Of a DNA stretch of 32,795 bases, positions 1-32,795 are shown piece by piece. Positions within the stretch are counted from its first letter, which is position 1. Each line of letters starts with the position of its first letter. Origin of the DNA: an uncultured Gemmatimonadota bacterium (GTDB taxonomy: Bacteria > Gemmatimonadota > Gemmatimonadetes > Gemmatimonadales > Gemmatimonadaceae); NCBI GenBank assembly GCA_902825965.1, contig CADEDA010000030.1:1-32795 (forward strand), given 5' to 3'. Under the pieces are notes generated by a model. That model did not search any database. It was not told the origin of the DNA and saw only the letters and a program-made list of their open reading frames with translations. Position numbers and translations under genes: made by a program.

Positions 1-558
1 TACGAGCGCATCCACGTCGAGCTGCCCACCGGGTCCACCGGCGCGCGGGATGACCGCTTCCTCGTGGTGCGCTACGGCCCGATGCTGGCCGGTGAAGGGC
101 GCGTCGTGATCCCGACGGGCATCGTGAAGCTCTTCACGGACGCCAACGGCGGCCGCGCCGAGGCCGGCGTGGTCACCAAGTTCGAGGACGTGTTCGAGGG
201 GCAGTTGCTGATCCCGCTCGAGTCGTTCGCCGTACCGGCCGGTGTGCATCCGGCGCGTGTGGAGTTCGGGATGAAGACCAGCGTGCTGTGGATGCAGGAC
301 AGCCCCATCATGCCCTCGCTGGGCCAGCACATGATCCTGCCCCAGGGGACGGCGGACGGGCTCGTGCCGGGCGATCAGATCACGTTGCAGCGTGACATGG
401 GCGTCGATGACAAGGGAGTGCCGCTGCCGCCGGAGGAAGTCGCCGTGCTGCAGGTCACCCGCGTGACGACCTGGGGCACCAGCGCGATCCTGATCGCGCA
501 GACCGATGGAGTCGTGACCACCGGCATGGCGGGACGCGTGTCGGCGAAGATGCCCTGA
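1..558 (+). CDS. C-terminal part of an unidentified protein (5' end outside the window)
   Basis: The frame is open from the first base and ends at TGA 556-558, giving 185 residues of a protein whose start lies upstream. I do not recognise the family with certainty. The visible part is rich in beta-forming Val/Ile/Gly stretches. It has a segment around GQHMILPQG followed by GDQITLQRD and LPPEEVAVLQV, and ends in a VSAKMP tail. There is no membrane segment and no cysteine in the visible part. Such a pattern would fit the C-terminal beta domain of an envelope protein (for example one with LysM repeats further upstream), but this is a guess. The gene is followed by a small GC-rich inverted repeat (580-596) and then by the promoter of the epimerase gene, so it probably belongs to a separate upstream transcript. 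Confidence 0.7.
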   Translation, partial: YERIHVELPTGSTGARDDRFLVVRYGPMLAGEGRVVIPTGIVKLFTDANGGRAEAGVVTKFEDVFEGQLLIPLESFAVPAGVHPARVEFGMKTSVLWMQDSPIMPSLGQHMILPQGTADGLVPGDQITLQRDMGVDDKGVPLPPEEVAVLQVTRVTTWGTSAILIAQTDGVVTTGMAGRVSAKMP

Positions 559-573
559 GGTTCCCGTTCGTCC

Positions 574-602
574 TCCGACGGCGGGCAGCGCCCGCCTAGA
601 TT
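574..602 (+). promoter_or_regulatory. Candidate promoter of the epimerase-tol-lptD operon, probably leaderless
   Basis: A -10-like TAGATT lies at 597-602, with a weak -35-like TCCGAC (574-579) 17 nt upstream. Only 7 nt separate the -10 box from the ATG at 610, so transcription would start at or within a base or two of the start codon. No Shine-Dalgarno sequence is present. A GGCGGGC/GCCCGCC inverted repeat (580-596) fills the spacer. It could be the terminator of the upstream gene or an operator. The call rests on position and on the same box recurring before other genes in this window. Confidence 0.45.
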
Positions 603-609
603 CCCCGAC

Positions 610-1560
610 ATGACCACTCGCCGCGTTCTCGTCACGGGTGGAGCCGGATTCATCGGCTCCACCGTCGCCGACTCGTTCCTCGCTGACGGCTGGTCCGTCA
701 CCGTCCTCGACAACTTCGCCTCGGGCAAGCGCCCGAACGTGCCCAAGGCCGCCACGCTGGTCGAGGCCGACATCCGGTCGCCCGAGGCGGCGGCCTGCAT
801 CCGCGACGGGCAGTTCGACGTCGTGTGCCACCTCGCCGCGCAGATCGACGTGCGCAAGAGTGTCACGGACCCGGCGTTCGACGTGGACGTCAACATCGGC
901 GGCTCGGTGAACCTCATGCAGGCCGTGCACGCCACGGGCCGCAAGACGCGCATGATCTTCGCGTCCACCGGCGGGGCGGTCTACGGCGACTTCGTCGAAC
1001 CCCCGAACATCGAGACGTACCAGAAGGACCCGGAGTCGCCGTACGGCATCGCGAAGTTCGCGGTCGAGCTGTACCTGGCGTACTACGCCCGCGTGCACAA
1101 GCTCGACTACGTCGCGCTGCGCTTCGCGAACGTGTATGGGCCGCGCCAGGACCCGCACGGCGAGGCCGGCGTGGTGGCGATCTTCTGCCAGCGGATCATC
1201 GACGGCAAGCCCTTGACCGTGTTCGGCGACGGCGGGCAGACGCGTGACTACGTCTATGTCGGCGATGTGGCCCGCGCCCACCTGCTCGCGGCCAAGCTCC
1301 CGACCATCCCGGCCGGTCGCGTGGATGACCGCGCCTTCAACCTCGGCACGCAGATCGAGACCTCGGTCGTGGACCTCGCCCGTGGTCTCATGCAAGCGGC
1401 GAAGAAGGAGGTGCCGCTGCAGCACGCCGAGGCGCGCGCCGGGGAACAGCGGCGGTCGGTCGTGAGTATCCAGAAGGCGAAGACCGGGCTCGGCTGGACG
1501 CCCGAGATGCCCATCGCCGAAGGCCTGCGCCGCACCTACGACTGGTTCGCCTCCCGCTGA
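610..1560 (+). CDS. NAD-dependent sugar-nucleotide epimerase/dehydratase (UDP-glucose 4-epimerase-like, extended SDR)
   Basis: The 316-residue product is a full-length extended short-chain dehydrogenase/reductase that likely interconverts a nucleotide sugar such as UDP-glucose/UDP-galactose (or their acetylated or acidic forms) for surface polysaccharide. An NAD-binding TGGAGFIG motif is at residues 9-16 and an acidic D34 follows the second beta strand. The catalytic pair is S119/T120 in FASTGGAVYG and Y145-x3-K149 in SPYGIAK. The NVYGPRQDP and VFGDGGQTRDYVYVGDVA segments are typical of GalE-like enzymes. The ATG at 610 follows a -10-like box by 7 nt. The TGA overlaps the tolQ ATG (TGATG at 1558-1562), so it is translationally coupled to the Tol genes. 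Exact substrate cannot be read from sequence; GalE, WbpP-like and RmlB-like members share these motifs. Confidence 0.9.
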   Translation: MTTRRVLVTGGAGFIGSTVADSFLADGWSVTVLDNFASGKRPNVPKAATLVEADIRSPEAAACIRDGQFDVVCHLAAQIDVRKSVTDPAFDVDVNIGGSVNLMQAVHATGRKTRMIFASTGGAVYGDFVEPPNIETYQKDPESPYGIAKFAVELYLAYYARVHKLDYVALRFANVYGPRQDPHGEAGVVAIFCQRIIDGKPLTVFGDGGQTRDYVYVGDVARAHLLAAKLPTIPAGRVDDRAFNLGTQIETSVVDLARGLMQAAKKEVPLQHAEARAGEQRRSVVSIQKAKTGLGWTPEMPIAEGLRRTYDWFASR

Positions 1561-2267
1561 TGTTCCTGCAGATCGCCGCCACCGCCATCCCGTCGAACAC
1601 CCTCGATCTCATTCGCGCGGCGACGCCGTTCTCGAAGGCGGTCCTCGCCATCCTCGCGCTGCTCTCGCTGGCGTCCTGGGCGGTAATGCTCTCCAAGTGG
1701 ATGACGTTCCGCCGCACGGAGCGTGCGGCGAAGGCGTTCATGGCGGAGTTCCACAAGGCGACGCGGCTCGACGCGGTCGCGTCGCTCGCCAAGCGGTCGA
1801 ATCCCAGTGCCCACACGCGCGTGCTGCAGCGGGCGCTGCAGTTCCTCACCGAGACGCGCGTGGTGACGGCCGACCACGGCGGCCCCGCGACCCTCTCGGC
1901 CTCGCAGGTGCAGGCCCTGCGTCTGGTGCTCGATGCCGAGACCAACGCCGAGCGTGACGCACTGGGGACCTACATCCCGTTCCTCGCGATGGTGGGCTCG
2001 ATCTCGCCGCTGCTCGGCCTCATGGGTACCGTGATCGGCGTGATCACGGCGTTCCTCGGCGTGGCCCGCGGTGGCTCGGGCAACCTCGCCGCCGTCGCGC
2101 CGGGTGTCGCGGAGGCGCTGATCGCGACGGCCATCGCGCTGGCGGTCGCGATCCCGGCGTACTTCGGCTACAACATCTTCGCCGCGCGGCTCAATCGCTT
2201 CGACGGCGAACTCGAGGGCTTCGGCTCCGAGGTGATCGCGCTCATGGCGCGCGAAGGACGGATCTAG
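1560..2267 (+). CDS. tolQ: TolQ/ExbB-type proton-channel subunit of the Tol-Pal system
   Basis: The product (235 residues) is an inner-membrane MotA/TolQ/ExbB-family protein. With TolR it uses proton flow to drive the TonB/TolA-like protein that connects to TolB and Pal during outer-membrane constriction. One N-terminal membrane segment covers about residues 20-45. Two more lie in the conserved C-terminal block, which contains LAMVGSISPLLGLMGTVIGV and, after a periplasmic turn, ALIATAIALAVAIPAYFGYN. Between the first and second segments is a cytoplasmic region of about 80 residues. The ATG overlaps the epimerase stop and the TAG directly abuts the GTG of the next gene. Assignment to Tol rather than Exb rests on the linked tolB-pal-cpoB genes. 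Confidence 0.93.
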   Translation: MFLQIAATAIPSNTLDLIRAATPFSKAVLAILALLSLASWAVMLSKWMTFRRTERAAKAFMAEFHKATRLDAVASLAKRSNPSAHTRVLQRALQFLTETRVVTADHGGPATLSASQVQALRLVLDAETNAERDALGTYIPFLAMVGSISPLLGLMGTVIGVITAFLGVARGGSGNLAAVAPGVAEALIATAIALAVAIPAYFGYNIFAARLNRFDGELEGFGSEVIALMAREGRI

Positions 2268-2684
2268 GTGCCGCGCCGCGGCCGCGGGGAGCGTACCCCG
2301 CTGAACGCGGAGATCAACGTCGTCTCGCTGATCGACGTGATGATGCTCCTGATGATCATCTTCATGATCACCGCGCCGATGATGACGGGCGGCGTGGACG
2401 TGACCCTGCCCAAGGCGGTCTCGCGGCCGCTCGACGCCAAGAGCCCGCTGGTGGTCTCGATCACGCGCGCGGGGCAGATCTACGTCGACGACGTGGCGGT
2501 GTCGCTGCCGGAGTTCCGCGGCATGTTCAAGACGATGGCGGACCGGGCGGGGCGGCAGGGCGTGTCCCTCCGCGCGGACCAGCAGGTGGACTACGGGCGG
2601 GTGGTGCAGGTGCTCGCGATCATGCAGGCGGCGGGGGTCCAGAACATCGGGGTGCTCACCGAGCCGGAGGACGTCAACCGGTGA
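2268..2684 (+). CDS. tolR: TolR/ExbD-type subunit of the Tol-Pal system
   Basis: The 138-residue protein has one N-terminal membrane segment (about residues 17-37) and a periplasmic domain, as expected for TolR/ExbD. The membrane segment reads INVVSLIDVMMLLMIIFM and places Asp at residue 23, the conserved proton-carrying position in this family. LNAEINVVSLIDV is the family signature and MTGGVDVTLPKA follows the membrane exit. The GTG start at 2268 touches the tolQ stop codon. The gene ends by overlapping the GTG of the TonB/TolA-like gene (GTGA at 2681-2684). The length matches TolR (about 140 residues). Confidence 0.93.
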   Translation: MPRRGRGERTPLNAEINVVSLIDVMMLLMIIFMITAPMMTGGVDVTLPKAVSRPLDAKSPLVVSITRAGQIYVDDVAVSLPEFRGMFKTMADRAGRQGVSLRADQQVDYGRVVQVLAIMQAAGVQNIGVLTEPEDVNR

Positions 2685-3394
2685 GCGCGGCCGTGCGCCG
2701 CGCACCGGGCCTCGCCGGTCCGCTGGTGCTCTCGCTCGTGCTGCATGCCGTCGCGATCGTGCCGCTGGCGCTGTATCGCGCCGCGGCCGCACCGCCGCAG
2801 GCCCCGATGTACAAGGTGGAACTGATCGCCGCGCCGGCCGGCGAACGCTCCGCCGGCGTCGTCCGTGAGGCGCCGCCGGAGGTCCCGCCCGAGGACGCGA
2901 AGGCGCCACCCAAGGCGGCCACCAAGGCCGCCGAGAAGACCGCGGCCGTGAAGCCGCCCGAACGGCGCGCCAAGGTCCCGACGCGTGCGACCGAGAACGT
3001 CACCAAGACACCGGAGAAGAAGGTCCCACCGAACAAGGCCGCGACCGCCGGCGGTGGTGAGGTCGGCGGCCAGGGCGCGGACGCCGCGACCGTACGGACC
3101 GAAGGGATCGATTTCCCGTTTCCCGGGTATCTCCGCAACATCGTCCAGCAGATCGCGCTGAACTTCAAACCGCGGAACCCCGGTGCACGGAAGGCCGAGG
3201 TGTTCTTCCTCATCCGTCGTGACGGCTCGGTGAGCGGATTCCGCTTCATCACGAGCAGCGGCGACTTCGCCTTCGACCTCGAGGTGCAGGGTGCACTCGA
3301 GGCCGCCAAGGCGGGCTTCGGGCCGCTCCCCGCCGGTTTCACCGACGACATCCTGCCGGTTTCCTTCAGCTTCGATCCCGCCCGCCTGCGATGA
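2681..3394 (+). CDS. TonB/TolA-like energy-transducing protein
   Basis: This 237-residue protein fills the position of TolA between tolR and tolB. It has a single N-terminal membrane anchor (about residues 11-32). A Lys/Pro/Ala-rich periplasmic linker follows (about 60-120, with runs such as APPKAATKAAEKTAAVKPPE), then a Gly-rich hinge (122-132). The C-terminal domain of about 97 residues resembles TonB/TolA C-domains: FPGYLRNIVQQIALNFKP, then a beta hairpin AEVFFLIRRDGSVSGFRF. It would span the periplasm and transmit the proton-motive-force-driven movement of TolQR to TolB/Pal. It is shorter than enterobacterial TolA and its linker is TonB-like, so the name tolA is functional inference. The GTG start overlaps tolR; the stop overlaps the tolB start (ATGA at 3391-3394). 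Confidence 0.85.
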   Translation: MSAAVRRAPGLAGPLVLSLVLHAVAIVPLALYRAAAAPPQAPMYKVELIAAPAGERSAGVVREAPPEVPPEDAKAPPKAATKAAEKTAAVKPPERRAKVPTRATENVTKTPEKKVPPNKAATAGGGEVGGQGADAATVRTEGIDFPFPGYLRNIVQQIALNFKPRNPGARKAEVFFLIRRDGSVSGFRFITSSGDFAFDLEVQGALEAAKAGFGPLPAGFTDDILPVSFSFDPARLR

Positions 3395-4710
3395 CCCGAG
3401 TGCTCCGTCACAGTTCCGCCACGATGTCGTCGGCCGCCCGCGCCTGGCTGCTGCTCACCCCCCTCCTGGGAGTGCTCGCCCGTCCGCTCGCGGCGCAGGA
3501 GCCGAGCCAGGGGGTGCGGATCGGCCTCACGTACTCGGCCGGCACGCGGCCGGGACTCTACGTGCTGCCGCTCCGCGGCACGAACGCGGACTCCATCCGC
3601 GCGATCCTCACGCGCGACCTCGACTTCAGCGACCGACTGAGCGTGATCGCGCCGGACTCGGGCGTTCCGGTCACCGGCGCGCTGAACTACCCGCTCTACG
3701 CCCGACTCGGCGCGGCCGCGGTGCTGCAGCTGTCGTTCAACGCGGCCGGCGGCCTGCATGTGGTGGTGCATGAGGTCGGCGCGGGGCGTGTGCTGTTCAC
3801 GCGGGACTTCCCGCTCTCGGGCACGCTGCATTCGGCCGAGTGGCGCTTCCGGCTGCACGCGATCGCGGACGAGATCGAGCGGCAGGTGACCGGTGCCCCG
3901 GGCATCGCCGCCACGCGGGTGCTGTTCGTCCGCGGGGGCACGCTCTGGCAGGTCGACTCCGACGGCGCCTTCGAGCGCCCGGTCAGCGGCGTCACCTCCG
4001 CCCTCGGTCCAGTCTGGCACCCCTCCGGCACCAAGGTGGCCTACACCGAACTGCGGGACGATGGGACACATGTGGTGCTGCGCGACCTCGCGACCGGGGC
4101 GGTGCGCCGGATCTCCACGCGCCGCGGCGCGAACTCGTCGCCGGCGTTCTCGCCCGACGGCCGGACCATCGTCTACTCGAGCGGCGAGGACGGGACGGAC
4201 CTGTTCTCCGTGCCGATGGATGGTGGCGAGGAGTACCGTGTGACCGTCGGCCGGGGCTCGACGAACTCGCAGCCGTCGTTCGCACCCGATGGGCGTCGGC
4301 TCGCGTTCACCACGTCGCGTCTCGGTCGTCCGGAGATATATATTACCGACAGTGACGGAGCGAACCCGGAACTGCTCACGACCTCGGGCTTCGGCGACCA
4401 GTTGTACCGCGCCGACCCCGCCTGGTCGCCGGACGGGCGGTTCGTGGCGTTCTCGACGCAGATCGAAGGGCGGTTCCAGGTCGCGACGATCGGCTTGCGT
4501 GACCGCGCGGTGAAGCAGCACACGATGGAGGGCGTGAACGAGGACCCCGCGTGGGCACCGGATGCCCGCCACCTCGTATTCACGTCGTCGCGCAGTGGTA
4601 CCAAGCAGTTGTGGGTGCTGGACACCGAGTCCGGGCGTCTGCGTCAGCTGACCCATGGACCGGCTTCCCGGATGGCGGCATGGTCGCCACGGCTTTCAAC
4701 CGCGCGCTGA
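3391..4710 (+). CDS. tolB: TolB periplasmic beta-propeller protein
   Basis: The 439-residue product has a signal peptide (hydrophobic region about 18-33, probable cleavage after LAA at 35) and an N-terminal alpha/beta domain to about residue 170. A C-terminal propeller carries five PD40/WD40-like blades: PVWHPSGTKVAY, PAFSPDGRTIVY, PSFAPDGRRLAF, PAWSPDGRFVAF and PAWAPDARHLVF. This is the TolB architecture, and the length agrees (about 430). TolB binds Pal and the TolA-like protein in the periplasm. A second in-frame ATG at 3424 could also serve as start and would still leave a signal peptide. Inside the gene, bases 4336-4345 are a run of only A and T, encoding Ile-Tyr-Ile with rare codons in an otherwise GC-ending gene. 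Confidence 0.93.
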   Translation: MTRVLRHSSATMSSAARAWLLLTPLLGVLARPLAAQEPSQGVRIGLTYSAGTRPGLYVLPLRGTNADSIRAILTRDLDFSDRLSVIAPDSGVPVTGALNYPLYARLGAAAVLQLSFNAAGGLHVVVHEVGAGRVLFTRDFPLSGTLHSAEWRFRLHAIADEIERQVTGAPGIAATRVLFVRGGTLWQVDSDGAFERPVSGVTSALGPVWHPSGTKVAYTELRDDGTHVVLRDLATGAVRRISTRRGANSSPAFSPDGRTIVYSSGEDGTDLFSVPMDGGEEYRVTVGRGSTNSQPSFAPDGRRLAFTTSRLGRPEIYITDSDGANPELLTTSGFGDQLYRADPAWSPDGRFVAFSTQIEGRFQVATIGLRDRAVKQHTMEGVNEDPAWAPDARHLVFTSSRSGTKQLWVLDTESGRLRQLTHGPASRMAAWSPRLSTAR

Positions 4711-4750
4711 GTCAGCGTCGCATCAGTTTCCTTTACTCGAGGTCCCCATC

Positions 4751-5389
4751 ATGCTGAACCGTTCCTTCGTCGTGCTCGCCGTCGCCGGCATCGCACTCGG
4801 TGCCGCCGCCTGCCGTCCGCCGGCTCCGGAAGTCGCCCCGACGCCGACCGTCAATCAGGACTCGATCGATGCCGCGAACGCCGAGCGGGCGCGTCGCGAG
4901 GCCGAGGAGCGTGCGGCCCGTGAACGCCGTGAGGCCGAGGAGCGTGCTGCCCGCGAGCGGGCCGCCGCCGAGGAGCGTGCACGTCGTGAGGCGGAGGAGC
5001 GTGCCCGCGCGGCCATGGCCGCCGCCCGCGCCGCGTTCGCGACCGCGATCTACTTCGAACTCGACAAGGCCGAGCTGACGTCCGAGGCCCGCGCGGTGCT
5101 CGACGCCAAGCTGCCGCTCCTGCGCGCCAACGCGAACGTCCGCATCCGCATCGCCGGGCACGCCGACGACCGCGGTTCGGACGAGTACAACCTCGCACTC
5201 AGCCAGCGTCGTGCCGCGGCCGCCAAGCGGTACCTCGTCGACCAGGGCATCCCCGCCGATCGCATCGACGTCGCGGGCTTCGGTGAGGAGCGTCCGGCCG
5301 CGCAGGGGTCGGGCGAGGACGCGTGGTCGAAGAACCGCCGCGATGAGTTCGAGATCATCGTGGGCGGCGAGACGCTCCGCCTCCCGTGA
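4751..5389 (+). CDS. pal: Pal, peptidoglycan-associated outer-membrane lipoprotein with a coiled-coil linker
   Basis: The ATG at 4751 is preceded by GAGG (4739-4742) with 8 nt spacing. It gives a 212-residue lipoprotein precursor with a signal ending LGAAAC, where Cys21 is the lipidation site. The region about 43-96 is almost entirely Arg/Glu/Ala (repeats of RREAEERAA), predicted as a charged helix or coiled coil. An OmpA-family peptidoglycan-binding domain fills residues 97-212, with IYFELDKAEL, IAGHADDRGSDEYN, LSQRRA and WSKNRRDEFEI. Asp and Arg in the latter motifs bind diaminopimelate in this family. It tethers the outer membrane to the cell wall and interacts with TolB. Most Pal proteins have a short linker; the extra helix makes this one longer. 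A longer in-frame reading from 4655 lies inside tolB and is not supported by a signal peptide. Confidence 0.94.
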   Translation: MLNRSFVVLAVAGIALGAAACRPPAPEVAPTPTVNQDSIDAANAERARREAEERAARERREAEERAARERAAAEERARREAEERARAAMAAARAAFATAIYFELDKAELTSEARAVLDAKLPLLRANANVRIRIAGHADDRGSDEYNLALSQRRAAAAKRYLVDQGIPADRIDVAGFGEERPAAQGSGEDAWSKNRRDEFEIIVGGETLRLP

Positions 5390-6237
5390 TCGGGCGCCAG
5401 GTCCGTCGCATTGCGCTCGCGCCGACCGTCATCCTGACGGTCGGCGCGTGCTTCGCGACCCGCGGTGATGTCCGCATCCTGCAGAGCGACATCACGCGGG
5501 TCCAGACCGAGCTGCAGGCCGCGCGCGCGGAAGCCGCGGCCCGCGACTCGGCGCTGCATCGCAGCATCGATTCCACGCTCGCCTCCGTGGCGCGTTCGCT
5601 GGCGACGGTGAGTGACACCGTGCGCTCCATGCACGCCACGACCATGCGCTTGCGCGGGGACGTCCGCGAGGACCTCACCGCCATCCGCCAGCAGCTGATC
5701 ACGGTCGAGGAGCGGGTGGGCGCCTCGGCGCGCCGCATCCAGGAGCTCCGCGCAGGACTGGAGGCCGATGCCGCCGAGCGGGCCGCTCCGGTCAGCGTGC
5801 CGCGGGACAGCAGCAAGCCCCCGGCCGCGGGGGCCGCACCTGCCGCGACCACGCCGCCGCCGCCCGGTCCGGCGCAGCTCAACCAAATGGCGCAGGACCA
5901 GATGCGCCGCGGGTCGTACGTGGTCGCGCGGGGGGCATTCACCGAACTGCTCACCAAGCATCCGCAATCGGACCTCGCGCCGGAGGCCCTCTACGGCATC
6001 GCCGAGTCGTACAACTTCGAGGGCAACGGCGTGGCGGCGGACTCCGTGTGGAACCTCGTGGTGACGCGCTTCCCCAACTCCGACCGCGCCCCGACGGCGC
6101 TCTACAAGCGGGCCACGGCGCTGCGGTCGGTGGGGCAGACGGAGCGCGCCCGCGTGCTCTACCAGCAGATCGTCGACAAGTATCCGCAATCGGATGCCGC
6201 GGAGCTGGTCCGGCCTTTCCTCGAGAAGAAGCCCTGA
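5386..6237 (+). CDS. cpoB: CpoB/YbgF-type Tol-Pal accessory protein, apparently a lipoprotein
   Basis: The 283-residue product has an N-terminal signal with a lipobox-like LTVGAC (Cys22). A coiled coil spans about 30-125 (heptad-rich, with QTELQAARAEAAARDS and TVEERVGASARRIQELRAG). A Pro/Ala linker covers about 138-165, followed by three TPR-like repeats: QMRRGSYVVARGAFTELL, ALYGIAESYNFEGNGVAADS and ALYKRATALRSVGQTERARV. This order (coiled coil, linker, TPRs) is that of CpoB/YbgF, which links septal peptidoglycan synthesis to Tol-Pal constriction. In Proteobacteria the protein is soluble and periplasmic; here the cysteine at the signal end suggests membrane anchoring. The GTG start overlaps the pal stop (GTGA at 5386-5389). 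A 34-nt gap without an obvious ribosome-binding site precedes tatC. Confidence 0.9.
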   Translation: MIGRQVRRIALAPTVILTVGACFATRGDVRILQSDITRVQTELQAARAEAAARDSALHRSIDSTLASVARSLATVSDTVRSMHATTMRLRGDVREDLTAIRQQLITVEERVGASARRIQELRAGLEADAAERAAPVSVPRDSSKPPAAGAAPAATTPPPPGPAQLNQMAQDQMRRGSYVVARGAFTELLTKHPQSDLAPEALYGIAESYNFEGNGVAADSVWNLVVTRFPNSDRAPTALYKRATALRSVGQTERARVLYQQIVDKYPQSDAAELVRPFLEKKP

Positions 6238-6271
6238 CGCCACTGCGGCTCGACCGGCCCCTCCCCCCGCG

Positions 6272-7060
6272 ATGACGGACGCGAAATCGGGCGAGATGCC
6301 CTTCCTCGAACACCTGGAGGAGCTGCGCAATCGGCTCCTCTGGAGTGTCGGGGCGTTGTTCATCTGCATGCTGGTCGCGATGATCGTGGTGTTCGATCCC
6401 GCGCGGGACATCATCGGGTTCCTCGCCGATCCGGTGTTGCCCTTCCTGCAGGGGAACAAGCTCATCTACACGCACCCGGCGGACACCGCGACCATCAGCC
6501 TCAAGGTCGCGTTCGGTGCGGGGCTCGTGATGGCCACGCCGGTGATCGGCTATCAGCTCTGGGCCTTCCTCTCACCGGCCCTCCACCGGCATGAGAAGAA
6601 GCTGGTCGTCCCGGTGCTCCTCGGTGCGACCCTTCTGTTCGCGTCCGGGGTAGTGATCGCATGGCGGTGGATGCTCCCCGTGATGCTCAAGATGCTCTTC
6701 GGGATCCAGTCGGCGTCGATGACGCCGATGATCTCGGCGGGCGAGTACTTCTCGTTCATGATCACCATCTGCCTCGCCTTCGGGGCGATCGCGCAGATCC
6801 CGTTGATCATCCTGGCGCTCACGGCGCTGGGCCTGGTCACCCCATCCATGCTGTCGAAGTTCCGCCGGCACGCGATGGTGGCGAGCATCCTCGTCTCGGC
6901 CATCGTCACGCCGGGCGACGTGCTCTCGATGACGGTCTTCATGGCCGTGCCGCTGTACGGGCTCTACGAGGTGAGCATCGTCGTGTCGTGGGTGACGTAT
7001 CGCGTGCGGCAACGGAAGTCGCGCGCCACGGAGCCGTCGATCGGCGGGGCGGGCGCGTGA
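6272..7060 (+). CDS. tatC: TatC, core receptor of the twin-arginine translocase
   Basis: The ATG at 6272 starts a 262-residue polytopic inner-membrane protein with the TatC signature MPFLEHLEELRNRLLWS at the N-terminus, which forms the twin-arginine signal-peptide site. About six membrane segments follow. Conserved blocks are visible: ATPVIGYQLWAFLSPAL, ISAGEYFSFM, FGAIAQIPLIILAL and SAIVTPGDVLSM. The length matches the family (about 250-260). An upstream in-frame Met at 6194 would place the start inside cpoB and before the conserved N-terminus, so it is rejected. The stop overlaps the lptD GTG (GTGA at 7057-7060). The partner tatA is about 14 kb away at 21477. Confidence 0.95.
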   Translation: MTDAKSGEMPFLEHLEELRNRLLWSVGALFICMLVAMIVVFDPARDIIGFLADPVLPFLQGNKLIYTHPADTATISLKVAFGAGLVMATPVIGYQLWAFLSPALHRHEKKLVVPVLLGATLLFASGVVIAWRWMLPVMLKMLFGIQSASMTPMISAGEYFSFMITICLAFGAIAQIPLIILALTALGLVTPSMLSKFRRHAMVASILVSAIVTPGDVLSMTVFMAVPLYGLYEVSIVVSWVTYRVRQRKSRATEPSIGGAGA

Positions 7061-10000
7061 CGCGCGGGCCGTGGCGCCGCGCCGCGGCCCTGCTGTCCGT
7101 CGCGGTGCTGTGCCTCGCGGTGCCCGTGGGCCGGCTGGCCGCGCTCCAGGCGAAACCCCCGCGCGCGCAGCCCCCGCGTCCGCCCGTCGATCCCCGCACC
7201 CAGCCGCCGACGGAGAATCGGCCGGCAGGGGACCGGGGGAGCCTGATCCGCGATCGCGCCGACACGCTCAACCGCCGCGACTCCACCGCGGCGCGGGCCA
7301 CGCTGATCACCTGGGCGGAGGACGACTCCGTGATGCTCGCCCTGCTCAAGAAGCGCGGCTACACCGTCGTCCGCTACAAGGGCGACACGGTCGCGTTCGC
7401 CAGCGCCGGGCGGACGATGACCCTCACCGGCAGCGAGAAGGACCGTGCCGGGGTGCTCCGCGATTCCACGCTGCTGGTCGCGTCGCGCATCTCCTACAGC
7501 GACAGCCTCAAGCTCGTGCTCGCCACCGGCGACACCATCGTCATGCGCGACCCGACGCAGCGCGACGACGTGCGGGGCCTGGGCGAGCTCTCCTACGACA
7601 TCGACAAGCGCATCGGCAAGACCCGGCGCTTCTCGACCGTCGCCAACTCCGGAGCCGACTGGCAGATCCAGGCCCATCGGGCGGCGTTCGTCACCGACAC
7701 GGTGAACGACCACTCGATCATCTACGGCCGCGACGGCAAGATCACGTCCTGCCTCGATTCGGTGCCGCACTACCATTTCATCTCGCGCGAGATCAAGCAG
7801 GTCAGCGAGAACATCATCGTGGCACGGCCGGCCGTGTTCTACGTGCAGGACGTGCCCGTGATGTGGCTGCCGTTCATCTTCCAGGACATCCGCAGCGGCC
7901 GGCGCTCCGGCGTGCTGCCGCCGCGCGTGGGCTTCGCGAACCTCGTGCGCAACAGCCCGACGTTCCGCCGCCAGGTCGACGACATCGGGTACTACTTCGC
8001 GCTCACGGACTACGTGGACGCCCAGGTCTCCATGGACTGGCGCTCCAGCGCCAAGGCCACGGACGGCAACCCCGGCTGGACGCGATTCAAGGGCGAGCTC
8101 CGGTACCGCTGGCTCGACCGCTTCATGTCGGGGTCGCTGGGGGTCTCGCGCGAGAACCTCAGCTCGGGGTCCACCAACACCGCGGTCTCCTGGGGCCACT
8201 CGCAGGAGTTCTCGTCGCGGACGCGGTTGAACTCGAACCTCAACTACGTCACCAACACCACCACGCAGCGCCAGACCTCGCTGAATCCGTACGCAACACT
8301 GGCGACGATCGCGTCGCAGCTGAACCTCGTGCGCCTGCAGGGGCCGTTCACCATCAACGTGGGCGGCACGCGGCGGCAGTACCCCGGACGGCAGCAGATC
8401 GACCAGTCGTTCCCGTCGTTGAACGTGTCGTCCAAGCCGCTCGAACTCGGCGGATGGTTCCTCCTGACGCCGTCGCTGCAGTACAGCACCACGCAGAGCC
8501 TCAACCAGGACGGCGCGGGGGACTTCTCGTACCGATACCTCGACCGCGGCGGCGTGCTCGACTCCGTCCGGCTCAAGCGCAACACCACGCAGTCGTCGCT
8601 CGCCCTCACCACGCCCTTCAAGATCCTCGACTTCCAGGTGCAGAGCGGGTTCCGCTTCTCCGAGAACCTCCGGGACTTCCCGCAGATCATCACCGTGCGC
8701 GATGTCGCCGACACCAGCGTGCGGCAGGACCGCGTGTTCGCCCGGACGTTCGAGTCGTCGGCGGACTTCGACATCTCGGTCGGCCTGCCGCAGTTCTTCC
8801 AGGGCACCTGGAACCTGGGGCCGAGCATCACGGCGTCCAACGTGGACCCCCGCGGTTTCGCCATCCGGACGCACCTCACCAACGGCCAGTGGGTCACCCA
8901 GAGCAAGCGGCTGTCGTACGCGCTGGGCATCTCGCCGACGGTGTTCCGGCTGCTCCCGGGCTTCGGGCCCGTGCAGCGGTTCCGGCACGCGATCACACCG
9001 ACGCTCAGCTACAGCTACTCGCCGGCCGCCAGCGTGAGTGACGAGTTCCTGGCGGCGCTGAACGCGACGCAACAGGGGTACACCGGTGCCTTCGCGCAGA
9101 ACCGGCTCACCCTGGGCCTCGCCACCAACCTCGAGGCCAAGCTGCGTGTCCGCGGTGACAGCGGCGACGCCGACGGACCCAAGATCAAGGTGGTGTCGCT
9201 GCAGTTCCAGCCGCTCACCTACGACTTCGAGCGCGCGCGGAAGACCGGGGGCTCGGGGTTCGCGACCGAACGGTTCGGCTACACGTTCCGCTCCGACCTG
9301 CTGCCGGGCTTCGACCTCGGCGTGGACTACTCGCTCTTCCAGGGCAGCATCCTCTCGGACACCGCCAAGTTCTCGCCGTACCGCGAGGCGGTGCGCGCCT
9401 CGTTCTCGCTCGACGCGAACTCGGGCATCGTGAAGGCCGTCGGGCGGCTCTTCGGCATCTCCCCCAGCGGGAACGTCTCGGCGTCGGGCCCGCGCACCCC
9501 GGGCGGCATGGACCCGATGGGCGGCATGAACAGCCCGGACAACACGGGCATCAACGCGATCACGGGGTCCCGCTCGCGGTCGATGGTGCAGGCCATCCCC
9601 AACGGCCAGGGCTTCACCGCCTCGTTCTCGGTGAGCGCCAATCGGCAGCGCCCGCCCGTCGGCGGCCGCGTGCAGGAGTTCGACCCGGCGGCCCAGTGCC
9701 AGGCCTTCGTCGGGCTGCCGATCTACGATACCTGCATCTTCGAAGCCGAGCGCGCGGCGAACGCGAACGACCCCAACGGCATCCCGCCGGCGGGCGGCAC
9801 CTTCTTCCGCGTGCCGCCCACGACCTCGGTGGGCATCCGGACGGCCTTCAATCTCACGCCGCGCTGGTCGATGTCCTGGAACACGACGTACGACGTGGAG
9901 CGCAGCCAGTTCGCGAGCCAGATCGTCACGTTGCAGCGCGAGCTGCACGACTGGAATGCCGTCTTCGGCTTCACCCAGTCGCCGAACGGCGCCTTCGCGT

Positions 10001-10092
10001 TCACATTCTTCATCTCGCTCAAGGCGCAGCCCGAGATCAAGCTCGACTACGATCGACAGTCCTTCCGCAATCAAGCCACCCTGGACCGCTAG
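7057..10092 (+). CDS. lptD: LptD/OstA-type LPS-assembly outer-membrane protein
   Basis: The GTG at 7057, overlapping the tatC stop, begins a 1011-residue protein. It has a signal peptide (hydrophobic about 9-27), a Pro/Arg-rich segment, and an OstA-like beta-jellyroll periplasmic domain (about 85-300, with DTVAFASAGRTMTLTG and IQAHRAAFVTDTVNDHSIIY). A large C-terminal beta-barrel rich in alternating hydrophobic strands follows. PVMWLPFIFQDIRSGRRSGVLPP is close to the conserved LptD motif before the barrel. The segment around ITSCLD (Cys232) matches the conserved cysteine of the periplasmic domain. Two more cysteines, 881 and 893, lie in the last barrel loops. LptD with LptE inserts LPS into the outer leaflet. 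It is larger than the E. coli protein (784), with a Gly/Met-rich loop near 820-835. A longer open frame upstream overlaps tatC and is not real. Confidence 0.9.
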   Translation: MTRGPWRRAAALLSVAVLCLAVPVGRLAALQAKPPRAQPPRPPVDPRTQPPTENRPAGDRGSLIRDRADTLNRRDSTAARATLITWAEDDSVMLALLKKRGYTVVRYKGDTVAFASAGRTMTLTGSEKDRAGVLRDSTLLVASRISYSDSLKLVLATGDTIVMRDPTQRDDVRGLGELSYDIDKRIGKTRRFSTVANSGADWQIQAHRAAFVTDTVNDHSIIYGRDGKITSCLDSVPHYHFISREIKQVSENIIVARPAVFYVQDVPVMWLPFIFQDIRSGRRSGVLPPRVGFANLVRNSPTFRRQVDDIGYYFALTDYVDAQVSMDWRSSAKATDGNPGWTRFKGELRYRWLDRFMSGSLGVSRENLSSGSTNTAVSWGHSQEFSSRTRLNSNLNYVTNTTTQRQTSLNPYATLATIASQLNLVRLQGPFTINVGGTRRQYPGRQQIDQSFPSLNVSSKPLELGGWFLLTPSLQYSTTQSLNQDGAGDFSYRYLDRGGVLDSVRLKRNTTQSSLALTTPFKILDFQVQSGFRFSENLRDFPQIITVRDVADTSVRQDRVFARTFESSADFDISVGLPQFFQGTWNLGPSITASNVDPRGFAIRTHLTNGQWVTQSKRLSYALGISPTVFRLLPGFGPVQRFRHAITPTLSYSYSPAASVSDEFLAALNATQQGYTGAFAQNRLTLGLATNLEAKLRVRGDSGDADGPKIKVVSLQFQPLTYDFERARKTGGSGFATERFGYTFRSDLLPGFDLGVDYSLFQGSILSDTAKFSPYREAVRASFSLDANSGIVKAVGRLFGISPSGNVSASGPRTPGGMDPMGGMNSPDNTGINAITGSRSRSMVQAIPNGQGFTASFSVSANRQRPPVGGRVQEFDPAAQCQAFVGLPIYDTCIFEAERAANANDPNGIPPAGGTFFRVPPTTSVGIRTAFNLTPRWSMSWNTTYDVERSQFASQIVTLQRELHDWNAVFGFTQSPNGAFAFTFFISLKAQPEIKLDYDRQSFRNQATLDR

Positions 10093-11597
10093 TGACCGCC
10101 CCACTCCTCATCGACGGCGACGCGCTCTCCATCCCCGACCTCGCCGCCGTGGCGGACGGCCTGCGCCCGGTGCGGCTCGCCCCCGCCGCGCGCGCGCGGA
10201 TGTCTGCCACCCGCGCGATCGTCGAGGGCCTGGCCGCGCGCGGGGAGGCCGTCTACGGCGTGACCACCGGCTTCGGGAAGCTCTCCGACATCGCCATCGC
10301 CCCGGACCAGCTGGCCCAGCTGCAGGTTAACCTGGTGCGCAGCCACGCGGCCGGCGTAGGCCCGCGTCTGCCGCGCCGGGAGGTGCGCGCGATGATGCTG
10401 CTGCGCGCGAACGTGCTCGCGAAGGGATTCAGTGGTGCACGGCCGGAGCTGGCCGAGCTGCTCTGTGCGATGCTCGAGGCCGGGCTCACGCCGGAGGTGC
10501 CTGAACAGGGCTCGGTCGGTGCGAGTGGCGATCTGGCGCCGCTCGCGCACCTGGCGCTCGCGCTCATCGGCGAAGGCGAGCTCACACACGCCGGCGGTCG
10601 CGGCCCGGCCGCGGAGGTGCTCCGCGCCCACGGTCTGGCGCCGCTGCGCCTCGGCCCCAAGGAAGGCCTGGCGCTGATCAACGGCACGCAGGCGCACACC
10701 GCCGTGGGCACGCTCGCCTTCATCGGCGCGCAGCGCTGCTGGGAGAGTGCCCATGTGGCCGGCGCGATGACCCTCGAGGCCCTGCTCGGCACCCCGACGG
10801 CCTTCGACCCGCGGATCCACGAGGCGCGCGGCCAGCGCGGCCAGGTCGAGTCGGCGGCGGTGATGCTGCGGCTGCTGGCCGACAGCGAGATCCGTGAATC
10901 GCATCGCACCGGTGACCCCCGCGTGCAGGACGCGTACGCCCTGCGCTGCATCCCGCAGGTGCACGGCCCCGTGCGCGAGGCGCTGCGCTTCGCGGAGCAC
11001 CTGCTGCAGGGCGAGCTCAATGCGGCCACCGACAATCCGCTCGTGTTCGATGACGGCACCATGCTCTCCGGCGGGAACTTCCATGGGCAGGCCGCGGCGA
11101 TGGCGCTGGACGTGCTGGCGATCGCCCTCACGAACCTCGCGGTGATGAGCGAGCGCCGGATCGATCGACTCGTGCACCCGGACCTGAACGAAGGGCTGCC
11201 CGCCTTCCTCACGCCCACGGCGGGGGTGAGCTCCGGGTTCATGATGGCGCAGGTGACCGCCGCGGCGATCACCAGCGAGTGCAAGATCCTCGCGCACCCC
11301 GCGAGCGTGGACACGATCCCCACGGACGGGAGCAAGGAGGACGTGGTCCCGATGGCGATGGGGGCGGCCACCAAGCTGCGCCGCGTGCTGCACAACGTGC
11401 AGCACGTGCTGGCGATCGAGCTCATGTGTGCGGCGCAGGGCCTCGAGTTCCGGCGGCCGCTGAGGGCCGGCGCCGGAGTGGAGCGCGCCTACGCCGCGGT
11501 GCGCGAGCGCGTGCCGGCCCTCACGGCGGATCGCGTGCTCGGTCCGGACATCGAGGCACTCGCGGCCGCGATCGGCGAGGGCCGTTTCGCGCTGTAG
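10092..11597 (+). CDS. hutH: Histidine ammonia-lyase
   Basis: This 501-residue enzyme deaminates L-histidine to trans-urocanate, the first step of histidine catabolism. GSVGASGDLAPLAHLAL contains the Ala144-Ser145-Gly146 triad that cyclises to the MIO cofactor, at nearly the same number as in Pseudomonas HutH. YGVTTGFGKLS (residues about 55-65), QVNLVRSHAAGVG, NGTQAH, QDAYALRCIPQVHG, NAATDNPLVF and GGNFHGQA are all family signatures, and the C-terminus is complete. The GTG start overlaps the lptD stop (TAGTG at 10090-10094), an unusual coupling of a catabolic gene to an envelope gene. A longer frame beginning at 9696 lies inside lptD and is rejected. A hairpin follows at 11604-11648. Confidence 0.95.
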   Translation: MTAPLLIDGDALSIPDLAAVADGLRPVRLAPAARARMSATRAIVEGLAARGEAVYGVTTGFGKLSDIAIAPDQLAQLQVNLVRSHAAGVGPRLPRREVRAMMLLRANVLAKGFSGARPELAELLCAMLEAGLTPEVPEQGSVGASGDLAPLAHLALALIGEGELTHAGGRGPAAEVLRAHGLAPLRLGPKEGLALINGTQAHTAVGTLAFIGAQRCWESAHVAGAMTLEALLGTPTAFDPRIHEARGQRGQVESAAVMLRLLADSEIRESHRTGDPRVQDAYALRCIPQVHGPVREALRFAEHLLQGELNAATDNPLVFDDGTMLSGGNFHGQAAAMALDVLAIALTNLAVMSERRIDRLVHPDLNEGLPAFLTPTAGVSSGFMMAQVTAAAITSECKILAHPASVDTIPTDGSKEDVVPMAMGAATKLRRVLHNVQHVLAIELMCAAQGLEFRRPLRAGAGVERAYAAVRERVPALTADRVLGPDIEALAAAIGEGRFAL

Positions 11598-11603
11598 TCG
11601 TAC

Positions 11604-11648
11604 CACCGTGCCGAGCGCCGCCGCGGCGGCGCCGGGAGCCTCACGGTG
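11604..11648. terminator. GC-rich inverted repeat between convergent hutH and serine hydrolase genes
   Basis: An 18-nt perfect palindrome (11615-11632) is flanked by the pair CACCGTG (11604-11610) and CACGGTG (11642-11648). Together they can fold into a long interrupted stem. It sits between the hutH stop and the last codons of the convergent hydrolase gene, so it could terminate both transcripts. No T tract follows, so a strong intrinsic terminator is uncertain. Confidence 0.5.
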
Positions 11649-13293
11649 CGCGCACGAACTCGAGGTCGCTGGCGTCCTCGAACCGCAGGGCCGCGACGCG
11701 GCCGGCGCCGTCCACACGGAACGTGAACCAGGTCCAGCCGCCGCGCCCATCACCCAGCCGCGCGCGGAAGCTGTCGTGATGCCAGTGCTCGAGCGTGCCG
11801 CGCGTGTCCGGCGACGAGCCGAAACGGATCGCGAGGCCGCCGTCGCGGGCGGTCACCTCGATGTCCCCGTAGACCGCGTGCAGGAAGCGTCCGGCGTAGT
11901 CCGCCAGCGGTTTGGACGGTGACGTGCCGACGATCCGCGCGCGTTCCCGGGCGTCCGCTGCCTCCTTCGCCCGACCGCGCAGCGTGCCGTAGAGGGTGAG
12001 GAACTCCGCGCTCCAGTCGCGCGCCGGCGCCCCGGTGTAGGCGTCGAACACGCGCCACATGAGCGCGTGCCGGAACTCGGCGTGGTCGAGATTGCCGAAG
12101 ATCATCACGCCGAGGCGTTCGTCCGGCATCAGGCCGATGATGGCCGTGCGGCCGTCGATCGAGCCGGTATGCATCGCCACGTAGCGCCCGCGGTAGTCCT
12201 GCTGGAACCAGCCGAGGGCGTAGGTGGTCCAGTGCGGCTTGGTGAGCTGCGCGGTGGGGTAGAACTCGCCCGGCCCCACGAAGGCCTGCGGCCGGAAGAG
12301 CTCACGGAAGTTGCGCTCCGAGACGAGGCGGACGCCGCGCACGCGACCGGAATCGAGCAGGAACCGCAGCCAGCGTGCGGCATCGTTCGCCGTCATCCAC
12401 GCGGACCCCGCGGCCGGCACAGGGTCCACGGGCGATTCCTCGATGGGCTGGATGCGGCCGTCGAAGTCCCAGTGTGCGGACGAGACGTTGGCGTCCGCCG
12501 CGCCGCGCGTGCTCGCGCGCATCGCCGCCAGCGTCGGCGCGGAGTGCTGCATGCCCAGGGGACGGAGGATCCTCGACGCGACGAACGCCTCCCAGGACAT
12601 GCCGCTCGCGGCGGCGACCACTTCGCCGGCGACTTGGTACATGACGTTCTGGTAGATGAACCCGTCGCGCAGCGAATAGGCCATCGGGACATATCGCAGC
12701 CGCTCGAGGATCTGCCGCGTGTCGAGGTCACCGCGCACCCAGAGCAGGTCGGCGTTGCCGAGTCCGGCGTTGTGCCGCAGGAGGTCGCGGACCTTGAGGT
12801 CGCGTGTGACGAACGGATCCGAGAGCTGGAACCATGGCAGGTGCTTGGTGACCGGGTCATCCCACGCGACCTTGCCCGAATCGACGAGCATCGCGACCGC
12901 CAGCGCCGTCATCGCCTTGGTGGTCGACATGATCCCGAAGCGCGTATCGGCGTCCACCCGCTCGGGGCGGCCGGCGGTACGCACCCCGAAGCCCTTGGCG
13001 TACACCACGGAATCCCCGCGCACGATCGCGATGGAGAGGCCGGGGATCTTCCAGTCCTGCAGCCCGCGGGTGATGTACGCATCGAGGTCGGCTTCGAGGC
13101 TCGGGCGTGCGCGCTGGGCGTGCAGCGACGCCGCGGCGAGGAGCAACGCGCCGCCGGCGACGCAGAGGTGCCGCGCGAGGAGGTGCGCGCGGCGGCGCGC
13201 GCGTGCGCGTGCGCGGGTCGACAGCGATCGGAAGCGGAGCGGAGGCATGGGCAGTCGGGGTGGGGGCCGCGTCGCGCAGAACATACGGCGCAT
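11641..13293 (-). CDS. Exported serine hydrolase of the beta-lactamase/penicillin-binding (class C, S12) superfamily with C-terminal DUF3471-like domain
   Basis: The 550-residue product has an Arg-rich N-terminus, a hydrophobic signal segment (about 43-56) and probable cleavage near LHA-QRARP. It is therefore exported. Class C/S12 catalytic motifs are visible: S123-T-T-K126 (nucleophile and lysine), Y214-Q-N216, and H375-T-G377. A C-terminal domain of about 95 residues (YAGRFLHAVYGDIEV to the end, with LEHWHHDSFRA) resembles DUF3471. Family members include D-amino-acid peptidases, esterases and beta-lactamase homologues; the substrate cannot be told. ATG codons at 13293, 13284 and 13248 are all possible starts; the last still keeps the whole signal peptide. 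The gene lies antisense between hutH and hutU and its promoter region overlaps that of hutU. Confidence 0.88.
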   Translation of the reverse strand: MRRMFCATRPPPRLPMPPLRFRSLSTRARARARRRAHLLARHLCVAGGALLLAAASLHAQRARPSLEADLDAYITRGLQDWKIPGLSIAIVRGDSVVYAKGFGVRTAGRPERVDADTRFGIMSTTKAMTALAVAMLVDSGKVAWDDPVTKHLPWFQLSDPFVTRDLKVRDLLRHNAGLGNADLLWVRGDLDTRQILERLRYVPMAYSLRDGFIYQNVMYQVAGEVVAAASGMSWEAFVASRILRPLGMQHSAPTLAAMRASTRGAADANVSSAHWDFDGRIQPIEESPVDPVPAAGSAWMTANDAARWLRFLLDSGRVRGVRLVSERNFRELFRPQAFVGPGEFYPTAQLTKPHWTTYALGWFQQDYRGRYVAMHTGSIDGRTAIIGLMPDERLGVMIFGNLDHAEFRHALMWRVFDAYTGAPARDWSAEFLTLYGTLRGRAKEAADARERARIVGTSPSKPLADYAGRFLHAVYGDIEVTARDGGLAIRFGSSPDTRGTLEHWHHDSFRARLGDGRGGWTWFTFRVDGAGRVAALRFEDASDLEFVRAP

Positions 13294-13300
13294 GGGGAGG

Positions 13301-13319
13301 CGTCACTAGATTACCGGGC
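13301..13319. promoter_or_regulatory. Possible overlapping divergent -10 boxes for hutU and the serine hydrolase
   Basis: TAGATT (13307-13312, + strand) resembles the -10 box found before other genes here, and would give hutU a leader of about 20 nt. The same bases read on the minus strand give TAATCT (13313-13308), a good -10 box for the hydrolase with a leader of only about 8 nt. Both have poor -35 matches, so activators or a repressor could be involved. Only one polymerase could occupy the site at a time. Confidence 0.35.
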
Positions 13320-13339
13320 GAACCCTCACGCCCCCGACG

Positions 13340-15001
13340 ATGCCCAGCACCCCCCGAGTGGTCCGCGCCGCGCGCGGCACGGCGATCAGCTGCAAGGGCT
13401 GGCAGCAGGAAGCCGCCCTGCGCATGCTGATGAACAACCTCGATCCCGACGTCGCGGAGCGACCCGAGGACCTGGTGGTGTACGGCGGCACGGGGAAGGC
13501 GGCACGCAACTGGGACGCGTTCGATGCCATCGTGCGCAGCCTGCGGGCGCTCGAGGACGACGAGACGCTGCTGGTGCAGAGCGGAAAGCCGGTGGCGGTG
13601 TTCCGGACGCACCGTCACGCGCCGCGTGTGCTGATCGCCAACTCCAACCTCGTCGGGCGTTTCGCCACCTGGGACCACTTCCGGGAGTTGGAGCGGCAGG
13701 GCCTCATGATGTACGGCCAGATGACGGCGGGCTCGTGGATCTACATCGGCTCGCAGGGCATCGTGCAGGGCACGTACGAGACCTTCGGGGCGCTCGCCCG
13801 CAAGCACTTCGACGGCACACTCGCCGGGCGCTTCGTGCTCACCGCCGGACTCGGCGGCATGGGCGGCGCGCAGCCGCTCGCCGCCACCATGAACGACGCC
13901 GCGATCCTCGGCGTGGAGGTGGACCCGGCGCGTATCGAGAAGCGCCTGCAGTCCGGGTACTGCGACCGCATGACGCGGGACGTCGACGAGGCGATGCGCT
14001 GGATCCGCGAGGCGCAGGCCGCGCGGCGCGGCCTGAGCGTGGGACTCGTGGGCAACGCCGCGGAGGTCCTGCCGCAGATGGTCGCGCGGGACATCATCCC
14101 GGATGTCGTCACCGACCAGACCTCCGCGCACGACATGCTGAACGGCTACGTGCCGCATCGCATGTCGTTGGCGGAGGCGGCACAACTGCGCGCGACGGAC
14201 CCCGCCGAGTACCTGCGGCGTTCCACGGCCAGCGCCGTCGCACACGTGAAGGCGATGCGGGCCATGCAGGACCGTGGCGCCATCGCGTTCGACTACGGCA
14301 ACAACATCCGCACCGTCGCGCTCGACGCGGGCGTAGCGGACGCGTTCAAGATCCCGGGCTTCGTACCCGAGTACGTGCGGCCGCTCTTCTGCGAGGGCAA
14401 GGGTCCCTTCCGCTGGGCGGCGCTCTCGGGTGATCCCAAGGACATCGCGCGCACGGATGCCTTGGTGCTGGAGATGTTCCCCGAGGATGCGCACCTGCGG
14501 CGCTGGATCACGATGGCCGGCGAACGCATCCATTTCCAGGGACTGCCGGCGCGCATCTGCTGGCTGGGGCAGGGCGCACGCGCGCGTTTCGGCGTCGCGC
14601 TCAACGACCTGGTCGCCCGCGGCGAGGTCTCGGCGCCCATCGTGATCGGGCGGGACCATCTCGACACCGGCAGCGTGGCGTCGCCGTTCCGCGAGACGGA
14701 GGCGATGCGGGACGGATCGGACGCGGTGGCGGACTGGGCCATCCTCAATGCGCTCCTCAACGTGGCCAGCGGTGCGAGCTGGGTCAGCTTCCATCACGGG
14801 GGCGGCGTGGGCATCGGCAACTCGCTCCACGCCGGTCAGGTGATCGTCGCCGACGGCACGCCCGAGATGCGCGAGCGCCTGCAGCGTGTGCTCACCAACG
14901 ATCCCGGGATCGGTGTCGCGCGGCACGCGGATGCCGGCTACGAGATCGCCGTCCGGACCGCGGCGCGCGAAGGCATCACGCTGCCCTCGCTCCAGGGCTG
15001 A
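13340..15001 (+). CDS. hutU: Urocanate hydratase (urocanase)
   Basis: This 553-residue cytosolic enzyme converts urocanate to 4-imidazolone-5-propionate using tightly bound NAD. The NAD site reads [18 protein letters not shown], followed by [12 protein letters not shown]. The conserved segments [30 protein letters not shown] and [11 protein letters not shown] are present. Cys407 in the last corresponds to the active-site cysteine near 410 in Pseudomonas urocanase. [17 protein letters not shown] completes the signature. The length fits the family (about 555), so the TGA at 14999-15001 is a normal end even though the same frame stays open into the radical SAM gene. The start ATG at 13340 lacks a Shine-Dalgarno sequence. 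Confidence 0.96.
14994..14997 (+). promoter_or_regulatory. AGGG ribosome-binding site that supports a CTG start for the radical SAM gene
   Basis: AGGG at the very end of hutU is 7 nt before CTG 15005, the only start-like codon in frame upstream of GTG 15086. The spacing is standard. It decides the start I chose for the radical SAM gene, although the motif is short and could occur by chance. Confidence 0.4.
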
Positions 15002-15004
15002 GTC

Positions 15005-15979
15005 CTGCTCAGCACCAAGTTCCGCCCCTGGCACCTCGTCCCGTTCAGCTGGAAGTACGCCCGGCTGAAATGGCAACGGCGGCCGGTGCTCGTGCACTTC
15101 GAGGTCACCATGCGTTGCAACGCGCGCTGCGCGTTCTGCGACTACTGGAAGACCTCGCCGGCGATGAAGGCGCAGGAGCTCGACAGCTTCGTCGACGCGG
15201 CGCGGGCCTTCGACCCGATGCTGATCACGTGGACCGGTGGCGAGCCGTTGCTCCGGAAGGACCTGGAGGGGCTGGTGGGCGCAGTGGACCGCGCGGTGCG
15301 GACCAAGTGGACGACGCTCATCACCCACGGCGGCATGCTCTCGCTGGAGCGGGCCCGGTCGCTCTGGGATGCCGGGATCGGACAGTTCTCGATCTCGCTC
15401 GACTACCTCGACGCGCGGCACGACGCCGCGCGCGGCATCCCGGGGCTGAGTGCGCGGATCCTCGCCAACGCCGAGGCGATCCGCCGGGCCGGCATGACGG
15501 TGCGGTTCAACACCGTGATCAAGGACGACAACCTCGACGACGTGATGCCGTTGGTGCGCGCCGCTGCGGCGATGCGGGTCGGGGTGAACCTCTCCGTGTA
15601 CACTGACTTCAAGAACGGCAACCGGGCGCACCTGCTGGGACCGGCGCACCTCGCCCGCCTCGAGGCCCTCGTGCAGGAACTGCTGGCATTCAAGCGGGGC
15701 CGGCGCGGGACCATCTCCAACTCCGACCACTACCTCGCGCAGATCCCGCGCTACGTGCGCGGCGAGCTGCGGGACCCGTGTCGGTCGGGGCAGGAGACCG
15801 TGCACATCGATCCCTACGGCGGCATCCGGCGCTGTCCCGACTTCCCCGTGGACGGCCATTGGTCGCAGTACGAGGGCTACGCGCCGATCAAGTGCGACCG
15901 CTGCTTCTACGCCTGCCGCGGCGAGGCGCAGGCGCCGCTGCGCCTCGATCGCTTCCTCGACCTCGTCGCCTCGCCGTGA
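15005..15979 (+). CDS. Radical SAM protein with SPASM/twitch-like cysteine tail, embedded in the Hut locus
   Basis: The radical SAM [4Fe-4S] motif is C38-x3-C42-x2-C45 (FEVTMRCNARCAFCDYWK), followed by WTGGEPLLRKDL, the SAM-binding GGEP motif. The C-terminus has five cysteines: C259 (PCRSGQETVHIDPYGGIRRC, ending at C277), then C297-x2-C300-x3-C304 (KCDRCFYACRGEA). These suggest at least one auxiliary Fe-S cluster as in SPASM/twitch enzymes, many of which modify peptides or act in cofactor or lipid pathways. The substrate is unknown. The first canonical start, GTG 15086, would leave only ten residues before the first cysteine. Codons from 15002 on are GC3-rich and read FRPWHLVPFSWKYARLKWQ, a basic and aromatic leader like that of related proteins. 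I therefore place the start at CTG 15005 (324 residues). It lies 3 nt after hutU and 37 nt before hutI. Confidence 0.82.
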   Translation: MLSTKFRPWHLVPFSWKYARLKWQRRPVLVHFEVTMRCNARCAFCDYWKTSPAMKAQELDSFVDAARAFDPMLITWTGGEPLLRKDLEGLVGAVDRAVRTKWTTLITHGGMLSLERARSLWDAGIGQFSISLDYLDARHDAARGIPGLSARILANAEAIRRAGMTVRFNTVIKDDNLDDVMPLVRAAAAMRVGVNLSVYTDFKNGNRAHLLGPAHLARLEALVQELLAFKRGRRGTISNSDHYLAQIPRYVRGELRDPCRSGQETVHIDPYGGIRRCPDFPVDGHWSQYEGYAPIKCDRCFYACRGEAQAPLRLDRFLDLVASP

Positions 15980-16016
15980 GTAAGTTGCGCCGCACCCTCC
16001 ACCCCGCGAGGTCCGC

Positions 16017-17282
16017 GTGAGCCGCGCCGCACTCCTGCTCCTGAACGCCGCCCAGGTGGTGACCTGCGCGGGTCCGGCGCGCGCGCGGCGTGGCGCGGAG
16101 CAGGGGGACGCGGCCGTCCGGGACCGCGTCGGCGTGGCCGTCGGGGCGGACGGACGGATCCTCGCGGTCGACAGCGACGCGGCGCTGCGCGCCGCGCATC
16201 CCGGTGTGCCCGAGCACGACTGCGTGCAGGGGGTACTCACACCCGGCTTCGTCGACTCGCACACGCACGCCCTCTTCGGCCGCGCGCGCTACGAGGAGCA
16301 GGAACTCCGCGCGGCCGGCGTGGGGTACATGGAGATCGCACGCCGCGGTGGCGGTATCCACGCGTCGGTGCGCGATCTGCGCGAGCGCAGTGCCGACGAC
16401 CTCGTGGCGCTCGCGACCGCCCGGCTCCGGCGCATCGCGGCCCACGGCACGACGACGCTCGAGGTGAAGTCCGGGTACGGCCTCTCGCTGGAGAGCGAAC
16501 TGCGCAGCCTCCGCGTGATCCGGCGACTCGCCGGAGAGTTGCCGCTGCGACTCGTGCCCACCTTCCTCGGGGCGCACGAGGTGCCGCTCGACTACCGCGA
16601 GGCGCCCCGGGACCGCGAGGCGTACATCGCGCTGGTCACGGGCGAGATGATCCCCGCAGTCGCCGCCGAAGGGCTCGCCCGGTTCGCCGACGTGTTCTGC
16701 GAGCCTGGGGTGTACTCCGCGGACGAGTCCCGTCGCATCCTCACCGCCGCGCGGGCGGCCGGCCTCGGGCTCAAGCTCCACGCCGACGAGCTCGAGAACG
16801 GCGCGGCGGCCGAACTGGCGGCAGAGCTCCGCGCCACGTCGGCGGACCATCTCGCGGCCATCTCCGAGGCCGGCATCCAGGCGCTCGCGGCGGCGGGCAC
16901 GGTCGCGACGCTGCTGCCGGGCACGATGCTGTTCCTCGGTCGGCCCAAGCAGGCGCCGGCGCGGGCGCTCGTGCAGGCCGGTGTCCCGGTGGCGCTCGCC
17001 TCGGACTTCAATCCGGGGACCAGTCCCACCGTCAGCCTCCCCCTGGTCCTGACACTCGGTGTGAGCCAACTGCGCTTGAGCGTCGCCGAGGCGTTCGTGG
17101 CCGCAACGGTCAATGGGGCCGCTGCGTTGGGACTGGCAGACGAGATCGGCCAGCTCGCCGCCGGATTCCAGGCCGACCTCGCCCTGTTCGACGTGCGGGA
17201 CCACCGCGAGATTCCCTACTGGTACGGCGACAATCGCTGCCTGCGGACCTGGGTCGGCGGGCGTCCCTGCGCCGGCGCCTGA
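16017..17282 (+). CDS. hutI: Imidazolonepropionase
   Basis: This 421-residue amidohydrolase-superfamily enzyme hydrolyses imidazolone-5-propionate to N-formimino-L-glutamate. The metal-binding HxH is H82-T-H84 in GFVDSHTHALF. KSGYGLSLESELRSLRVI, FLGAHEVP, LKLHADELENGAAAELAAEL (His255), SADH and ASDFNPGTSP are family motifs. A GTG start at 16017 has GAGG 5 nt upstream (16008-16011). The ATG-less N-terminus SRAALLLLNAAQVVTCAG is normal for HutI. A TAAGTT box at 15981-15986, just after the radical SAM stop, may be an internal promoter. No hutG, hutF or ftcD follows, so the last step must be encoded elsewhere. The 74-nt stretch to the next gene holds that gene's promoter. Confidence 0.95.
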   Translation: MSRAALLLLNAAQVVTCAGPARARRGAEQGDAAVRDRVGVAVGADGRILAVDSDAALRAAHPGVPEHDCVQGVLTPGFVDSHTHALFGRARYEEQELRAAGVGYMEIARRGGGIHASVRDLRERSADDLVALATARLRRIAAHGTTTLEVKSGYGLSLESELRSLRVIRRLAGELPLRLVPTFLGAHEVPLDYREAPRDREAYIALVTGEMIPAVAAEGLARFADVFCEPGVYSADESRRILTAARAAGLGLKLHADELENGAAAELAAELRATSADHLAAISEAGIQALAAAGTVATLLPGTMLFLGRPKQAPARALVQAGVPVALASDFNPGTSPTVSLPLVLTLGVSQLRLSVAEAFVAATVNGAAALGLADEIGQLAAGFQADLALFDVRDHREIPYWYGDNRCLRTWVGGRPCAGA

Positions 17283-17320
17283 GCGCCGCGGTCCCACCTC
17301 CTCCCTCCACTCCCAAACGC

Positions 17321-17350
17321 TTGTCTCGCCGCGGGTTCGGCGGGTAAGTT
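17321..17350 (+). promoter_or_regulatory. Candidate leaderless promoter of the TPR-polyprenyl synthase-DUF4321-tatA operon
   Basis: TTGTCT (17321-17326) and TAAGTT (17345-17350) are separated by 18 nt. Only 6 nt (17351-17356) lie between the -10 box and the ATG at 17357, so the transcript would begin at the A of the start codon. No Shine-Dalgarno sequence is present. Confidence 0.55.
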
Positions 17351-17356
17351 TCTCGA

Positions 17357-20182
17357 ATGGCCGACATCCTCAAGCTCAAGAAGAAGGCGGCCGACTTCGA
17401 GGCCAAGAAGCAGATGGACAAGGCCCTCGCGACCTATCGCGAGATCATCGAAGCCTATGAGAGCGGTGAGGAAGACCCCGTCGACATCCCGCTGTACAAC
17501 CGGGTCGGCGACCTCATGCAGAAGGCGGGCAACCTCGCCGAGGCCGTCACCATCTGGGAGAAGGCGGTCGACCAGTACACGGATGGCGGGTTCTACAATC
17601 CGGCCATCGCGCTCTGCAACAAGATCCTCCGACAGTCGCCCGGGCGCGCCGTCGTCTACTACAAGCTCGGGAAGATCTCTGCCGAGAAGGGCTTCAAGTC
17701 CGACGCCCGGCAGAACTTCCTTGAGTACGCCGCGCGCATGCAGAAGGCGGGGAACCTCGACGAGGCATTCCGTGCGCTGAAGGAGTTCGCTGACCTCGTC
17801 CCCGACCAGGACGACGTGCGGCTGATGCTCGCCGACCAGCTGGCGAAGGCCGATCGCAAGAAGGAGGCGATCGAGCAGCTCCAGATCGCGTACGCGCTCG
17901 CGGTGCGCACCAATCGCGACGACGACGCGAACAGCATCGCCGACAAGATGAAGGCCATCGACCCGTCGGTGGAGCCGAAGGCGGACGACGCCGGCGGCGG
18001 CTCCAAGAGCGGCGGCCTGGTCTTCCTCGATCTGGACGGCGGCCCCAGCCGTCGCGCGTCCTCGGCGTCGCCGGTTGCCAAGTCGCGCGCGCGCCGCGTC
18101 ACCAAGGCGGTCGAGGGGCTGAACCTCATCCACGTCGAGGACGAGCCGACCACCGGACCATCCGCGCCGACGCCGCCCGCGCCCCCCGTGGCACCCGCCG
18201 CGCCGCTGGCGCCCGCGCCGGAGCCGGTCGTCGAACCCGAGCCGATCCCGCCGGCCGTCGAGGCTGCCGCGCCCGCCGCGCCCGAAGCGCTGGTGGAGCC
18301 GGAGCCCAGCTTCGCCGGCGACGCCTTGGTGATCGAGCCGACCTCGGTTGCGGATGATGTGCCGCGTCCGGCGCGTGGCTCACTTCCGGGACTCGAATCG
18401 ACGGTCGTCGGCGCACTGGACGAACCCGCGCCCGAGCCGGTCGTGCCCCGCGACCCGGACCTGCCGTTGGTCAGCGACCTGGTCGAGGCGGCGAGTCCCA
18501 CCGCAGGCATTCCGCTCCTGGAGATCGAACCCACGTCGATCGAGGCCCCGGCGGCCGCGCCGGCGCTCGACGAGCTGCCGCTGATCGAGCTCGCCTCGGT
18601 CCGCCCGCCGGAAGACTCGGCGCCGGCCGCTCCGGAGCCGGAGCCCGTCGCGGAGATCCCGCCGGTCGAACTCGAACTGCCGTCGGCCCCGCTGCCGCCG
18701 GTGCTCGTCGACCTTCCGGTGCTCGAGGTCAGTCCGCCGCCGCGCCCCCGGGAGGCGACCCCGCTCGACCTGCCGTCCACGGCCGAACGCCCCCTGCCGC
18801 GCAAGAGCGAGGACGGGCCGATCGTGCCGGAGACCACCGAACGCCCGATCCCGCGCGAACTCACGCCGACCGGCAAGACGCCGCGGAACACGGGCTCGGT
18901 TGCCACGTCGGATTTCGGGTCCTTCGGCGCCACTGGGGTCGAGGCGGAGCCTGACAGCACGTTCGAGCCGCTCCAGGTGGAGTCGAGCGAGGGGGTGCAC
19001 GCCCTCCCGCTCGGCGACGACTACGTCGCGCGTCCGTCGGGCCTGCTCGAGGAGCCGCCGCCGCCGGCGTTGCCCCCGATCAGCGATGAGGAACTGGCGA
19101 GCGCCCCGCCGCCGGCGAGGGCCACGAGCGTGGTGCTCGCCACCTCGGTGGACCTGTTGCGCGCGCGTGCCGCCGAGACCCCCGAGGATTGGGGGCTGCG
19201 TCGGCAACTGGCCGAGGCGATGCTGGACGACGGCCAGCGCGAGTCCGGCGTCGCGGAGCTCGAGGTGGCGCTCGCCGGGTATGAGCGGGACGGCGATCTC
19301 GACACGGCGGCCTCCATCGCGGAGGAGATCGTCCGGCTCTCGCCGAACGTGATCAAGTTCCACCAGAAGCGGGTGGAGTTCGCGTTCCGGGCGAACGATC
19401 GCCGCCGCCTCGGTGAGGCCTACGTGGAGCTGGCGGATGCGCTCGTCCGGGACGGCCAGGCCGCGAAGGCGCGCGTCGTCTACCAGCGCGTGCTGGAGAT
19501 CGACCCCGAGGACCTGCGCGCGCAGGCGGCGCTGGAGACCATCGCCGACACGCCCGTGCCGGAACCGGCCCCGGCCCCGCGCCGTTCGACCAAGGCGGTG
19601 AACAAGTCGGCGGCCGCGCCCAAGGCCGCGCCCAAGAAGCCGGCGGCCGACGAGGAGTACATCTCGCTCGGCGACTGGTTCAAGGACGACGACGAGCCGA
19701 AGAGCACGCGCATGGTCGTCGAGGAGAAGGAGCCGACCGGCGACGAGCAGGCCGACTTCGCCGACATGCTGCGCAAGTTCAAGCAGGGCGTCGCCGACAA
19801 CGTCGACGACGAGGATCACGAGGCGCACTACGACCTCGGGGTCGCGTACAAGGAGATGGGCCTGCTGGACGAGGCGATCTCGGAGTTCCAGAAGGCGCTG
19901 CGCGGGACGAGCAATCGCGTGCGCGCGATCGAGTCGCTCGGGCTCTGTTTCGTCGAGAAGGCGCAACTGCCCGTGGCCGCCACGATCCTGCAGCGGGCGC
20001 TCTCCGAGCCTGGCGTGCCCGACGACCAGTTGATCGGCGTCCTCTACCTGCTCGGCACCATCGCCGAGGAACTGCACCTCTTCCCCGACGCCAAGCGACA
20101 CTATCAGCGCGTGTTCGCCGTCGACATCAACTTCCGCGACATCGGAGCACGGTTGGCCGCAGTGGAGAAGCAGCTCTCGTGA
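17357..20182 (+). CDS. Large tetratricopeptide-repeat scaffold protein with a Pro/Glu/Ala-rich central linker
   Basis: The 941-residue product has no signal peptide or membrane segment. An N-terminal TPR block (about 1-200) contains AKKQMDKALATYREIIEAY, LYNRVGDLMQKAGNLAEAV, VVYYKLGKISAEKGFKSDA and AGNLDEAFRALKEFADLV. A long low-complexity region (about 215-570) is dominated by Pro, Glu and Ala with short acidic patches and a doubled TERPxPR motif. A second TPR block (about 590-725) follows, then a basic Ala/Lys spacer. A final block (about 780-941) has HEAHYDLGVAYKEMGLLDEA. TPRs bind other proteins, so a cytoplasmic scaffold is likely; a specific role is not known to me. It overlaps the polyprenyl synthase start (GTGA at 20179-20182). 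It resembles the TPR protein at 23871 in overall design. Confidence 0.88.
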   Translation: MADILKLKKKAADFEAKKQMDKALATYREIIEAYESGEEDPVDIPLYNRVGDLMQKAGNLAEAVTIWEKAVDQYTDGGFYNPAIALCNKILRQSPGRAVVYYKLGKISAEKGFKSDARQNFLEYAARMQKAGNLDEAFRALKEFADLVPDQDDVRLMLADQLAKADRKKEAIEQLQIAYALAVRTNRDDDANSIADKMKAIDPSVEPKADDAGGGSKSGGLVFLDLDGGPSRRASSASPVAKSRARRVTKAVEGLNLIHVEDEPTTGPSAPTPPAPPVAPAAPLAPAPEPVVEPEPIPPAVEAAAPAAPEALVEPEPSFAGDALVIEPTSVADDVPRPARGSLPGLESTVVGALDEPAPEPVVPRDPDLPLVSDLVEAASPTAGIPLLEIEPTSIEAPAAAPALDELPLIELASVRPPEDSAPAAPEPEPVAEIPPVELELPSAPLPPVLVDLPVLEVSPPPRPREATPLDLPSTAERPLPRKSEDGPIVPETTERPIPRELTPTGKTPRNTGSVATSDFGSFGATGVEAEPDSTFEPLQVESSEGVHALPLGDDYVARPSGLLEEPPPPALPPISDEELASAPPPARATSVVLATSVDLLRARAAETPEDWGLRRQLAEAMLDDGQRESGVAELEVALAGYERDGDLDTAASIAEEIVRLSPNVIKFHQKRVEFAFRANDRRRLGEAYVELADALVRDGQAAKARVVYQRVLEIDPEDLRAQAALETIADTPVPEPAPAPRRSTKAVNKSAAAPKAAPKKPAADEEYISLGDWFKDDDEPKSTRMVVEEKEPTGDEQADFADMLRKFKQGVADNVDDEDHEAHYDLGVAYKEMGLLDEAISEFQKALRGTSNRVRAIESLGLCFVEKAQLPVAATILQRALSEPGVPDDQLIGVLYLLGTIAEELHLFPDAKRHYQRVFAVDINFRDIGARLAAVEKQLS

Positions 20183-21183
20183 GTCTTGAGACACGGCTCC
20201 AGACGCCGGTGGCGAGCGCCCTGCTTGAGATCCAGGCGCCGATCCGCACGCAGCTCGCGCGTGTGCCGGACGAGATGTGGCGCATCGTCCAGGCGGACGT
20301 CGCCATCGTGGAGGCGGCGAACGCCCACCTGCGCGGCATGCGCGGCAAGCTGTTCCGCCCGACGCTGCTGCTGCTCGCCGCGTCCGTCGAGGGCCGTCCG
20401 GAGGCGCGCGCCGTGCCCCTCGCGGCGGTGGCCGAACTCGTGCACCTCACCAGCGTCGTGCACGACGACTCGGTGGACCACTCGGTGCTGCGGCGCGGCC
20501 AGCCGACCATCAATGCGCTGTTCAGCCACCAGGTGGCGGTCCTCATGGGGGATTTCCTGTTCTCCAAGGCCATCGCCGAGCTGGTGCGGCTGGGCGACAT
20601 GGAGCCCCTCCGGGTCTTCACGCAGGCCTCCAACGAGATGACCATCGGCGAGCTTCGGCAGCTTTCGTCGTTCGATGCCCTGAGCTTCTCCGAGAGCGAC
20701 TACTACACGCTGATCCGCGCGAAGACGGCCTCGCTGGTCGGTGCGGCCTGCGAGATGGGCGCGCTCGCCGGGGCGCCGCGCTTCCGGGCGCCGATGCGCC
20801 GGTTCGGCGAGCGGCTCGGCATGGCCTTCCAGGTCGCCGACGACCTGATCGATTACACGGAGCAGGAGGCGGTGACCGGCAAGCCCAGCGGCAACGACCT
20901 CAAGGAACACAAGGTCACGCTGCCCCTCATCGCCGCGCTCGGCCAGATGTCCCGCGCCCAGCGGGAGCGGGTGGATGCGCTGTTCGCCGATCCCACGCCC
21001 AGTGACGCCCATATCGCCGAGGTCGTCGGCATCGTGTCGGAATGCGGCGGGTTGGAATACGCGCGGCAGAAGGGCGAACTCTTCGCCCAGGAGGCCGAGG
21101 AAGCCCTCGCCGGTCTCCCCGAATCCGACGTGCGCCAGTCCTTGTTCGGCGCTCTGGGGTACGTCATGGATCGGAGATTCTGA
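20179..21183 (+). CDS. Long-chain polyprenyl diphosphate synthase (IspB-like trans-isoprenyl synthase)
   Basis: The 334-residue enzyme condenses isopentenyl diphosphate onto an allylic primer, probably to make the side chain of menaquinone or ubiquinone. The first Asp-rich motif is D96-D97-S-V-D100 (VVHDDSVDHSVLRRGQPTIN). The second is D221-D222-L-I-D225 (FQVADDLIDYTEQEAVTGKP), followed by GNDLKEHKVTLPLI. The residue five positions before the first motif is Thr, a small side chain, which in this family permits long products (as Ala does in IspB). This supports octaprenyl-like rather than farnesyl or geranylgeranyl length, by inference. GKLFRP near residue 56-61 is the IPP-binding region. The GTG start overlaps the TPR gene; the TGA overlaps the DUF4321 ATG. 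Confidence 0.92.
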   Translation: MSLETRLQTPVASALLEIQAPIRTQLARVPDEMWRIVQADVAIVEAANAHLRGMRGKLFRPTLLLLAASVEGRPEARAVPLAAVAELVHLTSVVHDDSVDHSVLRRGQPTINALFSHQVAVLMGDFLFSKAIAELVRLGDMEPLRVFTQASNEMTIGELRQLSSFDALSFSESDYYTLIRAKTASLVGAACEMGALAGAPRFRAPMRRFGERLGMAFQVADDLIDYTEQEAVTGKPSGNDLKEHKVTLPLIAALGQMSRAQRERVDALFADPTPSDAHIAEVVGIVSECGGLEYARQKGELFAQEAEEALAGLPESDVRQSLFGALGYVMDRRF

Positions 21184-21467
21184 TGCCGCCACAAGGGTCC
21201 GCCAAACACCGCCCGGGATTCCACGCGATCGTGCTCGCGACGGGATTCGTGCTGGGTGGCTTCCTCCACCAGTTCGCCCGGATGGCCCTGCCGGCCGGGG
21301 CGGTGAAGGAGTTCCTGAACCTCGGATACGTCCAACCGTCGGTGGGCCCCTTGTCCATCGACCTCGTCGTCATCAAGTTCGCATTGGGACCCATCGCGCT
21401 CGACGTCTCGCTCCTGAGCCTCGTCGGGGTCCTTGCGGCCTATCTCATCGCGCGTTCGCTGTTCTAG
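21183..21467 (+). CDS. Small DUF4321-family membrane protein
   Basis: The ATG at 21183 overlaps the synthase stop (TGATG at 21181-21185) and gives 94 residues. Two hydrophobic segments are visible: FHAIVLATGFVLGGFLHQF (about 14-32) and IALDVSLLSLVGVLAAYLIA (about 71-90). Between them is a LNLGYVQPSVGPLSIDLVVIKFALG segment with the spacing and pattern of DUF4321, whose function is unknown. A longer in-frame reading from 21042 lies inside the synthase and has Arg-rich shadow-like sequence, so it is rejected. The stop codon overlaps the strong ribosome-binding site of tatA. Confidence 0.75.
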   Translation: MPPQGSAKHRPGFHAIVLATGFVLGGFLHQFARMALPAGAVKEFLNLGYVQPSVGPLSIDLVVIKFALGPIALDVSLLSLVGVLAAYLIARSLF

Positions 21468-21471
21468 GAGG
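21466..21471 (+). promoter_or_regulatory. Strong Shine-Dalgarno site for tatA
   Basis: A full AGGAGG sits 5 nt before the tatA ATG and overlaps the stop codon of the DUF4321 gene. It is the best ribosome-binding site in the window, suggesting tatA is translated more strongly than its upstream partners, as the high TatA:TatC ratio of the translocase requires. Confidence 0.75.
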
Positions 21472-21476
21472 TTCGG

Positions 21477-21725
21477 ATGTTCAGTGGAATCGGAGCCACC
21501 GAGCTCCTGCTCGGTCTGGTGGTGGTGCTCCTGCTCTTCGGGGCCAAGCGCATCCCCGAGATCGCGGGCTCGTTCGGCAAGGGCATCAAGGAGTTCAAGA
21601 AGAACATGAACGAGGCGCAGCGGGAGATCACGGCGCCCGAGAACCGCGAGGCCCTGCCGCCGGCTGCGCCCCGCAGCGTCCAGCACGACGACGCGCCCGA
21701 GAAGGAACCGCGCCGGCTGATGTAG
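21477..21725 (+). CDS. tatA: TatA/TatE-type pore subunit of the twin-arginine translocase
   Basis: The 82-residue protein has the TatA layout. It starts with an N-terminal membrane helix ([25 protein letters not shown]) containing the hinge FGAKRIPE, followed by an amphipathic helix ([20 protein letters not shown]) and a short Pro/Arg-rich polar tail. TatA oligomers form the passage for folded proteins recruited by TatC. The tail is short, as in TatA/E rather than TatB, and the conserved FGxKxLP-like turn is present. It is the last gene of its operon and is followed 23 nt later by a strong hairpin. tatC lies in a different operon (6272-7060) and no tatB is seen. Confidence 0.94.
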
Positions 21726-21748
21726 GTCGGTCGCACGCGGGAGAAGCT

Positions 21749-21785
21749 GAACGGGGGGCCCGGACGATGTCCGGGCCCCCCGTTC
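21749..21785. terminator. Perfect 16-bp stem-loop terminator between tatA and ppiD
   Basis: Bases 21749-21764 and 21770-21785 are exact reverse complements, leaving a 5-nt loop CGATG. The stem is capped by a six-G/six-C block. Because tatA and the isomerase gene converge here, it can act for both strands. The AA/TT pairs at the base give short A/T flanks but no long T tract. Confidence 0.88.
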
Positions 21786-21803
21786 GCGCCTGCCTGGCGT
21801 CGA

Positions 21804-23648
21804 TCAGATCGCGTCGGCCGACTGACGTCGCAGCGTCGCGTTGATCTCGTTCCGGCGGTCGACGATCTTGGCGTCGCGCCGGAGGTGGTCCAGGAAGAGC
21901 CGCACGCGCTGCTCGCGCATGGCCTGCAGCGTCCGCGCCCGCTGGCCTTCCTTCTGCGCTTCGAAGTCGGCTCGCGTCGCTTCCACGCGGGCGATCACGC
22001 GGATGATGTACAGGCCGTCCGTGGACTTGGCGACGCCCATGCCGCCCACCGGGATCGCGAAGGCGGCGCCCACGGCCTCGTTGTAGTACCCCATGCCCGG
22101 GACGAACCCGAGCCGCGTGAACGGCCCCGCCGTCTGCGCGGCCAGGCCCGCCTTGGTGGCCGCGGCGCCCAGCGTGGAGCTCTTCGCGTCGGCCAGGATG
22201 GCCTCGGCCTGCGCCACGAGCCCCTCGGTGGCCTTCCGTTCCTTCAGGGCGGTCCGGATCTCCTCCTTCACCTCGTCGAACGGCGCCTTGCCGCCGACGG
22301 TCAGGGAGTCGATGCGCGCCACGTAGTAGCCACCGTCGTCGTCGATGAGGTCACTGATCTCACCGCGCACCGCACCGCTGAACGCGAAGCCGGTGATGCC
22401 GCCGACCGGTCGGCCGAGGTAGTAGGCCGTCTGGCCCTCGGTCACCGGCACGGTGGAGACGAGCAGGCCGAGGACCTTCGCCGCGCTGTCCAGGCGCGCC
22501 GGCTCGCTGCTGCCGGCGGCGATGTTCGAGAGGCGGTCGGCGCGGCGGTCGGTCGCCGTCGCGGTCGAGTCGTTCTGCTTGACGGTGACGAGGATGTGGC
22601 GCAGCGCCAGCGTGTCGCCCTTCTTCTCGGTCGCCTTGATGAGGTGCCAGCCGAACTGGGTCAGCACCGGTTCCGAGATCTGCCCCACGCGGAGTGCGAA
22701 GGCCGCCCGCTCGAACTCGGGCACGAAGCGGCCACGGGCGCCGCGGCCGAGGTCGCCGCCCTGCGGACCCGAGATCGTGTCCTCGGACTCGCGGATGGCC
22801 ACGGCCTCGAACGTCGACTTGCCCGATGCGATCTCCTCGCGGAGCACGCGGAGCTTGCCGGCCGTGGCCGCGGTGTCCGCCGCGGTGGGGGTACGGTCGA
22901 TGCCCACCACCGACATCACGGCGCGGCCCGGCCGCTCCCAGCGGTTGGGCTGCGCATCGTAGTACTTCCGGACCTCGGCATCACTGACCTCGGCGTTGGC
23001 GATCTGCGTCGCCGTCGGCTTGAGGGCCACGAACTCCACGGTCGCCGAGTCGCGCTCGTCGCGGAAGAAGCGGAACAGCCGGTCATCCGAGGCGTAGGCG
23101 TCGGTGATGAGCTGCGAGAACAGTTTGGTGCGCGGGATCTCGGTCCGATAATAGTTCTCGAGCTGGACGAGCAGGCCCTGCTGCTTGGCCACCGGCGACG
23201 CCAGCAGGCGCTGGTACTTGGCGGGGTCGAAGCGGCCATCGGTCAGCAGCTGCGGGTTCGTCAACATCTGCTGGGGCGGGGAGTTGAGCGCTGCTTCCTG
23301 GATCTCCTCGTCCGTGACGCGGATGCCCCGCTTCTCGTATTCCTGTTGGAGGAGCAGGTCGGAGACCAGCTGGTTGAAGGCCTGGTCCTCGATCTGCTGC
23401 CGTTCGTCGAGGTTCAGGCCGCGGCCGGTCCGCTGCTCCTGCTCTTGGGCGAGCGCGTTCGTGAGGTTCTGCCACGCCACGTAGGTGATCTCATCGCCGT
23501 TCACCTTGCCCACCACCGTCGAGGTGGTGACCGGCGCGCGGCCGAGGAGGCCGGACACCTCGCCGAGCAGGAACCCGCCGACGAACGCAAAGAAGAGAAT
23601 CGCCCACACGAACCAGATGAACTTGTTGCTCCGCATCGATTGCAGCAC
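21804..23648 (-). CDS. PpiD/SurA-like membrane-anchored periplasmic peptidyl-prolyl isomerase/chaperone
   Basis: The protein has a short cytoplasmic N-terminus, one membrane anchor (about residues 10-28, FIWFVWAILFFAFVGGFLL), a SurA-like helical domain (about 45-180) and a parvulin-type domain. The best-kept part of the latter is SGPQGGDLGRGARGRFVPEF with FGWHLIKATEKKGDTLALRHILV. A second, degenerate parvulin-like region follows, then a C-terminal helix. This is PpiD architecture and size (614 against about 620). It would help fold exported and outer-membrane proteins. I chose GTG 23648 because it has AGGGG 9 nt upstream and gives VLQSMRSNKF, like family N-termini. GTG 23708 (634 residues) and ATG 23636 are alternatives. 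It diverges from the TPR gene at 23871. Confidence 0.87.
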   Translation of the reverse strand: MLQSMRSNKFIWFVWAILFFAFVGGFLLGEVSGLLGRAPVTTSTVVGKVNGDEITYVAWQNLTNALAQEQEQRTGRGLNLDERQQIEDQAFNQLVSDLLLQQEYEKRGIRVTDEEIQEAALNSPPQQMLTNPQLLTDGRFDPAKYQRLLASPVAKQQGLLVQLENYYRTEIPRTKLFSQLITDAYASDDRLFRFFRDERDSATVEFVALKPTATQIANAEVSDAEVRKYYDAQPNRWERPGRAVMSVVGIDRTPTAADTAATAGKLRVLREEIASGKSTFEAVAIRESEDTISGPQGGDLGRGARGRFVPEFERAAFALRVGQISEPVLTQFGWHLIKATEKKGDTLALRHILVTVKQNDSTATATDRRADRLSNIAAGSSEPARLDSAAKVLGLLVSTVPVTEGQTAYYLGRPVGGITGFAFSGAVRGEISDLIDDDGGYYVARIDSLTVGGKAPFDEVKEEIRTALKERKATEGLVAQAEAILADAKSSTLGAAATKAGLAAQTAGPFTRLGFVPGMGYYNEAVGAAFAIPVGGMGVAKSTDGLYIIRVIARVEATRADFEAQKEGQRARTLQAMREQRVRLFLDHLRRDAKIVDRRNEINATLRRQSADAI

Positions 23649-23733
23649 GGACCACGACCCCTGAATTCGACGGTAATTGGCTGCGCTGGACCCCTGCGGA
23701 TCCGGCACTTCACGCTGGGTGACGTAACCTGTA

Positions 23734-23763
23734 AAGCTACCCCGAAAGCGAACGTAAAATCAA
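23734..23763 (-). promoter_or_regulatory. Candidate promoter of the PpiD-like gene
   Basis: On the minus strand TTGATT (23763-23758) and TAGCTT (23739-23734) are 18 nt apart. Transcription would start near 23727. The same TAGCTT -10 box is used by the divergent promoter 50 nt away. The whole 23709-23870 gap consists of these two promoters and the leaders; I see nothing else in it. Confidence 0.5.
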
Positions 23764-23783
23764 GCGAGACGCGAACTTCTGAT

Positions 23784-23812
23784 TGACGCTCTCTCGCCGC
23801 CAATGCTAGCTT
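23784..23812 (+). promoter_or_regulatory. Candidate promoter of the TPR-aroQ operon
   Basis: TTGACG (23784-23789; five of six consensus bases) and TAGCTT (23807-23812) are spaced 17 nt apart. It is the best sigma-70-like match in the window. It predicts a leader of about 50 nt before the ATG at 23871, without a clear Shine-Dalgarno sequence. Confidence 0.6.
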
Positions 23813-23870
23813 GGCGAGACCGCGCTGCGTCGTACCGCAAGGGTTCGCCCTCCTCCTCCCGATCCGCCCG

Positions 23871-26198
23871 ATGGCCGCACCGAACCGCGTCGAAGAACTC
23901 CGGAAGCGATACCACGAGAACCCGAAGAAGTTCTTCGCGCCCTTTGCGAACGAACTCCGGAAGACCGGGCAGATCGACCGCGCCATCCTGATCTGTCAGA
24001 AGCACTTGGGCGACCAGCCCGCGTCCATGAACGGGTTCGTGGTGTACGGGCAGTGCCTGTTCGAGCTTGGGCAGCTCGAGGAGGCGCGGGGGCCGTTTGA
24101 GGCCGCGCTCGGCCTCGATCCGGAGAACCTCATCGCGCTCCGGCACCTGGGCGACATCGCGCGCCTCAGCGGGGACCAGGAGACCGCCCGCAAGTGGTAC
24201 GTGCGCCTCCTGGAGTTCGACCGGCGGAACGACGAAGTGATCGCGCTGCTCGAGGAGGTCGGTGGCCGGCAGGACGTCGAACCCGCCTCGGGACCCTCAC
24301 GCGCGCCCAACATCATCTCGGTGGCGCCCTCGGTTCGCGTGACGGCCTCGGCCCAGGCCGTGGGGCTCGCGGGCGATGCCCAGGCGATGCCGCCACGCGG
24401 TTCGACGCCCGTGCGTCCGGTGACCCCGGCGCCCGCCAGCGCCGCCGCGGCGGTCAACCGACCTCAGGCTCTGGAGGATGTGAAGACCGTCGAGGTCGTG
24501 CTCCCGCCAAAGCCCACCAAGCGGCGCTCGCTCCTCGACGTCACGTTCGACTTCGGCGAGAGCAGCTCCGCCCCTGCGCCGGAAGCGGTCGCGCCGGTGG
24601 TTCCGCCCGTGGTGCCGCCCGTGGTGCCGCCCGTGGAGCCGCCGTCGCCGCCGGCGCCCATCGCCCCGCGCACGCCGACGCCGGTGATGCCGGTGGAGGC
24701 ACTCGAGGACGTCAAGACGGTCGAGATTCCGCGCGCCGCGATGGATGGCTTGGAGTTGGCCGACTTCAGCGCCGAGGTCGCACCCCTCGCCGACCTGGAG
24801 CCGTCGGAGTTCAATGCCGGACCCGTGGAACGACTCGCCGACTTCGAGCCGGAGTCCGCGTCGGCACCCTCGGTGCAGCCGCTTGCGATCGAGGGCATGG
24901 AGGAACGTGAGTTCCGCCCGCCGGCCGATTCGGGTGCGTTCCCGTCGATGCTGGACCCGCAGGACGAACCCGTCGCCGAGTCGTCGCTGCTGGATCTCGA
25001 AGTCATCGGCGATCCGGCTGGCGGTCCGATGGCGTCGATGGAACCGACGTCGGGACTGGTCGAGACCACGGATGCCGAGTTCTTCACGGCCGGGCTGGAC
25101 GAACTCTCGGGTGATCTCGTCGAGTCGGCAGGCCCGGGAGTTGAGGCGTTCCACGCCGATGCGCCCTCCGAGTTCGGCGCCCTCACGGACGCCGTGGACG
25201 CCGGAGACGAACTCCCGGCGCTCCCGGCCGAACCCGACGATCCGGCGCGCGCCGGGATCGACGAAACGATGGAACTGCTCGCGCCGCCGATCGAGGCGGA
25301 CGACGCGCTCGATGTGCTCGACGAGCCGGCGACCGGCTCGGCACCCGTCACCTTCGTCACTGAGACGATGGCGAAGGTCTACCTCGAGCAGGGGCTCACG
25401 GACCGCGCCGTCGACGTGTATCGCCAGCTGGTGGCGCAGTCGCCGTCCGACGAGGGACTCCGCGACCGCCTGCGCGCGCTCGAGACACGGCAGCGCGCCT
25501 CCCTCGAGTTCGAAGTGCCCCTGGACGCCGTCGAGACGCCGGAGCCTGCACCGGCGAACGCGATGCTCTCGGCGATGTCGTTCGATGAGGTCGCACTGCA
25601 CACCCCGGCCGGTGGTCGGGCGGTGGACCCTGTCGCGCCGCCGCCGGCGACGCCGGTGGCTCCGGCAGCCGCAGCGGTCTCGCCGACGGACACCGTGCCC
25701 GAACCGGCCCTGCCGACCGCGCGCGACTTCTTCTCTGCCTTCGCCCGGCGTGGCCTCTCTGCTGCGCCACCGATGGTCACGATCCCGACCGCGGCCGGAT
25801 CGCCGCTGAGCCCGCTGGACGAACTCTTTGGCCCCGAGGTGAACGTGGAGGATGAACGCGCGGCGCATCGGCTCGCAGCGGTAGGAGCGACCTCAGGACC
25901 GTCCGGCGGGACGGCGCTCGACTCGCTCTTCGGCGAGGGACCGTCGGCGCCGATGCCACCCGAGCTGCCGTCCGCGGTGCCCGGGGCGCCGCGCGTGTCG
26001 CGCGCATCCGAGAAGCTGCGCTTCGACCAGTTCTTCCAGTCCACGTCGGTCGCCTCCGCGGCGACACCGACGTCGATGGACGACGACAGCTCGCCGATCG
26101 TGGAGTCGTCGTCCTACGCTGGAGAGGGGCCGAGCGCCCCGCCCGAAGACGATGACCTCGATCAGTTCCAGGGCTGGTTGCGGGGACTGACCAAGTGA
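23871..26198 (+). CDS. TPR protein with long disordered region and repeated hydrophobic-acidic short motifs
   Basis: From ATG 23871 the product is 775 residues. The N-terminal block (about 1-135) holds TPR-like repeats: NELRKTGQIDRAILICQKHL, GQCLFELGQLEEARGPFEAAL and LGDIARLSGDQETARKWYVRLLE. A long Pro/Ala/acidic region follows, containing a VVPP tandem repeat (243-258) and a duplicated LEDVKTVE motif (201 and 278). One isolated TPR-like pair sits near 500-545 (TETMAKVYLEQGLTDRAVDVY). The C-terminal 160 residues repeat short motifs of the type Leu/Phe-Asp-x-Leu/Phe-Phe: DFFSAF (619), LDELFG (649), LDSLFG (683), FDQFF (718), and the terminal DLDQFQGWLRGL (762-773). No signal or membrane segment is seen. 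It is probably a cytoplasmic scaffold with peptide docking sites; its function is unknown. The stop overlaps aroQ (GTGA at 26195-26198). The in-frame Met at 23811 sits in the promoter and is rejected. Confidence 0.85.
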   Translation: MAAPNRVEELRKRYHENPKKFFAPFANELRKTGQIDRAILICQKHLGDQPASMNGFVVYGQCLFELGQLEEARGPFEAALGLDPENLIALRHLGDIARLSGDQETARKWYVRLLEFDRRNDEVIALLEEVGGRQDVEPASGPSRAPNIISVAPSVRVTASAQAVGLAGDAQAMPPRGSTPVRPVTPAPASAAAAVNRPQALEDVKTVEVVLPPKPTKRRSLLDVTFDFGESSSAPAPEAVAPVVPPVVPPVVPPVEPPSPPAPIAPRTPTPVMPVEALEDVKTVEIPRAAMDGLELADFSAEVAPLADLEPSEFNAGPVERLADFEPESASAPSVQPLAIEGMEEREFRPPADSGAFPSMLDPQDEPVAESSLLDLEVIGDPAGGPMASMEPTSGLVETTDAEFFTAGLDELSGDLVESAGPGVEAFHADAPSEFGALTDAVDAGDELPALPAEPDDPARAGIDETMELLAPPIEADDALDVLDEPATGSAPVTFVTETMAKVYLEQGLTDRAVDVYRQLVAQSPSDEGLRDRLRALETRQRASLEFEVPLDAVETPEPAPANAMLSAMSFDEVALHTPAGGRAVDPVAPPPATPVAPAAAAVSPTDTVPEPALPTARDFFSAFARRGLSAAPPMVTIPTAAGSPLSPLDELFGPEVNVEDERAAHRLAAVGATSGPSGGTALDSLFGEGPSAPMPPELPSAVPGAPRVSRASEKLRFDQFFQSTSVASAATPTSMDDDSSPIVESSSYAGEGPSAPPEDDDLDQFQGWLRGLTK
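24471..24728 (+). repeat. Duplicated LEDVKTVE motif within the disordered region of the TPR protein
   Basis: LEDVKTVEV (24471-24497) and LEDVKTVEI (24702-24728) match in eight of nine residues but use different synonymous codons. This suggests selection on the peptide and not recent DNA duplication. Each copy is flanked by Pro-rich sequence, as expected of a short binding motif. Confidence 0.7.
24597..24644 (+). repeat. Four tandem 12-nt units encoding Val-Val-Pro-Pro inside the TPR gene
   Basis: Units start at 24597, 24609, 24621 and 24633. The second and third are identical; the first and last differ at one or two bases. They keep the reading frame, so gain or loss of a unit would only change linker length. 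They are coding microsatellite-like DNA and not CRISPR repeats. Confidence 0.85.
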
Positions 26199-26647
26199 GG
26201 ATCGCGGTCCTCAACGGGCCGAACCTGAACCTGCTGGGGATCCGCGAGCCGGAGATCTACGGGACGACGACGCTCGCGGAGATCGAAGCGCGCTTGGAGG
26301 AGGTGGGCGCCGAGCTCGGTGTCACGCTGCTCTTCTCTCAGTTCAACGACGAGGGGCGGATGCTGGACGCGATCCACAACTGCCGTGGCGTGGTGACGGC
26401 GGCGCTCGTGAACGCCGGGGCCTGGACGCATACGAGCCTCGCGCTGCGTGACGCTTTCGCGGCCGTCTCGCTCCCGTACGTCGAGGTCCACCTCTCCAAC
26501 ATCTACGCCAGGGAACCCGAGCGCCGGCACTCGTGGCTCGCCCCCGGCGCGGTGGCGATCGTCGCCGGCTTCGGCGCGACCGGCTACGAGCTGGCCCTGC
26601 GGGGCCTGGTACGCCACCTCGGCGGCGCCCCGTCGGGCGCGCTGTAG
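26195..26647 (+). CDS. aroQ: Type II 3-dehydroquinate dehydratase
   Basis: This 150-residue shikimate-pathway enzyme dehydrates 3-dehydroquinate to 3-dehydroshikimate as a dodecamer in the cytosol. LNGPNLNLLGIREPEIYG contains the catalytic Arg17 and Tyr22. The substrate-binding NAGAWTHTS (Asn73) and the VEVHLSN His99 are present, with RRHS near 110-113. The usual S-N-H-E-G loop reads F-N-D-E-G, a mild variation. Length is normal. The GTG start overlaps the stop of the TPR gene, so they are coupled, and the gene is followed 17 nt later by a stem-loop that likely ends the operon. Confidence 0.95.
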   Translation: MRIAVLNGPNLNLLGIREPEIYGTTTLAEIEARLEEVGAELGVTLLFSQFNDEGRMLDAIHNCRGVVTAALVNAGAWTHTSLALRDAFAAVSLPYVEVHLSNIYAREPERRHSWLAPGAVAIVAGFGATGYELALRGLVRHLGGAPSGAL

Positions 26648-26663
26648 CGCCTGCGCGGGCCAG

Positions 26664-26695
26664 CCGGTCGGCGGCACCCCCGCCGCACGGACCGG
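26664..26695 (+). terminator. Stem-loop after aroQ
   Basis: CCGGTC (26664-26669) pairs with GACCGG (26690-26695), and an inner GCGGC (26671-26675) pairs with GCCGC (26682-26686) around a 6-nt loop. A small bulge separates the two stems. It lies in the 91-nt gap between aroQ and the next gene. There is no T tract. Confidence 0.55.
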
Positions 26696-26704
26696 AGACC
26701 GGCC

Positions 26705-26732
26705 ACGACTGGCTTGCGCGGTCGGCTAGCTT
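26705..26732 (+). promoter_or_regulatory. Candidate leaderless promoter of the ZIP transporter-rarA operon
   Basis: TAGCTT (26727-26732) lies 6 nt before the GTG start at 26739, and a weak -35-like ACGACT (26705-26710) is 16 nt further upstream. There is no Shine-Dalgarno sequence. The -10 box is identical to those at 23734 and 23807. Confidence 0.45.
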
Positions 26733-26738
26733 CCTGAC

Positions 26739-27449
26739 GTGACCGATCTGCTCTACGCCGTGCTCGCCGCGGCGGGGAATCTCGTCGGCGCCGCGGCGGT
26801 GACCGCGCGGCCCCGCTGGTCTCCCCGCACCCTCGAGCTGCTGCTCGCCCTCTCGGCGGGCTTCCTCGTCGTCGTGTCCATCGCCGGATTGCTGCCCGAG
26901 GCGATCGAGCACGGGGGCGAGCGCGCGGCGCTGATCATCCTCGCCGGATTCCTGTTGGTGCACCTCACGCAGCACGCGCTCGTGGGGCATTTCCACTTCG
27001 GCGAGGAGACCCATCACGTGAGCCGTGGGGTGTCCACGTCGGCCCTGGCCGGACTGCTGCTGCACACGTTCGTCGACGGCGTGGCGATCGCCAGTGCATT
27101 CGCCGTGAGCGCCGAGCTCGGTGTGCTGGTGTTCGCGGCGGTCTTCCTGCACAAGGTGCCGGAGGGGCTCGCGATCGCCTCGCTCTGGATCGCGTCCGGC
27201 CGTTCCCGGCGCGCCGCGATGGGCGCCGCCGCGGCCCTCGGCGTCGCCACCCTGCTCGGCGTCGTCTTCACCGACCTCGTCGATCCGCTCGCGCAGTGGG
27301 GACTCGCCCTCTCCGCCGGAGTGACCCTCTACGTCGGCGCGTCCAACCTCATCCCCGAGTTCCAGGGCAAGCCGGGCTGGGGGCACAACATCGCGTTCTT
27401 CGCCGGCTGCGCGATCTCGGTGGCGGTCCGGCTGCTGCTGGGGCACTGA
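26739..27449 (+). CDS. ZIP-family divalent metal transporter
   Basis: The 236-residue membrane protein has about eight hydrophobic helices. In helix 4 it has H109-T-F-V-D113-G (LLLHTFVDGVAIASA), and in helix 5 H138-K-V-P-E142-G (VFLHKVPEGLAIASLW). These are the binuclear metal-site motifs of ZIP transporters. A His-rich loop (HFHFGEETHH, 84-93) between helices 3 and 4 could sense or bind zinc. ZIP proteins import Zn2+, Fe2+ or Mn2+ into the cytosol; specificity is not readable here. The GTG start follows a -10 box by 6 nt. The next gene begins one base after the stop. Confidence 0.9.
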   Translation: MTDLLYAVLAAAGNLVGAAAVTARPRWSPRTLELLLALSAGFLVVVSIAGLLPEAIEHGGERAALIILAGFLLVHLTQHALVGHFHFGEETHHVSRGVSTSALAGLLLHTFVDGVAIASAFAVSAELGVLVFAAVFLHKVPEGLAIASLWIASGRSRRAAMGAAAALGVATLLGVVFTDLVDPLAQWGLALSAGVTLYVGASNLIPEFQGKPGWGHNIAFFAGCAISVAVRLLLGH

Positions 27450-27450
27450 C

Positions 27451-28845
27451 ATGACACGCCGCGGCGAACGGTCCGGGGCCGAGGCGCCAGGTCTGTTCGA
27501 GCGCCCGCTGCTCGCGCCGCTCGCTTCGCGCCTGCGTCCGCGTACGCTCGATGAGGTGGTCGGACAGGAATCGATCCTCGGGCCGGGCAAGCCACTGCGC
27601 GTCGCGATGGAGCGCGGGGACACCGGGAGCATACTGCTCTGGGGCCCGCCGGGCACCGGCAAGACCACCATCGCGCGGCTCGTCGCGCGGCACGTGGACG
27701 GGGAGTTCGTGCCGTTCAGCGCCGTAACGGACGGGGTCGCGCGGATCCGCGAGATCGTCGCCGACGCCGAGAAGCGTCGGGTGCTCGGCGCGCGCACGGT
27801 GCTGTTCGTCGACGAGATCCACCGCTTCAATCGTGGGCAGCAGGACGCGCTGCTGCCCCACGTCGAGAGCGGACTGCTGACGCTCATCGGGGCGACCACC
27901 GAGAACCCCAGCTTCGAGATCAACGGCGCGCTCCTGAGCCGCCTGCGCGTCTTCGTGCTGCAGCCGCTCGATCGGGCGGCGATCGCGGCGTTACTCGACC
28001 GCGCGATGGCCGACGGCGAACGCGGGGTGCGCGCGGGCCGCGACGCGTCGGACGGAGCCGCCGCGCTGCAATTGCTGCCTGACGCGCGGGACCTGCTGGC
28101 CGAGCAGGTGGACGGCGATGCGCGGCGTGCCCTGACCGTCCTCGAGGCCGCTGCGGTGCTGGCGCGGACGGGCGTGATCGACCGCGAGACCGTCACGGCG
28201 GCGCTGCAGGTGCGGGTCCCCGCATACGACAAGTCGGGTGAGCAGCACTACAACCTGATCTCGGCCTACCACAAGGCGCTGCGCGGGTCCGATCCGCAGG
28301 GCGCGCTGTACTGGTTGGCACGCATGATCCGGGGCGGGGAGGACCCGCTGTTCATTGCGCGTCGCACGGTGCGGTTCGCGAGCGAGGACGTGGGCCTCGC
28401 CGACCCCCGGGCGCTGGAGGTCGCACTCGCGGCGCGTGACGCCTACCATTTCCTCGGGTCGCCGGAAGGCGAACTGGCACTCGCCGAGGCCGCGGTCTAC
28501 CTCGCCACGGCGCCCAAGTCCAACCGCGTGTACGTCGCGTGGAAGGCGGCGCAGGCCGCGGCCGACGCGACCCCGGCGGCCGGTGTGCCCCTGCACATCC
28601 GCAACGCGCCGACCGCACTCATGAAGGAACTCGGCTATGGCGCCGGGTACCAGTATGCGCACGATGCGCCGGACGCGTACGTGCCCCAGGATTATCTCCC
28701 GGATGAGGTCGGTGCGGCGCAGTTCTATGCGCCGAGTGCGTTCGGGTTCGAGAAGGAGATCGAGAAGCGGCTCGCCTGGTGGCGGGCCTTGAAGGCGCGC
28801 AGCACGCAACCGGGAGCCGCGGCTCCCCGAACGGAGACTGACTGA
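27451..28845 (+). CDS. rarA: RarA/MgsA-type AAA+ ATPase (replication-associated recombination protein)
   Basis: The 464-residue product is a clamp-loader-like AAA+ ATPase acting at stalled replication forks. Walker A is GPPGTGKTT (65-73) and Walker B LFVDEIHRFN (Asp121-Glu122). Sensor 1 lies in IGATTENPSFEINGALLSR, whose Arg164 is a likely arginine finger. VVGQESILGPGKPLR and the C-terminal tetramerisation region (YNLISAYHKALRGSDPQGAL, RRTVRFASEDVGLADPRAL) are diagnostic of RarA. The N-terminal extension of about 20 residues is short and basic. It is one base downstream of the ZIP gene and directly abuts the next ATG. Confidence 0.95.
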   Translation: MTRRGERSGAEAPGLFERPLLAPLASRLRPRTLDEVVGQESILGPGKPLRVAMERGDTGSILLWGPPGTGKTTIARLVARHVDGEFVPFSAVTDGVARIREIVADAEKRRVLGARTVLFVDEIHRFNRGQQDALLPHVESGLLTLIGATTENPSFEINGALLSRLRVFVLQPLDRAAIAALLDRAMADGERGVRAGRDASDGAAALQLLPDARDLLAEQVDGDARRALTVLEAAAVLARTGVIDRETVTAALQVRVPAYDKSGEQHYNLISAYHKALRGSDPQGALYWLARMIRGGEDPLFIARRTVRFASEDVGLADPRALEVALAARDAYHFLGSPEGELALAEAAVYLATAPKSNRVYVAWKAAQAAADATPAAGVPLHIRNAPTALMKELGYGAGYQYAHDAPDAYVPQDYLPDEVGAAQFYAPSAFGFEKEIEKRLAWWRALKARSTQPGAAAPRTETD

Positions 28846-29337
28846 ATGCACGTGTGGACGATGCGACGGCTGGTGACGATCGGGCTGACGGCCGCTGCGG
28901 CCCTCTGCACGCTGGGGGCGGGCGCCTGTGCCTCGCTGGCGCGGCAGGCGTTCGCGAACCCGGTGGTCGAGGTGAAGAACGTCGTGGTGAAGGGCATCGG
29001 CACGCAGGGCGGCTCGCTCGACGTGGTACTCGACGTCTACAACCCGAACGAGTACCGGATGGACGCCACCAAGCTCTCGTACACGGTCTGGGTGGACACC
29101 AACCAGGTGGCCCTCGGCGAGATCGAGAAGCTGGTCACGTTGACCAACAAGGGGCACTCCGAGGTCGTGGTCCCGGTGGAGTTCACGTTCGCGGCGGTGC
29201 GCGCGGCGATGCTCAAGATGTCGCAGAAGGGCAGCGTCGATTACCGCGTGACCGGCCAGTTCACGTACGTCACGCCGTTCGGGAACATCACGCGGCCCTA
29301 CTCGGGGACGGGGCGACTGGACGGCCTGCGGTTCTAG
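28846..29337 (+). CDS. Exported LEA14-like (LEA type 2/WHy domain) protein
   Basis: The 163-residue product has a hydrophobic signal (about 9-25). A cysteine-containing end, LGAGAC (Cys28), is a weak lipobox because position -3 is Ala. The mature part is one beta-sandwich with the LEA14/WHy pattern: NPVVEVKNVVVKGI, LDVVLDVYNPNEYRMDATKLSY, and VVVPVEFTFAAVRAAML. These proteins are related to desiccation-tolerance proteins of plants, but the bacterial envelope forms have no firm role. The ATG directly follows the rarA stop. A start at Met6 is equally possible. Confidence 0.78.
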   Translation: MHVWTMRRLVTIGLTAAAALCTLGAGACASLARQAFANPVVEVKNVVVKGIGTQGGSLDVVLDVYNPNEYRMDATKLSYTVWVDTNQVALGEIEKLVTLTNKGHSEVVVPVEFTFAAVRAAMLKMSQKGSVDYRVTGQFTYVTPFGNITRPYSGTGRLDGLRF

Positions 29338-29359
29338 GGCGCGGACGGTGCCGCGCTGC

Positions 29360-29365
29360 TATTAT
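29360..29365 (+). promoter_or_regulatory. Possible -10 box before hflX
   Basis: TATTAT matches the -10 consensus in five of six positions and stands out in this GC-rich gap. It predicts a start of transcription near 29372, upstream of the hflX coding region. No convincing -35 is seen. The ATG that overlaps it (29364) is in the wrong frame for hflX. Confidence 0.4.
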
Positions 29366-29400
29366 GCAGCTCCTCCGTACGCGAGCACCCCATCAAGTCC

Positions 29401-30687
29401 CTGATCGAGCTGCAGGCGCCCCAAGAGCGCGCGATCCTCGTCGGTGCACCGATCAAGCGCAGCAACGCGCGGCATCATGTCACCGAACACCTCGAAGAGC
29501 TCGAGCGTCTCGCGGACACCGCGGGGGCGCTCGTCGTGGGCACGCTCACGCAACAGCTCGACCGCCCCGACCCCTCCACCTACATCGGGAAGGGCAAGGT
29601 CGATGAGCTGAAGACGATGCTCGCCGAGAAGGACGCGACCATGGTCATCTTCGACGACGAGCTCTCGCCCGCCCAGGGGAAGAACCTCGAGGGTGAGATC
29701 GGCAAGCGCGTGATCGACCGCGCGGAGCTCATCCTGGACATCTTCGCCGTGCGCGCCCGATCGGCGGAGGCACGCATGCAGGTGGAGCTCGCGCAGTTGG
29801 AGTACTCGCTGCCGCGGCTCACGCGCATGTGGACCCACCTCGAGAAGTTCCGGGGTGGCATCGGCGTGCGCGGACCCGGTGAGACGCAGCTCGAGACGGA
29901 CCGTCGCCTCGTCGGTCACCGCATCAAGCTGCTCAAGGAACGGCTGGCGGAGGTGACGAAGGCGCGCCAGCAGCAGCGGGCGAGCCGCAGCGGCAGCTTC
30001 CGCGCCTCGCTCGTCGGCTACACGAACGCCGGCAAGAGCTCCATCCTGCGCGGCATCTCCGGTGCCTCGGAGGTCTTCGTCGAGGACCGCCTCTTCGCCA
30101 CCCTCGATCCGCTCACGCGCGAGGTCGACCTCGGCGACCACCAGTCCGTGTTGCTCACCGACACCGTGGGCTTCATCCGCAAGCTGCCCCACCACCTCGT
30201 GGCCAGCTTCCGCGCGACGCTCGAGGAGGTGCAGGAGGCCGACCTGCTGCTGCACGTCATCGACGCCAGCCATCCGACCTGGGAGGAGCAGCGACTGGTC
30301 GTGGACGAGGTCCTGGGGGAGCTGGGGGTGCAGCACCTGCCCATGCGGTACGTGTTCAACAAGGTCGATCGCCTGACGCCGGAGCACCGCGAGGCACTGG
30401 AGTCGCGGATCAACAACCTCGCGCCAGGGTCCATCTTCACTTCGGCGGCGAGCGCGGAGGGATTGGCCCCACTGCGCGACCTCCTGCGGCAGGCCCTGCG
30501 GGAGCGCCGTCCGGAGGTGGAGTTGCTGCTGCCGCTCACCGACGGGCGGTTGCTGGCCGAAGCGCATCGCATGGGCGAGGTGCTGTCCTCGGACACCGAC
30601 GAGGACGCCGGGATGCTGCGCCTGCGTGGCCGCTTCGACGCGGCAGCGCTGGCGAAGCTGGAGCGCGACGGGGCCGAACGCCGGTGA
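29401..30687 (+). CDS. hflX: HflX ribosome-associated GTPase, start codon non-canonical or uncertain
   Basis: HflX binds the 50S subunit and splits stalled or heat-damaged ribosomes. The N-terminal domain (RAILVGAPIKRSNARHHVTE, YIGKGKVDEL, DDELSPAQGKNLE, VIDRAELILDIFAVRA) is followed by the glycine-rich GGIGVRGPGETQLETDRR. The GTPase domain has G1 GYTNAGKSS (206-214), G3 DTVGFIRKLPHHLVASFRAT and G4 NKVD. The conserved N-terminus is in frame well before the first canonical codon (GTG 29536), which would cut off 45 conserved residues. Upstream to the stop at 29335-29337 only CTG (29356, 29401) and ATC-type codons occur. CTG 29401 gives 428 residues, equal to E. coli HflX (426), so I use it with reserve. 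The stop overlaps the next gene (GTGA at 30684-30687). Confidence 0.88.
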   Translation: MIELQAPQERAILVGAPIKRSNARHHVTEHLEELERLADTAGALVVGTLTQQLDRPDPSTYIGKGKVDELKTMLAEKDATMVIFDDELSPAQGKNLEGEIGKRVIDRAELILDIFAVRARSAEARMQVELAQLEYSLPRLTRMWTHLEKFRGGIGVRGPGETQLETDRRLVGHRIKLLKERLAEVTKARQQQRASRSGSFRASLVGYTNAGKSSILRGISGASEVFVEDRLFATLDPLTREVDLGDHQSVLLTDTVGFIRKLPHHLVASFRATLEEVQEADLLLHVIDASHPTWEEQRLVVDEVLGELGVQHLPMRYVFNKVDRLTPEHREALESRINNLAPGSIFTSAASAEGLAPLRDLLRQALRERRPEVELLLPLTDGRLLAEAHRMGEVLSSDTDEDAGMLRLRGRFDAAALAKLERDGAERR

Positions 30688-31787
30688 CGGGCGCGGATCA
30701 TGGGGCACGGCTGACGCGGCTGCGGCAGTCGCTCACGACGAGCGGGCTCGACGCGATGCTCGTGAGTGCGCTGCCCAACATCCGGTACCTCACCGGCTTC
30801 TCCGGTTCCAACGCCCTCGTCGTGGTCACGCCGACCGAGTGCCTGTTGTTGACCGACTTCCGGTACGCCACCCAGGTGAAGTCGGAGGTGGCTGCAGCGG
30901 TGCGCGTGATCATCGAGTCGAGCTCGCTCTGGACGCGACTCTGGCAGGAGCTGCACGCCTCCGCCGGGACCAAGGTGCTGGCCTTCGAGAGCGCCCACGT
31001 CACGCATCAGGATGCCGCGAAGTTCCTCGACGCGGCCAGCGACGGCTCGCGCTGGCTGTGGCGGCCGGCCATCAACCTCGTCGAGGTGCTCCGCGAGGTG
31101 AAGGATGACTCGGAGCTCGTGCAGATCCGCCACGCCGTGCGGATCGCCGAGGAGGCGCTCGGCGCCACCCTGCCGCAGGTGCGGGTGGGGATGACCGAGA
31201 TGGCGGTGGCGGGCATCCTGGAGCGCGAGCTGCGCCTGGCCGGAAGCGAAGGCTTCCCGTTCGAGACCATCGTCGCCGCAGGTGCCCGGGCGGCGCTGCC
31301 GCACGCGCGCGCGTCAGGCAACCGGATCGAGCGGGGCGACCTGCTGCTGGTGGACTTCGGGGCCGTTCAGGGCGGGTACTGCTCGGATCTCACGCGAACC
31401 GTGGTGGTGGGGGCCCCCCCAACCGACCGGCAGCTGGAGATCCATACCGCGGTTCGGGAAGCCAACGGGAGCGCTTCGGCGCTCGTTCGGGCCGGCATGC
31501 GTGGCCGGGATGCCGACGCGCTTGCGAGGGACTACATTCACCGCCTCGGATTCGGGGAGGCGTTCGGACACTCGCTGGGCCATGGGATCGGCCTGGAGGT
31601 GCATGAGGCGCCTCGACTCGCCAAGTCCGCGGAAGCGCCGCTCCCGGCGGGGTCCGTGGTCACCATCGAGCCCGGCATCTACGTCGAAGGGTGGGGCGGC
31701 GTCCGCATCGAGGACGATGTGGTGCTGACCTCCGAAGGGCCCGAAGTGCTGAGCACGTTCGACCGCACATTGCTGCAGGTGGGGTGA
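30684..31787 (+). CDS. M24-family metallopeptidase, Xaa-Pro aminopeptidase/dipeptidase-like
   Basis: The 367-residue product has a creatinase-like N-terminal domain (about 8-130, LPNIRYLTGFSGSNALVVV) and a pita-bread catalytic domain. All five metal ligands are present: Asp224 and Asp235 (LVDFGAVQGGYCSDLTRT), His300 (GHSLGHGIGLEVHE), Glu329 (TIEPGIY) and Glu343 (VRIEDD). It should cleave Xaa-Pro bonds in the cytosol. YpdF/PepQ-type enzymes of this size are the nearest class. The GTG start overlaps the hflX stop. In many genomes this gene precedes efp and accB; here accB follows directly, without efp. Confidence 0.92.
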   Translation: MTGADHGARLTRLRQSLTTSGLDAMLVSALPNIRYLTGFSGSNALVVVTPTECLLLTDFRYATQVKSEVAAAVRVIIESSSLWTRLWQELHASAGTKVLAFESAHVTHQDAAKFLDAASDGSRWLWRPAINLVEVLREVKDDSELVQIRHAVRIAEEALGATLPQVRVGMTEMAVAGILERELRLAGSEGFPFETIVAAGARAALPHARASGNRIERGDLLLVDFGAVQGGYCSDLTRTVVVGAPPTDRQLEIHTAVREANGSASALVRAGMRGRDADALARDYIHRLGFGEAFGHSLGHGIGLEVHEAPRLAKSAEAPLPAGSVVTIEPGIYVEGWGGVRIEDDVVLTSEGPEVLSTFDRTLLQVG

Positions 31788-31835
31788 GGCTGCGGGTGTC
31801 CGCCTCTCCCTTCTCACATCTCACTACCGTCTTCG

Positions 31836-32333
31836 ATGATCGACCTCCGTTACGTGAAGAAGCTGCTCGAGATGCTCGACGAATCCACCGTGGATTCGAT
31901 GGAGATCTCGTCGGACAAGGGGATGCGCATCCGCCTGAGCAAGACGCCAGTGTCCCGCGGCGCCGTGCAGATCGCCGCCCCGATGGCGGCCCCGGTGGCG
32001 GCTCCGGCCGCGGTGCCTGCCGCGGCGCCGTCCGCTCCGGCGGCCGCGGCCCCCGCGCCGGCGGCCAGCGCCCCGGCGGCCGCGTCCAACCTCACGGACG
32101 TGAAGTCGCCGATGGTGGGCACGTTCTATGGCGCCCCGGAGCCGGGGGCCAAGCCGTACGTCACCGTTGGCCAGCAGATCAAGAAGGGGCAGGTGCTCTG
32201 CATCATCGAGGCGATGAAGATCATGAATGAGATCGAGTCCGAGTTCTCAGGGGTGGTCACCGAAGTGTCTGTCTCGGACTCGCAGCCGGTCGAGTATGGG
32301 CAGGTCCTGATGCGCGTCGATCCGAATGGCTAG
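31836..32333 (+). CDS. accB: Biotin carboxyl carrier protein of acetyl-CoA carboxylase
   Basis: The 165-residue protein has a short N-terminal helical domain (YVKKLLEMLDESTVDSMEIS), a Pro/Ala-rich swinging linker (about 44-84) and a C-terminal biotinyl domain. The last contains SPMVGTFYGAPEPGAKPYV and the biotinylation motif EAMKIMN (Lys128). The insert typical of BCCP thumb (YGAPEPGAKP) separates it from decarboxylase biotin domains. It carries CO2 to acetyl-CoA for fatty-acid synthesis. The 48-nt gap upstream has no Shine-Dalgarno sequence; a TACCGT (31825-31830) ends 5 nt before the ATG and may be a -10 box. accC, its usual neighbour, is absent; the next gene overlaps its last codons. Confidence 0.95.
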   Translation: MIDLRYVKKLLEMLDESTVDSMEISSDKGMRIRLSKTPVSRGAVQIAAPMAAPVAAPAAVPAAAPSAPAAAAPAPAASAPAAASNLTDVKSPMVGTFYGAPEPGAKPYVTVGQQIKKGQVLCIIEAMKIMNEIESEFSGVVTEVSVSDSQPVEYGQVLMRVDPNG

Positions 32334-32795
32334 TCCGGTTCCCGCGCCGGAGCAATCGTTGGCCGCTGGTCCAGGCGCGCCGCGCGCGCCATTCAACTTC
32401 AAGTCCATCCTGCAGCAGATGGTGCAGCGTGGTGCGTCCGACCTGCACCTGAAGGTTGGACGCCCGCCGACGCTGCGCATCAACGCTGACCTGGCACCGC
32501 TCCCGCTCCCCGCGCTTCGTCCCGAGGACCTGAGCACGCTGGCGAAGGAGATCATGACGCCGAAGCAGGTGAAGGAGTTTGCCGACTTTCGCGAGGCCGA
32601 CTTCGCCACCGGGGTGCCCGGAATCGGGCGATTTCGCGTCAACGCCTACCAGCAGCGCGGGACCATCGCCTTCGCCATCCGGACGGTGCCGCACCAGGTC
32701 AAGTCGATCGGGGAGCTGAACCTGCCGGCGATCGTTGACGACATCGCGATGCTGCCGCGCGGTTTGGTCCTCGTGACCGGCGTGACCGGCTCGGG
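32326..32795 (+). CDS. pilT: PilT-type twitching-motility ATPase, N-terminal part (gene runs off the window)
   Basis: The first 156 residues of a secretion-superfamily ATPase are visible. After a Pro/Ala-rich leader of about 22 residues comes the PilT N-domain: ILQQMVQRGASDLHLKVGRP, PPTLRINADLAPL, and GRFRVNAYQQRGTIAFAIRT. The PilT-type VKSIGELNLPAIV and the start of Walker A (VTGVTGSG) are next, where the window ends. PilT powers type IV pilus retraction. PilU, PilB and related proteins share some motifs, but the short N-domain and SDLHLKVG favour PilT. The ATG lies within the last eight bases of accB, an overlap that suggests coupling of lipid-synthesis and pilus genes. Confidence 0.88.
   Translation, partial: MASPVPAPEQSLAAGPGAPRAPFNFKSILQQMVQRGASDLHLKVGRPPTLRINADLAPLPLPALRPEDLSTLAKEIMTPKQVKEFADFREADFATGVPGIGRFRVNAYQQRGTIAFAIRTVPHQVKSIGELNLPAIVDDIAMLPRGLVLVTGVTGS

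Follow-up and report, generated by a model that had tools for sequence, protein, structure and literature searches.

The gene infC is the textbook case of an AUU/AUC start codon with autoregulation by IF3. As reported in PMC4611024, IF3 discriminates against codons other than AUG, GUG and UUG. CUG is reported to give 0.86% of AUG output and to make up 0.024% of bacterial starts (PMC11497404), and a start-codon survey gives switches to CUG for 2 of 61,358 AUG, 1 of 5,080 GUG and 1 of 2,468 UUG starts (PMC5622118). In Streptomyces, the ribosome binding site (RBS) of sigR is described as extensive and conserved, and its GTC start as kept in 32 of 34 species (PMC5472188). A review of translational coupling describes models in which terminating ribosomes or 30S subunits feed the next start (PMC12548453).

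Bacterial CUG starts are already known and are rare. The putative CTG start of a radical SAM protein gene described here, obtained by comparison of homologous loci, is a new and well-supported instance.

Methods

The window is the whole stretch of DNA that was analysed (32,795 nucleotides, contig CADEDA010000030.1) from an uncultured Gemmatimonadaceae bacterium. The source genome (G000) is a draft of 4.07 Mb in 73 contigs. Homologues of the radical SAM protein were searched for in 61 genomes, including its own, with a match defined as an E value below 1e-40; 33 of the 61 genomes matched. N-termini were codon-aligned for 30 loci first and three loci were added later, giving 33 with this locus included. 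Codons and alignment columns are numbered from GTC 15002.

A codon-usage scan was run on 833 kb of this genome (659 ORFs without masked bases) using a model seeded from the genes of the window; the scan is blind to CTG genes that have a canonical codon close by. The start column of infC was used as a positive control for the start-column method.

Locus and gene order

A radical SAM gene without a named function lies between hutU and hutI (window 13340-17282; Table 1). The product belongs to the radical SAM superfamily, scoring over the curated PF04055 cut-off and carrying the CxxxCxxC motif. Among the best 25 of 45 matches to named NCBIfam radical SAM families (PTO1314 family, MoaA and others), none reached its cut-off; the highest score was 85.3 bits, for a model whose cut-off is 306.05.

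At the E value used, the gene was found in all 17 genomes of the genus (its own included) and in 16 of 20 from the family's other genera. The 24 genomes from two other families of the order gave no match. An upstream hutU on the same strand was present at 27 of 30 loci and at all three loci added later, and hutI was downstream at 29 of 30. The loci where hutU was not seen are two at contig ends and L026, where the gene sits elsewhere and hutI was likewise not seen. Because of this steady place between hutU and hutI, the gene order suggests a role linked to histidine breakdown. A literature search on Gemmatimonad radical SAM proteins and histidine found no title on such a gene among the papers listed.

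Table 1 Features of the window and the trpA start elsewhere in the same genome
Feature	Position	Strand	Basis or remark
hutU, urocanate hydratase	13340..15001	+	TIGR01228, 939.2 bits (cut-off 375)
AGGG, Shine-Dalgarno-like, within last hutU codons	14994..14997	+	also in closest relative (L003)
hutU stop TGA	14999..15001	+	in frame with radical SAM gene
Radical SAM protein gene, 324 aa	15005..15979	+	PF04055, 72.9 bits (cut-off 29.5)
Putative CTG start codon of radical SAM gene	15005..15007	+	aligned codon NTG in 33/33 loci
Conserved N-terminal leader, LSTKFRPWHLVPFSWKYARLKWQRRP	15008..15085	+	alignment of 33 loci and synonymous changes
GTG, canonical start codon nearest in frame, taken as a valine codon	15086..15088	+	rejected as start
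CxxxCxxC radical SAM motif, CNARCAFC	15116..15139	+	read from sequence
hutI, imidazolonepropionase, downstream neighbour	16017..17282	+	TIGR01224, 408.8 bits (cut-off 298.15)
hflX, inferred ATC start 29392-29394	29392..30687	+	TIGR03156, 453.8 bits (cut-off 216.75)
trpA, putative CTG start	L049:17561-17563 (G000:C12)		CTGA overlap with previous stop

Start codon of the radical SAM gene

After the hutU TGA the same frame continues with GTC CTG CTC AGC ACC AAG TTC CGC CCC TGG. A first-pass annotation of the window had described this continuation as 28 strongly GC-ending codons free of any ATG, GTG or TTG before GTG 15086, with that GTG only ten residues from the first cysteine. These points were all confirmed: 26 of the 28 codons (15002-15085) end in G or C; within the first 38 codons the canonical starts in frame are GTG (codons 29 and 31) and ATG (codon 37); and it is ten codons from GTG 15086 to the codon of the first Cys (15116). 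An ATG at 15070 is out of frame with the gene.

The same annotation had proposed CTG 15005 as the likely start, and the alignment supports it. Across the 33 loci the aligned codon is ATG in 14, GTG in 11, TTG in 6 and CTG in 2, so that the first base varies (A 14, G 11, T 6, C 2) while the second is T and the third G at every locus. The residue right after this column is Leu in 33 of 33 loci, and the eight columns before it (codons -6 to 1) show no conservation. A free first base, fixed T and G, a conserved Leu next and unconserved sequence upstream are, as read from the alignment, the signature of a start codon. The CTG is thereby homologous to the start codon of the relatives, as in CUG-initiated bacterial genes, and it has no in-frame canonical alternative nearby: the hutU stop is two codons upstream and the next canonical codon comes 27 codons after the CTG, within the conserved protein. 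The gene thus appears to start at CTG 15005, where the conserved N-terminus begins; from the hutU stop up to this conserved part there is no canonical start.

Initiation could instead be placed at GTC 15002, directly after the stop, and a GTC start is documented for Streptomyces sigR (PMC5472188). That column is unconserved and the closest relative has CCG there, which makes the chance of a GTC start close to negligible.

The two CTG carriers are this genome and its closest relative among the genomes searched, G016, a separate draft assembly with 89% protein identity; the other 31 loci have ATG, GTG or TTG in the column. In a draft of 73 contigs the C at 15005 might be an assembly error, or the gene might be decaying with its CTG unused. 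Sequencing error is unlikely because the CTG is present in both genomes, and the surrounding codons have diverged between them: eight synonymous differences in the leader alone mark the two as separate sequences. The reading frame is unbroken throughout the gene, and the codon differences from the closest relative number 101 synonymous and 37 non-synonymous. Error or decay is accordingly exceedingly improbable, and the CTG would have replaced GTG or TTG as the start codon in an ancestor shared by the two species.

The N-terminal leader

The first-pass annotation had expected homologues to share FRPWxL...YARLKW before the first Cys if the leader were real. They do so, in varied form, in all 33 loci including this one, with Pro at column 9 in 33 of 33, Trp at column 10 in 29 of 33 and Lys-Tyr at columns 18-19 in 33 of 33. 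The peptide stretch FRPWHLVPFSWK falls upstream of GTG 15086. Codons 2-29 differ from those of the closest relative by eight synonymous and two non-synonymous changes, and by this pattern the leader is judged to be protein-coding. In a predicted structure it contains a helix (residues 8-23) before the first strand (residues 30-35); the mean pLDDT is 58.9 and little weight is given to this model.

A start at GTG 15086 with the upstream codons untranslated is what an ORF listing limited to ATG, GTG and TTG gave, as this GTG is the first in-frame canonical start. It is very unlikely here. The leader is conserved protein in 33 loci with start-codon behaviour at column 2, its changes relative to the closest relative are mostly synonymous, and a protein started at the GTG would begin a mere ten residues before the first Cys. 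The GTG column itself is Val in 30 of 33 loci with G as third base in only 16 of 33, and with the third base free, the codon is therefore read as valine. In the 33 loci the VLVHFEV column, at which homologues would have begun had the shorter protein been right, lacks start behaviour. With the start placed at CTG 15005, gene callers restricted to ATG, GTG and TTG would lose 27 residues of a conserved enzyme.

Shine-Dalgarno sequence and coupling to hutU

As had been noted at first pass, AGGG lies seven bases before the CTG, and it does so in both CTG species. The best Shine-Dalgarno (SD) duplex, AGGGCUGA (-3.9), was obtained against the 16S tail from two genus members and is a weak pairing. The tail reads GGATCACCTCCTTA in G004 and G011, and two members of the genus have the anti-SD core CCTCC in their 16S; the 16S gene is partial in this genome and was not found in G016. 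The radical SAM gene does not always come with SD pairing, as 9 of 30 loci have none at all.

The hutU stop and the CTG are separated by 3 nt, a distance as short as that of coupled gene pairs, in which stop and start lie very close or overlap. Among the 27 loci with hutU upstream, the gap is at most 7 nt or an overlap in 12 and at least 18 nt in 15 (the 18-nt gap of L018 was taken from the alignment by eye). ATG is the start at 2 of the 12 tight pairs and at 9 of the 15 loose ones (Fisher p 0.047); adding the three later loci, with gaps read by eye, gives 2 of 14 and 10 of 16 (p 0.011). These figures are suggestive of non-ATG starts accompanying tight gaps, in a test that ignores the kinship of these related species.

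hutU and the radical SAM gene share a frame here and at 10 more of the 27 loci, as readthrough of the hutU TGA into a HutU-radical SAM fusion would need. Such a fusion is extremely unlikely because the frames differ at the remaining 16 of 27 loci; in addition, the codons between the hutU stop and the start are unconserved, and the 31 loci outside the CTG pair have ATG, GTG or TTG in the start column.

Initiation at CTG 15005 is in all likelihood the best explanation, with fMet placed on CUG, ribosomes supplied from hutU and a low output. In this scheme fMet-tRNA would initiate on CUG 15005, and a ribosome or 30S subunit that had just terminated at the hutU TGA would be the main supply of the start, with the AGGG holding it nearby. 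Re-use of ribosomes ending hutU, which the first-pass annotation had offered as an alternative to a CTG start, agrees with the 3-nt gap and would add to the CTG start instead of competing with it. Expression of the radical SAM gene could be very low because CUG yields so small a fraction of AUG output, and less of its product than of HutU would be made, CUG being a weak start and one of the codons that IF3 discriminates against. The IF3 gene is present in this genome. Aragorn found six tRNAs in 833 kb of the genome, with no initiator tRNA among them, and an unusual initiator tRNA is conceivable.

Genome scan and trpA

The top three genes of the scan for coding sequence upstream of every canonical start were hflX, trpA and the hut radical SAM gene; a fourth ORF above a score of 8 has a plausible ATG. 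Control scans at the same score gave three candidate cases in G032 (same family, 400 kb, 306 ORFs) and no case in G011 (same genus, 400 kb, 329 ORFs). At a score of 5 this genome does not stand out: it has 13 of 659 ORFs flagged, G011 has 3 of 329 and G032 has 10 of 306. Comparison yielded one CTG start (trpA) in the 632 ORFs outside the window, where 0.15 would be expected from the published 0.024%; at least one would occur by chance with a probability of 0.14. A genome-wide excess of starts of this kind was not borne out, either in these 632 ORFs or in the scan against G011 and G032.

trpA was matched in 12 of 17 genus genomes, and its CTG overlaps the previous stop as CTGA at seven genus loci. 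In G000, G016, G009, G014 and G005 no canonical codon lies between the CTGA and the conserved core; G006 and G015 have CTGA with a GTG three codons later. That same later GTG is found in G007, G002, G004 and G011, and G010 has ATG. Judged on this alignment, the CTG at the overlap appears to be the best trpA start at 5 of 12 genus loci.

Another CTGA overlap may serve as a start in mutY (L105:17294-17296; G000:C2:117294). This gene was excluded from the count, its N-terminus being too variable among relatives.

Start columns of hflX and infC

HflX is a ribosome-splitting GTPase. Its gene in the window has no canonical start between the upstream stop and the conserved N-terminus. In the genus, the start column reads ATC at 7 loci, ATT at 1, ATG at 4 and GTG at 4 (16 of 17 loci, one being without the N-terminus). 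It reads ATC at 18, ATT at 3, ATA at 1, GTG at 4 and ATG at 1 of 27 loci from other genera of the family, and ATC at 3, ATT at 2, ACG at 1 and TTG at 2 of eight further family loci. Codons of the ATC/ATT/ATA type are thus present at 8 of the 16 loci in the genus and at 27 of the 35 from other genera, or 35 of the 51 family loci read, a count that leaves out 14 and a further six family matches.

At 8 of the 22 ATC/ATT/ATA loci from other genera, an in-frame stop lies at most five codons before the start column. At some loci a canonical codon is found further upstream in the open frame at a varying position (e.g. G014, G015, G016, G065, G067, G068 and G091), and a longer HflX may be made at such loci. 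Similar codons were also seen at loci from three further families of the class, where TTG or ATG in some cases follows within a few codons, and six loci of another class have TTG near the start, five of them also with ATG; four loci could not be anchored. Literature searches on HflX start codons (including AUU, IF3 and translational regulation) and on Gemmatimonad start codons found no title on the hflX start or on non-canonical starts, respectively, among the papers listed, and no report of an ATC/ATT/ATA-type start on hflX is known to us. The hflX start is a more interesting lead than the CTG start of the radical SAM gene.

Of the 15 family loci parsed for infC, 14 have ATC or ATT in the start column and the other has ATG; six further family loci were unparsed and 16 loci of two other families are without an assigned start. 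In this genome (L277, G000:C6), whose copy is one of those six, infC has ATC with AGGAG seven bases upstream, read by eye, which is consistent with the IF3 autoregulation known elsewhere.

Discussion

By comparison alone, a well-supported putative CUG start emerges for a bacterial gene. The results also indicate a lineage with further CUG or AUC/AUU/AUA starts, among them a widely shared one in hflX. As a tentative proposal, which we hold to be somewhat doubtful, the Gemmatimonadetes may keep a set of genes under starts that IF3 discriminates against as a regulatory layer, with coupled genes drifting to CUG. Much of the family would then have AUC/AUU/AUA starts on infC and hflX, with the same type of hflX start in parts of the class, and scarcity of IF3 would raise the supply of HflX. 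Drift to CUG in the hut radical SAM gene and in trpA would come about because termination-reinitiation, on this proposal, tolerates it. IF3-dependent control of a ribosome-splitting factor would become directly testable through the hflX start.

Like the cases in the CUG survey, the present one would be a switch from a canonical codon to CUG between close relatives (PMC5622118). It differs from them in that the CTG is common to two species and in that a second gene of the genus, trpA, has CTG at a stop-start overlap. With infC it shares a start outside ATG, GTG and TTG, in the class that IF3 discriminates against (PMC5472188, PMC4611024). In contrast to infC, the codon is CTG and not AUU/AUC, the gene belongs to a metabolic operon and does not encode a translation factor, the CTG occurs in two species only, and no autoregulation would be expected. 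What it would share with Streptomyces sigR is a non-canonical start within a pair of genes that are transcribed together and coupled in translation (PMC5472188). Unlike sigR, the radical SAM gene is the downstream one of its pair, its SD sequence is short, and the CTG is found at 2 of 33 loci.
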